64,000 nt of DNA from Phycisphaeraceae bacterium (GTDB lineage Bacteria > Planctomycetota > Phycisphaerae > Phycisphaerales > SM1A02), in the NCBI GenBank assembly GCA_019636735.1, contig JAHBWY010000006.1:186001-250000 (forward strand), read 5' to 3'. The notes under the pieces were generated by a model that was not told the origin of the DNA, searched no databases, and saw only the letters and a list, made by a program, of their open reading frames with translations. Of the stretch, positions 1-64,000 are shown in pieces. The first letter of the stretch is position 1, and the number at the start of each line of letters is the position of its first letter. The position numbers were made by a program, and so were the translations under genes.

Positions 1-2
1 CG

Positions 3-620
3 CGGGCGCAGCAACTCGAGATCACGAGGAGGGAACTCACTCGCTTCTTCCTGCTTCATCTGCGCGGTGAACAAGGTCTTTGGAGCGAAGTGTGGGGACC
101 CGGCGGTCCCGCTCCCGCGCAGATCACCGTCACGCGCGACCCGAAGCTGAACCTCTCGCTCACGCCGAGCGCCGTGGTCGTCGCGCCGAACGCTTCGACC
201 ATTGTGGCAGTGACGGCGACGAACACCGGTCATGCAGCCACAGCGGTCAGCATCGCCGTCGAGCCGACGCCGGGCTGGAGTGCCACGCCTGCCGAGAGCA
301 CCACGGCAATCCTCGCGCCGGGGGAGTCGACGACGGTCCCGATCGAGGTGCAGCCTGGTCCCGGCGCCGCGTCGGGCGAGCTTCTCCTCTCCGCCCGACG
401 CGAGATCGACTCAGCCACCCGCGCCTTCGCGTGGCTCGCTGTGGAGCTCTCCGCACTCAGCGCCGATCTCGACGGCAACGGCGTCGTGAACGGCGCCGAT
501 CTTGCAATCCTGCTCGGAGCGTGGGGCCCCTGCCGTACCGCACCATGCCCTGCCGATCTCAACGGCGACGGCGTGATCGACGGCACTGACCTCGCGATCC
601 TGCTCGGCGAGTGGTCCTGA
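3..620 (+). CDS. C-terminal part of a secreted protein with paired dockerin-like repeats (5' partial)
   Basis: The reading frame is open to the left edge, so the start is outside the window. The visible 205 residues begin with a helical stretch of unknown family, followed by a roughly 90-residue beta-rich region (about residues 40-135) with spaced Thr/Val/Pro that looks like an Ig-like or CARDB-type fold. The last 50 residues hold two calcium-binding repeats, DLDGNGVVNGADLAILLG and DLNGDGVIDGTDLAILLG, each followed by a W. This paired motif is typical of dockerin-like C-terminal domains in secreted planctomycete proteins; here it is unlikely to mean a cellulosome. The catalytic part, if any, is not visible, so no function is assigned. 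Confidence 0.75.
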   Translation, partial: RAQQLEITRRELTRFFLLHLRGEQGLWSEVWGPGGPAPAQITVTRDPKLNLSLTPSAVVVAPNASTIVAVTATNTGHAATAVSIAVEPTPGWSATPAESTTAILAPGESTTVPIEVQPGPGAASGELLLSARREIDSATRAFAWLAVELSALSADLDGNGVVNGADLAILLGAWGPCRTAPCPADLNGDGVIDGTDLAILLGEWS

Positions 621-626
621 GGCCTG

Positions 627-1103
627 TCACGCCGCCCTGCGATGCACCAGGACACTCTCATCCATGCCCGGGAATGGATGGTGACGGGCCAGCGCCCGCG
701 CGAGGCTCTTCGGATCGGTCACGACCAGCGTGACGGCACCGGGCACCACCGACGCCATGAAGCGCCGCGCCTGCGCCAACCGCTCCGCGACCGTGGCAAC
801 CACCAGCGTGTCGTCTTCATATCGCAAGGGAAGTACGGCAAACTGCCATGCCTGCCGACGCGAGACGAGTCGTACACACTCGGGATCGAACGAACGCAAG
901 CGCGGAGCGAGGTCAGCGACCAATTCCGCGTACTGTTCCGCCCACGCCGCCTCAACGACACGCGGATCAACTCCAAACATCTGCTCGCACACGAGGCCGA
1001 GCGGCTGCCCCGTGTCATCCTGTCGCTCAAGCGCAGCGCGAAGCTGCTCCTCCGAGATTGTCCCCTGACGGACAAGTCGTTCCCCGATTCGAACCGGCTC
1101 CAT
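627..1103 (-). CDS. Stand-alone MshEN/GspE N-terminal-like protein
   Basis: This is a 158-residue protein. Its first 60 residues (start MEPVRIGERL, then a Q-G-x-I-S-x-x-Q-L pattern) match the MshEN fold found at the N-terminus of type II secretion and type IV pilus ATPases (GspE/PilB), which in some members binds cyclic-di-GMP. Residues about 70-140 resemble the second half of that domain, with an F-A-V-L-P-L-x-x-x-x-D-T-L-V-V-A motif. No Walker ATPase follows. The ATG at 1103 is chosen over an upstream in-frame start because an AAGGAGGG ribosome binding site sits about six bases before it, one of the few strong sites in the window. It may be a regulatory or adaptor protein; c-di-GMP binding is only inference. 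Confidence 0.7.
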   Translation of the reverse strand: MEPVRIGERLVRQGTISEEQLRAALERQDDTGQPLGLVCEQMFGVDPRVVEAAWAEQYAELVADLAPRLRSFDPECVRLVSRRQAWQFAVLPLRYEDDTLVVATVAERLAQARRFMASVVPGAVTLVVTDPKSLARALARHHPFPGMDESVLVHRRAA

Positions 1104-1268
1104 ACAACCCTCCTTGAAACAACACCTGCGACTTCGAACCAATCCTCCCACCAGTGTTTCGGCTCGACGGGGCGATCAAATCATCAGACTTCGTGAAAGA
1201 TCTGCACGAACTCTTCCCGCCGGTCCGACTGTGCCGGTTCTTCTCTCCTTGCCGCTTCTGAGGCCCGC

Positions 1269-2156
1269 ATGCGCCTGAAATCGCGAAGTTCGCTCAAGTC
1301 TCCCTCACGATACCGCCCGAGCGGTGATGCACTCCTCGCGGAGGCGGCTGTCGAGCGTCTGCTCCTGCGGCATGGCTGCGATCTTGAGCGCGAAGTCATC
1401 CAGCCAAGCGGCCACACGACGGACTTTCTTGTTCGGCGCGATGGGTCCGCGTTCCATCTGCATGTGAAGTGGCTCTCTGCACCGATGCAGGCCCCGCGAC
1501 TCGGCCCCATTCCACGCGTGCTTCGCGAACTGGGCGAGATCGAGCGCCCGATCACGGTCGCGCTGCGCTGGCGTCCCGGTGCGGGCTGCACCGCATTCCG
1601 TCGGATGGTGCGCGAGGTGACGCCCTTCCTCCGCGCGGCTCGCCTTGGCGATGAGCGCGTGGCGAGAGATGCCAAGGGAGCCATCATCGGCTCCGTGCGG
1701 GTGATTGCTCCCGGACCGCGCGGCTCACGCGTGGCTCTGACCGATGCGCGGGTCATCGACCACCTCATGGCCCAGTCGATTCGAGTTGAGCGACTCCTTC
1801 GCAAGGCGTTGGTGCAGTTCATGCCGCGCGCCGTGAATGTCATTCTCATTGCAAGCGCCGACGCCGCCGATGCTCAGGCCATCGACCTCGCGCTTCATGG
1901 AAGCCTTGAGGAGCGATGGGACCTCTTTCCGATGCGGGGCGATCGCATCGCGCACGGTCGCAGCGATGATGGCTTCTGGGCACCGGGACGCTCCAATGGA
2001 AGTCGCGCGGTCGCGTGGCTCCGCGCCGGAGACTCCCCTTCGACTCGGAGCGAGCCGACTCGCAGGTCTCGTCGAGAATCGAAACTCTGGCTTCGTGGCG
2101 GGAGCCCGCTCTCGGCACCGACCGAGGCGCTCCTCCGGGAGCTATTCGATCACTGA
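1269..2156 (+). CDS. Hypothetical protein, possible PD-(D/E)xK-like nuclease fold
   Basis: This is a 295-residue basic protein I do not recognise. Near residues 40-70 it has an L-E-R-E-V stretch, then T-T-D-F-L-V-R-R-D-G and F-H-L-H-V-K-W. The pattern hydrophobic-D-x-x-x...x-H-x-K resembles the core of restriction-endonuclease-like folds (D...(E/Q/H)xK), with His in the usual acidic position. The middle has paired Arg-rich strands and the C-terminal 60 residues are low-complexity and Arg/Ser rich. It lies between two minus-strand genes with no operon partner and has no convincing ribosome binding site. The nuclease idea is a weak inference; it could equally be a structural or nucleic-acid-binding protein. 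Confidence 0.55.
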   Translation: MRLKSRSSLKSPSRYRPSGDALLAEAAVERLLLRHGCDLEREVIQPSGHTTDFLVRRDGSAFHLHVKWLSAPMQAPRLGPIPRVLRELGEIERPITVALRWRPGAGCTAFRRMVREVTPFLRAARLGDERVARDAKGAIIGSVRVIAPGPRGSRVALTDARVIDHLMAQSIRVERLLRKALVQFMPRAVNVILIASADAADAQAIDLALHGSLEERWDLFPMRGDRIAHGRSDDGFWAPGRSNGSRAVAWLRAGDSPSTRSEPTRRSRRESKLWLRGGSPLSAPTEALLRELFDH

Positions 2157-2335
2157 GTCGAGTGACCGAGTCCAATCGACGGCCAGACGAAAGCTCGAGA
2201 AGCCGGACGGTGCCAGCGCGTGGACCACGGACCCCACGCCGATGAGTCGCGCCATTCTCTGGCACCGCGATGTCGCGTGCGAGCGGTGACGCATCAGTTC
2301 GGCCGCGCCACCAACACACGACCTTCGCGCCGCGC

Positions 2336-3826
2336 CTACTCCGCCGAGTCACCTTCCGGCGACACATGGCGCTCATGCAACCGCTCCCGGCGCTTCGATC
2401 GACTGAAGCCCCCTTCCGCCTGACTGCGGAGATCGACTCCATCGACAAGGAACGGCGCGCCGCTCGCCATGAGCTGCTCCAACTGGCGTCGGCCGATGCG
2501 GACCCGAAGCTGCACCCGGCCATCCACATAGGTGCGATCGAGCACCTCGGTGCGTCGCTCGATGAAGTCGATCGCGCGTGATTGGCTGGTCTCAAGCTCG
2601 ATGACGCGCTCCGCCACCTCCCCACGCATGAACTCAAGCGCACGGATGCGAAGCGCTTCGAGCCCCTCGCCGGAATGGGCGCTGACGGCGATCGCCTCGG
2701 GCTCCGCTTCGAGCCAGCGCTCGAGGCGCTCCGCCAACTCGCGGGCTCGGCGCCGATGCTCGGAGACACCGAGGCGCGGGCGTCCATCGGCATCGAGCGA
2801 CGCGCCGTCAGCAACGCTCGCCTCGGGATTCGCAAGGCGATCGACCTTGTTGAGCACCAGAAGCCTCGGCTGCGAGGTGGCGCCGATCTCATCGAGCACC
2901 TCGCGCACCGTGGCCATCTGAAGCTCGGCCTCGGGGTCGGAGACATCGACCACCAGCAGCAGCAGGTGCGCGTGCACCGCATCTTCAAGCGTGCTTCTGA
3001 AGCTCGCGACCAGATGATGCGGCAGACGGCGGATGAAGCCGACCGTGTCGCTGAGCATGGCGATGTTGCCGCCGCCAAGATTCCACTGCTCCACGCGCGT
3101 GCCGAGCGTGGCGAAGAGTTTGGAGTGAGCGAAGGCGCCGCCGCGGGTCAGCGCATTGAAGAGCGAGCTCTTGCCAGCGTTGGTGTAGCCGACAAGGCCG
3201 ATCGTGAAGTGCTCGGCGCGGCGGGCCATGACCTCGCGCGACTTGCGGGCCTGCACCTGCGCCAATTCCGTCCGAAGGCGATCGAGCCGCGACTTCACCA
3301 GCCTGCGGTCGATTTCGAGCTGCTGCTCACCCGGCCCGCGCGTGCCGACGCCCATCGGTGCACCACCGGTCACCTGGCCGAGGTGCTGCCACATGGCGCG
3401 CAGCCGCGGCGCCGTGTACTGAAGCTGAGCGATCTCCACCTGAAGTCGGGCGGCCGCGGTTGTCGCACGATTGGCGAAGATGTCGAGGATCAGCTCGCTC
3501 CGATCGAGCACCTTCGCCGAGAGCTCCTTCTCGATGTTGCGCACCTGACCCGGCGAAAGGTCGTGATCGAAGATGACGACCTTGGCTCCCAGCGACTTGA
3601 CCATCGCTGCGAGTTCTTCAACCTTGCCCTTGCCGATGTAGGTCGCCGGGCGAGGCGTTCGTATCCGCTGTTCCATCTCACCAACGACGCGCACGCCAGC
3701 CGTCTCCGCCAGCGAGCGGAGTTCGCGCAGGGGATCCTCGACCTCTTCGTCTTCGCGTCCGACCCGAACGCTGACGAGCACGGCCCGCTCCGATTGGATG
3801 TTCAGTTCCTGCGTTCCGGTTTCCAC
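2336..3826 (-). CDS. hflX: GTPase HflX
   Basis: HflX is a ribosome-associated GTPase that splits or rescues stalled 70S ribosomes. The 496-residue protein shows the HflX N-terminal domain with the P-x-x-Y-I-G-K-G-K motif (about residues 60-69), a V-I-F-D-H-D-L-S-P-x-Q motif, and the Gly-rich GTRGPGE linker before the G domain. The Walker A motif is GYTNAGKSS (about 213-221), followed by DTVGFIRRLP (G3) and LNKVD (G4). The frame stays open upstream to 3958, but the GTG at 3826 is preferred: it sits near the usual family length and has TAGAAT exactly seven bases upstream, as at several other genes here. It is divergent from tsaD and has a C-terminal extension beyond the G domain. Confidence 0.93.
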   Translation of the reverse strand: METGTQELNIQSERAVLVSVRVGREDEEVEDPLRELRSLAETAGVRVVGEMEQRIRTPRPATYIGKGKVEELAAMVKSLGAKVVIFDHDLSPGQVRNIEKELSAKVLDRSELILDIFANRATTAAARLQVEIAQLQYTAPRLRAMWQHLGQVTGGAPMGVGTRGPGEQQLEIDRRLVKSRLDRLRTELAQVQARKSREVMARRAEHFTIGLVGYTNAGKSSLFNALTRGGAFAHSKLFATLGTRVEQWNLGGGNIAMLSDTVGFIRRLPHHLVASFRSTLEDAVHAHLLLLVVDVSDPEAELQMATVREVLDEIGATSQPRLLVLNKVDRLANPEASVADGASLDADGRPRLGVSEHRRRARELAERLERWLEAEPEAIAVSAHSGEGLEALRIRALEFMRGEVAERVIELETSQSRAIDFIERRTEVLDRTYVDGRVQLRVRIGRRQLEQLMASGAPFLVDGVDLRSQAEGGFSRSKRRERLHERHVSPEGDSAE

Positions 3827-3833
3827 AGGGGCG

Positions 3834-3839
3834 ATTCTA
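3834..3839 (-). promoter_or_regulatory. -10 element of hflX, TAGAAT
   Basis: TAGAAT on the minus strand ends seven bases before the GTG start, so the transcript would begin at or next to the start codon. It helps decide the start. No clear -35 is seen. Confidence 0.5.
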
Positions 3840-3888
3840 GGGGAGCGTTCGGGTGAAGCTGGATCACTCCCGGGCCGCGTGGTTCGAA

Positions 3889-3980
3889 CCCCGCGCGCTC
3901 TCGAATGGCTCGCGCCATGTTGCCGTACGGCCAGTGGTCCGCGTGGAAGCGACCTCAAGCCCCGCGCGCTCTCGAATGGC
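3889..3980. repeat. Two exact 21-bp direct repeats in the hflX-tsaD spacer
   Basis: The 21-bp unit beginning CCCCGCGCGCTC and ending GAATGGC occurs at 3889-3909 and again at 3960-3980, 71 bp apart, in the divergent intergenic region. The second copy ends just before the tsaD -10 element, so it could be a regulator-binding site or a remnant of a local duplication. Only the exact repetition is seen; any function is inference. Confidence 0.6.
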
Positions 3981-3994
3981 CGACACGACTCGGA

Positions 3995-4000
3995 TAGCCT
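3995..4000 (+). promoter_or_regulatory. -10 element of tsaD, TAGCCT
   Basis: TAGCCT lies six bases before the tsaD ATG, which predicts a leaderless or nearly leaderless mRNA. There is no ribosome binding site in between. Confidence 0.5.
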
Positions 4001-4006
4001 CGAAGC

Positions 4007-5128
4007 ATGGCACAGGTGCTTCGAGTGCTGGGAGTCGAAACGAGTTGCGACGAGACGGCTGCATCGGTGGTTGACCTCGATGCGGGCCGCCTTCGCGTGC
4101 GCTCGAATGTCGTCTCGTCACAGATCGCGGTGCATGCGGAGTATGGCGGCGTGGTGCCTGAACTGGCGAGCCGCGCGCACCTTGAGCGACTTCTCCCCAC
4201 GCTTCGGGCAGCGCTCGAACCCGTGGCCGAGGGCCGGGCGTGTCGCGAGACGCTCGCCTCGCTCGACGCGATCGCAGTGGCGTCGCGACCCGGCCTGATC
4301 GGCTCGCTCCTGGTCGGTACCAGCGCCGCGAAGGCGCTCGCCTGGAGCATCGATCATCCCGTGCTCGCCGTCGACCATGTGGCGGCGCATCTTGTCGGCG
4401 CCATGCTCGATGCCGAACCCGTCGCATTCCCGTCGCTGGGATTGGTGGTGTCGGGCGGCCACACCGCGCTCTTCCTGATGCGCGATGCGCTCACGCTCGA
4501 GCCGCTCGCAGGCACCCCCGATGACGCCGTGGGTGAGGCCTTCGACAAGGGCGCGGCGCTCTTGGGACTGCCCTACCCGGGTGGACCGCAGATCGAACGG
4601 CTGGCCGCGAGGGGCGACTCCTCGGCGGTGAAGTTCCCTGTGCCGCAACTCGACTTCAGTTTCAGCGGACTCAAGACGGCGCTCCTGCACGAGATTCAGC
4701 CGCCACCTCGGCGTGCGAAGGGTCGAGCCGATGCGGTCAGCGGCGCACCACTCACAGACGACCGTCGCGCGGATCTGGCCGCGAGTTACCAGCGAGCCCT
4801 CGTTCGCGCCGTGATCCACGGCATGGAGCACCTCTGGTCCGAGCGCTGGTCCGACGCCAGCGCTCCGGAGCGCCCGAAGACGCTGCTGGTCGGCGGCGGC
4901 GTGGCGGCCAACGGGCTGCTGAGATCGGAGCTCGCCGCGTTCGCCAATGCACAATCGATCGCCCTCCAAATCGCTCCGCTGCACTACTGCCTCGACAATG
5001 CCGCGATGATCGCCGGCGTCGGTGCACTTCGCGCCGCACGCGGAGAGCGCGATCCGCTCGATTTCGCGCCACAGCCGATCTCCCTGCTTCGCCCGACGCG
5101 CACGCTCTCCGTGGGCCGCCCATCCTGA
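4007..5128 (+). CDS. tsaD: tRNA N6-adenosine threonylcarbamoyltransferase TsaD
   Basis: TsaD transfers threonylcarbamoyl to A37 of ANN-decoding tRNAs, working with TsaB, TsaE and TsaC. The 373-residue protein begins LGVETSCDETAASVVD, the classic Kae1/TsaD N-terminus. It has the metal-binding pair in VDHVAAHLVG (His124 and His128), the SGGHT motif, and a late VGGGVAANG nucleotide-binding loop followed by a C-terminal DNAAMIA. All hallmark residues are present. The neighbours do not encode the other Tsa subunits. It is transcribed away from hflX. Confidence 0.96.
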   Translation: MAQVLRVLGVETSCDETAASVVDLDAGRLRVRSNVVSSQIAVHAEYGGVVPELASRAHLERLLPTLRAALEPVAEGRACRETLASLDAIAVASRPGLIGSLLVGTSAAKALAWSIDHPVLAVDHVAAHLVGAMLDAEPVAFPSLGLVVSGGHTALFLMRDALTLEPLAGTPDDAVGEAFDKGAALLGLPYPGGPQIERLAARGDSSAVKFPVPQLDFSFSGLKTALLHEIQPPPRRAKGRADAVSGAPLTDDRRADLAASYQRALVRAVIHGMEHLWSERWSDASAPERPKTLLVGGGVAANGLLRSELAAFANAQSIALQIAPLHYCLDNAAMIAGVGALRAARGERDPLDFAPQPISLLRPTRTLSVGRPS

Positions 5129-5181
5129 TTTGGATCACTCTCGCTCGGTCTCAGCGACTCGGGTGTTCTGTGTCGCTCCCT

Positions 5182-5187
5182 TACACT
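5182..5187 (+). promoter_or_regulatory. -10 element TACACT before the zinc-ribbon operon
   Basis: TACACT is followed by seven bases and then the ATG at 5195, with no ribosome binding site. This fits a leaderless transcript for the three-gene operon 5195-8246. Confidence 0.5.
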
Positions 5188-5194
5188 CAACCAC

Positions 5195-6601
5195 ATGCCG
5201 GCAACGGTCACGATTGCCATCGTGGTGGCGTCGCTTCTCCTGATGGTGTCGGGGGTGGTCCTCTTCACCATGGGGACACGGGGTCGATGGACTCGCTGCG
5301 AACCCTCCTGCGCCAAGTGTCGGCATCGCGTGGGCTCCCATGAAATCGTTGCGAGCGCTCGCTGCCCTGAGTGCGGACTCGTGTTCACGACCTCCGGAGC
5401 GGTGCGTTTCTTCGCCCGTCGTCGTCGAATCGGCTGGATGGTCCTCGGTCCGTGCACACTCGTTCTCGGCCTGGGCGCTGCCATGGCCGGCGCTCTCGCG
5501 GAGGCGAACATGCGGAGGATCGTTCCGCCGCAGACCCGCACGACGGCCGAACTCATCAGCGCGCTCTCCGGAATGGTCGCTTTCATGGAGCTTCAGGAGC
5601 TTGAGTCGCGAGCGCTCGCCGGCGCGCTGACCGACGAAGAACTCGAGGCCGTGGTCCGGGCGCTCATCCAGATCCGCGAACCGCAGGATCAGCGGCGACT
5701 CAATCAAACCTCGAAGCGCCTGCTGGTCATCGCGCGCGGACAAGGTGTGCTCACCGATGAGCTGGCGCTTGAGTTGCTTGACTCCTGGTATCCCGCCGAG
5801 GCGCTCGTAGCACCTCCACCTGTCGTGCGCCAGGGATCCACGGTGGTGATTCGTGCCGCCAACTGGGATCGCATGCCCCCGCTGACCGTATCGCTCGTCG
5901 CGGATGACTTCGCGATTGGCGAGCAAAAGGTGAAACCCAGAGACATGGCCTCTCAAGTCCCCGGAGGGGAAAGGAATCTCGACCTCGGGGCGATCGTCAC
6001 CTTCTCCGAAGAGCCCGGTGAGTACCGCTTCACGGCGCGGGTCATTCGCAGGCTTCGCTTCGGCGCCGCAATCGGTGAAGACTCCGATCCCGACACACCG
6101 CGACGACTCGACTTCACCGACGAACGCACCGTCTCGCTTCCGCTTCGGGTGATCGGCCGCGACGATCCGACCTTCCTCGAGGTCGTCACCGATCCTGCTC
6201 GTGCGGCCGAGGTGCGCGCCGCGCACACCGTGCGCGCCGCCGCCATTGACCGCAACCCGACCAGCGACACTTGCGTGATCTCGATCGACCTCGTCCCCAC
6301 CGGGGTTGATCGCCTCCTCCTCTCCTTCGATGTCATCGTCCTCGTCGACGATCGCGAAGTGAATCTGGGTTGGTTCACCGTGGAGCGCCAAGGCTCCGCG
6401 GTCGGTTCGACTCGCTCGCTCAGCAGTGCGTCGATATCTCCCTGTCCTGATCCGATCCCCGAGCGAGTCACCATTCTCCTCAGGCCGCAGCCGAAGCACG
6501 CTGAGAATTCCAACAGCCGCCTGCCCGCATGGGGCTTGGAGATCGAGATCGCCGATGTTCCAGTGCGAAGCAATGTGCGTGACGGGAGCGCACGGCCATG
6601 A
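5195..6601 (+). CDS. Membrane protein with N-terminal zinc ribbon, function unknown
   Basis: This is a 468-residue protein. A transmembrane helix spans about residues 5-27, followed by a four-cysteine zinc ribbon (CAKC ... CPEC, about residues 38-60) and a second hydrophobic helix at about 78-100. The remaining 360 residues are soluble and beta-rich with no recognised domain, probably outside the membrane. The layout is the same as the next gene and similar to the protein at 29130, so these are probably members of a planctomycete zinc-ribbon membrane family. It overlaps the next gene by four bases (ATGA), so they are translationally coupled. The role is unknown. Confidence 0.7.
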   Translation: MPATVTIAIVVASLLLMVSGVVLFTMGTRGRWTRCEPSCAKCRHRVGSHEIVASARCPECGLVFTTSGAVRFFARRRRIGWMVLGPCTLVLGLGAAMAGALAEANMRRIVPPQTRTTAELISALSGMVAFMELQELESRALAGALTDEELEAVVRALIQIREPQDQRRLNQTSKRLLVIARGQGVLTDELALELLDSWYPAEALVAPPPVVRQGSTVVIRAANWDRMPPLTVSLVADDFAIGEQKVKPRDMASQVPGGERNLDLGAIVTFSEEPGEYRFTARVIRRLRFGAAIGEDSDPDTPRRLDFTDERTVSLPLRVIGRDDPTFLEVVTDPARAAEVRAAHTVRAAAIDRNPTSDTCVISIDLVPTGVDRLLLSFDVIVLVDDREVNLGWFTVERQGSAVGSTRSLSSASISPCPDPIPERVTILLRPQPKHAENSNSRLPAWGLEIEIADVPVRSNVRDGSARP

Positions 6602-7692
6602 TCGTGTTCGGCGCCTTCGTGCAGTGCTTCCTTCTGCTGCTGGGCGCCGGCACGATTGCGATCATCACGCTCGCCATCGTCGGCCGATTCGACCCGACGC
6701 GCCCGCTCTGCACCGCGTGTCGAGCACCGGTGCCAGCGACCGTTCTGGTCTCAGAGCAGTGCTGCCCTGCATGCGGAGCATCTCTTGCCCATGAGCGCGC
6801 CGTGAAGTTGAAGCGACGCGTGGCCGGCGCACCCGTGTGGATCGGCGTGGCCATCGTGGCGCTCCTCTGGGTGGCCCTCTTCACGGTGCCGCGATGGATT
6901 TCCAGGCGCGCCGCGGGCGGAGCTGTCGGCGCGCTGGTCCAGACCAACCCAACGGCGACCACTCCGACCGATCAGCTCGTGGCCGCTGCCGCCGTCGAAC
7001 GGGCGGGCATGGGTGGATACGCCGCCGAAGTGCTTCGCCGCGCTGCGGAGGGCACCTTGGATGTCAAGGTCGCGCGAACGGCGCTCCTGAAGGAACTTGC
7101 CACACTCGCAACGGCAGGCCAGACCTTCCCGGGGACGAACGCCCTGCTTGTCGCTGTTCCGATCCTCGAAGCCAACCCGAACGACCCCGAACTCCTCGAC
7201 GCCCTGATCAATGCGACGGTTCCCGCTCCACAGAGCACGGTCACCAGAGCGAATGGCACGATCACGCTTGAGATCCAGCCCCTGAGAACGCGCATGTCGT
7301 TGCCGGACCGAGCGCTTCAGCCGATCGTGCTGCTGCGTCGGATCACGGTGAACGGCGAGCCCGCCTCTGTGAGGACACTGTTCCGAGCTCGTCAGGGTGG
7401 CGACGCCACCGAGCCCATGCTCATCCTCCACAGACCTCATCGACTCACGGTCTCTCACGACGCACTCGACCGCGCCACGGAGATCGTGCTCGAGATTGAG
7501 GCGATGCTCTTTGACACTTTCGACGCCGAGCGGATGGCTGCCGCAATCGACGCAGAATTGCCTCGCGAATCGTGGCCATCACCCATGGCGACGCAATCAC
7601 GGCGCCTCGTGATCCCACTCACTGCACATGAACCGACGATCGAGCCGGCTCCTTCCGACGATGGCTCGGATGCGGGAGCGGAGACGCCATGA
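6598..7692 (+). CDS. Paralogous zinc-ribbon membrane protein, function unknown
   Basis: This 364-residue protein shares its architecture with its upstream neighbour: an N-terminal transmembrane helix (about 5-28), a ribbon with CTAC and CPAC pairs (about 38-62), a second helix (about 78-98) and a soluble C-terminal part. The C-terminal half is shorter and contains an alpha-helical A-A-x-V-E-R region followed by beta strands. Start and stop codons overlap those of both neighbours (ATGA at 6598 and at 7689), so the three genes form a tight operon. I infer that the two proteins arose by duplication and may act together at the membrane; nothing seen tells the substrate. Confidence 0.7.
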   Translation: MIVFGAFVQCFLLLLGAGTIAIITLAIVGRFDPTRPLCTACRAPVPATVLVSEQCCPACGASLAHERAVKLKRRVAGAPVWIGVAIVALLWVALFTVPRWISRRAAGGAVGALVQTNPTATTPTDQLVAAAAVERAGMGGYAAEVLRRAAEGTLDVKVARTALLKELATLATAGQTFPGTNALLVAVPILEANPNDPELLDALINATVPAPQSTVTRANGTITLEIQPLRTRMSLPDRALQPIVLLRRITVNGEPASVRTLFRARQGGDATEPMLILHRPHRLTVSHDALDRATEIVLEIEAMLFDTFDAERMAAAIDAELPRESWPSPMATQSRRLVIPLTAHEPTIEPAPSDDGSDAGAETP

Positions 7693-8246
7693 CCTATCGT
7701 CCGCCCTTCGTCTCCGACGCCTTTGTCCTGCTCGAACCGCCCCATCCGGCGACCCTCGAGGAAGCTGATCTGCTCCGCCAGTGCAAGATCGAGTATGGAC
7801 GCGTCGGCGGCCCGGGCGGACAGCATCGCAATCGCAACGACACGGCCACATGGATCGTGCACTTGCCGAGCCACATCGAGGCGCAGGCGACCGAGCGACG
7901 GAGCCAGGCGCAGAATCGACATGAGGCCATCAAGCGCCTTCGCCGAAAGCTGGCGGTGCGAGCGCGGACGGTGACGAGCCGCGATCACCATCAGGTCAGC
8001 GAACTCTGGAGCCGTCGGCGCCAGGGCGAGAAGATGAGTGTCAATCCCGACCACTCGGACTATCCGGCACTTCTGGCCGAAGCCCTCGATGTCGTGGTGG
8101 CTCGCCGCTTCGATGTCGCGGGCGCTGCGGGCGTCCTCGGCATCACGATGAGTCAGCTCACTCGCCTCATCCGCCATGAAAAGCATGCCTTCGCCATGCT
8201 GAACTCCGGTCGCCAGTCGGTTGGGCTGCCGCCACTGCGAAGCTGA
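7689..8246 (+). CDS. Peptide chain release factor-like protein with GGQ motif
   Basis: This 185-residue protein contains the peptidyl-tRNA hydrolysing core of class I release factors: GRVGGPGGQHRNRN, with the catalytic G43-G44-Q45. It lacks the codon-recognition domain, like ArfB/YaeJ or the mitochondrial ICT1 group, so it is a candidate ribosome-rescue factor. The usual Lys/Arg-rich ArfB tail is not obvious. Instead residues about 125-170 read like a helix-turn-helix (F-D-V-A-G-A-A-G-V-L-G-I-T-x-S-Q-L-T-R-L). It is the last gene of an operon with two zinc-ribbon membrane proteins, an unexpected pairing. Confidence 0.8.
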   Translation: MTYRPPFVSDAFVLLEPPHPATLEEADLLRQCKIEYGRVGGPGGQHRNRNDTATWIVHLPSHIEAQATERRSQAQNRHEAIKRLRRKLAVRARTVTSRDHHQVSELWSRRRQGEKMSVNPDHSDYPALLAEALDVVVARRFDVAGAAGVLGITMSQLTRLIRHEKHAFAMLNSGRQSVGLPPLRS

Positions 8247-8296
8247 GGCTTCGCGTCACACACCCGTGTGGTGCGCCTTGAGTGACACCTCACTGC

Positions 8297-8302
8297 TACG
8301 CT
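8297..8302 (+). promoter_or_regulatory. -10 element TACGCT of the M20D amidohydrolase gene
   Basis: TACGCT is followed by six bases and the ATG at 8309. Its position supports that ATG over an in-frame GTG at 8282, which would lie upstream of the predicted transcription start. Confidence 0.5.
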
Positions 8303-8308
8303 GCGGAC

Positions 8309-9502
8309 ATGCACGAGCGAGTCCGTGCCTTGATTGCCGAGGAACTTCCCGGGGTGATCGAGCTGCGCCGTGATCTGCACATGCATCCTGAACTCATGTA
8401 CGAGGAGTTCAGGACCGCAGATCTCGTGCGGCGCGAACTCGCCCGTGCCGGAGTCGAATTCGTGCCCGGATTGGCTGGAGGCACCGGCACACTCGCGGCC
8501 ATTCCCGGCAATTCCGCTCGCGCGATTGCGCTGCGAGCCGACATGGACGCGCTACCCATTCACGAGGAGTCTGAGTGCCCATGGCGCAGTCGCATCGATG
8601 GGAAGATGCACGCCTGCGGTCACGATGGCCACACGGCCACCCTCATCGGCACCGTGCGCGTGCTCGCTCGCCTCTCCCGCGAGGCTCCACTGCCCCGACC
8701 GGTGACCTTCATCTTCCAACCGGCCGAGGAGGGCGGCGCTGGCGGTCGACGCATGGTTGAAGAGGGCGCCCTCGACGGCAGCCGTCTTGGCGCGCCGGTG
8801 GACGAGGCCTACGCCCTGCACGGCTGGCCGCACTTTGAACTGGGCACGGCGGGCACGCGCATCGGTCCCATGCTCGCCGCCAGCGATCGCTTCGAGATCC
8901 GCGTCGAAGGTGAAGGCGGCCATGCCGCGTGGCCCCACGCGACGCGCGACCCGATTCCCGCGGCCTGCGCCATCGTCGCGGCGCTCCAGACGATCGTGAG
9001 CCGCAACGCGCATGCGCTCGATCCGTCGGTCCTGAGCGTCACCACGGTGCAGGCTGGGACGGCGTTCAATGTGATTCCCTCCCACGCGACCATCCAGGGC
9101 ACGGTGCGAACACTGAGCGCGGAATCCCGACAGCTCTACGAGCGCCGAATCGCCGAGATCGCCTCGGCCATCGCGCTCGCGCACGGGTGCAGCACAGAAT
9201 CCACCTACCGCCACGGCTATCCGATCACCTCCAACCATCCAACGGCGGTCGATCGCTTCGAACACGAAGCGAGGCGCATCATCGGCGCCGACCGCGTGCG
9301 CACGGTGCCTCACCCGGTCATGGTCGGTGAAGACTTCGCGTTCTACGGACAGGAGGTTCCGAGCTGCTTCTTCGCATTGGGATTGCGCCGGCCTGAGTGG
9401 AACTCGATGCCTGACCTGCATCAGCCCGACTTCGACTTCACCGATGACGCGATGGCCCTCGGCATGGAGCTCTTTGCATCGCTCGCGCTGCGCGCTTCGT
9501 GA
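8309..9502 (+). CDS. M20D family amidohydrolase (hippurate hydrolase/AbgA-like)
   Basis: This 397-residue cytosolic enzyme probably removes acyl groups from N-acyl amino acids or related amides using two metal ions. It has the M20D signatures in order: LRRDLHMHPEL near the N-terminus, RADMDALPI, the metal-binding MHACGHDGHTA, QPAEEGGAGG with the catalytic glutamate pair, YALHGWP, and MVGEDFAFY near the C-terminus. All metal ligands are present. It is monocistronic between an operon and a secreted protease gene. Substrate specificity cannot be read from sequence; indole-acetyl-amino acid, hippurate and N-acetyl-diaminopimelate hydrolases all belong to this family. Confidence 0.88.
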   Translation: MHERVRALIAEELPGVIELRRDLHMHPELMYEEFRTADLVRRELARAGVEFVPGLAGGTGTLAAIPGNSARAIALRADMDALPIHEESECPWRSRIDGKMHACGHDGHTATLIGTVRVLARLSREAPLPRPVTFIFQPAEEGGAGGRRMVEEGALDGSRLGAPVDEAYALHGWPHFELGTAGTRIGPMLAASDRFEIRVEGEGGHAAWPHATRDPIPAACAIVAALQTIVSRNAHALDPSVLSVTTVQAGTAFNVIPSHATIQGTVRTLSAESRQLYERRIAEIASAIALAHGCSTESTYRHGYPITSNHPTAVDRFEHEARRIIGADRVRTVPHPVMVGEDFAFYGQEVPSCFFALGLRRPEWNSMPDLHQPDFDFTDDAMALGMELFASLALRAS

Positions 9503-9609
9503 AGCGAACCGGAAGGGCCGAAAACCTACGGTGCTTGCATCGCGGCCAGCGTCCACATGAACTCCGTGATTTGACGCCTCCCCGACTTCCGCGGGCCCGA
9601 TTGCGCGGC

Positions 9610-9615
9610 TAGTCT
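9610..9615 (+). promoter_or_regulatory. -10 element TAGTCT before the first metalloprotease gene
   Basis: TAGTCT is followed by seven bases and the ATG at 9623. No ribosome binding site is visible, so a leaderless mRNA is likely. Confidence 0.5.
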
Positions 9616-9622
9616 CTTCGTC

Positions 9623-11857
9623 ATGCTCATCGCTCCTCTCATCGCCATGGCGCTCGTCGGAAGCGCCGAGCCCACGATTCCTCAGGTCGGCATCCTGCCA
9701 TCGCCCCTCGTTCGATCGGCGGCTGCGTTCTCCGATCGCGCCGATGTGAACCTCGCGGTGTCACGCCTCGAGTCGATCGACTCGGCGTGGTTTGCGCTTG
9801 ATGGCTTGGAGACGGTGGTGCTCGCGGGCGTTCCGCTCGCGCCGGGCATCGAGGTCGATGCGGCTCTTCGACGACTTCAACCTCTTGCCGAGGATGGCGT
9901 AGTAGTCGCCGCGATCTCCGATGGTCGGGGCGGCACACTGATGCAGACCATCCCGGCTCCGGCTCTTGAGTGCTGGGCCGGCCCGATCCTCGGCCATGAC
10001 GGCGGGCGTCTCTTCCTGGCTCGCAGTGACTCGTTCACCCATGGCTACGCCTTCGTCGATGATCGCACCTTCATCATCACCAGCGGTCCACCCGGCGGTG
10101 TGCGCCCCCTCATCGCCTATGAACTCGGATTGCTCCCAGCCGATGCGATCGTCTGGAGCCCATTCGAGTGCACGACGGCGATTGAAGGCCACTTCCCCCG
10201 CGCGGAAGCGAACGAGGGTGGAGTCGCCTCGGGCCCACTCCCCTGCCGCCATGTGAAGATCGCGATCGACTCGGACAACGAGCTTGCCGAGGTCTTCGGG
10301 AACAATGTCACCGCCACCGCCAGCTACATCCTGCTTCAGGCGGCGGCCATGAGCGAGATCTACACGAGCCAGATGAACCTTCGGATCCAGGCGTCATTCG
10401 TCCGGGTCTGGACGACGCCTGACCCTTGGACCCAGGGCTCGGCCGGCGCGCAGCTCGGACAGTTCCGCGACTTCTGGGAGGCGAACATGGGCTCCGTGAC
10501 CCGTGACGCGGCCATGCTTCTCTCAGCCCGATCGCTCGGTGGAGGTGTCGCATGGCTTTCAGCGATGTGCGGGCCGTGGGCCTACTCGGTCTCGGGCAAT
10601 CTGAGCGGGTTCTTCCCCTATCCGCTGCTCGACAACGCCGGCCAGAACTGGGACATCATGGTGACTTCCCATGAGCTGGGTCACAATCTCGGCACACCCC
10701 ACACGCACAACTACTGCCCACCGGTTGATGAATGTGCGCCAGCGGGCTGGTACGGCCAGTGCCAGTCGCAACAGGTCTGCACGAACCAGGGCACCATCAT
10801 GAGCTACTGCCACCTCTGCAGCGGCGGGCTCTCCAATGTGAAGCTCACCTTCGCCGACGCATCGATCCAGAGCATGGATGCGCACCTCAACAGTCTGCCG
10901 TGCAACTACTCCGGCGCCACACTGGCGCCGTGGGCGGTGCCGGACTTCGTCGCGGGTTTTCAGTCGACCTTCGTCATCGATGTGCTGGCCAACGATCTCC
11001 CCGTGAACTGCCAGGATGTCGTGATTCACTCGTTCACTCAGCCGACCAGCGGTCCCGGCGTGGTCACGCTCCTCTCGGGAGCAGGCCCGAATGGCCGCGA
11101 TGTGCTCCAGTTCTCAGCGCCCACCTGGTTCAACGGCGTCTCGACCTTCAGCTACACCATTCGGAACACGAGCAACTTGGTGAGCGCCGCAAGCCCGGTC
11201 ACGGTGACGATTCCCACGCTCACGCTGGGCAAGAGCGTGGTGAACGCCCTTCCGAACCTGAGCGTGCTCTACTTCGACCTCGTCAACCCCACGCAGCTCC
11301 CGATCTTCGATCTCTTGAACCCCTACCTCCAGACCACGACGCCACACATCAACTATCCCTCGACCAACGGCAACTTCGCCAACAGCAATCGAGCGGACAA
11401 TGTCGGAGCACTGTGGACCGGCTGGATCCAGATTCCCGAGCCCGGGCTTTGGACCTTCTTCCTCGAGTCCGACGATGGATCGCGTCTTCTGCTGAACGAT
11501 CAGCTCGTCATCAACAACGACGGCCTGCACGGCATGCTTGAGAAGAGCGCAACGGTGGCGCTGGGTAAGGGCCATCACAAGCTGCGAGTGGAGTTCTTCG
11601 AAGCAGGTGGCGGCGCTGGCTGCATCCTTTCGATGTCGGGCCCCGGAGTCCCGAAGGCACCAGTCCCGCCGGCCCGCTTCTCAAGGGGCGGCTCGATTCT
11701 CGCGGCCGATCTCAACTACGACGGCGTCGTCAACGGCGCCGACCTCGCGGTGATGCTCGGCCTCTGGAACACGCCTTCGCCGCTCGCGGACCTCAATGGT
11801 GACGGCAATGTCGACGGTGCCGACCTTGCGATTCTGCTCGGGTCGTGGTCGAACTGA
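9623..11857 (+). CDS. Secreted reprolysin-like zinc metalloprotease with PA14 and dockerin-like domains
   Basis: This 744-residue exported protease has a short signal peptide (about residues 1-15, ending near GSAEP). A propeptide-like region runs to about 200. The metzincin catalytic domain has the extended zinc motif HELGHNLGTPH (His350, Glu351, His354, His360) and a cysteine-rich stretch, with IMSYCH serving as the Met-turn. An Ig/cadherin-like domain follows (about 420-520), then a PA14-like domain (about 540-690) with the strand motif GLWTFFLESDDGSRLLLND. The last 50 residues are two dockerin-like calcium repeats. The motifs place it among M12B/M43-like secreted proteases; PA14 suggests carbohydrate binding. 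It is followed three bases later by a related gene, so the pair is probably a tandem duplication. Confidence 0.88.
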   Translation: MLIAPLIAMALVGSAEPTIPQVGILPSPLVRSAAAFSDRADVNLAVSRLESIDSAWFALDGLETVVLAGVPLAPGIEVDAALRRLQPLAEDGVVVAAISDGRGGTLMQTIPAPALECWAGPILGHDGGRLFLARSDSFTHGYAFVDDRTFIITSGPPGGVRPLIAYELGLLPADAIVWSPFECTTAIEGHFPRAEANEGGVASGPLPCRHVKIAIDSDNELAEVFGNNVTATASYILLQAAAMSEIYTSQMNLRIQASFVRVWTTPDPWTQGSAGAQLGQFRDFWEANMGSVTRDAAMLLSARSLGGGVAWLSAMCGPWAYSVSGNLSGFFPYPLLDNAGQNWDIMVTSHELGHNLGTPHTHNYCPPVDECAPAGWYGQCQSQQVCTNQGTIMSYCHLCSGGLSNVKLTFADASIQSMDAHLNSLPCNYSGATLAPWAVPDFVAGFQSTFVIDVLANDLPVNCQDVVIHSFTQPTSGPGVVTLLSGAGPNGRDVLQFSAPTWFNGVSTFSYTIRNTSNLVSAASPVTVTIPTLTLGKSVVNALPNLSVLYFDLVNPTQLPIFDLLNPYLQTTTPHINYPSTNGNFANSNRADNVGALWTGWIQIPEPGLWTFFLESDDGSRLLLNDQLVINNDGLHGMLEKSATVALGKGHHKLRVEFFEAGGGAGCILSMSGPGVPKAPVPPARFSRGGSILAADLNYDGVVNGADLAVMLGLWNTPSPLADLNGDGNVDGADLAILLGSWSN

Positions 11858-11859
11858 CC

Positions 11860-13698
11860 ATGACCGATGAGCATCAACGCATCGCACCAGGTGGCTGCGG
11901 CTGCAGAGTGACGCGTTCGCGCGTCGGGCTGTTGGCGCATGGGATCAGCGCCGGACTGCTGCTCACTTCGACAGCGTGGTCGGCGGCGGCCGATCAGATG
12001 CCGCCCGTTCTTCCTTCACCACTCGTCGTTCACCCACAGCTTCCCGCTCCGCCGGGCACGGTGGCGCTCGCGCTTGACCCGGAACGAGTCGCCGCCATCG
12101 AGCGTTCACTGGGTCCTGGTGCCATCACCATTGAAGACTTCCCGGTTGCCCCCGACACGCAGCGGCGTCTTCATCTGCGACGCGCCGTGCGAATGCCGGA
12201 GCTCGCCGTTGAGGTGGTGCATGGCAGCAGCACACTGGGATTCACCGTCGCGAAGCTCGCCGCCGATGAACTCGCCCAAGCGGAAGGGTTAATCCTCGTC
12301 GGCGCTGTGGCCGGCGTACCCGCGTCGCGCGCAGTGGTCTCGATCGGCCCGGCGGGTGTCTTCGCGATGATCGATGAGGAGGGCCATCGATTCGTGGTCT
12401 CGTCGGGACCAGCGGGGCTTGATCGCACGCCACTGGCCTTCGACATTGTGGCGACGCCGTCGTTGATCGATGTCGTGCCGTGGAGTTGCGCCTCAGGGGA
12501 GGACATTCTTGAACGGCCGGATGCGTCAAGTCCCCCCAGCGAAACACAGAAGGAGCGCGAGGAGGGCGGCGTCGCCTCCGGCGCGCCCTGCACGCAGGTT
12601 CGCGTGGCTTTTGAAAGCGATCACGCCTACTTCAACCTGATGAATGGCGATCCGATCGCCGCTGCCAACTACGCCCTCTTGCTTTCGGCAGCCGCCGGCG
12701 AGATCGCCGCCGGCGGACCGCATGTCCGAATCGGATTGGTGTATCTGCGACTGTGGGCCACGGCCGAGGAGCCTTGGAACAAGCCCTCCGCCCCAACGCA
12801 ACTTGATCAACTCCGCAGCGTGTGGAACGCGACGATGGACGGCATCCCGCGCGAGATCGCGCACTTCCTTTCCGGTCGCGTGCTCGGCGGCGGCGCAGCG
12901 TGGACGAAGTCGCTCTGCTCGAACAAGGCGTACAGCCTCAGCTCGAACATGAACGGCTTCTTCCCCTACCCGTTGCTCGACAATCATCCGCAGAACTGGG
13001 ATGTCATCGTGGTCGCGCACGAGCTCGGGCACAATCTGGGTGGCAAGCACACGCACGAGTACGGCATGGAATCTCCCGATCTCTGCGGATTCGGCGAGTG
13101 CCTGGTCGGCCCCCAGGGCACCATCCTCAGCTATTGCTTCATCTGCCCCGGTGGCATGGCGAACATCAAGCTTCTCTTCGCGCCGATCTCCAATGCCTCG
13201 ATCAATTCGCACATGGCGGCGGTGGCCTGCCTGCCGCCAGCGGACGACCCGACGCCGATCGCCGTCGAAGACTTCGCCTTCACCGTGAACGGCGCCACCG
13301 TCGAATTGGACCTGCTCGCAAATGATCTTCCGGCCAATTGCCTCCCGGTGGTGATGACCTCCGCCGAGTCAGTCTCTGTGGCCGGCGGTGTGGTCAAGGC
13401 CCCCGGCGGTCTTGCTCCCGTCCTCTACACAGCGCCGATCGGCTTCATCGGCCTCGACAGCTTCGCGTACGCGATCGTGGCGCCGGGGTCATCCGGAGGT
13501 CAGACCGCCATTGGGCAGGCGTTCATTTGGGTCAAGCCGCGGGCGTCGGACCTGAACGCCGATGGCCGTGTGGACGGCGCCGACCTCGCCATGCTGCTTG
13601 GCGTCTGGGGAAGCGGAGGCCCGACCGGCGATCTGGACGGCAACGGAACCGTCGATGGGGCTGATGTCGCCGTGCTTCTCGGTGAGTGGACCGGCTGA
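11860..13698 (+). CDS. Second secreted zinc metalloprotease with dockerin-like repeats, paralogue of the upstream gene
   Basis: This 612-residue protein parallels the gene before it. It has a signal-like hydrophobic stretch at about residues 25-45, a propeptide, and the metzincin motif HELGHNLGGKH (His387, Glu388, His391, His397) with an ILSYCF Met-turn. An Ig/cadherin-like domain follows (about 465-560), and then two calcium repeats (DLNADGRVDGADLAMLLG and DLDGNGTVDGADVAVLLG). It lacks the PA14 domain of its neighbour. The ATG at 11860 lies three bases after the upstream stop and is preferred over an overlapping ATG at 11845. The first 25 residues are basic and Cys-containing, longer than usual for a signal n-region, so the start may be a little downstream. 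Confidence 0.85.
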   Translation: MTDEHQRIAPGGCGCRVTRSRVGLLAHGISAGLLLTSTAWSAAADQMPPVLPSPLVVHPQLPAPPGTVALALDPERVAAIERSLGPGAITIEDFPVAPDTQRRLHLRRAVRMPELAVEVVHGSSTLGFTVAKLAADELAQAEGLILVGAVAGVPASRAVVSIGPAGVFAMIDEEGHRFVVSSGPAGLDRTPLAFDIVATPSLIDVVPWSCASGEDILERPDASSPPSETQKEREEGGVASGAPCTQVRVAFESDHAYFNLMNGDPIAAANYALLLSAAAGEIAAGGPHVRIGLVYLRLWATAEEPWNKPSAPTQLDQLRSVWNATMDGIPREIAHFLSGRVLGGGAAWTKSLCSNKAYSLSSNMNGFFPYPLLDNHPQNWDVIVVAHELGHNLGGKHTHEYGMESPDLCGFGECLVGPQGTILSYCFICPGGMANIKLLFAPISNASINSHMAAVACLPPADDPTPIAVEDFAFTVNGATVELDLLANDLPANCLPVVMTSAESVSVAGGVVKAPGGLAPVLYTAPIGFIGLDSFAYAIVAPGSSGGQTAIGQAFIWVKPRASDLNADGRVDGADLAMLLGVWGSGGPTGDLDGNGTVDGADVAVLLGEWTG

Positions 13699-13752
13699 CC
13701 GGCCCCGGGAGAACGATTCGCCCCGACGCTGGACTCCTCCGGCGGCTCCTGT

Positions 13753-13758
13753 TACTCT
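13753..13758 (+). promoter_or_regulatory. Candidate -10 element TACTCT of the rplK operon
   Basis: TACTCT lies about 90 bases before the rplK ATG. Unlike most promoters here it would give a structured leader with a real ribosome binding site (GGGAGG at about 13833-13838). The -35 is weak. Confidence 0.35.
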
Positions 13759-13796
13759 TCGCGGCTCGACATTCCAGACCGCACGCACTGCCGCGC

Positions 13797-13822
13797 GGCT
13801 TCGAACCAGGCCGGTTCGAGCC
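13797..13822 (+). other. Hairpin in the rplK leader, candidate ribosomal-protein binding site
   Basis: GGC, a bulged T and TCGAACC pair with GGTTCGA and GCC across a five-base loop (AGGCC). The stem ends 11 bases before the GGGAGG ribosome binding site of rplK. In other bacteria L1 represses the rplK-rplA operon by binding a leader hairpin like its rRNA site. The hairpin is seen; the L1 role is inference. Confidence 0.4.
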
Positions 13823-13848
13823 ACTCACGCGGCGGGAGGTTCAAATCA

Positions 13849-14274
13849 ATGGCCAAGAAAGTCACCAAAGTCTTCAAGCTCATGGCGCCGGGAGGGAAGG
13901 CGACGCCCGCGCCGCCCATCGGTCCCGTGCTCGGCGCCAACGGCGTCAATCCGGGCCAGTTCATCACGCAATTCAACGAGCGGACCAAGCAGTTCAACGG
14001 ACGCCTGGTCGGCTGCGTGGTCACGGTCTACGGCGATCGCACCTTCGACATTGAGATCAAGAGCTCGCCCGCCTCGGCGCTCATCAAGGATGTGCTGAAG
14101 CTCGAGAAGGGCTCGGGCACGCCCAACACGGCGAAGGTCGGCAAGATCACCAAGGCTCAGATCCGCAAGATCGCCGAGGAGAAGATCAACGACCTCAATA
14201 CGACCTCTGTGGAGGCAGCGATGCGCATGATCGAAGGTTCCGCCCGCTCGATGGGCGTCACGGTGGAGGGCTGA
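13849..14274 (+). CDS. rplK: 50S ribosomal protein L11
   Basis: This 141-residue protein forms the GTPase-associated centre base with 23S rRNA helices 43/44. The N-terminal domain begins MAKKVTKVFKLMAPGGKA, and the GPVLGANGVN and QFITQFNERTK motifs are intact. The C-terminal rRNA-binding domain includes KITKAQIRKIAEEK and a terminal helix with IEGSARSMGV. Length is normal for L11. A strong GGGAGG site precedes the ATG. It is the first gene of rplK-rplA-rplJ-rplL. The usual upstream secE and nusG genes are absent; a metalloprotease gene lies there instead. Confidence 0.97.
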   Translation: MAKKVTKVFKLMAPGGKATPAPPIGPVLGANGVNPGQFITQFNERTKQFNGRLVGCVVTVYGDRTFDIEIKSSPASALIKDVLKLEKGSGTPNTAKVGKITKAQIRKIAEEKINDLNTTSVEAAMRMIEGSARSMGVTVEG

Positions 14275-14279
14275 CCAAC

Positions 14280-14990
14280 ATGAGCACTTCACCAACCACA
14301 CGGAAGAAGGCGCGGCTCCCCGGCGGGAAGCGCCATCGGCACAATCTCGAGCATCAGCCGACCTCGCCGCTCGCTCCCGCAGACGCGATCAAGGCGCTGC
14401 GGAAGTTCAAGAGCCCCAAGTTCGACCAGACCGTGAATGTCGTCGTGAACCTCGGCATCGACCCGAAGCAGGCTGACCAGGCGCTGCGAGGCTCGATCGC
14501 CATGCCCAAGGGCATCGGCCGAAGCGCACGCGTCATCTGCTTCTGCGGGCCGGACAAGGTCGCCGCCGCCAAGGCTGCCGGCGCCGTCGAGGCCGGTGGC
14601 GAGGACCTCGTCGCCAAGGTCGAAGGTGGCTGGTTCGACTTCCAGATCGCCGTCGCCAGTCCCGACATGATGCGCGTGGTGTCGAAGCTCGGAAAGGTCC
14701 TTGGTCCGAAGGGACTCATGCCCTCCCCGAAGGCCGGCACCGTCGCCCCCGATGTTGTCTCCGCCGTGCGCGAGTATGCCGCCGGCAAGCAGGAGTACCG
14801 CAACGACGACGGCAGCAATGTCGCCTGCGTGGTCGGCAAGCTCAGCTTCAGCGACGAGGATCTCACTGAGAACCTCAATCACTTCATCACCATCATTCAC
14901 AAGATCAAGCCCGCCTCGGCCAAGGGCACCTATATCAAGAAGTGCGTCATCAGCGCTTCGATGAGCCCGGGCATCCAGGTGATCGCCTGA
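14280..14990 (+). CDS. rplA: 50S ribosomal protein L1
   Basis: This 236-residue protein forms the mobile L1 stalk that helps move deacylated tRNA from the E site. It has the L1 signature region [20 protein letters not shown] (about residues 139-158) and [11 protein letters not shown] in domain I. The N-terminal 20 residues are unusually basic ([15 protein letters not shown]) compared with common L1 proteins. It starts five bases after rplK and is likely an autoregulator of the operon, as in other bacteria. Confidence 0.97.
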
Positions 14991-15021
14991 GCGATCGCAT
15001 TCCGGCCACGGAGCAAGAGCC

Positions 15022-15582
15022 ATGAGCAAGACCGTCAAGGACATGATCGTTCGCGACTACCGAGCCCGCTTCGAAGGCGTCGAAGGCGCCGTGGCGGTGG
15101 AGTTGCGAGGTCTCGATGCCATCACGACGAACCGCATGCGCAGCCACCTTCGAGCGAAGGAGGTCCGCGTCACGGTCGTCAAGAACGCACTCGCGAAGAA
15201 GGCCTTCGCCGGTGGCGCACTCGAAGCTCTCGCGCCCAGCCTGAAGGGACCGACCGCGGTCATCTACGGCCGTGGACCGAGCGTCGTCGATGTGGCCCGC
15301 GAAGTCGTCGCCTGGGTGAAGGAGAACGACAAGAAGCAGGAGCGCTGCCACTTCAAGGGTGCCGTGCTCGAAGGCGTGTACTACGACGGCCCGGCCGGCG
15401 TCGACAAGCTCTCGAAGATGCCCACTCGCGAAGAGGCAGTTGCGCAGGTCATCACCATCGTGCTCAGCCCGGCGCGGAAGCTCGTCAGCGCCGCAGTCGG
15501 CCCCGGCCGACGCGTGCTCGGCATCGTCAAGGAAATCGAAAGCCGTCTGGAGAAGGGCGAGACCATCTCGGCCCGCGCGTGA
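15022..15582 (+). CDS. rplJ: 50S ribosomal protein L10
   Basis: This 186-residue protein anchors the L7/L12 stalk to 23S rRNA. The N-terminal half carries the L10 core, including LRAKEVRVTVVKNALAKKA and KGPTAVIYG. The C-terminal helix region (about residues 140-186, with GRRVLGIVKEIESRLEKGE) is where L12 dimers bind. It lies 31 bases after rplA, in the normal order. Confidence 0.96.
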   Translation: MSKTVKDMIVRDYRARFEGVEGAVAVELRGLDAITTNRMRSHLRAKEVRVTVVKNALAKKAFAGGALEALAPSLKGPTAVIYGRGPSVVDVAREVVAWVKENDKKQERCHFKGAVLEGVYYDGPAGVDKLSKMPTREEAVAQVITIVLSPARKLVSAAVGPGRRVLGIVKEIESRLEKGETISARA

Positions 15583-15708
15583 GCTTTTCCCCCACTCCGA
15601 ATCCCCGAACTCACCAATCCTGTCCCAACTCGCCATTCGACTGGCCCCACCCGGGGTTAAACGCCGCGCGTCGCGGCGCCTCTCGACGGCGTCAATGGAG
15701 CGTGTTCC

Positions 15709-16116
15709 ATGTCTGAATCAGAAGCGAAGACCTTTGATGCGAAGATCACCAAGCTCGGCGACGAGATCGCCGGCCTCACCCTGAAGGAGGCCGTTGACCT
15801 CGCCGACTACATGAAGGACAAGTACGGCATCGAGCCCGCCGCGGGTGGAGCCGTCGTGATGGCCGCCGGTGGCGGCGACGCCGGTGGCGCTGCCGTTGAG
15901 GCGCAGACCGAGTTCGATGTCATCCTCGAGAATGCCGGCGCGAACAAGATCGCCGTCATCAAGGCGGTCCGCGAGGCGACTGGCCTCGGCCTCGCCGAGG
16001 CGAAGGGCCTCGTCGACGGCGCCCCCAAGGCCGTCAAGGAGAAGATCTCGAAGGACGATGCCGACAAGCTCAAGAAGGCCCTCGAGGAGGCGGGCGCCAA
16101 GGTCACCCTCAAGTGA
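15709..16116 (+). CDS. rplL: 50S ribosomal protein L7/L12
   Basis: This 135-residue stalk protein has an N-terminal dimerisation helix pair ([19 protein letters not shown]), an Ala/Gly-rich hinge (about residues 45-62), and the conserved C-terminal domain that contacts elongation factors, with [20 protein letters not shown] and [10 protein letters not shown]. All are canonical. A 126-base spacer separates it from rplJ, with a GGAG before the ATG. A strong terminator lies about 90 bases downstream, so part of the transcription probably stops before rpoB. Confidence 0.97.
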
Positions 16117-16121
16117 ACCTT

Positions 16122-16142
16122 CGGGGGCGCCTGTCGCCCCCG
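16122..16142 (+). other. GC-rich hairpin just after rplL
   Basis: CGGGGGCG and CGCCCCCG pair over a five-base loop directly after the rplL stop. There is no T-run, so it is not itself an intrinsic terminator. It may protect the 3' end of the ribosomal-protein mRNA or be a processing site. Confidence 0.45.
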
Positions 16143-16205
16143 CTCCGACCGCCGAACGCCCGGCCGACCTTTCATGGTCACGGGCCGAGGAAGGACGACC
16201 TCAAC

Positions 16206-16241
16206 AAGACCTCCCGGTTCTGCCGGGAGGTCTTTTCTTTC
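16206..16241 (+). terminator. Intrinsic terminator/attenuator between rplL and rpoB
   Basis: A perfect 12-bp stem (AAGACCTCCCGG with CCGGGAGGTCTT) with a TTCTG loop is followed by TTCTTT. In many bacteria the rplKAJL and rpoBC units are separated by a partial terminator; this one looks strong and rpoB has its own promoter just after it. Confidence 0.85.
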
Positions 16242-16266
16242 GCTTCCATCGGCCGAGTCCTATAAT
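16238..16266 (+). promoter_or_regulatory. rpoB promoter with consensus -10 TATAAT
   Basis: A perfect TATAAT at 16261-16266 lies 17 bases after TTTCGC (16238-16243), a weak -35. It sits at the edge of an unusually AT-rich stretch (about 16260-16300). A second possible promoter follows: TTGCTC at 16318-16323, 16 bases, and TACACT at 16340-16345. Between them an imperfect hairpin (CAAGTC...GACTTG, 16297-16320) could regulate. The 349-base spacer 16117-16465 is thus filled with control signals and holds no gene. Confidence 0.65.
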
Positions 16267-16465
16267 TGAATCGACAAGAAATTTTTGAGATCAGATCAAG
16301 TCCCGCCATCGGGTGACTTGCTCTTATCGGCGATTGGACTACACTGCGGGGCTCTTGGCGTCAGGCGGCGGCACCACCAATCTCGAAGACAGTGTGAATC
16401 AATGACCCGGACTCACGCGGGTCATGTCGTCGCCCCGCGCGAATCCTCACCCTCCCGGAAGACGC

Positions 16466-19446
16466 ATGGCCACGAAGACCATTCGCGAGCGCATCGAACA
16501 CGGCCGACTCGACTTCTCCCGTCTTGGCGATGCCGTTCCAGTCCCCGACCTGGTGCGCGTGCAGCGCGCCGCGTACGAACGCTTTCTCCAACAGCAAGTT
16601 GATCCGAGCGAGAGGAATCCGATCCTCGGGCTCGAAGCACTGCTGCGGGAAGTGTTCCCCATCCAGAGCTACGACGAGTCGATGAAGCTCGAGTACCTCC
16701 GCTACACGCTGGAGGAGCCGCGCTACACCCCCGATGAGTGCCGTGAGCTTCGGCTCACCTACGGCATGCCCTTCAGGGTTGCGGTGCGCCTCGTCAAGGG
16801 CACCGGCGAGTCGATCGCCGAGGATGAGATCTATCTCGGCGACATCCCCATCATGATGGGCGGCGGCGAGTTCATCGTGAACGGCGCCGAGCGCGTCATC
16901 GTGAGCCAGCTTCATCGCTCGCCCGGTGTCGACTTCGCCAAGGCGAGCTCGATCGGCGATCGTCCGCTTCACTCCGCCCGCATCATCCCGGAGCGCGGAA
17001 GCTGGATCGAGCTGGAGGTGACCAAGAAGGATGTGCTGGCGATGCGCATCGACCAGTCGACCAAGCTCGCCGCCACCACCTTCCTCCGAGCGCTCGATGA
17101 GAAGTACAGCAGCACCGAGACGATGCTCGAACTCTTCTACGATGTGGAGGAGATCAAGGTCGAGAAGCTGAAGCCCGAGCATTACTCCGCGGAGCTCATC
17201 ATCGACTCCGACACGGGCGAAGAGCTCTGCAAGGTCGGCGCTCCCTTCGGCGACAAGGTCGTCGACATCCAGAACAGCCCGCTCAAGAGCGTCAAGGCGA
17301 TCGTCAACCCCGGCGACCCGCTCATCCTCAACACGCTCGCCGAGGAGAAGCTCGACTTCCTTGCCGAGGTCACCGAGCACGAGGCCGCGCTCCTGAAGAT
17401 CTACGCCAAGCTCCGCCCCGGCAATCCGCCGCAGGTCGACAAGGCGAAGGCGCTCTTCAAGGAGAAGTTCTTCGACGAGAACCGCTATCGCCTCGGTCGC
17501 GTCGGTCGCTTCCGCGTGAATCGGAAGTTCGAGCACCTCAAGTGCTACAAGGTGCGCCCCGAGTCGCAGCAGTCGCTCTACGCGGAGGACTTCCTCGCGG
17601 TGGTGCAGTACATGCTCGACCTCCGCAGCAAGCGGCCGCCCGCCGTCGAGGATGACATCGATCACCTCGGCAATCGCCGCCTCCGCACGCTCGACGAGCT
17701 CGCGGTCGAGGAGATGCGCAAGGGCTTCCTCAAGCTCCGTCGCACCGTGCAGGAGCGCATGAGCGTGAAGGAGCAGAGCGAACTCGCGAAGATCGCCGAC
17801 CTCGTCAACAGCAAGAGCATCTCGAGCGCCATTGAGTTCTTCTTCGGTCGCAGCGAGCTCTCGCAGGTGGTTGACCAGACGAATCCGCTCTCGATGCTGG
17901 TGCATGAGCGGCGCCTCTCGGCCCTCGGGCCGGGCGGTCTCAACCGCAAGCGAGCCGGCTTCGAGGTGCGCGATGTCCACATCTCCCACTACGGCCGCAT
18001 CTGTCCGATCGAGACGCCGGAAGGCACGAACATCGGTCTCATCGCGAGCCTCGGCATCTACTCCGAGATCGACGACTACGGCTTCCTGCTGACCCCCTAT
18101 CGGGAGGTCAAGGGCGGACGGGTCCAGGTTGACGGCCGCAGCAAGCCCGTCGTGAAGCGCCTCCGCGCCGATGAAGAGCGCATGCGCATCCTGGCGCCGT
18201 CCGACGCCCTCTCCCCCGAGGGCGTGCTCAAGAACGAGATGGTGCTCGCCCGCCGCGATGGTGAACTCACCGAGGTGGCCGCCGGCGAAGTGGAGTTCGC
18301 CGACATCTCGCCGAAGCAGATCATCGGCGTCTCGGCATCGCTGATTCCCTTCCTCGAGCATGACGACGCCAACCGAGCGCTCATGGGTTCGAACATGCAG
18401 CGCCAGGCGGTGCCGCTCATCCGCGCCGAGCCGCCATGCGTGGCGACCGGCATGGAGCGCGTCGCCGGCCAGTTCAGCGGCATGATCGTCAAGGCCGAGC
18501 GCGGCGGCGTGGTCACGGAAGTCGACGCCTCGCACATCGTCATCGACAACGCCGACGAGTATCCGCTGCGGAAGTTCGTGGGACTCAACGAGCGCACCTG
18601 CCAGAACCAGCGGCCGGTCGTCCGACTGGGTCAGCGCGTCAAGGCCGGTGACATTCTCGCCGACGGCGCGAGCACCGTCATGGGCGAGCTCTCGATCGGC
18701 AAGAACGCCCTCGTCGCCTTCAATACCTTCGACGGCTACAACTTCGAGGACGCGATCGTCATCAGCGAGCGCCTGGTGAAGTCCGATGTGTTCACCTCCA
18801 TCCACATCGAGAGCTTCGAAGTGGAGATTCGCGACACGAAGCTCGGCCGCGAGGAGTTCACGCGCGACATTCCCAATGTCAGCGAGAAGCTGCTGCGAAA
18901 CCTCGACGAGCACGGCGTCATCCGCGTCGGTGCCCGCGTCGGCCCCGGCGACATCCTCGTCGGCAAGGTGAGCCCCAAGTCGAAGTCCGAGCTCTCCCCC
19001 GAAGAGAAGCTTCTTCATGCCATCTTCGGCCGCGCCGGCGAGGATGTGAAGAACGACTCGCTTGAAGTTCCCGCGGGAACCGAGGGCATCGTCATCGCCA
19101 CGCGACGCTTCAGCCGCCGCATGCACCTCAACGACGAGCAGAAGAAGGCGCAGAAGAAGGAAATGGCGGTCTACGAGGAGGAGATGCACCAGAAGCAGAT
19201 CGTCCTCTTCAAGCAGATGGTGGCGCAGATCAACGCCCTCATGGGCACGGAGATGGTCGATCCCAGCACGCGACAGAAGGTCGGTGCGAGCGACATCACC
19301 GAGGTCATCCTCGAGCAGATCGAGAACTTCACCACCAAGTGGATCAAGGGCTCCGCGGAGTCGCGCGAGAAGGCCGAAGTCGCCTACAACCAGTTCTGGC
19401 CGCGCATCCAGGCGTTCGCAAGGAGAAGGAGCGCAAGAGCGGTCAC

Positions 19447-19450
<4 letters not shown>
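16466..19450 (+). CDS. rpoB: RNA polymerase beta subunit, N-terminal part (interrupted rpoB)
   Basis: This reading frame covers 994 residues, about the first three quarters of beta. The protrusion and lobe domains, the fork loop and the rifampicin pocket are visible. In the pocket, [20 protein letters not shown] retains the residues equivalent to E. coli Asp516, His526 and Ser531, which suggests rifampicin sensitivity. [13 protein letters not shown] follows. The ATG at 16466 with GGAAG before it is chosen over an ATG 42 bases upstream. The frame runs into an unrelated tail ([11 protein letters not shown]) and stops at TGA 19448-19450. The rest of beta continues in the -1 frame as the next entry. 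One extra A at about 19420 would restore a single beta chain of about 1,280 residues. Confidence 0.9.
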
Positions 19451-20310
<860 letters not shown>

Positions 20311-20392
20311 GTGACCCCGCTCGCCGCGGCGACGCTCCTGCGTCGTCCCGGCTCCGTTCGCCCCGCCCCGCCCGCCTTCGATCTTTCGAGAG

Positions 20393-25072
<4,680 letters not shown>

Positions 25073-25085
25073 TCCTCGGCGACTC

Positions 25086-25559
25086 GTGAGCGGCGGCGAG
25101 CCCTGGTATCGCGACGGTCTTCGATTCGCCTGTACGCAGTGCGGCAATTGCTGCACCGGCGCTCCGGGTGCCGTCTGGTTCGACGACGCCGAGGGCGCCG
25201 CGATGGCCGAGGCGCTCGGTCTCGATCTGACGACCTTCCTCGAGCGATACGCGCGCCAAGTCGGTTCGCGTCGCTCCCTTGGAGAGCGCGAGACGGAGCA
25301 TGGCTTCGACTGCATTCTGCTCGATCGCGACTCCTCCCCCGGTCGAGCGCTATGCCGTGTGTACAGGGCGCGCCCGTCCCAGTGCCGCACATGGCCCTTC
25401 TGGGAGCAGAACTTGAAGACACGCCGGCACTGGGAAGATGCCAAGCGACGCGTGCCCTGCCCGGGCATGGACGCGCCCGAAGGTCGACTTCACCCGCTGG
25501 TTGAGATTCGCGTCCTGCGCGAGCGCGATGTCGAGCGCTCGCAGGAGACCCCGTGGTGA
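25086..25559 (+). CDS. YkgJ-family cysteine cluster protein
   Basis: This 157-residue protein has the YkgJ/UPF0153 signature CTQCGNCCTG (about residues 18-27), a later A-L-C-R-V-Y-x-x-R-P-x-x-C-R-T-W-P-F region, and a final C-P-G cysteine. The clustered Cys residues are thought to bind an iron-sulfur or zinc centre; the family has no firm function. The GTG start 13 bases after rpoC is inferred from where homology begins; no ribosome binding site is evident. It overlaps the next gene, also a cysteine-cluster protein, so the pair may work together. Confidence 0.8.
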   Translation: MSGGEPWYRDGLRFACTQCGNCCTGAPGAVWFDDAEGAAMAEALGLDLTTFLERYARQVGSRRSLGERETEHGFDCILLDRDSSPGRALCRVYRARPSQCRTWPFWEQNLKTRRHWEDAKRRVPCPGMDAPEGRLHPLVEIRVLRERDVERSQETPW

Positions 25560-26164
25560 GCGATTCAGCGGCGCCTTCGCCCGGCGGCGCAGCGCACGAT
25601 GCCGAGGCCACCTTCGCGGAGCTTCGAGAGCGATGGCAGCGTGCCGCCGCCGACCCCGATGTGGACGCGGAGATCGTGGCGATCTACGCCGAAGCGGAGC
25701 GCGAGATCGAGGAGCGGCGTCCCATCTGCCTCGCGAGCGGTCACTGCTGCCACTTTGATCGCTACGGCCATGATCTCTTCGTGACCGCCCTCGAAGTGGC
25801 GTGGTTCATGCGGTACACGGGCGGCTCACACCCGGCGATGCGCGTTGCAGCGACCGAGCGCGAAGATCCGCGCTCCAGCGCCGGAAGTGGCGCGATGGCG
25901 ACGCGGGTTGAGGTCAATCTTCCGCTCCTTGAAGAGGAGACGGGCAGGCGGTGCCCATGGCTCGTTGGTCGCCTTTGCGGAGCCAGGCATGCGCGGCCCC
26001 TCGGCTGCCGGACCTTCTTCTGCGATCACCGCGCCGAGGCATGGTCCAATCCCCTCCATGAGCGCCTCCACGCACGCTTTCGGGACCTCCACGACCGCGT
26101 GGGCGTTCCATATCGATATGGCGAGTGGATCCGTATGCTGAATGCGTTCCGTCCGAATACCTAA
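25553..26164 (+). CDS. Second YkgJ-like cysteine cluster protein
   Basis: This 203-residue protein has an N-terminal helix (about residues 15-50), then C-L-A-S-G-H-C-C-H-F, a variant of the YkgJ cluster, and further C-P-W-L, C-G-A-R-H-x-R-P-L-G-C-R-T-F-F-C elements. The R-P-x-x-C-R-T-F-F-C segment matches the second cluster of the family. It starts at GTG 25553 or GTG 25556, overlapping the stop of the preceding gene. The cysteines suggest metal or iron-sulfur binding. Function unknown. Confidence 0.75.
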   Translation: MVSDSAAPSPGGAAHDAEATFAELRERWQRAAADPDVDAEIVAIYAEAEREIEERRPICLASGHCCHFDRYGHDLFVTALEVAWFMRYTGGSHPAMRVAATEREDPRSSAGSGAMATRVEVNLPLLEEETGRRCPWLVGRLCGARHARPLGCRTFFCDHRAEAWSNPLHERLHARFRDLHDRVGVPYRYGEWIRMLNAFRPNT

Positions 26165-26177
26165 GAACCCGCTGACG

Positions 26178-26741
26178 ATGACACCGGACTCTGGCACCTA
26201 CACGCTGAAGCGAGGCAACGACTCCTTCGGACCCTACACGGCCTCTGAAGTCGCGGCCTATCTCTCGTCGGGCAACATCGTCGCGGCGGACACGCTCTTT
26301 GATCACGAGACGCAGGCGTGGATCACGGCCGGCGCGCTCGTCGCCCGTTTCAAGGGCAACACGATTCCACATGAAGGCGCCTCGCCCGGGTCGGGAGGCG
26401 GCGCTTCCTCGGCGTCTGACGCGGCGTGGTCGCCACCGGCGGTGACCATCGCCGCCCAAGGTGCTCCTTCGAGCGGGGCGCCCCCGCTCCACCGCGGTCC
26501 CCCCTCGGCTTTGGGCGCTCCCGACCGATCAGGCCAGGCGATCGCCGCCTTCGTGCTGGGCATCCTCTCGGTGACCGGTTGCGGTCTGGTGACAGGGGTG
26601 ATTGCCATCATCCTTGGATACGGCGCTCGCGACGACGTCAAACAGGGCACGCTCGCCAAAGTCGGTATGGTGCTCGGGATCGCTGGGACCGCCCTCTCCG
26701 TGCTCGGTGGGGCCTGCTTCTTCCTTGGCGCTATCCTCTGA
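26178..26741 (+). CDS. GYF_2-domain membrane protein with DUF4190-like helices
   Basis: This 187-residue protein begins with a GYF_2-type domain (about residues 5-55: Y-T-L-K-R-G-N-D-S-F-G-P-Y-T-A-S-E-V). A Pro/Ser/Gly-rich linker runs to about 125. Two hydrophobic helices follow (about 128-150 and 163-187), and between them is a Gly-rich G-Y-G-A-R-D-D-V-K-Q turn typical of DUF4190. The GYF_2 part probably faces the cytoplasm and binds peptides. ATG 26178 is preferred to one at 26142 because the domain begins right after it. Role unknown. Confidence 0.7.
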   Translation: MTPDSGTYTLKRGNDSFGPYTASEVAAYLSSGNIVAADTLFDHETQAWITAGALVARFKGNTIPHEGASPGSGGGASSASDAAWSPPAVTIAAQGAPSSGAPPLHRGPPSALGAPDRSGQAIAAFVLGILSVTGCGLVTGVIAIILGYGARDDVKQGTLAKVGMVLGIAGTALSVLGGACFFLGAIL

Positions 26742-26756
26742 CCGGCCCCCATTCCC

Positions 26757-28388
26757 ATGCCGCGCGCCAAAGCCTCCAAGCATGCCGAGGGCTTCACCCC
26801 AGGCACCGTTGCGTTCGTCAGCCTGGGATGCCCGAAGAACCTGGTTGACAGCGAGAAGATGCTCGCCACGCTGCGCGACTCTGGGCTGCGCCTCGTCAGC
26901 GAGCACGATGGCGCCGGCGCCATCGTCATCAATACCTGCGGCTTTCTCGACGCGAGCCGGGAGGAGTCGCTCGAGGTCATTCACGAAGCGATCGAGCGCA
27001 AGACGAAGGGGCGCGTCGGGCGCGTGGTGGTGGCGGGCTGCCTGGTGCAGCGTCACCGCGTGAAGATGCTCGAGTGGGCCCCCGGCATCGATGCGATGAT
27101 CGGCGTCTTCGACCGCGACCGCGTGGTCGAGGCCGTGCTCGGTGAGGCACCGGAGCGCACACACCCGGGAGACACTCCCCTCCCCCGCTTCTGGATTGCG
27201 GCGAATGCGCTTCAGGCGGCGGCGGAGCGCGGCCGATCAGTCGTCGGGCTCACGGTGAACGGCGCCGACGGCAACGGCATCGGCTACTTCGAGGATGACT
27301 CCAATCGCTTCCGCCTCACGCCGCGCCACTGGGCCTATCTGCGCGTGAGCGAAGGGTGCAATCAGCGCTGCGCGTTCTGCACCATTCCCTCGATTCGCGG
27401 GAAGATGCGCTCGAAGCCAGTGGACGCCATCCTGCGGGAAGCGCGCGAGCTCTTTTCCCAGGGGTGCGTTGAACTCAACCTCATCGGGCAGGACACGACC
27501 AGCTACGGGCATGACATCGGCGATCGCGGGGGTCTGGTCGGCTTGCTTGAAGCGCTCGACCGCGAGGCGGCTTCACACGGCGGCGCCTGGATCCGCCTGA
27601 TGTACGCCTATCCGAGCAAGTTCACCGACGAGATGATTGACGCATTCGCGCGGCTGCCGAACTTGCTTCCCTACATCGATATGCCGCTCCAGCACGCGAG
27701 CGATCGCATGCTCACGGCGATGCGGCGGCAGACCACCGCGCGGGCCCAGCGCGCCCTGCTCGAGAAGCTTCGAGCTCGCGTCCCGGGCATGGCCGTTCGG
27801 ACGACCTTCATCACGGGCTTCCCCGGCGAGCGTGAAGAGGATCACCGGGAACTCCTCGACTTCGTGCGCGAGATGCGCTTCGAAATGATGGGCGTCTTCC
27901 GCTACTCACGCGAGGATCACACCCCTGCGGGCACGATGGACGAAGACCCCGGCCTGCATGTGCCCGATGAGATCAAGGCGCAGCGCGAGGAGGAGCTCAT
28001 GCTCGCGCAGCAGGAGATCGCCTTCGACCGTGCGCGCACCCAGGCGGAGTCACGCCACCAGGTGGAGGTTCTCATCGATGCCGCCGCGCCGGGCCGCAGC
28101 AGGGCGCGGCGCACCAGCGGCGTCAGTCGAGGCGGCGAGCTCTACCAGGGGCGAACGGCCTTCCAGGCCCCCACGATCGACTCGGTGACCTGGGTCATGA
28201 GCGCGGAGCCGCGCTCACCCGGAGAGATTGTCCGGTGCACCATCGTCGACGCCGACGGGTATGACCTCGTGGCCCAACCAAGTGAGGATCTCGACCGCAG
28301 CGTGTCGCTGCCCCTTCTCGGCAACCGCGCCGGAGGGAAGTCGAGGGGGCGATCCGGGGGAGGGCGCAAGAAGTCTGAGGATGAATGA
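26757..28388 (+). CDS. rimO: Ribosomal protein S12 methylthiotransferase RimO
   Basis: RimO is a radical-SAM enzyme that methylthiolates Asp of ribosomal protein S12. The UPF0004 domain begins at VAFVSLGCPKNLVDSEKML, with three cluster-binding cysteines. The radical-SAM motif is CNQRCAFC (Cys201, Cys205, Cys208). A TRAM domain (about residues 430-505) binds the substrate. The protein has 543 residues, about 100 more than E. coli RimO, because of an insert before the radical-SAM motif (about residues 135-185) and a basic Gly/Arg/Lys tail. It belongs with RimO rather than MiaB because of SLGCPKN at the start. Confidence 0.93.
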   Translation: MPRAKASKHAEGFTPGTVAFVSLGCPKNLVDSEKMLATLRDSGLRLVSEHDGAGAIVINTCGFLDASREESLEVIHEAIERKTKGRVGRVVVAGCLVQRHRVKMLEWAPGIDAMIGVFDRDRVVEAVLGEAPERTHPGDTPLPRFWIAANALQAAAERGRSVVGLTVNGADGNGIGYFEDDSNRFRLTPRHWAYLRVSEGCNQRCAFCTIPSIRGKMRSKPVDAILREARELFSQGCVELNLIGQDTTSYGHDIGDRGGLVGLLEALDREAASHGGAWIRLMYAYPSKFTDEMIDAFARLPNLLPYIDMPLQHASDRMLTAMRRQTTARAQRALLEKLRARVPGMAVRTTFITGFPGEREEDHRELLDFVREMRFEMMGVFRYSREDHTPAGTMDEDPGLHVPDEIKAQREEELMLAQQEIAFDRARTQAESRHQVEVLIDAAAPGRSRARRTSGVSRGGELYQGRTAFQAPTIDSVTWVMSAEPRSPGEIVRCTIVDADGYDLVAQPSEDLDRSVSLPLLGNRAGGKSRGRSGGGRKKSEDE

Positions 28389-28389
28389 C

Positions 28390-29130
28390 ATGTCCCGCGT
28401 GAACCGACCCCTTCGATCATCACCTTCGCCTCGGCACCTCGCGGCGTCGCTCTTCGCCGGAGGCCTCTGCCTCGCCCTCGCGGCCTGCGCCAGCGAGCTT
28501 GAGAAAACCACGAGCAATCCGACGCTTGCGGCTCGCTATGACTCGGCACCACTCACCATCGACCCGACCAAGCCCGTCGAAGTGCTGGGCTGGTGGTCCA
28601 ACGGCCGTCAGCTACTGCAACTCTCCGATGACGGCGCCTATCGCCTCTGGGCCGGAACGAATCGCTTCGATGCTCCCCTGCAGACCGGTCGCTGGTCGAG
28701 GCTGCACTACGCAGCGGTCGAACTCATTCCTTACGGCACGCGAACACCGGAGCGGACTCGCTGTGATCTTGAACCGGCGGGAAGCGAGATCAGGTTGTTG
28801 GTTCCCGACCTCAATCCGATGGTTCGATTCGAGCAGCCTCCACCGGCGATGGAGGATCGCCTCGTCGGGACCTGGCGCGGCGCGGGTGGCACGCTCGATC
28901 TCGGGCCCGATGGCCGCTATCGCGCCACCGCGCCGGCATCAGAGAGCAGCGGGCGCCCCGTGGCTCTTGCGGGTCATGGCGGGCGCTGGCTCGTCGACAG
29001 CGGCAATCTCATGCTCGTCCCCGATTCGCCGAGCGTCTCCATGGTGATCCTCGCCATTGAGCCGGTGGGACTGGAAGACCTTCGTCTCCGCGCGGGCGAT
29101 GGCCGGTACACCCGCATCACTTCACCCTGA
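28390..29130 (+). CDS. Lipoprotein of unknown function
   Basis: This 246-residue protein has a basic n-region, a hydrophobic stretch and a lipobox LAAC at about residues 30-33, so it is probably a membrane-anchored lipoprotein. The mature part is beta-rich with repeated W-x-x-x-G-R and L-x-x-D-G-x-Y-R motifs. Two such motifs (S-D-D-G-A-Y-R-L-W and G-P-D-G-R-Y-R-A) suggest a duplicated small beta-domain, perhaps lipocalin-like. It lies one base after rimO; GAGG precedes the chosen ATG, though an ATG at 28381 overlapping rimO is possible. Function unknown. Confidence 0.75.
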   Translation: MSRVNRPLRSSPSPRHLAASLFAGGLCLALAACASELEKTTSNPTLAARYDSAPLTIDPTKPVEVLGWWSNGRQLLQLSDDGAYRLWAGTNRFDAPLQTGRWSRLHYAAVELIPYGTRTPERTRCDLEPAGSEIRLLVPDLNPMVRFEQPPPAMEDRLVGTWRGAGGTLDLGPDGRYRATAPASESSGRPVALAGHGGRWLVDSGNLMLVPDSPSVSMVILAIEPVGLEDLRLRAGDGRYTRITSP

Positions 29131-29645
29131 TGGCGCGAGGCCCAGGGATCAAACTCAAGGGGCGTGAGAAAGACCGGGTGCTCTCGGAGTACATGGAACT
29201 GCTGCCATCGCATCACCCAACGGCGGCGAAACTCCCCGGGGCGGCCTCGATCTCGATCGTCCTCGTGTCGCTGTCGGCCGTGCCGCTTCTCATCATTGGT
29301 GCGGCGAATTGGTTCGGCCTTGGGCACGCGGTGCAATTCTCAGCCATGGCGATTGGGGTCGTGGGACTCCTGGTGGTCACCATCCTCCTCTCGACGGGGT
29401 TGGTTGGTCCGCGCCGACGGCTCTGGTGGGCGGCGATGCGCAAGTGCGGCCACGATGTCTGCGTGATCTGCGGCTATCTGCTCGAAGGTCGAAAGCCGGG
29501 ATCGGACCGCTGCCCCGAGTGTGGGACACTCGACGCGGAGCAACCACTGCCGTTGGGCGAGCGAAAGGGGGAAGCATCTTGGCCTCGATTCGAAGTCGCT
29601 GCTCCGGAGGAGCCGACTGCTCCCGAGCCGAGTTCCCGCGAGTGA
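29130..29645 (+). CDS. Small membrane protein with C-terminal zinc ribbon
   Basis: This 171-residue protein has two transmembrane helices (about residues 38-60 and 68-88) followed by a zinc ribbon CVIC...CPEC (about 111-133) and a Pro/Glu-rich tail. The ribbon sequence C-V-I-C-G-Y-L-L-E-G...R-C-P-E-C-G is a common planctomycete type and related to those in the proteins at 5195 and 6598. Its ATG shares the last A of the upstream TGA stop, so the two genes are coupled. Function unknown. Confidence 0.7.
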   Translation: MARGPGIKLKGREKDRVLSEYMELLPSHHPTAAKLPGAASISIVLVSLSAVPLLIIGAANWFGLGHAVQFSAMAIGVVGLLVVTILLSTGLVGPRRRLWWAAMRKCGHDVCVICGYLLEGRKPGSDRCPECGTLDAEQPLPLGERKGEASWPRFEVAAPEEPTAPEPSSRE

Positions 29646-29718
29646 GGCGACTCCACTCGCTCGTCTCCCTCGCCGCTCCCCCTATCATGCTCACCCCCGC
29701 CGTCGCGGGTCTCACGCC

Positions 29719-31527
29719 GTGCAGGTCCGCAACTTCTCCATCATCGCCCACATCGACCACGGGAAGAGCACGCTCGCCGATCGCCTGCTCCAGGCGACGA
29801 AGGCCGTCTCCGCCCGCGAGGCTCGCGATCAGCTTCTTGACTCGATGGACCTTGAGCGGGAGCGTGGCATCACGATCAAGGCGAGCGCGGTCACTGTCCA
29901 CCACACTTACAACGGTGAAGATTTCCAGCTCAACTTCATCGACACGCCGGGGCATGTCGACTTCGCCTACGAGGTGAGCCGAGCGCTCACCGCCTGCGAA
30001 GGTGCGGTGCTGGTCGTCGATTCGACGCAGGGCGTGCAGGCCCAGACCGTGGCCAACGCCTATCTCGCCGTCGCACATGACCTCGAGCTGATTCCCGTCA
30101 TCAACAAGATCGATCTGCCCGCCGCCGACCCTGACACGGTGGCCATGGAGGTGGAGCAGGTCCTCGGTTTGAAGGCGGAAGATTGCCTGCTCGTCTCGGC
30201 AAAGACCGGCCAGGGCATTCAGGAGTTGCTCGACCGCATCTGCCATCGATTGCCACCGCCCCGACCGGCACAGACCGACAAGCTGAGGGCGCTCATCTTT
30301 GACTCGGTCTATGACGACTACCGCGGCGTGGTGATCTATGTGCGCGTCTTCGACGGCAAGCTGCGCGTGGGTGACAAGATCCGAATGATGGGCACCGGCC
30401 GGACCTTCACGGTCTCGGAGCTTGGGCGCAACACGCCCTTTCCGCAGAAGGTCAAGGAGTTGGGCTGGGCGGAGGTGGGTTACCTCTCGGCGAGCATCAA
30501 GAGCCTTGGCGATGTGCGCGTGGGCGACACGGTCACCCTTGAAGCGCAGCCCGCCGAGACGGCGCTTCCCGGCTACGAAGAGCCGAAGCAGATGGTCTTC
30601 TGCGACTTCTACCCGAGCTCGAGTGGCGCCGAGGGTGGCAAGAAGGGCGACTTCGAAGCGCTGCGCGAGGCAATCGAGAAGCTGCACCTGAACGATGCCA
30701 GCTTCACCTACGAGGTGCAGCACTCCGAGGCGCTCGGCTTCGGCTTCCGCTGCGGATTCCTCGGGCTGCTGCACATGGACATCATCCAGGAGCGCCTCGA
30801 GCGCGAAGGTGGAGTCGATGTCGTGCAGACCGCACCGACCGTGAGCTATCAGGTGGTCAAGACCGACGGGACGGAGATTGAGATTCACAATCCCGCCGAT
30901 CTCCCCGACGGCAGCGTCATTCATGCCATCCGCGAGCCGATCGTGAAGTTGGAGATCATCTGCCCCACGGAGAACATCGGCGATCTGATGAAGCTCTGCG
31001 ACGCCCGCCGCGGCATCTTCAAGACCCAGAAGTTCGTCAGCGACGGTCGCCAGATCCTCGACTACGAGATGCCGCTCGCGGAGATCATCTACGACTTCTA
31101 CGACAAGCTGAAGTCGGTGACGCGCGGCTACGGCACCATGGACTACGAGCTGATCGGCTTCCGAGAGGACCGGCTGGCCAAGGTCTCCATCCTCGTCAAT
31201 GGCGAGCCGGTCGAGGCGCTCTCGCTCATCTGCCACCGCGACAACGCCGAGCAGCGCAGCCGAGTGATCCTCCAGAAGCTGAAGGGGCAGATCGACCGTC
31301 ACCAGTTCGAGATCCCGCTTCAAGCGGCAATCGGCGGCAAGATCATCGCCCGCGAGACGATCAAGGCCGTCCGCAAGAATGTCACCGCGAAATGCTACGG
31401 CGGCGACATCACGCGAAAGAGGAAGCTCCTTGAGAAGCAGAAGGAAGGCAAGAAGCGCATGAAGCAGATCGGCTCCGTGTCGATCCCGCAGGAGGCGTTC
31501 ATGGCCATCCTTGACCAAGGCGAGTGA
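29719..31527 (+). CDS. lepA: Elongation factor 4 (LepA), back-translocating GTPase
   Basis: LepA/EF4 is a ribosome-binding GTPase active in initiation, subunit biogenesis and stress. The 602-residue protein begins VRNFSIIAHIDHGKSTLADR with an intact P-loop, then DTPGHVDF and NKIDLPAAD. The EF-G-like domains follow, along with the LepA-specific C-terminal domain with KIIARETIKAVRKNVTAKCYGGD and KRKLLEKQKEGKKRMK. The GTG at 29719 fits the family start; the frame extends upstream but without homology. TATCAT at 29683-29688 could be the -10, giving a short leader. No ribosome binding site is clear. Confidence 0.95.
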   Translation: MQVRNFSIIAHIDHGKSTLADRLLQATKAVSAREARDQLLDSMDLERERGITIKASAVTVHHTYNGEDFQLNFIDTPGHVDFAYEVSRALTACEGAVLVVDSTQGVQAQTVANAYLAVAHDLELIPVINKIDLPAADPDTVAMEVEQVLGLKAEDCLLVSAKTGQGIQELLDRICHRLPPPRPAQTDKLRALIFDSVYDDYRGVVIYVRVFDGKLRVGDKIRMMGTGRTFTVSELGRNTPFPQKVKELGWAEVGYLSASIKSLGDVRVGDTVTLEAQPAETALPGYEEPKQMVFCDFYPSSSGAEGGKKGDFEALREAIEKLHLNDASFTYEVQHSEALGFGFRCGFLGLLHMDIIQERLEREGGVDVVQTAPTVSYQVVKTDGTEIEIHNPADLPDGSVIHAIREPIVKLEIICPTENIGDLMKLCDARRGIFKTQKFVSDGRQILDYEMPLAEIIYDFYDKLKSVTRGYGTMDYELIGFREDRLAKVSILVNGEPVEALSLICHRDNAEQRSRVILQKLKGQIDRHQFEIPLQAAIGGKIIARETIKAVRKNVTAKCYGGDITRKRKLLEKQKEGKKRMKQIGSVSIPQEAFMAILDQGE

Positions 31528-31672
31528 CGCTTGCCGACCGCAATCTGATGCTCCCCCCGGGGTGTCGCGCGAAGTGACTGGTCGGGCTCCCAACTCGTGG
31601 AAGCGCACGGCGAGCCGTCGCCCGCACCGCCCGCTCTGCCCGCTCTGCCCTCCGCGCCCACCTCGCCCACCC

Positions 31673-31906
31673 CGCATCGTCATGCCTCGTCTTTGGATTC
31701 GACTGCGTTCCTGCATGGTGATGCCACCTCTTGGAAACCCTCGTCGACCCTGCATCGTGATGGCACACCTTGGGAAGCGTCGGTCACCCTGCATCGTGAT
31801 GCGACCTCTTGGGAACCGTCGGCGCCCCCCCACTGCAATGCCACATTTGGGGAACCGGCGTCGACCCTTCGACGCGATGACGCCGATCCCGACCTGCCGG
31901 TTTCCT
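31673..31906. repeat. 39-bp tandem repeat (minisatellite), about five to six degenerate units
   Basis: Units start at 31673, 31712, 31751, 31790 and 31829, each 39 bp; a sixth, very degenerate unit follows at 31868. The consensus starts TGCATCGTGATGC and continues with CACCTCTTGGGAACC then GTCGGCGCCC. Units 2 to 4 are the most alike. Since 39 is a multiple of three, several frames stay open and show 13-residue repeats, but none looks like a protein. It lies in the 417-base lepA-ompH spacer (31528-31944), preceded by a low-complexity C-rich tract (about 31615-31672). I see no other gene there. Confidence 0.8.
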
Positions 31907-31932
31907 CGCCTCGCGATCGGCCCGCGGGCGAC

Positions 31933-31938
31933 TACGCT
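31933..31938 (+). promoter_or_regulatory. -10 element TACGCT of the OmpH-like gene
   Basis: TACGCT is followed by six bases and the ATG at 31945. The frame is open upstream through the minisatellite, so this element decides the start. Confidence 0.5.
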
Positions 31939-31944
31939 TCCCTC

Positions 31945-32673
31945 ATGAGTCACCGCGTGCGCTTCGTCAATCATGGTCTTCTCGTTCTTGTCGTCCTTCT
32001 CGGCGTGGCGGTCCTCTCGCAGGATCGCCCCGGCTCGCGCGCCGATGCCGAGGCGAACCAGCGCGATGACCTCGGTCCCACCGACGGCCTGATCCTCCGA
32101 GGCACCAAGGGCGACCTGAGAGTGCGCGACGCCGAGGGGCGCCTCGCCTGGGGCGATCGCCCCACCGATCGGGTGACGAGCATCGCCTTCGTGCATGTCG
32201 ACCGCATCATGACCCTGCTGATGGATGCCCCGCGCCTCAGTGACGAGCGGAAGGCACTCGAAGATCGCGAGCGCTCGAAGATGGAGGAATTCCAGGCGAA
32301 GCGCGATGAGTTCATCCGCCAGTACGGGCGGGTGAATCCCGACCACCCCGACTTCGAGCGGGCCAGCGAAGCGTGGCGCGTGCTGCGCGAATCGCTCGAT
32401 CAGTGGCAGCAGGAGATGAGCAAGGACAACGAGCGCCTCCTGAAGGAGCAGATCGATGTGTCGTGGAAGGAGATCCTCTCGGCCATCGATGTCGTTGCAG
32501 AGCGCAAGGGCGTGGACATCGTGCTCCGCTTCGTGCCGACCGCGGAGCCCTTCGTGGCTGAAGATCCGACCGGCGGCATCTCGCAGCTTCTTGGCCGCAC
32601 CGTCCTGAAGATGCCCGAGACGCTCGACCTCACCTCCGATGTGATGAGGCAACTCAACTTGCGCGACGAGTGA
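31945..32673 (+). CDS. OmpH/Skp-like periplasmic chaperone
   Basis: This 242-residue protein has an N-terminal membrane or signal segment (about residues 10-25). A short beta-strand part follows (I-A-F-V-H-V-D-R-I-M), as in OmpH/Skp proteins, and then a long charged coiled coil (about 90-175, rich in Lys, Glu and Arg). The fold ends with I-D-V-V-A-E-R-K-G-V-D-I-V-L-R, a typical Skp C-terminal strand-helix. Skp holds outer membrane proteins during transport. Proximity to lpxA, a lipid A gene, fits an envelope role. It is longer than E. coli Skp because of an N-terminal insert. Confidence 0.75.
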   Translation: MSHRVRFVNHGLLVLVVLLGVAVLSQDRPGSRADAEANQRDDLGPTDGLILRGTKGDLRVRDAEGRLAWGDRPTDRVTSIAFVHVDRIMTLLMDAPRLSDERKALEDRERSKMEEFQAKRDEFIRQYGRVNPDHPDFERASEAWRVLRESLDQWQQEMSKDNERLLKEQIDVSWKEILSAIDVVAERKGVDIVLRFVPTAEPFVAEDPTGGISQLLGRTVLKMPETLDLTSDVMRQLNLRDE

Positions 32674-32726
32674 CCGACGCTCTCTCCGCGCTGAGCGTGA
32701 TCATCGGGCGCCCCGCGCCGCGCCCT

Positions 32727-33395
32727 TCAGTGGGAGGGCGTTCGCGCCTGCTGAAGGTGCCGCTCGAGGTGATTGACCAGCGAGTTCTTGACCACGGTCA
32801 TCGGCGGTGGCGTGCCGCCCTTCGCTTCGACTTCGCGCCGAAGGCTTGTCACCGGGCGCCCGTGCAGCCCGCACGGCACGATCAGTTCAAACGACGCGAG
32901 ATCGGGGTCGACATTGAGTGCGAGCCCGTGCGTGGTCACCCAGCGGCTCACCCGGACGCCCATCGCACAGATCTTGCGTGAGCCGACCCACACGCCCGTC
33001 GCGCTCGGGTCGCGGTCACCCTCCACTCCGAGGTCGGCGATGAGATCGATCACGACCTGCTCAAGAAGCCGCATGTAGGGGTGGATTCGAAGGCGAAGGC
33101 GATCGAGCGCGAGAATCGGATAGGCCACGAGTTGCCCGGGCCCATGCCAGGTGATGTCACCGCCGCGATCACTCTCTTCGACTTCGACACCGAGCGCCGC
33201 CAATCGGTCTGGCGCGGCGACCAGGTGTGACCGCGACTCGCTTCGGCGCCCGAGCGTGATCACGGGCGGGTCGTGCTCGACCAGCAGCACTTCGCCCATC
33301 ACCGTCATGTCGGCGAGCACGCGGGCATGGGCTTCACGCTGGAGCGCGAGCGCCTCCCGATAGCGCATCCTGCCGAGGTCGGTCACGCGGAGCAT
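32727..33395 (-). CDS. lipB: Lipoyl(octanoyl) transferase LipB
   Basis: LipB moves octanoyl from acyl carrier protein to lipoyl domains, the first step of lipoate synthesis. The 222-residue protein has DRGGDITWHGPGQLVAYPI (about residues 76-94), the conserved lysine in GSRKICAMGV, a catalytic-type Cys in I-V-P-C-G-L, and a T-H-G-L-A-L-N motif. All are canonical. The frame is flanked by plus-strand genes. An upstream TACGCT nine bases before the ATG supports the start. Confidence 0.95.
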   Translation of the reverse strand: MLRVTDLGRMRYREALALQREAHARVLADMTVMGEVLLVEHDPPVITLGRRSESRSHLVAAPDRLAALGVEVEESDRGGDITWHGPGQLVAYPILALDRLRLRIHPYMRLLEQVVIDLIADLGVEGDRDPSATGVWVGSRKICAMGVRVSRWVTTHGLALNVDPDLASFELIVPCGLHGRPVTSLRREVEAKGGTPPPMTVVKNSLVNHLERHLQQARTPSH

Positions 33396-33404
33396 CGACC
33401 TTGG

Positions 33405-33410
33405 AGCGTA
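33405..33410 (-). promoter_or_regulatory. -10 element TACGCT of lipB
   Basis: Minus-strand TACGCT ends nine bases before the lipB ATG at 33395, giving a near-leaderless transcript. Confidence 0.45.
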
Positions 33411-33471
33411 GGTTCACAACGGAGACATGTCCGGGCGAATCGGAATCACCACCGCGGCTTGCGCGTTGCCC

Positions 33472-33477
33472 TAGACT
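33472..33477 (+). promoter_or_regulatory. -10 element TAGACT of lpxA
   Basis: TAGACT is followed by seven bases and the GTG at 33485. This GTG starts exactly where LpxA homology begins (V-A-K-I-H-P-S-A). Confidence 0.5.
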
Positions 33478-33484
33478 CCGCGGC

Positions 33485-34378
33485 GTGGCCAAGATTCACC
33501 CGAGCGCCGTCATCCACGGCGATGTGCAGCTTGCCGATGATGTCGTCATCGGCCCCAACTGCGTCCTCTTCGGTCCAATCTCGCTCGGGGCGGGCACGCA
33601 CCTCATCGCCGGGGCCTATCTCCACGGTCCTCTCCAGATGGGCGAGAACAATGCCCTCTATCCCGGCGTGGCCATTGGATTCGCGCCGCAGGACCTCGGC
33701 TTCGACCGGAGCCAGCCTGGAAGCGGATGCGTCATCGGCTCGGGCAACACCTTTCGCGAACATGTGACGATCCATCGCGGAAAGACGGCGCACCCGACGC
33801 GCGTGGGCAATGACAACTACTGGATGGCGTGCAGCCATGCGGGCCACGACGCGGTCGTCGGCAATCGCTGCATCTTCGCCAACAGCACGCTGCTCGCCGG
33901 GCATGTCGAGATCGCCGACCGAGTGATCACCGGGGGCAACACGGCCATCCACCAGTTCGTGCGGCTCGGCCGAGGGGTCTTCATGTCGGGAGGCGTGTCG
34001 CTGTCGCTTGATGCGCCACCCTTTGTGATGGTGACGGGGACGAACATCGGCGGGAGCCTGAACATCATTGGCATGCGGCGCTCGGGCATGCCGCCCGAGG
34101 AGATCGACGCCGCGCGCTGGTGCTATCGAACGGCCATCCGCAACAACCTGCCGCGAGCCAATGCTCTGGCCAAGCTGCGTGAGCGTGCGGGAATCCCGAT
34201 CGTTGATGAGTACATCCGCTTCATCGAGAGCGCCAAGCGGCCGTTGATTCACTCGACCGGGCGCGCGGTTCGAGGAACTCACGCAGCGGCATCGAGCGAC
34301 TCGGCCTCGGCGCGACAGGACGCCGCCGGCGCGGATGGAGCTCCTGCGGCTCCGGAATGGGATGGCGCCGACGAATGA
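33485..34378 (+). CDS. lpxA: Acyl-[ACP]-UDP-N-acetylglucosamine O-acyltransferase LpxA
   Basis: LpxA makes the first committed lipid A precursor. The 297-residue protein shows the left-handed beta-helix hexapeptide repeats (for example VIGPNCVLFGPISLG), the active-site segment SHAGHDAVVGNRC with the catalytic His, and FANSTLLAGHVEIADRV. A C-terminal helical domain follows, then a 45-residue Ala/Ser-rich tail that most LpxA proteins lack. It indicates a lipopolysaccharide-type outer membrane. The stop overlaps the next gene's ATG by four bases, which couples it to a metallo-beta-lactamase-fold protein and a PurF-like protein. Confidence 0.95.
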   Translation: MAKIHPSAVIHGDVQLADDVVIGPNCVLFGPISLGAGTHLIAGAYLHGPLQMGENNALYPGVAIGFAPQDLGFDRSQPGSGCVIGSGNTFREHVTIHRGKTAHPTRVGNDNYWMACSHAGHDAVVGNRCIFANSTLLAGHVEIADRVITGGNTAIHQFVRLGRGVFMSGGVSLSLDAPPFVMVTGTNIGGSLNIIGMRRSGMPPEEIDAARWCYRTAIRNNLPRANALAKLRERAGIPIVDEYIRFIESAKRPLIHSTGRAVRGTHAAASSDSASARQDAAGADGAPAAPEWDGADE

Positions 34379-35208
34379 GTCCGCGGCTCTGTGTCCTCGG
34401 ATCGGGTAGCGGCGGCAACGGGTCGTGGGTGTCGTTGCCATCGCACGAGGGGACGCTTGAGTGCTTCATCGACGCCGGACTTTCACCAAAGCAGACGGGC
34501 GAGCGACTTCGCCTTCGCAATCTGCTGCCGATCAAGCCGCGGGTGCTCATCCTGACGCACGCCGACAGCGATCATTGGCGCCCGACATGGGCACCGCATG
34601 TGGAGCGCCTGCACATCAGAGTGTTGGCTCGGCGCGAGCATCATGCGGCACTCCTCGAGGCGGGCATGCCCCAGCGCCACCTTGAGGTGCTGCCGACGGG
34701 AACAGCCATGGAACTCGCTCCGGGCGTCACGCTGCACGCCCTGCCGACCCCGCATGATGAGCACGGTTCGACAGCGCTGCGCTTCGAGAGTTCGGCTGGA
34801 CGCTTCGCCTGGCTCACCGACCTTGGCCGCGCCGAGCCCGAGGTCATCGACTTCGCCAAGGACTGTGAAGTCGTGGGCATTGAGAGCAACTACTGCCCCG
34901 ACATGCAGATGGCGAGTCGCCGTCCGCTCTTTCTCAAGCAGCGCATCATGGGCGGCAGGGGGCATCTCTCGAACGAGCAGTGCCTCTCCGCAGTCGAGGC
35001 GATGGTGGCGTGTCGGCAGACGGTTCAACCCCACCGCTTCGTGCTCCTCCATCTCTCGCGGGATTGCAACAGCCCTTCGCGGATTCGGGACCTGTGGCGC
35101 CAGCGTGTTCCGGGACTGCTTGACCATGTGGTCATCACCTCGCAAACGATCCCAACGCCGGTCATGTCGATGGCCTCCCCCGCCCGCTACGATTGCATCG
35201 TTCCATGA
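34375..35208 (+). CDS. Metallo-beta-lactamase-fold hydrolase (WalJ/YycJ-like)
   Basis: This 277-residue protein has the MBL fold. The first strand shows LGSGSGGNGSWV, similar to the YycJ/WalJ start. The metal motif is THADSDHW, a variant of the usual T-H-x-H-x-D-H in which the second His is Asp. Later are T-P-H-D-E-H-G-S, L-T-D-L-G, I-E-S-N-Y-C-P-D-M, G-R-G-H-L-S-N-E-Q, and H-L-S-R-D-C-N-S. These are family motifs seen in WalJ-type nucleases. It overlaps lpxA and the PurF-like gene by four bases each. Confidence 0.8.
   Translation: MSPRLCVLGSGSGGNGSWVSLPSHEGTLECFIDAGLSPKQTGERLRLRNLLPIKPRVLILTHADSDHWRPTWAPHVERLHIRVLARREHHAALLEAGMPQRHLEVLPTGTAMELAPGVTLHALPTPHDEHGSTALRFESSAGRFAWLTDLGRAEPEVIDFAKDCEVVGIESNYCPDMQMASRRPLFLKQRIMGGRGHLSNEQCLSAVEAMVACRQTVQPHRFVLLHLSRDCNSPSRIRDLWRQRVPGLLDHVVITSQTIPTPVMSMASPARYDCIVP
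35188..35193 (+). promoter_or_regulatory. Possible internal -10 TACGAT before the PurF-like gene
   Basis: TACGAT lies inside the end of the upstream gene, 11 bases before the ATG at 35205. It may give the PurF-like gene its own transcript. Confidence 0.3.
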
Positions 35209-37139
35209 GTGATCGACTCACCCACGAGTGCGGCCTGGCGCTGGTCCGCCTGCGGCATCCGATCTCGTGGTACGCACGGGAACTGGGCGACCCCCTGTGG
35301 GGACTTCGACGCCTCTTCCTGCTGATGGAGAAGCAGCACAACCGTGGGCAGGATGGCGCCGGCGTCGCGTGCGTGAAGCTCGACATGCCACCGGGCGACT
35401 CTTTCATGGAGCGCTCGCGCACGGCGAAGCGCAACGCCATCGAGCGTCTCTTCGATGAAGCGATGCGCCCCTTCGACCGGCTCGGCCGCGCTGGTCTGGC
35501 CCACCTCGACGAGACTGACCTGAAGCAACACTTCCCGATGCTGGGCGAGACGATGCTCGGTCACCTGCGCTATGGCACGCACAGTGGGAACTCGACCGAG
35601 ACCTGCCATCCCTACATCCGGCGCCACTCGGTCGCCTCGCGCAATGTCGCCGTGGCGGGCAACTTCAACCTGACGAACGCGCGCGAGATCTTCCGGCAAC
35701 TGGTCGACTACGGACTCGCGCCGGTGGGTGAGACGGACACTGGTGTCGTGCTCGAGAAGGTCGGATGGTCCATTGATCGCGAGCACGAGAAGCTCCGTCT
35801 TCACATGGGCCCGGGTTCGATCATGAATCTCGAAGGTCGCGTGCTGGCCGAGGCGATCGGCCGTGAGCTCGACCTGACCGAGGTCCTCCGCCGCGCGACG
35901 GAGACCTTCGACGGCGCGTGGGTTCTGGCGGGACTGCTCGGGCATGGCGATGCCTTCGTCTGCCGCGACCCGGCGGGCATCCGTCCCGTCTACTGGGTCC
36001 AGACCGAAACGGCGGTGGCGGTCGCCAGCGAGCGAGCGGCGATCTCGACCGTCTTCGACCTCGATCCCTCCGCCATCGAGCCGATTCCGCCGGCACACGC
36101 CCTCATCATGAAGGCCGACGGCCGCATCGAGTGCCGCGCCTACACCGAGGCGACGCCGCAGCGCTCCTGCACCTTCGAGCGCATCTACTTCAGCCGCGGC
36201 AACGATCGCGATATCTACCGCGAGCGAAAGGCCCTCGGTCGCAATCTCGCCGATGGCGTGCTCCGCGCCATCGATCACCGCCTCGATCAAGCCGTCCTCG
36301 GCTTCATTCCGAACACCTCGGAGACGGCGTACCTCGGCCTTGTGCAGGAGCTCGAACAGCGCTGGCGCTCGGAGTGCATCTCGAAGATCACCCAGCTTCA
36401 GGCCAGTGGCGAAGCGACCCCCGACGCTCTCGCTCGCCTGCTCCGCGGCGGCCCGCGATTTGAGAAGGTGGCCCACAAGGATCAGCGCCTGCGCACCTTC
36501 ATCACCCATGACGAAGCGCGGCGCGATCTCGTGAGCCATGTCTACGACATCACGCGCGGCACGGTCGGACCCGATGACGCCCTGGTGGTCGTCGACGACT
36601 CGATCGTGCGCGGAACGACGCTGCGCGAATCGATCATCACCATGCTCGCGCGGCTCAACCCAGCGAAGATCGTCGTGGCCAGTTCCGCGCCGCCCATCAA
36701 GTACCCCGATTGCTACGGCATCGACATGGCGCGCCTCGGCAACTTCATCGCCTTCGAAGCCGCCATCGAGGTCATTCGCGAGCGGGGTGAGGAGGCGCTC
36801 CTCGAGGAAGTCGAGGATCGCTGCACCGCCCAGGTCGAATTGCCTCCAGATCGACTCCAGAACTGGGTGCGGTTGATCTACGACCATGTGGGCGACGAGG
36901 CCCTCTCCGCCAAGGTGGCCCAGCTCGTTCGCTCGCCAACCCTCGAGTGGCGCGGCGAGATCGCGGTCGTCTACCAGAGCGTGGAGGGGCTCCGATCGGC
37001 CATGCCCGAGCACACCGGCGACTGGTATTTCACCGGGGAGTACCCCACCCCCGGAGGCCTCCGGATCCTGAACACGGCCTACCTGCGGTGGCGACGAGCC
37101 GATGAGCGACGGGCCTACGAACCCGAGCCAACCGCTTGA
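35205..37139 (+). CDS. Amidophosphoribosyltransferase-like protein (long PurF family)
   Basis: PurF makes phosphoribosylamine from glutamine and PRPP, the first step of purine synthesis. This 644-residue protein has a class II glutamine amidotransferase domain with a Cys9 nucleophile in HECGLALV (an eight-residue propeptide would be removed), QHNRGQDGAG, and GHLRYGTHS. The PRPP-binding motif ALVVVDDSIVRGTT (about residues 460-473) is intact. It is about 140 residues longer than E. coli PurF, with an insert around the first 100 residues and a C-terminal extension after about 560. It resembles the longer PurF type found in Bacteroidetes. ATG 35205 overlaps the upstream stop as ATGA. Confidence 0.83.
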   Translation: MSDRLTHECGLALVRLRHPISWYARELGDPLWGLRRLFLLMEKQHNRGQDGAGVACVKLDMPPGDSFMERSRTAKRNAIERLFDEAMRPFDRLGRAGLAHLDETDLKQHFPMLGETMLGHLRYGTHSGNSTETCHPYIRRHSVASRNVAVAGNFNLTNAREIFRQLVDYGLAPVGETDTGVVLEKVGWSIDREHEKLRLHMGPGSIMNLEGRVLAEAIGRELDLTEVLRRATETFDGAWVLAGLLGHGDAFVCRDPAGIRPVYWVQTETAVAVASERAAISTVFDLDPSAIEPIPPAHALIMKADGRIECRAYTEATPQRSCTFERIYFSRGNDRDIYRERKALGRNLADGVLRAIDHRLDQAVLGFIPNTSETAYLGLVQELEQRWRSECISKITQLQASGEATPDALARLLRGGPRFEKVAHKDQRLRTFITHDEARRDLVSHVYDITRGTVGPDDALVVVDDSIVRGTTLRESIITMLARLNPAKIVVASSAPPIKYPDCYGIDMARLGNFIAFEAAIEVIRERGEEALLEEVEDRCTAQVELPPDRLQNWVRLIYDHVGDEALSAKVAQLVRSPTLEWRGEIAVVYQSVEGLRSAMPEHTGDWYFTGEYPTPGGLRILNTAYLRWRRADERRAYEPEPTA

Positions 37140-37224
37140 CGCATCCGGGGGGCTCTGTTCTACTGGCCAATCTTCGCCCCGGAAGGGGCTTGTCGCCCCC
37201 GTCGCCCGATTGGCACCCCCTCTT

Positions 37225-37824
37225 ATGGCTCGATACACAGGCCCCAAGGTCAAGCTCTCCCGTCGCGTCGGCGTGCCCGTCGCGGATATCCCCAAGCACA
37301 CCGCGAAGCGCCAGCTCACCCCTCCCGGGATGCACGGCTTCCGCGGCAAGCGAAGCAAGGCCTACGGCATCCGCAAGGATGAGAAGCAGAAGCTTCGCTA
37401 CCACTACTCGGTGCTGGAGCGACAGTTCCGGCGCTACATGGGTGAGGCGAGCCGCTCCAAGGGCAACACGGGCGAGGTGCTCATGCAGCTCCTCGAGCGA
37501 CGGTTGGACAATGTCGTGCGTCGCGCCGGATTCGCTCGCACCATCTGGGCGGCTCGTCAGCTCGTGGCTCACGGCCAGACGCTCGTCAACGGTCACAAGG
37601 TCGATCGCCCCAGCTTCAGCGTGAAGCCGGGTGATGTCATCACGCTCAAGCCGAAGATCCACACGCTCATTCGCGAGAACATGGAATCGCTCGCCGGCCA
37701 CATCGTGCCCGGTTGGATCGAGGTCAATCCGTCGGAACTCTCCGTCCGTGTGGTGGCCGTTCCCACCTCGGATCAGATTCCGTTCGATGTCAACATCAAT
37801 CTGATCATCGAGTTCTATCGCTGA
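37225..37824 (+). CDS. rpsD: 30S ribosomal protein S4
   Basis: S4 is a primary 16S rRNA-binding protein that nucleates small-subunit assembly. The 199-residue protein begins MARYTGPKVKLSRRVG and ends with I-N-L-I-I-E-F-Y-R. The S4 RNA-binding domain is clear (LERRLDNVVRRAGFARTIWAARQLVAHG across about residues 92-119). No zinc cysteines are present, so it is the C-minus type. It is not linked to rpsM/rpsK/rpoA here. The frame extends upstream, but homology starts at this ATG. Confidence 0.96.
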   Translation: MARYTGPKVKLSRRVGVPVADIPKHTAKRQLTPPGMHGFRGKRSKAYGIRKDEKQKLRYHYSVLERQFRRYMGEASRSKGNTGEVLMQLLERRLDNVVRRAGFARTIWAARQLVAHGQTLVNGHKVDRPSFSVKPGDVITLKPKIHTLIRENMESLAGHIVPGWIEVNPSELSVRVVAVPTSDQIPFDVNINLIIEFYR

Positions 37825-37832
37825 TCGAGAGG

Positions 37833-37851
37833 CCGCCGCGACGAGCGGCGG
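37833..37851 (+). other. Hairpin between rpsD and the PpiD-like gene
   Basis: CCGCCG pairs with CGGCGG over a seven-base loop. No T-run follows, so it may stabilise the rpsD 3' end rather than terminate. Confidence 0.4.
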
Positions 37852-37860
37852 TCGGGGCCC

Positions 37861-39759
37861 ATGTTCAAGTTCCTCCGTCAGTACAACAAGTGGATCCTGG
37901 TGGTCTTCGGGGGCCTCCTGATGGTCGTCTTCCTGGTGCCCACCACCATCCAGGAGTTCTCCCGCCAGAGCGCGACGCTCGGCGGAACATGGGCGCATCA
38001 CGGCGGCTCGAAGGTCTCCGAGGGTGAGCGAGTGCGCCTTGCCGGACAGCTTCAGACGCTTGATACGCTCGAGCGCGGCGGTGGCATGCCGATCCTCACG
38101 CAGCTTCGCGTGCTGACCGGCCTCGATCCGCGCAATCCGGAACACTGGTTCCTTCTCGTCCGCGAGGCCGAGGCCGCGGGCTTCATCGGAGGCCCCGAGG
38201 AGGGCCGCGCGTGGATCCAGGATCAGATCCTGATGAGCGACGGCAGCATCACCGAGGCGGAGATCCTCGGGCGCCTCGCCGGCAACTCACGCCAGACGCC
38301 CACGCAGGTGCTCGAAGCGCTTGCGAACGCGCGCGGTGTCGTTCGCCTGCTCAACATGGCGGCCCTGCTGCCGATCTCTGACGCTCGAGCGCGGCTCGCG
38401 GCGCTCGAGACGCAGACCAATGCGTCCGCCGATGTTGTCGTCATCGATGCGTCGAAGCCCCTGCCGAACGATGATCCCGCCCCGCCGACGCGCGAGGCGA
38501 TGGTCGCACACTTCGAGAAGTACCGGGATGTGGCTCCGGGCATCGGCGAACTCGGCTTCGGCTACCTCGTGCCGAACAGGGTTCGGCTTGAGTGGTTCCG
38601 TATTCCCGCCGAGAGCGTGCAACTCAGCCTTGAGGGCGATCCTCGCCTGAGCGAGCTTGAGGTCCGCAAGACCTATCTGCGAGACCCCGGCGCGTTCTTC
38701 CCTCCGGGCATCGGCGGCGGCTTCCCCAATTTCGACGATGTCGCCGGCGAAGTGCGCGTGAAGGTCACCGATCGCGTCGCCCGCGAACGCATGTCGGAGA
38801 TCGAGCGATTCGTCGAGGATCAGTTCGCGATGGCGTTGCGCGGCGCCAACCGTCGAGGTGGGTACTTCGACCTCACGGCCGATCTCCGCGCGGCGCAGCC
38901 GAGCTTTGACTCGATCGTCAAGGCGGTCTCCGAGCAGTTCCAGATTCCGGTGCCCGAGTACACGGCATCCGAGGAGTGGATCCGTCCGATGGACGCGGCG
39001 ACCCTGCCGCGCATCGGCGCGGCGACCACCACGCGCTTCGGTCCACGGGCCCGGCGGCTCGGTGAGCTGCTCGAAGTGCTCCGTGAGTTCGGCGGTTCGC
39101 CGACGATCGTCGTCCAGGAGGGCGTCGCCGGTCCACCTCTTACCATGCCGTCGCTGACCGGCGCCGTGGGTGATTCGTTCTTCTTCCGCGTGGTCGAGGC
39201 GTCACCGGCCCATGCACCGGCGTCGCTCGAAGAGGTCGAAGATGCCGTTCGCAACGACCTTCTGCGGCTTGCTCGCTTCGAGCGCCTGAAGAGCGAGATC
39301 CCCGAGATCGAGAAGCTCGCTGTGACCGAGGGGCTTAACGCCGTCGCCGATCGCTTCGGCACCTCGGTGCAGTTCATGCCGCGCATCAGCGAAGGTTCGC
39401 CGGTGAACATCCCCGGCCTCGGACAGGATCCGCAGGCGATCAAGGCGATCATGGAGCGGGCTGTGCAGCTCCCCAAGACGACCCCCGTGGCCGATGTACC
39501 GGACGCCGATCGAACCTTTGTCGTCTCGGCGCCCACGAAGCTTGCGCTTCTGGCCGTGCGATTGACCTCGCTGCGTCCCCTCTCCGCCGAGGACTTCGAG
39601 CAGCTTGCGTCGATGGGCCTCCTTCGGCGGAACATTGCGTCGCGCGTGCCCAACGCGCCGCTGGTTGAACTCTACGGACTCGAGCCGCTGAAGAGCCGAC
39701 ACGACTTCAGACTCGCGCGGCAGGAGACCGACAACGAACCAGGCACCGCGAGCCGCTGA
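37861..39759 (+). CDS. PpiD/SurA-like membrane-anchored periplasmic chaperone
   Basis: This 632-residue protein begins MFKFLRQYNKWILVVFGGLL, one N-terminal transmembrane helix (about residues 12-30) and then a long periplasmic part. This start and the helical region with an R-L-A-G-Q-L-Q-x-L-D pattern resemble the N-terminal SurA_N domain of PpiD. Residues about 230-430 hold beta and helix segments, but no parvulin signature is seen, so isomerase activity is doubtful. PpiD helps fold outer membrane proteins as they leave the Sec channel. Overall it fits a folding helper; it is a member of a divergent planctomycete family. Confidence 0.65.
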   Translation: MFKFLRQYNKWILVVFGGLLMVVFLVPTTIQEFSRQSATLGGTWAHHGGSKVSEGERVRLAGQLQTLDTLERGGGMPILTQLRVLTGLDPRNPEHWFLLVREAEAAGFIGGPEEGRAWIQDQILMSDGSITEAEILGRLAGNSRQTPTQVLEALANARGVVRLLNMAALLPISDARARLAALETQTNASADVVVIDASKPLPNDDPAPPTREAMVAHFEKYRDVAPGIGELGFGYLVPNRVRLEWFRIPAESVQLSLEGDPRLSELEVRKTYLRDPGAFFPPGIGGGFPNFDDVAGEVRVKVTDRVARERMSEIERFVEDQFAMALRGANRRGGYFDLTADLRAAQPSFDSIVKAVSEQFQIPVPEYTASEEWIRPMDAATLPRIGAATTTRFGPRARRLGELLEVLREFGGSPTIVVQEGVAGPPLTMPSLTGAVGDSFFFRVVEASPAHAPASLEEVEDAVRNDLLRLARFERLKSEIPEIEKLAVTEGLNAVADRFGTSVQFMPRISEGSPVNIPGLGQDPQAIKAIMERAVQLPKTTPVADVPDADRTFVVSAPTKLALLAVRLTSLRPLSAEDFEQLASMGLLRRNIASRVPNAPLVELYGLEPLKSRHDFRLARQETDNEPGTASR

Positions 39760-39852
39760 GCATCGCACCGAAAGTCAAGGCTGTTCGAGGAGCTCGCCGC
39801 GCGGCTGTCGCGCAAGCCCCAGCCTGCCGGAGCCGAGACGCTCAAGCGCCGA

Positions 39853-40296
39853 TCAGCTCACCTTTGAACCGGGCTTGACGGGCCGCTCAACCGCAAGGAT
39901 CACGACATCGCGCTCGACCGTCTTGGGATCCGCTCCGGCGGCGGCGCCATCGGCGAGATCGCTCGCGGCGAGCACCATGCCCTGGCTGATCTCACCTCGA
40001 ATGGTGCGAGGCGCGAGGTTCGCCACGATCACCACCTGTCGGCCGATCAGCGCAGCCGGGTCGTACCACTGCCGGATACCGGCGCAGACCTGACGACCTT
40101 CGGGAGTGCCATCATCGAGCCGAAGCTTCAGCAGCTTGTCGGCGTTCGGATGGTGTTCAGCATGCAGGACCGTCGCCACACGAAGATCGATCTTGGCGAA
40201 GTGATCGAACGAGATCGTCTCGGGCGCGGTGGCGGCGGCGGTCGCCGGCGCTGCGCCTGCGGCCGAGGGCTGGGGGGGATTCGTGGGGTTGGTCAT
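39853..40296 (-). CDS. MetRS beta-type tRNA-binding protein (Trbp111/EMAP-II-like domain)
   Basis: This 147-residue protein has an Ala/Pro-rich N-terminal arm (about residues 5-28), then [20 protein letters not shown] and [11 protein letters not shown]. Next come an [19 protein letters not shown] stretch and a P-G-S-K-V-S end. This is the OB-fold of MetG C-termini and Trbp111, which binds tRNA shape. As a separate gene it may act in trans on a MetRS that lacks the domain. An AGGAG site precedes the ATG. It converges with the PpiD-like gene. Confidence 0.88.
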
Positions 40297-40388
40297 GGGG
40301 ACTCCTGAGTGGCGCCGAGAGTGGGCCGCCGGCTCGTGGTGACGGAAGAAGACCGGGCCCGGGACATCCGGGCCGTCGGCCTCTTGAT

Positions 40389-43238
40389 TCAGGTGACGCC
40401 GACCGCCTCCGCATCGCGATCGGAGAGCCAGCCGCCATCACCTCGCTGCCTGACGGTGCGATCGCGGCGCCAGCTACGCTCGCAGCGCGGCTCCTGACGA
40501 AGGTCGTCGATCTCTGGCCCGCGCTCGTCGGCAGCCGTGCGGTCGAGGGTCACTCGGCTCACTCCGAAGAGGTCCGCAAGCTCCGCAGCAAAGGGCTCGA
40601 GCGCTCCGTCGGGGTCGGGAAGCGAGACGCCCGCGTCGAGCGGATTCTCGATGCCCCGAGCCTTCGCCTCTTCAAGCGCCTTCAGGACCTGCGAGCGTCG
40701 CGCCATCACGCGCTCCCAACCTGCATCGGCGGTGAAGGAGAGCCCTCGATGCACTTCGAGTTCGAGCCGCGCCGAAGCGTCCTGCCTGAGCGCCTGGAAG
40801 GCCTCATTCGCCGTGTGCGGAGTGAACGGTGCAAGCAGGCGACAGAGGACCTCGACGCACTCCCACATGACGCGCTGCGTTCGTCGGCGGCGCGGCGCAT
40901 CGGGGCGATCGCAATAGAGACGATCCTTCGTCGCCGCGCAGTAGATGGTTGAGAGGGTCTCGTTGCAGAAGTCGAAGATCGCCTGCGACGCGCAGCGGAA
41001 GTCGTACTCCCGGAGCCCTCGGCGGACCTCCGCTTCGAGTGCCGCGAGTGCAGCCAGCGCCCAGCCGTCGATGGAGCGAGGCGGAACCTGGGCGAGCGCT
41101 GGATCCGCCGCGCCCTGCTGCGCCGCGGCGTGCCGAATCGGTTCGGGCAGGTCACCCAGATTCGAGAGCAGGAATCGAAGCGTGTTGCGGATCTTGCGAT
41201 AGCTCTCCCCCGAGCGCTTGAAGAACTCGAGATCGGCACGAATGTCGCCGTCGTAGCTGATCCCTCCAAGCCACCAGCGGCAGACATCGGCGCCGTAGTC
41301 GCGGAAGAGGTCGTCGAGGGCGATGGCATTGCCTTCGGACTTGCTCATCTTGCGGCCGTTGCGATCGACGATGAAGCCGTGCGTGAGGAGCGTGCGATAG
41401 GGCGGCTCCCCCGTCGTTGCGAGTGCCGGCAGCAGGCTCGCCTGGAACCATCCGCGGTGCTGATCGCTGCCTTCGAGATAGAGATCGGAAGGATTGCCGA
41501 GACCCCGCGACTCCATCACGGTGAACCAGGTGACGCCCGACTCGAACCAGACATCGAAAATGTCGTGGAGCTTCTCGAGCTTCGAGAGATCAAGGCCCTG
41601 CGGCGCCTCGCGATCGCGCGATGCGTCATAGGCCGCCAGAAGCTGCTCCGGCGTCTCCGCGCACCAGGCATCGGAACCCATCGACGCGACGCGAAGCGCG
41701 ACTGCGCGAACACTCGCGGCGGTCATGAAGATTCGACCGTCGGGCATTCGGAACGCAGGAATCGGAAGTCCCCACGAGCGCTGCCGGCTGATGCACCAGT
41801 CGGGTCGGCTTTCGAGCATGCCGCGCAGCCGATTGCGGGACCACTCGGGCAGGAAGTGGATCTTCGCCTCCACCGCTTCAAGCGCCATGGCGCGCAGCGA
41901 GCGCTGCCGCGAGGCCGTGGGCATGTCGACGCCGATGAACCACTGCTCGGTGGCCCGGAAGATGACGGGCGTCTTGCTGCGCCAATCGTGCGGATAGCTG
42001 TGCAGGAAGGTCTTCGAGTGAACGAGGTGTCCGCTCTCCTCGAGGCGAGCAAGCACCAGCGTGTTCCCCTCCCAGACGCTGCGCCCGCGAAGCCACTCGG
42101 GAACGGAGTCGTCGTAGGTTCCATCCGCGCGCACCGGGCAGTAGATCTCAAGCCCCTCGCGCAGGCCCGTGTGATAGTCCTCGCTGCCGTGGCCCGGCGC
42201 GGTGTGAACCAACCCCGTGCCGTCCTCGAGGGTCACATGATCCGCTGCGACGATGCGACCGGTGCGATCAATGAAGGGATGGCGATACTCGGCACCGACG
42301 AGTGCCGCGCCGTCGCACTCGGCAATCCGCTCGACCGCCTTCGCGTCGACCGCCTTCACCACGGCATCCACGAGATCGGCGGCGACGATCGTCTCCGCGC
42401 CATCCATGCGAATGAGGGCGTATCGCGACTTCGCCTGCACCGCGATGGCGAGGTTCGCCGGCAGTGTCCAGGGGGTCGTCGTCCAGATCATGAACGAAGG
42501 CGTCGCGTCGAGTTCCACCCCGAAGGCCGACGCCACGCGATCGCGCGACGCCGCCTCGAAGTCGACATAGATCGAGGGATCTTCGCGCTCCTTGTACTCA
42601 AGCTCCGCTTCGGCAAGCGCCGTCCGGCTCGCGATCGACCAATGCACTGGCTTGAGCGCTCGGAAGACCAGTCCCTCGTCGATGATGCGCGCGAAGAGTT
42701 CGAGTGCCGCCGCCTCGAAAGTGGGCTGCGTGGTCAGATAGGGATTCTCGTAGTCACCGAAGGTGAGCAACCGCTGGAGCTGCGAGCGCTGGAGTTCGAC
42801 ATGCTTCGTGGCGTGCTCCGCGCACTGCCGACGAATGACGAGACGACGCTGCTCCTCGGGCAGCGCCAGGATGCGCTCGAGCTTTCCCTTCTTCTCAAGC
42901 TCCGTCACCACCTGGTGCTCGATCGGGAGCCCGTGACAATCCCAACCCGGCACGAAATCGCAGCGAAGACCTTCCATCAGCGCGCTGCGAACCACGATGT
43001 CCTTCAGCCCCTTGTTCAGGAGGTGACCCATGTGGATCGCGCCGTTGGCATACGGCGGGCCATCGTGAAAGACGAACGGTCGGGCTGCCGCCCGCGCCTT
43101 CTTCACCCGATCGAAGAGGCGCTCCTCCGCCCAGAGCTTGGCCGACTTGGGCTCCTCCTGCGCGAGATTGGCCTTCATCGCGAAGGCTGTCTTCGGGAGG
43201 TTCAGCGTGCTGCGGTAATCCTTGCTGGTGTCGGGCAT
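40389..43238 (-). CDS. ileS: Isoleucyl-tRNA synthetase, zinc site degenerate
   Basis: IleRS charges tRNA-Ile and edits misactivated valine. The 949-residue protein has the class I HIGH variant HMGH (residues 69-72) in [11 protein letters not shown], the CP1 editing domain ([10 protein letters not shown]), and KMSKSEGN at about residue 631. The C-terminal zinc finger of bacterial IleRS (CxxC...CxxC) is present in outline but altered: RCERSW and [10 protein letters not shown] keep only Cys919; the others are Ser922, Ser939 and Asp942. The start is at ATG 43238, where homology begins, with TATGAT twelve bases upstream. A small gene and a ZIP transporter lie upstream on the same strand. Confidence 0.93.
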
Positions 43239-43250
43239 AGCGGGACGCGG

Positions 43251-43256
43251 ATCATA
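43251..43256 (-). promoter_or_regulatory. -10 element TATGAT of ileS
   Basis: Minus-strand TATGAT lies twelve bases before the ileS ATG at 43238. ileS may therefore be transcribed separately from the zip gene. Confidence 0.45.
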
Positions 43257-43321
43257 GCCGCCGCCCTGCGAAACCCGCCGCTCGCTCGTTGCATGAGGCC
43301 CGCAGGCCACACGACCGCCCG

Positions 43322-43501
43322 TCACTCCTCGGGTGACTCGCCGGGCTTCACCACTTCATCGAGGTAGCGCTGGAAGTCTCCCATCTTGTAGCTGATGAAG
43401 CAGAACGCATGATGGAGCGTGAACCACTCGAGGTCCGTGGGGTCACGCTCGAGGTCATTGCGGAGTCGATTGAGTTCAGCGAGCACGCGTTCAGCCTTCA
43501 T
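43322..43501 (-). CDS. Small hypothetical protein between zip and ileS
   Basis: This 59-residue protein starts MKAERVLAELNRLRNDLERD, followed by an aromatic helix (W-F-T-L-H-H-A-F-C-F-I-S-Y) and an acidic tail. It is predicted soluble and helical. I do not recognise the family. The ATG overlaps the upstream zip stop by four bases (ATGA), which supports a real coupled gene; a longer start six residues upstream is possible. Confidence 0.6.
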   Translation of the reverse strand: MKAERVLAELNRLRNDLERDPTDLEWFTLHHAFCFISYKMGDFQRYLDEVVKPGESPEE

Positions 43502-44646
43502 GGCGCCTCCGTGGTCCACGCCACGATGTGTGGCGGTTCAAATGAAAGTGAGGTCGCCGCGCCATTCAGTTCCGGCGCGGCAGGCGCAGCGGGGCGTGGG
43601 TCGATCGGGCGCCGGTGATCGTGGTCATGATCATGGTCGTGGTCATGATCGCAATCGGGGCCATGCACATGGCCAGGTGCGGAGTGATCGTGACCGCAGT
43701 ACTCCGATTCGAGCAGGCCGATCGCCCATGCGCCGGCAAGCCCGAGGATGAGCGCCGCCGAGAGGCTGCCGCGATCGTGCTGGTGGAACTGAAGTTCGGG
43801 GAGGAGATCACTCGAGGCGATGCAGAGGAAGGTGCCCGCGGAGAAGGCGAGCGCCAGGGGCACGATCATGCCCATCGCTCCCGTGCCATCAACTGTGCCC
43901 TGCATCAGCAGCAGTGATGCGAACGCGCCAACGGGCACGATCAGGGCAAAGAGAAGGTTGAGCATCATCGCCTTGCGGCGCGCCGCCTGGGGATGCGCCG
44001 CTCGGACGAGCGTCAGCAGCGTCATCGAATCAAAGGGCTTGTGCAGCAGGATCACGAGGAAGGTGCCGAGCCCGGCAATCGCAGCGTCATCGTGCACATG
44101 TCCGGCGAGAACACTGGCCGCGAGCGCCACACCTTCGAGCACCGAGTGAAGCGTGAGTCCGATCAGCGCCCCACCCCAGTGAAGGGCGCTCACCTGGGCA
44201 CCATGCCCATGGCCATGGCCGTGACCACCGTGGTGATGGCCATGCCCCCGACCGCGGTCGGCATTGTGCTGGTGCGTGTGCCCCGGTGGCTCCCCGGTGC
44301 ACGGATCGATCGAGTCGAGGACCTCGCTCTCAGATTCGTGGCGATGAAAGCGAGCGAAGCGCTCGAGCAGGAACATCGCGAGGAATCCCCCCACGAGCGC
44401 GATCGTGATCCGATCGAAGTCTCCGTGGCCGAACGAACCACCGGCTCGGGCGTTGATCGAGATGGCCTCGAGCACCGCATGCGGAAGCATGTGAAAGAGC
44501 GCCACACCCAGCATGGCACCGGCCACAAAGCTGAGCGCGATCTGGAGGCGCCGATGCGTCAGGCGCAGCAGGCTCGGCAGCGCACCGCCCAACAGCGAAG
44601 CGCCGACGATCCCGAGGCAGTACATGGCGAGGAGTGTGGCGGTCAC
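43498..44646 (-). CDS. ZIP family metal transporter with His-rich loops
   Basis: This 382-residue membrane protein has eight likely helices and the ZIP signatures. The pore helix TLHSVLEGVALAA has the H-S-V-x-E-G metal site, and a second pore helix shows I-L-L-H-K-P-F-D-S. Two long His-rich loops stand out: G-H-G-H-H-H-G-G-H-G-H-G-H-G-H (about residues 134-148) and a run of alternating His-Asp near residue 340. Such loops can sense or ferry zinc. ZIP proteins import zinc or iron into the cytoplasm. GTG start; TACCCT ten bases upstream. The stop overlaps the small gene before ileS. Confidence 0.88.
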   Translation of the reverse strand: MTATLLAMYCLGIVGASLLGGALPSLLRLTHRRLQIALSFVAGAMLGVALFHMLPHAVLEAISINARAGGSFGHGDFDRITIALVGGFLAMFLLERFARFHRHESESEVLDSIDPCTGEPPGHTHQHNADRGRGHGHHHGGHGHGHGHGAQVSALHWGGALIGLTLHSVLEGVALAASVLAGHVHDDAAIAGLGTFLVILLHKPFDSMTLLTLVRAAHPQAARRKAMMLNLLFALIVPVGAFASLLLMQGTVDGTGAMGMIVPLALAFSAGTFLCIASSDLLPELQFHQHDRGSLSAALILGLAGAWAIGLLESEYCGHDHSAPGHVHGPDCDHDHDHDHDHDHRRPIDPRPAAPAAPELNGAATSLSFEPPHIVAWTTEAP

Positions 44647-44656
44647 CGAACGGGCG

Positions 44657-44662
44657 AGGGTA
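44657..44662 (-). promoter_or_regulatory. -10 element TACCCT of the ZIP gene
   Basis: Minus-strand TACCCT is ten bases before the GTG start at 44646. No zinc-regulator (Zur) site was identified by eye. Confidence 0.4.
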
Positions 44663-44731
44663 GCCCCCGCCCCCGCGTGACGGCAAGAGCACCCGCGCCC
44701 CGGGTCACTGGCCCGCAGGGCCCGGAGCCGC

Positions 44732-44737
44732 TAGACT
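44732..44737 (+). promoter_or_regulatory. -10 element TAGACT of tRNA-Ala
   Basis: TAGACT lies twelve bases before the tRNA 5' end, which predicts a very short 5' leader of about six bases for RNase P. Confidence 0.5.
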
Positions 44738-44749
44738 CTCCGGCTTCCT

Positions 44750-44822
44750 GGGGCTGTAGCTCAACTGGGAGAGCGCTTGAATCGCATTCAAGAGGTTGTC
44801 GGTTCGATCCCGATCAGCTCCA
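44750..44822 (+). tRNA. tRNA-Ala (anticodon CGC)
   Basis: A full cloverleaf is visible. Acceptor GGGGCTG pairs with CAGCTCC, including the G3-U70 wobble pair that marks alanine tRNAs. The D-arm stem is GCTC/GAGC, the anticodon stem is CTTGA/TCAAG with loop ATCGCAT (anticodon CGC, reading GCG), and the T arm is GTCGG/CCGAT with TTCGATC. The discriminator is A. The 3' CCA is not encoded. Confidence 0.95.
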
Positions 44823-44827
44823 CTTCC

Positions 44828-44853
44828 GACCCCGCGTCCGACGCGGGGTCTTT
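44828..44853 (+). terminator. Intrinsic terminator after tRNA-Ala
   Basis: A 9-bp stem (GACCCCGCG with CGCGGGGTC, loop TCCGA) is followed by TTT. The short T-run makes it modest. It lies between the tRNA and mutS. Confidence 0.7.
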
Positions 44854-44896
44854 GCTTCGCCCCTCGACGCCACCTCCAGGGCGCGACACGCCTGCG

Positions 44897-47620
44897 ATGC
44901 GCCAGTACTACCGCTTCAAGGCGGAGCACCCGGGGTGTCTTCTGCTCTTCCGGATGGGGGACTTCTATGAGCTCTTCGATGACGATGCCGTGGCAGCGCA
45001 CCGCGCTCTCGGGATCACCCTGACCGAACGCACGAAGGGCGTGCCGATGGCGGGTGTGCCCTTCCACGCGGTCGAGAGTTACCTGCGAAGACTCATCGAC
45101 CAGGGCTTTCGCGTTGCGGTCTGCGAACAGGTGCAGGATCCGCGCGAGGCGAAGGGTGTCGTCGAACGGGCGGTCACACGCGTCCTGACGCCGGGCACGC
45201 TCGTTGATGAGGCACTGCTCGATGACTCGGCGACGAATCTTGCAGCGGCACTCGTGCCCAGCGACGAAGGCGTGGCGCTGGCCATGTCCGAGCTCTCGAC
45301 CGGCGCGTTCACCCTTCGACTCCTTCGTCATGAGGAGGCGATTGGCGAACTCATTCGCCGAGCGCCGCGAGAAGTGCTCATCTCCGATGCACTGAGCGAC
45401 ACCGAGCGATCGCAATGGCGCGCCCATGCCATGGGATGCAACGCCTCGCTCGCGGAGCGCCCGGGCTGGCAATTCCAGGATGGGGAAGCGGCCGAAATCC
45501 TGCGCCGCCACTACGGCGTCGCCAAGCTTGAAGGCTTCGGTCTTCCCGAGCGCGGGGCGCTCACCACCGCGGCAGGCGCGCTGCTCGCCTTCCTGCTCGA
45601 GTCGCATGGTCGTCGGGAGAGCGAGGGAAGCGTGGCCGATGGCACGGCGACGAGTGCGATTCGCGGCGCGGCTGCGAGTGGCGCCGCCGAGGCGTTCGCG
45701 CGGCGCTCGGCCATGGCGAAGCCGCTCTCGCACCTGCGCCCGCCGCGCCTCGAGCAGGCCGACGACACGCTCCATGTTGACCCGACGACCCTTCGAAGCC
45801 TTGAAATCGAGCGAACCTCGCGTCGCGGGTCTGACGAAGGCTCGCTCCTCTCGACGCTCGAGCGGCCGCGCACCGCCATGGGGCGTCGTCGCCTCCGCGA
45901 AGCGTTGACCTTCCCTCTCGCTCGACGCGACGCGATCGAGGCGCGGCTGCGCCAGGTCGCCGCACTGGTCGACGACGCGACGCTGCGCGGTGCCATGCGC
46001 GCGAGCCTCGAACCGATTCAGGATGTCGCTCGCATCGCCTCCCGCGCGGCGCTCGGCCGCGCCACGCCGCGCGATGTGTCGGCCCTCGGGCAGAGCGCCG
46101 TCGGATGCGAACAGGTGGCGCACCTCGCCGGTGAGCACAGCGCGTTCGCGACGCTTGCCTCGGCACTCGAGGCCGATCTCGCCGTGCTGGCGACGCTGGG
46201 GGAGGAGATTCGCAGGAGCTGTGTCGAGGCTCCCCCGGCTCATCTTCGAGAAGGCGGCCTCTTTCGTAACGGCATCGACGCGGCGCTCGACGAAGCGAGG
46301 GTTCTCCAGCGCGACGCCGATTCGTGGCTCGCCGACTTCCAGCGCCGGATGATCGACTCCAGCGGAATCGCCTCATTGAAGGTCGGCTTCAACCGCGTCT
46401 TCGGCTACTACATGGAGATCACGCACGCCCACCGCGATCGCGTGCCCGCGGACTTCATTCGCATTCAGACACTGACCGGACGCGAGCGCTACTCGACCCC
46501 TGAGCTCCGTGAGTTTCAAGGGAAGGTCGAGAGCGCCGAGCGACGCGCACTCGATCGTGAGCAGGCGCTCTTTGCGGATCTCTGCGCGAGAATCGCCGCG
46601 GCAGGTGAGGCGATCCTGAGGGTGAGCGAGGCCATTGCCTCGATCGACCTCGTCAGCGCCTTCGCGGAGACCGCCGCCACGCGGCGCTGGTGCCGACCGG
46701 AACTCGTCGTTGCGCCATGCCTTCATATCGTGGGGGGTCGGCATCCCGTCGTCGAGCGGGCGCTCGAATCGAAGTTCGTTCCGAACGACTGCTCGCTCGG
46801 CAGCGGTGATCAGCCAGCCCGCCTTGCGCTCATCACGGGACCGAACATGGCCGGCAAGAGCACCTTCATCCGGCAGAACGCGATCATCGCGCTCCTCGCC
46901 CACGCGGGCAGTTTCGTGCCGGCGGAGCGGGCGGAGATCGGTCTCGTCGATCGCATTCTCACGCGGATCGGCAGCGCCGATGAGCTTCACGCAGGCCAGA
47001 GCACCTTCATGGTGGAGATGGTCGAGACGGCGCTCATCCTGCATCATGCGACCGAGCGGAGCCTCGTGATTCTCGATGAGATCGGCCGTGGCACCAGCAC
47101 CCTCGATGGTCTCAGCCTTGCGTGGGCCATTGCCGAGACGCTCGAAGCGCGGCGATGCCGAACGCTCTTTGCGACGCACTACCACGAGTTGACCCAGATC
47201 GCCGACCGCAGCGACCGCGTGGTCAATCTCCATGTTCGGGTCCGCGAGTGGAACGATCAGATCGTCTTCCTCCATCGCATCGAACCGGGTCGGAGCGATC
47301 GGAGTTACGGCATTCATGTCGCGCGCATCGCTGGGCTTCCGACGGAGACGATCTCGCGCGCGAAGGCGATTCTCGAGGGTCTCTCCGTGCAGCACGCGGC
47401 GCCGGAGTTGTCGGCCGATGCGCCCTCGGGACCGTCGTCCACGGCGACCGGGGCCACGACGACCGCGACACCGCGAGGTGCACGCCGCCAGCCGGGGCTC
47501 TTTGATGAAGCGCCGCCACACCCGGCGCTCCGCGACCTTCGTGAGATCGACCTCGACCAGCTCACGCCGCTCGCCGCGTTCGATGCCCTCCGTCGGCTCA
47601 AGAGCCTGCTTGGCGAGTGA
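44897..47620 (+). CDS. mutS: DNA mismatch repair protein MutS
   Basis: MutS detects base mismatches and recruits MutL. The 907-residue protein has the mismatch-contact motif in R-M-G-D-F-Y-E-L-F (Phe-x-Glu), connector and clamp domains, the Walker A motif GPNMAGKST (about residues 648-656), Walker B ILDEIGRGTS, and a downstream F-A-T-H-Y-H-E-L. A Ser/Thr/Ala-rich linker at about 835-860 precedes the C-terminal helix-turn-helix. The ATG at 44897 is chosen because homology starts there; T-P-A-M precedes it in frame, so a start slightly upstream such as a TTG is possible. It may be co-transcribed with the tRNA. Confidence 0.96.
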   Translation: MRQYYRFKAEHPGCLLLFRMGDFYELFDDDAVAAHRALGITLTERTKGVPMAGVPFHAVESYLRRLIDQGFRVAVCEQVQDPREAKGVVERAVTRVLTPGTLVDEALLDDSATNLAAALVPSDEGVALAMSELSTGAFTLRLLRHEEAIGELIRRAPREVLISDALSDTERSQWRAHAMGCNASLAERPGWQFQDGEAAEILRRHYGVAKLEGFGLPERGALTTAAGALLAFLLESHGRRESEGSVADGTATSAIRGAAASGAAEAFARRSAMAKPLSHLRPPRLEQADDTLHVDPTTLRSLEIERTSRRGSDEGSLLSTLERPRTAMGRRRLREALTFPLARRDAIEARLRQVAALVDDATLRGAMRASLEPIQDVARIASRAALGRATPRDVSALGQSAVGCEQVAHLAGEHSAFATLASALEADLAVLATLGEEIRRSCVEAPPAHLREGGLFRNGIDAALDEARVLQRDADSWLADFQRRMIDSSGIASLKVGFNRVFGYYMEITHAHRDRVPADFIRIQTLTGRERYSTPELREFQGKVESAERRALDREQALFADLCARIAAAGEAILRVSEAIASIDLVSAFAETAATRRWCRPELVVAPCLHIVGGRHPVVERALESKFVPNDCSLGSGDQPARLALITGPNMAGKSTFIRQNAIIALLAHAGSFVPAERAEIGLVDRILTRIGSADELHAGQSTFMVEMVETALILHHATERSLVILDEIGRGTSTLDGLSLAWAIAETLEARRCRTLFATHYHELTQIADRSDRVVNLHVRVREWNDQIVFLHRIEPGRSDRSYGIHVARIAGLPTETISRAKAILEGLSVQHAAPELSADAPSGPSSTATGATTTATPRGARRQPGLFDEAPPHPALRDLREIDLDQLTPLAAFDALRRLKSLLGE

Positions 47621-47788
47621 CCCTTCGTGCGGGTGTCTCCGGCGCTCAGTCGCGCGACGCCCCGCGACTTCGCCCATTCCCCCCGCAAACACACCCCGTC
47701 GCGCCAACTCGCCCGTCGGATCGACCGATCGGCTCCTCATCGATCCGAGGCTGAGCGCCCCCGTCGCTCAACACCGTCCGACACTCCC

Positions 47789-47794
47789 TACAGT
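47789..47794 (+). promoter_or_regulatory. -10 element TACAGT of the thioredoxin-like gene
   Basis: TACAGT is followed by seven bases and the ATG at 47802; no ribosome binding site. It settles the start in a frame that is open far upstream. Confidence 0.5.
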
Positions 47795-47801
47795 TGTCGC
47801 C

Positions 47802-48368
47802 ATGGATGAAGCTCTCCTGCGCCGCTCCTTCGAAGCGGCCGATGACTATGCGACCTACCTCGCCTCCGATCCCGGACGCGCTGAGCCCTGGAAGCGGGCC
47901 GGTGAAGGTGTCGCCCTGACCCCGCCGCAGCGTGCCCTGGTCGAAGGCTTCACCCGCGAGATGAAGGTCCTCGTCGTCTCCGGGATCTGGTGCGGCGATT
48001 GCTCGGCGCAGGGGCCGCTCCTTGAGGCGATCGCCGCCGCCAATCGGCGCATGATCGACCTGCGCTGGGTTGATCGGGATGAGCACGGAACCCTTGCGGA
48101 CATGGTGATGATCTGCGGCGGTCGTCGCGTGCCCACCGTGATCTTCATGGGGGAGGACTTCTCCTTCATCTCGCTGCTCGGCGATCGAACCCTCTCCCGC
48201 TATCGCGCGATGGCGGCGCGGCAACTCGGACCGAGCTGTCCAGTTCCAGGAGCGGCCGTTGACCGCGAGGAGCGGAGCGCGACCTTGCAGGAGTGGCTCA
48301 ACGAGTTCGAGCGCGTCCAGCTTCTTCTTCGGCTCTCGCCCCGCCTCAGGGCGCTGCATCAGGACTAG
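47802..48368 (+). CDS. Thioredoxin-family protein with WCGDC active site
   Basis: This 188-residue cytoplasmic protein has the thioredoxin-fold redox motif WCGDC (Cys64, Cys67) in V-V-S-G-I-W-C-G-D-C. The cis-Pro strand is G-G-R-R-V-P-T-V-I-F. The first 50 residues are helical and precede the fold. WCGDC-type proteins (family thioredoxin_9) are found in Bacillus and others, with a suggested redox role. No signal peptide is seen. A C-terminal helix with L-L-L-R-L-S-P-R-L follows. It converges with obgE. Confidence 0.82.
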   Translation: MDEALLRRSFEAADDYATYLASDPGRAEPWKRAGEGVALTPPQRALVEGFTREMKVLVVSGIWCGDCSAQGPLLEAIAAANRRMIDLRWVDRDEHGTLADMVMICGGRRVPTVIFMGEDFSFISLLGDRTLSRYRAMAARQLGPSCPVPGAAVDREERSATLQEWLNEFERVQLLLRLSPRLRALHQD

Positions 48369-48383
48369 AGCACCGCGACGCGG

Positions 48384-49409
48384 TCACGAGAAGCGCGGCG
48401 CCGATTCCGCCTTCTCAGAGAGAGCCCAGCACGCCTCAAGAAGTTCAGGCAACCCGACGCCAGTGGCGCCTGAAATCGCCAACGGAGTCCTCGAGAGTCC
48501 CATCGCCGCGCCGATCGCGCGGCACACGGACGCCTGCTCCTCATGTGGCACAAGGTCGAGTTTCGAGAGCACCACCAACTCGGGCTTCCGAGCAAGGTCC
48601 ACCGAGAAGGCTTCGAGCTCACCACGGATCGCGCGATAGCGATCCGCTGGTGGCGTTCCATCGGTTGGCGCCATGTCCACCAGGTGCACGATCACGCGAG
48701 TCCGCTCGATGTGACGGAGAAAGTCGTGCCCGAGTCCGGCGCCCTGCGCGGCTCCCTCGATCAGGCCCGGGAGGTCGGCGATGACGAGGCGTCGATCACC
48801 CGGCAGCTCGGCGATGCCCAGTTGCGGCGAAATGGTCGTGAAGGGATAGGCGCCAACCTTCGCATTCGCTCGGCTGATGGCTCGCAGAAGCGTGCTCTTT
48901 CCCGCGTTCGGCATGCCAACGAGACCGACATCGGCAATGAGCTTGAGCTCGATGCGAAGAGAGCGCTCCTGCGCGTCCTCGCCGGGCGTCGACTCTGTCG
49001 GTGCCTGCCGCGTGGCACTCTTGAAGCGCTCATTGCCAAGTCCGCCCCGACCTCCACGCGCCACCACGAACTCCTGCCCCGCCTCGGTCAGATCAACAAG
49101 CAACTCGTCCGTCTCGGCATCGAAGACCTGCGAGCCGAGCGGCAGGGCGACTCGGATCGACGCACCGTCAGCGCCGTGACAACTCTTGGTCTGCCCCTTG
49201 CCGCCGTTCTCGGCGAAGAAGTGCATGCGGTAGCGGAAGGCGATCAGCGTGTCGAGATGCGGATCTCCCACGACGATGACATCACCCCCGCGGCCGCCGT
49301 CGCCACCGTCGGGACCGCCCTTGGGCATGAACTTCTCCCGCCTCATGTGGGAGCAACCATCGCCTCCCCGGCCCGAGCGCACCTTGATGACGGCGTGATC
49401 GACGAACAT
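48384..49409 (-). CDS. obgE: GTPase ObgE/CgtA
   Basis: Obg is an essential GTPase linked to 50S assembly, replication and the stringent response. The 341-residue protein begins MFVDHAVIKVRSGRGGDGC, followed by the Gly-rich Obg fold (G-G-P-D-G-G-D-G-G-R-G-G-D-V). The G domain has GMPNAGKSTLL and DLPGLIEGAAQGAGLGHDFL. Met 49409 matches the family start and has GAAGGTG upstream; a GTG 12 bases earlier is also in frame. The usual variable C-terminal domain is absent. It follows rpmA on the same strand, the classic rpmA-obgE order. Confidence 0.95.
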   Translation of the reverse strand: MFVDHAVIKVRSGRGGDGCSHMRREKFMPKGGPDGGDGGRGGDVIVVGDPHLDTLIAFRYRMHFFAENGGKGQTKSCHGADGASIRVALPLGSQVFDAETDELLVDLTEAGQEFVVARGGRGGLGNERFKSATRQAPTESTPGEDAQERSLRIELKLIADVGLVGMPNAGKSTLLRAISRANAKVGAYPFTTISPQLGIAELPGDRRLVIADLPGLIEGAAQGAGLGHDFLRHIERTRVIVHLVDMAPTDGTPPADRYRAIRGELEAFSVDLARKPELVVLSKLDLVPHEEQASVCRAIGAAMGLSRTPLAISGATGVGLPELLEACWALSEKAESAPRFS

Positions 49410-49510
49410 GCGCAACTTCACCTTCGACCGCGGCCCATGTCGGGCGGCGTCGTGCTCGATTCCGAAGGGGTCAGGTTGAGATCAGCCCGAAGCGAGCGGC
49501 GGCGTTCGCC

Positions 49511-49789
49511 TCACTTCGCCGCATCGCGGGCGAGCCGCGGGGACGCAGGATCCGAAGGAATCACATCAACGATGCGACCGCGGAAGCGGACCGTGCCGTC
49601 AATGAGCGCCATCAGGGAGTAATCCTTGGTCTGCTGCACCTGGTGGCCCGCCTTCCAGCGCGTGCCGCACTGCGTGAGGATGATCGCGCCGGGCTTGGCA
49701 GTCTGACCGCCATAGAGGCGGACGCCTCGGTACTGCGGGTTCGAATCGCGACCGTTCTCAGTTGAACCCTGACCCTTCTTGTGTGCCAC
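49511..49789 (-). CDS. rpmA: 50S ribosomal protein L27
   Basis: L27 has an N-terminal tail that reaches the peptidyl transferase centre. The 92-residue protein starts VAHKKGQGSTENGRDSNPQ, with the GTG at 49789 as first codon, and contains RLYGGQTAKPGAII and G-T-V-R-F-R-G-R. A GAGGAG ribosome binding site precedes the GTG. The end has a short extra tail (A-S-P-R-L-A-R-D-A-A-K). TATACT at 49871-49876 could be its promoter. The partner L21 gene is not adjacent. Confidence 0.95.
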   Translation of the reverse strand: MAHKKGQGSTENGRDSNPQYRGVRLYGGQTAKPGAIILTQCGTRWKAGHQVQQTKDYSLMALIDGTVRFRGRIVDVIPSDPASPRLARDAAK

Positions 49790-49870
49790 GGCGAAACTCT
49801 CCTCTTTGGATGGCCCGAGCGGCCACCCGAATATCAAGCCTCGCAGCTCCATCGCTGCGGCGGATCGCGG

Positions 49871-49876
49871 AGTATA
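49871..49876 (-). promoter_or_regulatory. -10 element TATACT of rpmA-obgE
   Basis: TATACT on the minus strand lies about 80 bases before the rpmA GTG. Here a leader with a GAGGAG ribosome binding site is made, unlike the leaderless genes nearby. Confidence 0.45.
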
Positions 49877-49983
49877 GCGACAATCCTGGCGGGATCGAGG
49901 CCGCCCCTTCATCGGGCGAATGGCAGACCGTTCCAGAGGCTGCGGTCAGGGCTGGCCCCCCGGGGCCGGCATTCGAGGTCCGA

Positions 49984-50739
49984 TCAGCGCCAAACCCAGC
50001 GGGGGTTGGGCTCACGGCCTTCATCGAGGAGTTCGAGCGCTTCACTCCCCCGCGGAATCGCATCTCCCGGCACCGCATAGGCGATCCGGTACTGCTTGCG
50101 AACCTCGGCCTGCTGACCTCGCCCATCGCGCACGAACTGGCGCTCGCTCGAGAGGTTCGACACGAAGACGAACAACTCCTTGCTCGCCAGACTCGTGACC
50201 TTGAAGACGACGATGCCTTCCTTGGCGTTCCCCTCGCCAATGAGGATGTCTCCCAGGATCGTGTTCTGATCTTCAACCAGCGGACTCTCAAGACGACGAA
50301 GGAGCATGCGGCTCACTTCCGACGGAACGCCCTGCCCGGAGACCGTGATGCGACCCTCATCATCCACGAGCTCGAACTTTGGCGAGAATCGCTGATCACT
50401 GTTTGAGTTGTTGGTCGCCTTGTAGGTCATGTACCAATAGGGCGTGCCGTCGCGCGAATCGACGAAGAGACGCATCGGACCTGGCTCAAGGTCGATCTGC
50501 CACGCGGTCGCCGCCTCGGAACGAGCGCGAATCGACGGCCGCCCGTCGCCCTCACCAGAGGTGGCATCCGCATCGCTGCCGATGGCCCCGGGCACCGGTG
50601 CCATGTCGTCGGCGCGTCCATCCTGTGCAGACGCAGCGGCGTGCAATCCCAGCACACTCATCGCCGCGAAAGCGCCTCCGAGAAGAAGACCGATTGAGGA
50701 GCGAACGAAACCGGGTTGGGCCAATGGGCTGCTTCGCAT
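49984..50739 (-). CDS. Secreted or membrane-anchored hypothetical protein
   Basis: This 251-residue protein has an N-terminal signal sequence (about residues 12-38, ending near A-S-A-Q-D). A disordered acidic stretch follows, then a conserved-looking beta-rich domain from about 80: W-Q-I-D-L-E-P-G-P-M-R-L-F-V-D, Y-W-Y-M-T-Y-K-A-T-N-N, and F-S-P-K-F-E-L-V-D-D. The N-N-S-N-S-D-Q turn and repeated beta strands suggest an Ig-like extracellular domain. I do not recognise the family; it may be a planctomycete-specific envelope protein. A TACACT promoter lies nine bases before the ATG, divergent from the GNAT gene. Confidence 0.65.
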   Translation of the reverse strand: MRSSPLAQPGFVRSSIGLLLGGAFAAMSVLGLHAAASAQDGRADDMAPVPGAIGSDADATSGEGDGRPSIRARSEAATAWQIDLEPGPMRLFVDSRDGTPYWYMTYKATNNSNSDQRFSPKFELVDDEGRITVSGQGVPSEVSRMLLRRLESPLVEDQNTILGDILIGEGNAKEGIVVFKVTSLASKELFVFVSNLSSERQFVRDGRGQQAEVRKQYRIAYAVPGDAIPRGSEALELLDEGREPNPRWVWR

Positions 50740-50748
50740 GACTCTGGG

Positions 50749-50754
50749 AGTGTA
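50749..50754 (-). promoter_or_regulatory. -10 element TACACT of the secreted hypothetical
   Basis: Minus-strand TACACT lies nine bases before the ATG at 50739, divergent from and close to the promoter of the next gene. Confidence 0.45.
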
Positions 50755-50798
50755 GCGGCGGAGAAAATCGGGGCCATGGCGAGTGACTCAGCGGCGGC

Positions 50799-50804
50799 TA
50801 CCCT
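50799..50804 (+). promoter_or_regulatory. -10 element TACCCT of the GNAT gene
   Basis: TACCCT is followed by six bases and the GTG at 50811, so the mRNA should be leaderless. Confidence 0.45.
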
Positions 50805-50810
50805 CTCCTT

Positions 50811-51770
50811 GTGACGCTCGTCTCTCCGGCATCCCCGCAGGCTGACCAGCCCCTGCCCCGAGTGCGCCGAGCCACGGGCCACGACCGGCTGCCCGTGCTG
50901 GCGCGGCTGCTCGGACGCGACGCTCATCATGCCGCCCGCTTCGAGCGATTCGCGGCGGATGAGCGCCTCTCCCTCGACCATCTCTGGGGTGCCTTCGACG
51001 ACTCGGGGCGCGTGAACGCGGCGCTCCTGCTCACGCCCTACCCGGGGCGCACGGCGATGCTGACTCTCTCCACATTGCGCTCTCGGGAAGAGGAGAGCGC
51101 CGCCCGCGAGGCCTTGCTGACGGCTCTCTCAGAAGCCGCCACGATGGACCTCGCCATTGTTCAAGCGCTCTTTGAGCCTCGCTTCGATCGTGAGATCGGT
51201 GTGCTACGCGACTCCGGCTTCCGGCGCCTCGCAGCGCTCGCCTCGATGGAGCGCGCCATGGCGCGTCCCGTCCGCGGACGGGTGGAGGCCTCTTCGCCGC
51301 TTCCTCCTGGCGCCACCCTCGAGGGCTACGCCGACGACGCGGAAGGGCGACGGGCGCTTGCGGGACTTCTCGAAGCGACCTATCGGGACACGCTCGACTG
51401 TCCGGGTCTGGCTGGAATGCGGCGTCCGGAGGAGGTCCTCGAAGGTCACCGTCGCGGCGGTCGCTTTGATCGTTCCTTGTGGACCATCCTCCGGCTTGAA
51501 GACGAACCGGTCGGCGCCGTGCTTTTGAACGCGGCGCCGCAGATTCAGGCGTTGGAACTCGTCTATCTCGGTCTTGTGCCCGAAGCGCGGGGTCGCGGAT
51601 TCGGGCGGGTGCTGCTTGAGCGAGCGCTGTCGCTCGCGTCGAGAGAGGCCGTGAATCGCATCGTGCTCGCGGTCGACGAAGAGAACACGCCGGCGCTGCG
51701 CCTCTACCGCGCCGCCGGATTCCGCTGCGCGAGCCGGCGCGTCGCACTTGTGCGACCACTGCGAGCATGA
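50811..51770 (+). CDS. GNAT-family acetyltransferase, probably two GNAT domains
   Basis: This 319-residue protein has a clear C-terminal GNAT domain (about residues 160-315): V-G-A-V-L-L-N, then L-V-Y-L-G-L-V-P-E-A-R-G-R-G-F-G-R-V-L-L, which is the acetyl-CoA pyrophosphate loop, and A-L-R-L-Y-R-A-A-G-F near the end. The N-terminal half looks like a degraded second GNAT fold, as in MshD-type tandem acetyltransferases. The substrate is unknown. It is divergent from the secreted hypothetical. Confidence 0.82.
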   Translation: MTLVSPASPQADQPLPRVRRATGHDRLPVLARLLGRDAHHAARFERFAADERLSLDHLWGAFDDSGRVNAALLLTPYPGRTAMLTLSTLRSREEESAAREALLTALSEAATMDLAIVQALFEPRFDREIGVLRDSGFRRLAALASMERAMARPVRGRVEASSPLPPGATLEGYADDAEGRRALAGLLEATYRDTLDCPGLAGMRRPEEVLEGHRRGGRFDRSLWTILRLEDEPVGAVLLNAAPQIQALELVYLGLVPEARGRGFGRVLLERALSLASREAVNRIVLAVDEENTPALRLYRAAGFRCASRRVALVRPLRA

Positions 51771-52257
51771 GTTTTCGGCGCTTGGCGCGGCGGTAGCAGA
51801 ACGCTTCAGCCACCGCAACTCGCCATGCGCGCATTGAAGACGCGGCGCGGTAGCAGATCGTCAAGGCGCCCGTTCGATGCGCCACTTGTCCACATTGCAC
51901 GGACACTGCGCGGCCGACAGGATGTTGCGCAGAATTTTGCGCCGCGTAAGCCGCGTGTTCATGGCACTTGGCGCTCTCGAAGTCCCATGCGCAAGCCCGC
52001 TCTCATCGGGATCCCTCTTGGCGCAGCGCAAGATCTCACTATCTTTCCCGCTTCGCTCAAGGATGAGCACCTCAACGACCGTCCGATCCCGGTCGTCGCG
52101 CTCGCCCCTGCGGGTTTCGCGCGACGGACGCTTCCGGGATCCGACGCTCGGCGAGCGCTGTTCCGGCCACTGATGGCATCGTCTGGAATCCGGGCTTCCC
52201 TGACCCCTTTCACCGGGTCGGCGCGGTGTGTGCGCGTCCGATCCTGGGAGACGCTGC
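51771..52257. other. Spacer upstream of dnaA, possible replication origin
   Basis: This 487-base stretch holds no gene. It has one near-consensus DnaA box, TTGTCCACA at 51886-51894 (one mismatch to TTATCCACA). There are two related direct repeats built around GCGGTAGCAGA or GCGCGGTAGCAGA (about 51790 and 51847) and three copies of CTTGGCGC. A palindromic GCGCAGAATTTTGCGC is near 51928. There is no clear AT-rich unwinding region, so an origin is only a possibility. GGGAG at the right end is the dnaA ribosome binding site. Confidence 0.35.
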
Positions 52258-53760
52258 ATGCACCAGGATGGTGATGGACCCAAGATTGAACCCGAGACCA
52301 ATGCCCTCTCCCCTGCGGCCCAACAGATCTCCGGCCACCTCCGCGAAGCGATCGGAGTGCAGCGCTACCGCCTCTGGTTCGACGGCGGAACGAATCTCGA
52401 GGTCGACGGCGACGAGGTTCGCGTGGAGGCCGCCACGCAGTTCGTGGCGGATTGGATCGGCCGGAACTTCCGAACGGAACTTGAGTCTGCGGCCCGAGAC
52501 ACACTCGGCGCCGGAGCGCGCGTCCGATTCGGCGTTGCCGCGCCCCCTGCGGGGCGTCCGGGCGACGCTGCGGATGACGCCGCTTCGCGTCGGGCTCGGG
52601 CGCGACTCGCGCACGCTGCGGGCACGATGCCCGCGGCCCGGATCCCGGCGGGCCACGGCGCGGACACGGATGCCGCGCCGGCCCGTCGGCCCGAGACCCG
52701 TCGCTTGAGCGACTTTGTCGTCGGCGACTCAAACCGCGTCGCCTTCGATGCCTCGCGTCGCGTGGCGGAGGCGCCGCCGGCGGCGGTCCCCAATCTCTTC
52801 CTCCATGGCGGGGTCGGCCTCGGCAAGACGCACCTGCTCCAGGGCATCTGCCATCGGCGACGGGAGCGCTATCCCCGCGAGCGCATTCGTTACACGACGG
52901 GCGAGCAGTTCACGAACGAGTATGTCGCGGCGGTGCGAAGCGGATCGCTCGAGACCTTCCGAGCGCGCATGCGACGGCTCGACCTGCTCTGCATCGACGA
53001 TGTGCACTTCATTGCAAACAAGGCCGCCACCCAGAACGAGTTCATGCACACCATGGACGCGATCGACCGGATCGGCCGCGTGGTGCTCGCCTCCGACGAG
53101 CATCCGCGGCAAATCCGGCGCGTGAGTGAAGGCCTGCTGAGCCGCTTCCTCGCCGGTGCCGTCGTGCGGATCGACGCCCCCGACCGCGCCACTCGAGTGG
53201 AACTCGTCGAACGACTGGCAGCGCAGCGGCGCATGGACCTCACACCGGAGGCCGCCGATGCCGTCGCGGGCGCCTGTGTCGGAAGTGTGCGGGAAATCGA
53301 AGGTGCACTCGCCCGCCTCGCGGCCATCCAGATGGTCGAGGGCACGCTTCGCGAGCCGATCAGCGCGGGTCTGGTGGCGCGAGTCCTTCGAGATGATCGC
53401 GCGCAGTGGCGACGCGGACCGCTTCGGGCCGACGACATCGTGCAGGCGGTCATTGAGCGACTCGATGTCTCACGCGAGCAACTCAGCGAAGGGAGCCGGC
53501 ATCGCCGCGTGGTGCTCGCCCGCGGCGTGGCCGTGTACCTGCTGCGCGAGTTGACGAACTTCAGCTTTCCCGAGATCGCCCGCCTCTTCGGCAAGGGGGG
53601 ACACTCCTCGGCGCTGGGCGCCGACCGGCGCCTTCGGAGCATGCTGGCCGAGGATGAGACTGTCGTCGATGTGCCGGGCGGTCCCATCTCTCTCAGGGAG
53701 CTCGTCGACCACCTCCGCCACAGCCTTCTTCGCAGTGCGGACGGTACGATGCCCCGATGA
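52258..53760 (+). CDS. dnaA: Chromosomal replication initiator protein DnaA
   Basis: DnaA binds origin boxes and melts DNA with ATP. The 500-residue protein has domain I with a helical L-W-F-D-G region, a disordered Ala/Arg-rich domain II (about residues 95-150), and the AAA+ domain III with Walker A GGVGLGKTHL (about 184-193) and Walker B LLCIDDVHFI. Sensor motifs and the box VII arginine region follow. Domain IV has the helix-turn-helix, but its signature is changed: G-K-G-G-H-S-S-A-L-G-A-D-R-R replaces the usual G-R-D-H-T-T-V-x-x-A-x-x-K. ATG 52258 has GGGAG eight bases before it. It overlaps the next gene by four bases. Confidence 0.92.
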   Translation: MHQDGDGPKIEPETNALSPAAQQISGHLREAIGVQRYRLWFDGGTNLEVDGDEVRVEAATQFVADWIGRNFRTELESAARDTLGAGARVRFGVAAPPAGRPGDAADDAASRRARARLAHAAGTMPAARIPAGHGADTDAAPARRPETRRLSDFVVGDSNRVAFDASRRVAEAPPAAVPNLFLHGGVGLGKTHLLQGICHRRRERYPRERIRYTTGEQFTNEYVAAVRSGSLETFRARMRRLDLLCIDDVHFIANKAATQNEFMHTMDAIDRIGRVVLASDEHPRQIRRVSEGLLSRFLAGAVVRIDAPDRATRVELVERLAAQRRMDLTPEAADAVAGACVGSVREIEGALARLAAIQMVEGTLREPISAGLVARVLRDDRAQWRRGPLRADDIVQAVIERLDVSREQLSEGSRHRRVVLARGVAVYLLRELTNFSFPEIARLFGKGGHSSALGADRRLRSMLAEDETVVDVPGGPISLRELVDHLRHSLLRSADGTMPR

Positions 53761-55325
53761 TGCCGCTGGTCGGGATCGTCTCGCTGACTGCCACCGTTGC
53801 CCTCGCTGCGGCAAGTCCGCAGGATCGCTACGCGCCGCCAGATCCCTACGAGATGAACATCCGGTCCCTGCGCGAGGCGGTTCGAATGCCACCCGCCGGC
53901 GGCCGAAGTTCAGGCCTGCTGGCCCTCATCGAGCTCGAAGATCCCGACCTTCGTCCCGTGTTCCAGTCGCTCGTGCAGCGACAGGATCGTCCGGTCATGC
54001 AGGCCGATGCCGTCGTCGGCATCGCGACGGTCGATCCGAAGCGCACGGTCGATCCCTTCGTCCTTCGACAGGTGAGCAATGTCGCGTTGCGCTCCGAGAT
54101 CCTCAAGACGCTGATTGGTCGCGGGCTTCTCCGTCCTTCGGAGATCGATCAGATCCTGCGCTGGCCCGATGAACTGCTGCCTGAAGATCGCCTCTTCCTG
54201 GTGGCGACGCTTGAGCGTGAGGGCGCGCCCTGGGAGACTTCCGAGCTGGCGACGATGCTCACCTCCGAGGTGGCGGAGTTCCGCGCTCTGGCCGCGCTCC
54301 TGCTCCTTGAGCGCGGTGACTCGACGGCGTGGGATGAGTTCCGCCCACTCATCGCCGAAATGCCGCCGAGCGATCGCAACGCGCTCCTGTCCACGCTCGC
54401 CCCCGCCATTCGGGCGTACCGGCTGGAGGCGGCAGCAACTCAGCTTCTTCGCATCGCCTCGGATCGTTCGGTGGATGCGAATGTCCGCGCCGCAATCATC
54501 GGTTCCTCGCTCGAGCTTGCTCCAGCCGCCGGTCTCCGCGCCCTTCGACAGGAAGTCGCCGAGGATCGCTCGACGCTGAATCTCTCTCGATACGCCCTGC
54601 TTCTGCTGGTCACCGCGGAGCGGGAAGGCATCGATCCCGAAGCTTTCGATGACTTCGGAGCCGATGCTCCGAGCGAGGTCCGCACGCTGATCGCCGCTGC
54701 ACGCTGCGCTCACGGGGGGCCCGACTGCGCCGACGCCTTCGTTGCGGTGCTGAATCTCGGAGTCCGGCCCGCAGCCGAGTGGGTGATGACTCGCGCTGAC
54801 GCGATTGCTGGCGAGGACCCCGCTCTGGCCATCAGGGTCATGAACCATGTGCTCGATCTCTCGGTGCAGGCTCGTTCGCCGAGAGAGCCCATCATGATCA
54901 TGGCCGTCCGCGCCGCTGAACGACTGGTCGCGCTTGACCCTGAAGGTCTTCGAGCACGAATCCTTGATCCGGCCACGCCGTCAACTGTGATCGAGGCGAT
55001 CTTCGTCGGTCTCGTCGATGCCGCGAACGATCGGGAGTGGGTCCGTGCCACGCCTGATCCGGATCGCATCGCCGCCCGCCGCGCGTCCGCAGCGCAACTG
55101 GCTTCGTCGGTCCGAGGTCGGCTCCCCCGCCGCTTCGACTCGATGGCGCTCGTGGCCATCGCGCGGGCCGGCGCGCCGCTCTCGCAGGCCGACATCCAGC
55201 AACTTGGAACGATCGGGGCTGGAGGCGGGCGCGTGGATGAGCCCCTCCAGATTCAGGCCGCGTGGTTCTATCTCAAGGCGTTGGGTCGTCATCGAGAGGC
55301 CCTCGCCCGACTGTCGCCCGAGTGA
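53757..55325 (+). CDS. Secreted alpha-helical repeat (HEAT-like) protein, function unknown
   Basis: This 522-residue protein has an N-terminal signal sequence (M-M-P-L-V-G-I-V-S-L-T-A-T-V-A-L-A-A-A, about residues 1-20). The rest is almost all paired helices of 30-40 residues with repeated A-x-x-x-L-L and R-x-x-x-x-L patterns, which fits HEAT or similar alpha-solenoid repeats. Such domains scaffold protein complexes. The ATG overlaps the dnaA stop (ATGA at 53757), so it is translationally coupled to dnaA. A tie to replication is not shown; the signal peptide argues against a direct role. Confidence 0.65.
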   Translation: MMPLVGIVSLTATVALAAASPQDRYAPPDPYEMNIRSLREAVRMPPAGGRSSGLLALIELEDPDLRPVFQSLVQRQDRPVMQADAVVGIATVDPKRTVDPFVLRQVSNVALRSEILKTLIGRGLLRPSEIDQILRWPDELLPEDRLFLVATLEREGAPWETSELATMLTSEVAEFRALAALLLLERGDSTAWDEFRPLIAEMPPSDRNALLSTLAPAIRAYRLEAAATQLLRIASDRSVDANVRAAIIGSSLELAPAAGLRALRQEVAEDRSTLNLSRYALLLLVTAEREGIDPEAFDDFGADAPSEVRTLIAAARCAHGGPDCADAFVAVLNLGVRPAAEWVMTRADAIAGEDPALAIRVMNHVLDLSVQARSPREPIMIMAVRAAERLVALDPEGLRARILDPATPSTVIEAIFVGLVDAANDREWVRATPDPDRIAARRASAAQLASSVRGRLPRRFDSMALVAIARAGAPLSQADIQQLGTIGAGGGRVDEPLQIQAAWFYLKALGRHREALARLSPE

Positions 55326-55326
55326 C

Positions 55327-56493
55327 ATGCCAGTCATTCCACTGAACCAGCCTGAGTTGACGAAGGAGGACCTTCGCGCGGTCTCTGAATCGCTGCGACG
55401 AGGTCGCCTGGTGATGGGGCCGTCGGTTCTGGAGTTCGAGCGCCTCATGGCGGAGCGCACGCGCCGGCCTTATGCAATCGCTGTCGCGAGCGGTGGTCTT
55501 GCGATGGAGATCGCCCTCAAAGCTCTGGGCATCGGTCCCGGCGACGAGGTTCTCGTCCCGGCATTCGGTCACGCGAGCTATGCCCACAGTGTGCTCCACT
55601 GCGGGGCGCGCCCAGTGTTCGTGGATATCGAACCTCGGTCGCTCTCCATGGATGCCGCTCGCGCCGAGCGGGCATGCACCGTGCGGACCCGCGCGATCCT
55701 TGCCGGTGCTCCCTTCGGGAATCCCATCGGCCTTCCCGCGCTTGTCTCCCTCTGCACGCGCCTCGAGATTCCGCTTGTCGAAAATGGCGGCGAAGGTCTC
55801 GGAAGCGAACTGGGCCGAGACTGCGTCGGTCGATTCGGACGGATCGCGAGCTTCGGCTTCTTCGTCAATCGCCCCGTGACGACCGGTGAAGGAGGCATGC
55901 TCGTCACCCATGACGATCATCTCGCCGCCGCATGCCGTGCGCTCCGCAACCAGGGGCGCATGGACCGCATGAGTTTCCCCGGCCAGGATGCCGACCTCGG
56001 GATGATTCTCGACCATCGCTGCGATGGCTATGACGCGCGCATGCCGGAACTCTGTGCAGCGCTTGGGGCGAGCCAACTCAGCCGACTGGATGAGACGATG
56101 GCGCGGCGCCAGGAGATCGTCGAAGAGTATGTCGCGCGACTGGCCGGCAACTCCGATCTCATTCTTCCCACGGTCCCTGAGGGAGCGAAGATCAGTTGGT
56201 CCGCCTTCGTCGTGCGGCTTTCAGATCGCTTCTCCGCGCTGGATCGCGACCTCATCATCAACACCCTTCATCGCCATGATGTCGGTGCGGCGAACTACTA
56301 CCCCTGCCAATCGCTGCTGCCCCATGTTCGAAGCGTGCTCGGCACCCAGCAGGGAGATTTTCCCGTGGCTGAGAGCGTGGCGGGTCGAACCCTGGCGCTA
56401 CCCCTCTACGATCGCATGACCAGCGAGGATGTGAAGACGGTGGCGCAGGTCCTCGAGATCGCCATCGGGCGCCTGAATGTCACGCGCGACTGA
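55327..56493 (+). CDS. DegT/DnrJ/EryC1-family protein lacking the PLP lysine
   Basis: This 388-residue protein has the sugar aminotransferase fold: P-L-N-Q-P near the start, L-K-A-L-G-I-G-P-G-D-E-V-L-V-P, and P-V-F-V-D-I-E-P. The PLP-binding strand that is normally E-D-A-A-x-x-x-G reads E-N-G-G-E-G-L-G, so the aspartate is Asn153. The Schiff-base lysine region reads F-F-V-N-R-P-V-T-T-G-E-G-G-M, with Arg182 in place of Lys. A dehydratase (ColD) with a changed lysine is known in this family, but it uses His. The protein is probably not a normal aminotransferase. It starts one base after the HEAT-like gene, in the dnaA operon. Confidence 0.82.
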   Translation: MPVIPLNQPELTKEDLRAVSESLRRGRLVMGPSVLEFERLMAERTRRPYAIAVASGGLAMEIALKALGIGPGDEVLVPAFGHASYAHSVLHCGARPVFVDIEPRSLSMDAARAERACTVRTRAILAGAPFGNPIGLPALVSLCTRLEIPLVENGGEGLGSELGRDCVGRFGRIASFGFFVNRPVTTGEGGMLVTHDDHLAAACRALRNQGRMDRMSFPGQDADLGMILDHRCDGYDARMPELCAALGASQLSRLDETMARRQEIVEEYVARLAGNSDLILPTVPEGAKISWSAFVVRLSDRFSALDRDLIINTLHRHDVGAANYYPCQSLLPHVRSVLGTQQGDFPVAESVAGRTLALPLYDRMTSEDVKTVAQVLEIAIGRLNVTRD

Positions 56494-56577
56494 GCACCGC
56501 GATCGCGAGTGACTTGGCGGCTTGTCGCGGAGAGGCGATCGCTGACCCTCCTGTGTGGCCCACTTCCGGCGAGTCGA

Positions 56578-57792
56578 TTACGAGTGGCCCGGCTTGAGAA
56601 AGGCGTCAACGCGCAGCGCCGTGATCGCGAGCAGGGCCGCGCGATGGCCGAGAGACGAGAGCTCGACGAACTCATCGTGGCGATGGAGGTTCCCGCCGCA
56701 CACACCCATCGAGTCGAGGGAGGGAAGCCCGGCATCCTCAAGCACATTGCCGTCGGAAGAGCCGCCGGTCGCTCGCTCGCTCAGCGGATGCCCGAGGTCC
56801 TTGGCTGCGCCGAGGCAGATGTCGATCAACGGCCTGAGCGCCGCAGTCAACGGCTTCGCCGGACGATTGAGTGAGAGTTCGACGGTGACGCACGGTGGCT
56901 GGTCGGGGGTGCCCATCGCCAGTGGCTCAAGCGCTCTTGCAATGGCCTCTCCCGCCGCGCGGTCACGAAAGCGCACGGAGCCCTTCGCGCGGGCGTGGGC
57001 CGGAACGATGTTCGAAGCTTCACCCCCCTCGATGACCCCGATGTTCACGATGCGACCATGTTCGACGGCGCTCACGCGCGCCGCGGCCGACATCGCCTCA
57101 GCGAGCGCGGTGATGGCGGAGACTCCCGAGGCGAAGTCCCGCCCCGCATGGGCTGCCCGACCATGGGCCTCGATCAGCAGTTGACCCGAACCCATGCGTT
57201 CGATCACAAGTCCGCCGCCGGGCAGCGCCGGCTCCAGCACAAACGCCGCTCCATGCAGCGGCGCCAGCGCACGAAGATGCTCCATGCTGTGGTAGCTGCC
57301 GGTCTCTTCGTCGGAGTTGAGAACAACGGTCCAAGGCCGCGCGACCCCTTCGGCATGGAGCGCCTCGAGCGCGGCGATCATGATCGCGAGCCCTCCCTTC
57401 ATGTCGCTCACGCCGGGACCGATCGCCCGATCACCCTCACGCCGGAAGGTCGTGAAGGAGCCATTCGGATCAAAGACCGTATCCAGATGACCGCAGAAGA
57501 GAAGTGGGCGAGATCGACTCGGCGATGCGCCCAAGGGACCCTCGACGACCAGTGTGGGCGGGATCGGATCGCGCGGTCCCACGAAGCCCGGCGCCACGGC
57601 ACCCGGCAACTCACGAGCGACGCCTCCCAGGGCTTCCAAGCGATGGCGCAGGATGCCGCGAAGCTCCGTGAGCCCAGGGGCGAAGTTCCATCCTGTGGGG
57701 ATGTTCACCCACGCTTCGAGATCCCGCTCGATTGACGGCCGAGCCTTCTCCAGTCGTTCGACCAGGCGGACCTCCAGTGCGGAGAGCGCCAT
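56578..57792 (-). CDS. M20 family metallopeptidase (carboxypeptidase G2-like)
   Basis: This 404-residue protein has the M20 metal site motifs L-L-F-C-G-H-L-D-T-V, G-P-G-V-S-D-M-K-G-G, and the catalytic N-S-D-E-E-T-G. A lid or dimerisation domain follows (about residues 180-300), with the His of G-R-A-A-H-A-G-R, and the late G-N-L-H-R-H-D-E-F-V provides a further ligand. It is closest to the CPG2/ArgE/DapE branch. The ATG lies one base after the stop of the DapF fusion, so it is in that operon. A DapE-like role in diaminopimelate synthesis is possible from context but not shown. Confidence 0.82.
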   Translation of the reverse strand: MALSALEVRLVERLEKARPSIERDLEAWVNIPTGWNFAPGLTELRGILRHRLEALGGVARELPGAVAPGFVGPRDPIPPTLVVEGPLGASPSRSRPLLFCGHLDTVFDPNGSFTTFRREGDRAIGPGVSDMKGGLAIMIAALEALHAEGVARPWTVVLNSDEETGSYHSMEHLRALAPLHGAAFVLEPALPGGGLVIERMGSGQLLIEAHGRAAHAGRDFASGVSAITALAEAMSAAARVSAVEHGRIVNIGVIEGGEASNIVPAHARAKGSVRFRDRAAGEAIARALEPLAMGTPDQPPCVTVELSLNRPAKPLTAALRPLIDICLGAAKDLGHPLSERATGGSSDGNVLEDAGLPSLDSMGVCGGNLHRHDEFVELSSLGHRAALLAITALRVDAFLKPGHS

Positions 57793-57793
57793 C

Positions 57794-60088
57794 TCAGCGT
57801 CCCGCCCCGGTTGTGCGAGGTGGCGCGGCAAGCTCGCCGCGGAAGACCTCGATGGCGGGCCCGCTCATGCGCACCGAGCGACCGACACCGGGCCATGCGA
57901 GTTCGAGCGCTCCTCCCGGAAGATGGGCCATGATCTCCGGCCCGCTTCGTCCGGTCAGCACACCCGCGACACAGACGGCGCTCGCACCGGTCCCGCAGGC
58001 GAGCGTGATCCCGCTCCCCCGCTCCCATGTTCGCATGCGCACCTCGCGCGGCGAACGAATCGTGACGAAGTGCACATTGATCCGCTGCGGAAACCACGGA
58101 TGGCGTTCGAGGTGAGGCCCCACGCGCTCGAGTGGGATCGCGTCGAGATCGCTGGCGTAGAGCACAACATGGGGATTGCCGAGGGAGACGAGCGTGATCG
58201 CCGGTTCAAGGCCCGCGAGGCGCCGCCACGATCCGTCGAGCTCACCGAAGAAGGCCGCTGGAAGAGGATGATCGACCACGGGGCTTCCCGCATCGACTCC
58301 CGGAATTGCGGCGGGAATGCGGCTCATCGCCAGGATGGGCTCGCCCATCGAGACCGACGCCGTCGACACCCGGCCATCGGGGCCGAGGCGCCAATCGATG
58401 TCGAGGACTCCGCGCGCCGTCTCGACTCGCAGCGGCTTCGCTTTCGACCGACCGCTGTCGACGACGAACTTCGCGACGCAGCGAATGCCGTTGCCGCACA
58501 TCTCGCCTTCACTGCCGTCGGCGTTGAACATCCTCATGCGGGCATCGGCGCGCTCGGGTTCGCTCGGACGACTGATGAGAATGAGCCCGTCGGAGCCGAT
58601 GCCGAAGTGACGATCCGAGACGCAGCGTGCCATGGACGCAGGGTCATCGATGCGCTCTTCGTCCGCATCCACATAGACATAGTCGTTGCCGAGACCCTGC
58701 ATCTTGACGAACTTCATGGCTGACTCCGTGGGAGTCATCTTAGAGCCGCCATCCCGAAGGGGCGGAAGCGCGATGAGCCCATCGAGCAGCGTGACCACGA
58801 TGGCAAGGACAATCAGCCCCTGCATCCAGCGCATCTGGCGATCGACGGGCAGATTTCGCTTGGCCACGCCGCTCAGCGCCGCCAGGCGGCGGCGACGCGA
58901 ATCGATCGATCCATGCCGGAAGGATGGCCGTGTCGGCGGGATGCCGTTGGCATAGGCGACGATCGCGAGCGCCCGGCGCATCGCCTCGACCGCCGCGGGC
59001 TCGATCGTCTCACATGGTGAAAGGGACACGGCCGCATACGCGTCGGCCTGGCGCTCGCAGAGGCGCGACATGGTCCCGAAGAAGAGAACCACCAACCCAA
59101 GCAGGAGCCCGAGCGCCACCCACTCCCCTGCTGCACCCCTCAGCACCGGGGGCGCCCACCACTCCATGAGCGTGGTGATCCCGACTCCACCTGCGCCCAC
59201 GCCGCCAATGCACGCGCCGGCCAGCCATGCCATGTGGCGATGCCTGAGGTGTCCCGCTTCATGGCCCGCGACCGCAAGGGCCTCTTCATCCGTCAGCGAG
59301 TCGATGAGCGCATCAGTCAGCAGCACCCACCGCACGCGCGGCAGGATGCCGAGGGCAACGCCATTCATCATCGTGCCCCCGGTGTTCCAGAGGCGCACCT
59401 CGCAGACACGGACCTTGTTCTTGGTGAAGAGGGCCTCCATGCGCTCGCGAAGGTCACCGCGCTCGGGCAACGGTGCAGTCGAGAGCGCGGGAATGACGAG
59501 CGCGGGCGCCAGCAGGAGGGCCGCAATGGCGCAACCGAGGCCCACCCATTCACTCCATGCGCTCCCCGCCGGCATGATGCGAGCCACGACCTCCTGTGCC
59601 GCGAGCACCGTTCCGACGGGCACGAGCAGGAGCGGCAGGAAGATCCGTGCCTGGGTCAGGACGATGGCCACCCGCGACATCGATGGCGTGTGCCGCACTA
59701 CGAACGCCGAGTGCGCCGACCACGCGATGATCATCGCGGCGATCGCCGGCGCGATCGTGATCGCTTCATCGACGAGGATCCAGTCGCCGATCCACTGCTG
59801 CACCAGATCGAACCAGCCGAACCCGAGAATCGCCGCCGCCAGCCAGAGTGGAGCAAACGCGCTCACCAAGCGGGTCCGTCGCGCCGATCGACTCCAAGCG
59901 CGGTGTCCCGCCCCGGGGCGATTCCAAGGCAGCACACTTGCGCCGATGGCGAGCAGCGCCACACCGATGGTGCCGGCGAGGACCAGAAGCAGCACCACCC
60001 CATCGCCGAGCGCTTCCGGCTCGATCCATGTCGCCACGCCGGCTCGCCGCAACACCAGCGCGGCGATGAGGACGAAGAGAGCCGCCAT
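57794..60088 (-). CDS. dapF: Fusion of membrane M48-type metalloprotease and diaminopimelate epimerase
   Basis: This 764-residue open frame contains two known modules. Residues 1-457 form a membrane protein with several helices, a zinc motif HEAGHLRH at about residue 275 and the third ligand in C-E-R-Q-A-D-A-Y, which is the HtpX/M48 pattern. Residues 458-764 (from ATG 58717) are DapF: M-K-F-V-K-M-Q-G-L-G-N-D-Y, the catalytic Cys in G-E-M-C-G-N-G-I-R-C (Cys531), and A-C-G-T-G-A (Cys698). DapF epimerises LL- to meso-diaminopimelate for peptidoglycan and lysine. No stop separates them. An internal ATG may also make free DapF. TAAGAT lies about 15 bases before that ATG. Confidence 0.85.
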   Translation of the reverse strand: MAALFVLIAALVLRRAGVATWIEPEALGDGVVLLLVLAGTIGVALLAIGASVLPWNRPGAGHRAWSRSARRTRLVSAFAPLWLAAAILGFGWFDLVQQWIGDWILVDEAITIAPAIAAMIIAWSAHSAFVVRHTPSMSRVAIVLTQARIFLPLLLVPVGTVLAAQEVVARIMPAGSAWSEWVGLGCAIAALLLAPALVIPALSTAPLPERGDLRERMEALFTKNKVRVCEVRLWNTGGTMMNGVALGILPRVRWVLLTDALIDSLTDEEALAVAGHEAGHLRHRHMAWLAGACIGGVGAGGVGITTLMEWWAPPVLRGAAGEWVALGLLLGLVVLFFGTMSRLCERQADAYAAVSLSPCETIEPAAVEAMRRALAIVAYANGIPPTRPSFRHGSIDSRRRRLAALSGVAKRNLPVDRQMRWMQGLIVLAIVVTLLDGLIALPPLRDGGSKMTPTESAMKFVKMQGLGNDYVYVDADEERIDDPASMARCVSDRHFGIGSDGLILISRPSEPERADARMRMFNADGSEGEMCGNGIRCVAKFVVDSGRSKAKPLRVETARGVLDIDWRLGPDGRVSTASVSMGEPILAMSRIPAAIPGVDAGSPVVDHPLPAAFFGELDGSWRRLAGLEPAITLVSLGNPHVVLYASDLDAIPLERVGPHLERHPWFPQRINVHFVTIRSPREVRMRTWERGSGITLACGTGASAVCVAGVLTGRSGPEIMAHLPGGALELAWPGVGRSVRMSGPAIEVFRGELAAPPRTTGAGR

Positions 60089-60119
60089 CAGGAGTGCCTT
60101 GCCCTCATGCCTCGAACAC

Positions 60120-61622
60120 TCAGCCGCCGCTCGTCGATGAACCGGGGCGAGTCATGTTCCCTAGGTCGACCACCACGCGCCCATGCCGATAGAAGTCGAC
60201 ATTCATGGTGCGACGGTCGAGGAAGGTGAACACCAGGCAGTTTGCGCGACTGCTCTCGGCATAGGCGAAGTCACCCATGTGCGGTCCCGCATAGCGCGCG
60301 TTGTCATAGGACTGGGCGTGATTGTGGAAGTGAAAGAGGGCCGTGTAGCCACGCTCGAACATCTCGGGCGGTGCTTCGAAGCGCATGTCGGAGCCGGTCA
60401 CGCGTGGCCGGAACTCGACCACGGCGAAGCGCCCCTGGGCATCGACTTCGATGATGCCGCCATACTCGGTCGAGCGATCCATGAGATCCCGGTCGGCGAT
60501 CTCGAAGATGTGCCGCACCGCCGGCTCATGGGCCATCATGTCGGTGGCAAGCAGCATGGCGGCGAAGTCGCCCCACTTGAGGTCGTCCTTGATCTGGTAG
60601 AGCGACTCGGTGAACTCTCCCGAGTAGCCCCGGAAGTTGGGGCTGGCCGTCTGGCGTCCCTCACTCTTGATGCGCGACTCAAGTCGGGGGTAGAGCTCCT
60701 GCGGTGTCGCACGCAGAAGGGAAGGATCGATCCGCATGGCCGCGACCGCGACGGGCAGCTCACGAAGCTCGAGTTCCTTTCGGACTGACTCGGACATTTG
60801 GCCCGTTGCGGCCATCGACTCACGCCAGAAGCCCGCGTGCTTAGGCTCACGAAGCGTGCGGAGCCAGAGAATCTCCTCGCGATTGCGCGGCAGGATGCCG
60901 AGATCTCGCGCCGATGCGCGCAGATCCATGAGGAAGGTGTCGCCGGGCTTGATGCGCTCATCCTGAACCAAGGCGATCAACCGCTCGCGGTCGCCCGACT
61001 TCCACAGAAGCTCCCAGCAGCGGGCTCGAAGATTCGCCTGGGTGATCGGGTTCGAGTCGAGCATCGCCTGGTAGAGCACATCGGGCACGCTGCTGGCGCC
61101 GTGGAGCTTCTGAAGCGCGATGTACTCCGGCCGCTGCTCGTCATCCCTGATCCAGCCCGCCATGTTCACCGCCAGCGCGTTGATGAGCGTGGGTGTCATG
61201 TCGGTCATGCCGTTCTCGGCGATCAGTTCGCAGAGCCGAGTGCGCCATTCGAGGGCGTCCATGCGAGGCAGCGCGAGGGCGAGGGCGTCCCGGAGCGCCT
61301 TGGGGTCCTTCGCAAGGAGCTGCTGGAAGGCCCGCTCCCGGACCGGCGTGGTGTAGCCCGGCTGGATCACGATGCGCCTGAGGAGCGCGATGGACTCTGG
61401 GCTCGAGTCCTCCTCGAGTTGGGTCAGCGCCCGCTGCTGGGAGATGGGCAGGGAATCACTCCGCCGCAGCGTTCCCATCGGGTCTTCGACAGTGGTGCTG
61501 CACCCGGGCAGCGCCGCGGCGACCAGCGCCAGGACGCACCACGATCGGCGGACTACCCCGCGGCGCAGCGCGACCGCGGGATTCATGGGCCCCCGAATTC
61601 GACGAGTCGACCTTGCTTCCAT
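60120..61622 (-). CDS. Lipoprotein with helical repeats and a JAMM-like C-terminal domain
   Basis: This 500-residue protein has a lipobox L-P-G-C after a hydrophobic stretch (about residues 28-41), so it is probably lipid-anchored. Residues about 60-320 are helical and repeat-like. The last 120 residues have a beta-rich domain with F-H-F-H-N-H, then a G-P-H-M-G-D-F-A-Y-A-E segment. This looks like a H-x-H...D metal site of the JAB/MPN type, with a preceding E in V-V-E-F. The usual P-S-x-x-D is altered. The start at 61622 is set by TAGACT seven bases upstream. It leads the operon to the M48-DapF gene and the M20 peptidase. Confidence 0.68.
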   Translation of the reverse strand: MEARSTRRIRGPMNPAVALRRGVVRRSWCVLALVAAALPGCSTTVEDPMGTLRRSDSLPISQQRALTQLEEDSSPESIALLRRIVIQPGYTTPVRERAFQQLLAKDPKALRDALALALPRMDALEWRTRLCELIAENGMTDMTPTLINALAVNMAGWIRDDEQRPEYIALQKLHGASSVPDVLYQAMLDSNPITQANLRARCWELLWKSGDRERLIALVQDERIKPGDTFLMDLRASARDLGILPRNREEILWLRTLREPKHAGFWRESMAATGQMSESVRKELELRELPVAVAAMRIDPSLLRATPQELYPRLESRIKSEGRQTASPNFRGYSGEFTESLYQIKDDLKWGDFAAMLLATDMMAHEPAVRHIFEIADRDLMDRSTEYGGIIEVDAQGRFAVVEFRPRVTGSDMRFEAPPEMFERGYTALFHFHNHAQSYDNARYAGPHMGDFAYAESSRANCLVFTFLDRRTMNVDFYRHGRVVVDLGNMTRPGSSTSGG

Positions 61623-61629
61623 GCCCCGG

Positions 61630-61635
61630 AGTCTA
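61630..61635 (-). promoter_or_regulatory. -10 element TAGACT of the lipoprotein-dapF operon
   Basis: Minus-strand TAGACT is seven bases before ATG 61622. It lies close to the divergent NifU-like promoter, so the two may share control. Confidence 0.5.
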
Positions 61636-61646
61636 CGACCACGGCC

Positions 61647-61652
61647 TATGCT
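61647..61652 (+). promoter_or_regulatory. -10 element TATGCT of the NifU-like gene
   Basis: TATGCT is followed by seven bases and the ATG at 61660, giving a leaderless mRNA. Confidence 0.5.
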
Positions 61653-61659
61653 CTCTCCA

Positions 61660-61911
61660 ATGCCGCAGCGCGTCGCCACGGACCTGCATCATCGCGTCAG
61701 CGAGGTGCTTGAACTCATCCGTCCCGCCATTCAGGCGGACGGTGGTGACATTGAGCTCGTGGGCGTCGACCCCGACGGCACGGTCATTCTTCGTTTCCGC
61801 GGAGCATGCACCAGTTGCCCCTCGCGGAATGTGACGCTCCAGTCGAACATCGAGCACAACCTTCGGGAACGAGTGCCCGAGGTTCGCGCCGTGCATGCCC
61901 TTGATCGATGA
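61660..61911 (+). CDS. NifU C-terminal domain-like iron-sulfur scaffold protein
   Basis: This 83-residue protein matches the NifU C-terminal (Nfu) domain: L-E-L-I-R-P-A-I-Q-A-D-G-G-D-I-E-L followed by G-A-C-T-S-C-P-S, with the CxxC that binds a 4Fe-4S cluster for transfer to target enzymes. All hallmarks are intact. ATG 61660 is preferred because of TATGCT seven bases before it and because homology starts here. It is divergent from the lipoprotein gene and converges with csrA. Confidence 0.92.
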   Translation: MPQRVATDLHHRVSEVLELIRPAIQADGGDIELVGVDPDGTVILRFRGACTSCPSRNVTLQSNIEHNLRERVPEVRAVHALDR

Positions 61912-61992
61912 TGTCGGTCGGTTCGCCAGTCGGGTGGTTGCTGGCGCGACCGACCCGCACGACCTGCTCCCCAACTGAGAGAGCCCCAGCGC

Positions 61993-62229
61993 TCAGCCGG
62001 TGCTCTGTTCGCCGGCCGGTCGGATCTGCCCGATCACTCCGGGGCCAGCGTCCTCGGCCGCGGTGATCTGGTCGGCGACCTCCCGTCGGTGGACCGGCAC
62101 CTCGCGGGGGAACTCAAAGGCGATTCGCACCCGGTCGCCCTTGATGGTGGCTATGCGCACGACACCCAGCGGAGCGGCAGGGTTGCCGATCACCACTTCT
62201 TCACCTTCTCGGCGTGTGATGACGAGCAT
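61993..62229 (-). CDS. csrA: Carbon storage regulator CsrA
   Basis: CsrA is a dimeric RNA-binding protein that binds GGA in hairpin loops and blocks or changes translation. The 78-residue protein begins MLVITRREGEEVVIG and continues with I-A-T-I-K-G-D-R-V-R-I-A-F-E-F-P, then V-P-V-H-R-R-E-V. The V-P-V-H-R-x-E-V segment near the C-terminal end is an RNA-binding surface. A GGAGG ribosome binding site precedes the ATG, and a GGA within it may be self-bound. Its promoter and leader are described separately. No flagellar genes are in this window. Length is a little longer than E. coli CsrA. Confidence 0.95.
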   Translation of the reverse strand: MLVITRREGEEVVIGNPAAPLGVVRIATIKGDRVRIAFEFPREVPVHRREVADQITAAEDAGPGVIGQIRPAGEQSTG

Positions 62230-62277
62230 CGGAGTCCTCCAGCCCGGGCGGCGAGGCACATCGCGGAGGAAACGACG

Positions 62278-62292
62278 CCGCGATCCATGCGG
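62278..62292 (-). promoter_or_regulatory. Hairpin with AUGGAUC loop in the csrA leader
   Basis: On the minus strand CCGC pairs with GCGG around loop ATGGATC, about 50 bases before the csrA ATG. The loop contains the CsrA-type A-N-G-G-A core. With the GGA in the ribosome binding site it forms a plausible two-site arrangement for autorepression, as known for E. coli csrA. Confidence 0.55.
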
Positions 62293-62325
62293 TCAGCCAG
62301 GGGCGGGCGACAGCCCGCGAAGGAG

Positions 62326-62353
62326 AGACTACCGAAGATCGGGCTTCTGCCAA
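62326..62353 (-). promoter_or_regulatory. csrA promoter: TTGGCA, 16 bases, TAGTCT
   Basis: On the minus strand TTGGCA (5 of 6 to consensus) is 16 bases before TAGTCT. Transcription would start near 62319 and give a leader of about 90 bases with a hairpin and a GGAGG site, unlike the leaderless genes nearby. The promoter lies just after the terminator of the candidate sponge RNA. Confidence 0.6.
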
Positions 62354-62365
62354 GCGCCGACATGG

Positions 62366-62407
62366 CAAAAACGCCCCTGCACCGGGTTCTAGGCCGATGC
62401 AGGGGCG
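62366..62407 (-). terminator. Intrinsic terminator between mraZ and csrA
   Basis: On the minus strand CGCCCCTGCA pairs with TGCAGGGGCG (10 bp, with a partly paired loop) and is followed by five T residues. It ends the mraZ transcript or the candidate sponge RNA before the csrA promoter. Confidence 0.8.
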
Positions 62408-62600
62408 ACAACGGAGGGGCCGAAGCCCCATGGCGGGCGGGCTGCGCGTCCATGGCGGCCCGTTACTCCCGCACAGGGCCATCCATGGCCTGAGTGCGGT
62501 GGGGATGGGTGGCGATTCCATTCACCACCGGCCCCGAGATTGGCACCCTGATCACACGCCGGGGCCCGAGTCATCCATGACCCGAGCGCAAGCGCTGCTC
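62366..62600 (-). ncRNA. Candidate Csr-type sponge RNA between mraZ and csrA
   Basis: The minus strand folds by eye into a chain of hairpins. At 62565-62586, CTCGGGTC pairs with GACTCGGG around loop ATGGAT. At 62508-62529, GGTGGTG pairs with CGCCACC around AATGGAAT. At 62471-62497, a GCAC/GTGC and GGCC/GGCC stem is closed by ATGGAT. At 62439-62461, GGGC and CGC pair with GCG and GCCC around CATGGAC. A GGGGC-TTCG-GCCCC hairpin follows, then a strong terminator. Four loops show ATGGA, the CsrA-binding core. Of five GGA triplets in the stretch, four are in loops. No promoter is seen, so it may be a 3' product of mraZ mRNA. The 5' end given is approximate. Confidence 0.5.
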
Positions 62601-62667
62601 AGGAAGCGTTCGGAGTGCCCGAAACAGGCCACGGCGAAGTGATGCCGCAGACTGGTCGGGCGCTGAT

Positions 62668-63156
62668 TCATGAGTTCCCCTCGGCGCCATCGGGGCGCGC
62701 TGGAGGCTGTCTGAAGGAGGGACGAGCCCGTCGGTAGAGATCGGCGGTCGCGGGCAGCAGACGCTGCTCCTCGGCCTGCCACTCTTCGGGCGGATAGAGC
62801 TCCAGGTGATCCTTGTTGCCCACGATGACCACGCTTCCGGAAAGCCGGAACCGCTTGGTCATCCAGTCGGGCAGTCGAACCCGACCACTGCCATCGACCG
62901 GCAACTTGGCCGACTGCGAGAAGATCAGCCTCTCGAAGTCGAGGACTTCCTCCTCGGCCAGCAGCGACGAGCCTCGCTGCGACACCCACGCGTCGAAGAT
63001 CTTCTCCGGCCAGAGCCAGAGTCGATCGTTCGGACCCGGCAAGGCGATGAAGGCCTGCCCATGAATGCGTTCGTCCATGCACTCGCGCAGCGCCGACGGG
63101 ATCGCCAGTCGGTTCTTGTGATCGATCACATAGTTGTGCTGGCCGCGAAAATGCAC
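62668..63156 (-). CDS. mraZ: Transcriptional regulator MraZ
   Basis: MraZ is a DNA-binding protein with two SpoVT-AbrB-like domains that normally heads the division/cell-wall (dcw) cluster. The 162-residue protein starts at GTG, reading V-H-F-R-G-Q-H-N-Y-V-I-D-H-K-N-R-L-A-I-P, the MraZ N-terminus. The second repeat includes K-L-P-V-D-G-S-G-R-V-R-L-P. A 30-residue Arg/Pro-rich tail follows. A GTG 42 bases upstream is also in frame. The next minus-strand gene is csrA, not rsmH, so mraZ is detached from the dcw cluster here. Confidence 0.88.
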   Translation of the reverse strand: MHFRGQHNYVIDHKNRLAIPSALRECMDERIHGQAFIALPGPNDRLWLWPEKIFDAWVSQRGSSLLAEEEVLDFERLIFSQSAKLPVDGSGRVRLPDWMTKRFRLSGSVVIVGNKDHLELYPPEEWQAEEQRLLPATADLYRRARPSFRQPPARPDGAEGNS

Positions 63157-63536
63157 GCATCGACGCCTCGGGTGGGACTGGCGATCAATGTACCCCACGA
63201 CTCACCACGATTCAACACTTTTCTCCAATAATGATCCATCCGGGCCACGATCGGCCCCACAACCCCCAGTGGGGCCGCAAGGACATCGCAAGTGGCTTGT
63301 TCGGCCCCCTTCCTGCGGGCCGTGCGGCGCGTGCGGTCGCCCAGGGACGACAGCCGGAGCCAGCCACACCAATTCGTGGCTGAACGGGCCGGTAACCAAT
63401 TCCAAACCGTGATCTCGCAGGCTCTTATGGACAAGACGAGAAAGTGACGCACACTTCTGCCGAGGGGAGTGGCGAACGCCCTGACTGATCATTTCCTGGC
63501 CCACCGGCGCGGCCCCGAGTCGCCGGTACGACCGCA
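63157..63536. other. Intergenic region upstream of mraZ with a strong hairpin
   Basis: This stretch of 380 bases holds no gene. The clearest structure is CGGCCCCAC pairing with GTGGGGCCG over an eight-base loop at 63252-63277, with no T-run on either strand. Minus-strand TACATT, about 30 bases before the mraZ GTG, and CATTAT, near 63228, are possible -10 elements for mraZ. Confidence 0.45.
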
Positions 63537-64000
63537 ATGAGTCGAACGATGGACTGGCTTCCCGCTGATCGTGCGTCAATCGCCGCCATCCTCGATCGCA
63601 TTCCCAACAGCCACTTCATCTTGACCGCCGCCCACGGGGACACCCGATGCGGCGCGCATGTGCGTTGGGTGCAGCAGTGTGCCCGGACCCCTCCGATGCT
63701 GCTGGTCGCCATCGAGAAGGGCCACGCCTTGAGCGCGATCATTCGTGACAGCCACGGATTTGCCCTCTGCCAAGTGCACCGCGATGAGCGCGTGCTGAAG
63801 CGCCTCTTTCCCGCCATGCCCGAGCACGGGGTTGATCCCTTCATCTCAGTGCCTCACTTGCGAACGCCATCGGGAGCGCCGGTCCCTCTGCGGGCGATGA
63901 GCTGGTTCGATTGTGAAATGGTCCGCCATGTGGACATCGAGGCGGACACGGAAATCTATGTCGGTGTGGTGCACCACGCCTCGCTGGTGCAGCCCGGGGC
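63537..64000 (+). CDS. Flavin reductase-like (FMN-binding split barrel) protein, 3' partial
   Basis: The frame from ATG 63537 stays open to the right edge, giving 154 residues. The text N-S-H-F-I-L-T-A-A-H-G-D-T-R-C-G-A-H-V-R-W-V-Q-Q-C is a flavin reductase/flavoredoxin start, followed by P-P-M-L-L-V-A-I-E-K-G-H-A and F-A-L-C-Q-V, the split-barrel FMN-binding core. The end is V-G-V-V-H-H-A-S. Its electron donor and acceptor are unknown. The start is the first Met that fits the family. Confidence 0.8.
   Translation, partial: MSRTMDWLPADRASIAAILDRIPNSHFILTAAHGDTRCGAHVRWVQQCARTPPMLLVAIEKGHALSAIIRDSHGFALCQVHRDERVLKRLFPAMPEHGVDPFISVPHLRTPSGAPVPLRAMSWFDCEMVRHVDIEADTEIYVGVVHHASLVQPG

Follow-up and report, generated by a model that had tools for sequence, protein, structure and literature searches.

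RNAs that sequester CsrA have been described mainly in Gammaproteobacteria, and many bacteria that encode CsrA are said to be without them (PMC4894983, PMC13407953). CsrB carries 22 GGA sequences (PMC7652899), and an ANGGAX hexaloop placed directly on its stem is the high-affinity motif of RsmE/CsrA (PMC4005645). Messenger RNAs can also antagonize CsrA, as do the flaA leader of Campylobacter jejuni and the fim leader of Salmonella (PMC4894983). TwoAYGGAY (RF01731) and Bacillaceae-1 (RF01690) are computationally predicted CsrA-binding RNAs from outside Gammaproteobacteria (PMC4333381). A search limited to open-licence papers found no report of a Csr sponge in a planctomycete, and open-licence titles and abstracts held nothing relevant on Phycisphaerae with CsrA or on mraZ with csrA and a small RNA.

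The window, a 64,000-nucleotide stretch of a Phycisphaeraceae genome, contains on its minus strand a spacer between mraZ and a csrA paralogue (csrA2) that invites comparison with these RNAs. Like CsrB/CsrC and RsmX/RsmY/RsmZ/RsmW of Gammaproteobacteria, it presents an array of ANGGA stem-loops, ends at an intrinsic terminator, and is apparently non-coding; by analogy, several CsrA dimers would be expected to bind it. It shares with CsrB/Rsm-type RNAs several ANGGA loop hairpins (three of them firm), compensatory changes in the stems, and a terminator-ended segment that lacks a conserved open reading frame. Unlike those RNAs, it is linked to mraZ and csrA2, appears to be part of the mraZ transcript, and belongs to another phylum. 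Rfam scans of the window and 20 relatives at gathering and relaxed thresholds gave no usable match and no Csr family at threshold, nor did they report a match to the TwoAYGGAY covariance model. The GacA/UvrY-type box TGTAAG-N6-CTTACA, a control typical of Gammaproteobacteria, is missing from the window with up to three mismatches allowed. Because Rfam homology and this box are lacking, we do not call the segment a member of CsrB/RsmZ; it probably acts in the manner of a Csr/Rsm sponge or of an mRNA-borne antagonist of CsrA. It resembles the flaA and fim leaders in being a protein-coding transcript predicted to titrate CsrA as well, but those leaders lie at the 5′ end and have few sites, whereas here as many as 7 hairpins occupy a 3′ segment conserved in dozens of genera. 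As with TwoAYGGAY and Bacillaceae-1, its CsrA-binding loops are predicted by computation only; those models, which come from other taxa, find no match here. Since these two RNAs were predicted earlier, ours is not the first Csr-type RNA proposed outside Gammaproteobacteria.

The sequence and coordinates given for the mraZ-csrA spacer in the original prediction were verified (Table 1). It had counted four ATGGA hairpins: three are firm, and in the predicted fold the fourth site forms no clean hairpin, its CCATGG pairing with a second CCATGG at approximately 62433–62428. The UUCG hairpin and the terminator with five T residues that it placed after them are both present on the minus strand, and the stretch does hold only one other GGA, at approximately 62469. 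The csrA leader has a further ATGGA site; when this leader is folded as a whole, the fold with the 62292–62278 stem is not preferred, and autoregulation of csrA through that site is conjecture. Elsewhere in the window, a single 764-codon open reading frame (57794–60088, minus strand) combines a Peptidase_M48 domain with a complete diaminopimelate epimerase (DapF).

Table 1. Features of the mraZ-csrA2 region, in order of minus-strand transcription.
Feature	Coordinates	Strand	Description
Probable mraZ promoter and three MraZ-box-like repeats	63187..63217	-	TTGAAT-17-TACATT with TGTTG-N5-TGGTG-N5-TGGGG; -35/-10 pair at 63215-63187 assigned by eye, overlain by the repeats
mraZ	62668..63156	-	PF02381, E 2.4e-17; start probably GTG 63156
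Candidate CsrA-sponge RNA region (mraZ 3′ UTR)	62372..62667	-	Fold z -3.15; conserved strand-specific ANGGA hairpins
Hairpin 1	62564..62587 (62587-62564)	-	GCTCGGGTC-ATGGAT-GACTCGGGC; ATGGAT loop on C-G pair; inner AU-AU pairs possible
Hairpin 2	62508..62529 (62529-62508)	-	GGTGGTGA-ATGGAA-TCGCCACC; ATGGAA loop, 8-bp stem
Hairpin 3	62490-62477 inside outer stem 62469..62499	-	GGCC-ATGGAT-GGCC; outer stem CCGCAC/GTGCGG
Fourth ATGGA site	62449..62453	-	No firm hairpin; possibly masked by downstream CCATGG pairing
UUCG hairpin	62416..62429	-	GGGGC-UUCG-GCCCC type; sequence and predicted fold
Intrinsic terminator	62367..62407	-	14-bp stem 62407-62372, then TTTTT; in most relatives at the corresponding position
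Possible further site in csrA leader	62278..62292	-	CCGC-ATGGATC-GCGG; fifth ATGGA, possible short stem
csrA2 (csrA paralogue)	61993..62229	-	PF02599, E 1.6e-14

The 235-nt stretch has a folding energy of -127.3 kcal/mol compared with -110.9 ± 5.2 kcal/mol in shuffled sequences (z -3.15), and is more stable than 199 of 200 shuffles. We defined strict hairpins as those with A-N-GGA in the loop and a stem of 4 or more pairs, and scanned both strands of 2.18 Mb of the same genome (~64% of it). The scan yielded 713 strict hairpins (0.16 per kb of strand). Four within 300 nt occur at this locus alone, the fourth in this count being the csrA-leader site, which is poorly supported by folding; a sub-cluster of this locus aside, no other 300-nt stretch exceeds 2. 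Nowhere else in the 2.18 Mb scanned are ANGGA-loop hairpins packed as closely as in the mraZ-csrA spacer. A triple pattern of ATGGA alone matches the genome eight times, two of the matches being this locus; the sequence by itself is therefore weak evidence, and the stems are important. The prediction that ATGGA is denser here than chance allows was borne out by the unique 4-in-300-nt count, the fold z score, and, decisively, recurrence of the feature in essentially all members of the family.

Protein searches found the window's csrA paralogue and mraZ in nearly all genomes of the family, mostly side by side. In a first set of loci with adjacent csrA, at least 2 strict hairpins lie downstream of mraZ on its strand in 29 of 30 loci, with 97 sense hairpins and 1 antisense. 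A named set of 80 loci was drawn by the csrA protein alone, nearly all of them metagenome-assembled Phycisphaerales and other Planctomycetota; it partly overlaps the first set, some records being the same contigs. mraZ lies beside the same csrA paralogue in 74 of these 80 relatives, and the mraZ strand carries at least one hairpin in all 74 adjacent loci and at least 2 in 70 of them. Together, the 74 loci contain 209 sense hairpins and 1 antisense, against 0.083 per locus in shuffles; relatives average ~2.8 per locus and have up to 7. A genome of the same genus (G001), whose assembly is too fragmented to show csrA, keeps 3 hairpins in its mraZ 3′ region.

Could such hairpins reflect chance, coding sequence, or the generic folding of G+C-rich 3′ regions? 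G+C-rich DNA folds easily, and a 39-codon open reading frame overlaps the mraZ stop codon (ATGA) in the window. Within 420 nt downstream of the mraZ stop in 34 family loci, however, 105 of 178 ANGGA sites (59%) fall in stem-loops. The opposite strand of these loci has 1 of 42 (2%) and shuffles have 2.6 of 59 (~4%, maximum 8); within the mraZ coding sequence the fraction is 11%. The same test gave no such excess for other pentamers (C.GGA 13, G.GGA 6, A.GGC 5, A.GGT 3). The 39-residue frame was rejected as conserved coding sequence, its best relative having an E value of 0.24 in a region rich in indels. The strand asymmetry of 209 to 1, the shuffles, and the loop-specific excess refute this explanation, to which we assign practically no weight.

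The loops are conserved, and the stems vary while staying paired. Across the 34 family loci the loop context reads C(92%)-ANGGA-Y(85%)-G(80%), matching the published high-affinity CsrA/RsmE motif. In 26 alignable members, with the terminator stem included, double changes fill 77 stem cells compared with 27 in shuffles and affect 13 of 20 stem pairs; 94.8% of the stem pairs are paired, falling to approximately 50% or less when the alignment is slid. Substitutions in the stems are thus compensatory while the C-ANGGAY-G context is kept. We consider it very likely that the hairpins are real, selected binding sites of the CsrA type. A lack of conserved hairpins in relatives was one of the outcomes that the original prediction named as refuting it; the mraZ-csrA spacers of relatives carry conserved, strand-specific hairpins with compensatory changes.

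Gene order bears on what the hairpins might control. In the window, the next gene downstream on this strand is csrA, whose leader has a further ATGGA, an arrangement that would suit a cis element acting on csrA, for example through CsrA-dependent attenuation between the two genes. Among the 74 adjacent loci, however, csrA is codirectional with mraZ in 38 and convergent in 36, and the convergent loci have the same hairpins on the mraZ strand. Since the hairpins occur regardless of csrA orientation, a cis-only effect on csrA is ruled out as their shared function, and cis control is altogether a very improbable account; it could be a local addition in this window.

The position of the hairpins relative to mraZ suggests how they are transcribed. 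The mraZ gene scores below the cut-off of TIGR00242, and because the listed start of its open reading frame (63198) lies inside the MraZ-box-like repeats, the true start is probably the GTG in Table 1. Among 98 regions upstream of mraZ, 91 have at least two TGKKG-N5 boxes, compared with 2.6 expected in shuffles, and 39 have three, compared with none. MraZ in Mollicutes binds AAAGTG[T/G] repeats (PMC8475190), which the TGKKG direct repeats with their 5-nt spacing resemble. A consensus scan at a threshold of 9 of 12 found no match for the mraZ promoter, and such scans, which are weak in this phylum, found no promoter-like site in the mraZ-csrA spacer. rsmH, an rRNA methyltransferase gene that usually adjoins mraZ, is on another contig here.

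An alternative source is a separate small RNA gene between mraZ and csrA, independently promoted like csrB or rsmY, that acts as the sponge. The compact array with its terminator recalls CsrB and RsmX/Y/Z, and the RsmW model gives a weak match on the right strand (21.7 bits against a cut-off of 52, E 0.16). Against such a gene, the scan, of a kind weak in this phylum, found no promoter-like site in the spacer, and the window has no GacA/UvrY-type box. Moreover, the first hairpin follows the mraZ stop within ~34 nt in about a tenth of loci, which leaves little non-coding room, and the gap often measures only 30–40 nt; a terminator follows the hairpin cluster in most named loci but lies ahead of the first hairpin in just 1 of 63. 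We therefore regard a separate gene as unlikely. The short gap, the near absence of terminators between mraZ and the hairpins, and the failure to find a promoter in the spacer make read-through from mraZ the simplest source. The hairpin cluster is most simply read as the mraZ 3′ UTR, processed or not; processing from the mraZ transcript would still yield a separate RNA. The comparisons support the original prediction and, of its two options (a Csr-type RNA, or a CsrA-titrating mraZ 3′ end), favor the second.

The neighboring csrA2 encodes a divergent CsrA. It falls below the NCBIfam CsrA equivalog cut-offs and above that of PF02599, and has a 4-residue insertion relative to E. coli CsrA. The main RNA-contact positions R6, G31, R35, V46, and R48 (R44 of E. 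coli) are kept. CsrA2 constitutes an order-specific subfamily, present in 5 of 6 families of the order sampled and in none of the sampled genomes of the class outside the order. A second csrA in the same genome (CsrA1) adjoins fliW and flagellin genes (L090). FliW resembles the proposed RNA in restraining CsrA, and its gene adjoins the flagellar csrA of this very genome; it differs in being a protein antagonist beside the other paralogue. The flagellar CsrA has Asn at position 55, cited for FliW contact (PMC13407953), and in the alignment CsrA2 lacks that Asn. In four genomes (G002, G006, G017, G027) the only CsrA match is of the CsrA2 type, and 3–7 hairpins are kept; a FliW match is missing in G002, G006, and G017. 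The persistence of the array in genomes with CsrA2 only, three of them without FliW, makes CsrA2, encoded next door, the likelier partner of the hairpins.

The hairpins reach beyond loci in which mraZ and csrA2 are neighbors. Their number per mraZ locus peaks where csrA2 is the neighbor (mean 3.23, n = 30). It averages 1.58 where csrA2 lies elsewhere in a genome of the order, 1.0–1.1 in genomes of the order or class without csrA2, where the strand bias is still present, and 0.39 among other members of the phylum. Hairpins at lower density in genomes without csrA2 indicate that the pairing is not exclusive. We do not claim strict co-occurrence, since the means for "elsewhere" and "absent" do not differ significantly (p 0.16). 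This gradient from family to order and class to phylum suggests that an mraZ-linked CsrA site is older and that a dense array is characteristic of the family where csrA2 and mraZ adjoin. In four loci of family f26, far outside the class (L111, L123, L135, L137), an ANGGA hairpin lies ~185–215 nt after the mraZ stop, and three of them have a second at ~120–140 nt, which hints that contact between CsrA and mraZ 3′ ends may be older. In family f5, which lacks csrA2, the sequence after mraZ (L073, L075, L084, L085) resembles a small conserved reading frame (..ISDRxLLELS..QRLGGxFA..) and has no hairpin array. At the csrA2 locus of G029 (L030), csrA2 is convergent with the gene for ribosomal protein L27; the ANGGA hairpins in that spacer sit in REP-like repeats and were left out of the counts.

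This distribution also bears on whether the mraZ 3′ UTR is a target of CsrA rather than a sponge, with CsrA controlling how stable mraZ mRNA is or how it decays, and titration a by-product. The hairpins could equally mark mraZ mRNA as such a target. They are tied to mraZ and not to csrA: at loci that separate the two genes (L061, L062, L076, L086) the hairpins remain with mraZ, and in most cases no cluster surrounds the separated csrA2. A separate sponge beside csrA2 was likewise not found in most genomes in which mraZ is elsewhere, and L045, considered as a sponge without mraZ, was rejected on finding a divergent mraZ. One or two hairpins downstream of mraZ also remain in class members without csrA2. 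Up to 7 hairpins per 3′ region, densest beside csrA, are however more than a target site needs, and CsrA targets usually have their sites near the ribosome-binding site. We consider the target explanation improbable, though less so than a separate small RNA gene. The three or four sites in the window are few beside the 22 GGA sequences of CsrB, which counts against a sponge; three or four is within the range of RsmX/RsmY.

The reading we favor, and consider rather likely, is that the mraZ transcript holds CsrA through its hairpin loops and so acts as an mraZ-derived CsrA sponge. In this model, the transcript continues from mraZ as a single unit into a ~300-nt 3′ untranslated segment with several ANGGA hexaloop hairpins and stops at the intrinsic terminator. 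Each CsrA dimer, most probably of the neighboring paralogue, would bind two of these hairpins and be kept off its mRNA targets, so that the amount of transcript would set CsrA activity. The transcript is probably autoregulated by MraZ through the boxes over its promoter, which would couple a regulator of cell division and the cell wall to post-transcriptional control.

If this is true, the mRNA of a division-gene regulator itself controls a global RNA-binding protein, through a new RNA family missed by current models, in an uncultured family of Phycisphaerales (Planctomycetota). A broader proposal, on which belief and doubt are evenly balanced, is that a non-gammaproteobacterial family of CsrA sponges is produced from the 3′ part of an autoregulated mraZ mRNA and paired with its own CsrA paralogue, in parallel with a FliW-controlled flagellar CsrA, giving two Csr circuits with different antagonists. 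Whether FliW and small RNAs act jointly on CsrA in any species was described in a 2020 review as still to be determined (PMC7652899). In this genome a flagellar CsrA with FliW coexists with another CsrA beside a candidate sponge, which makes this question directly testable.
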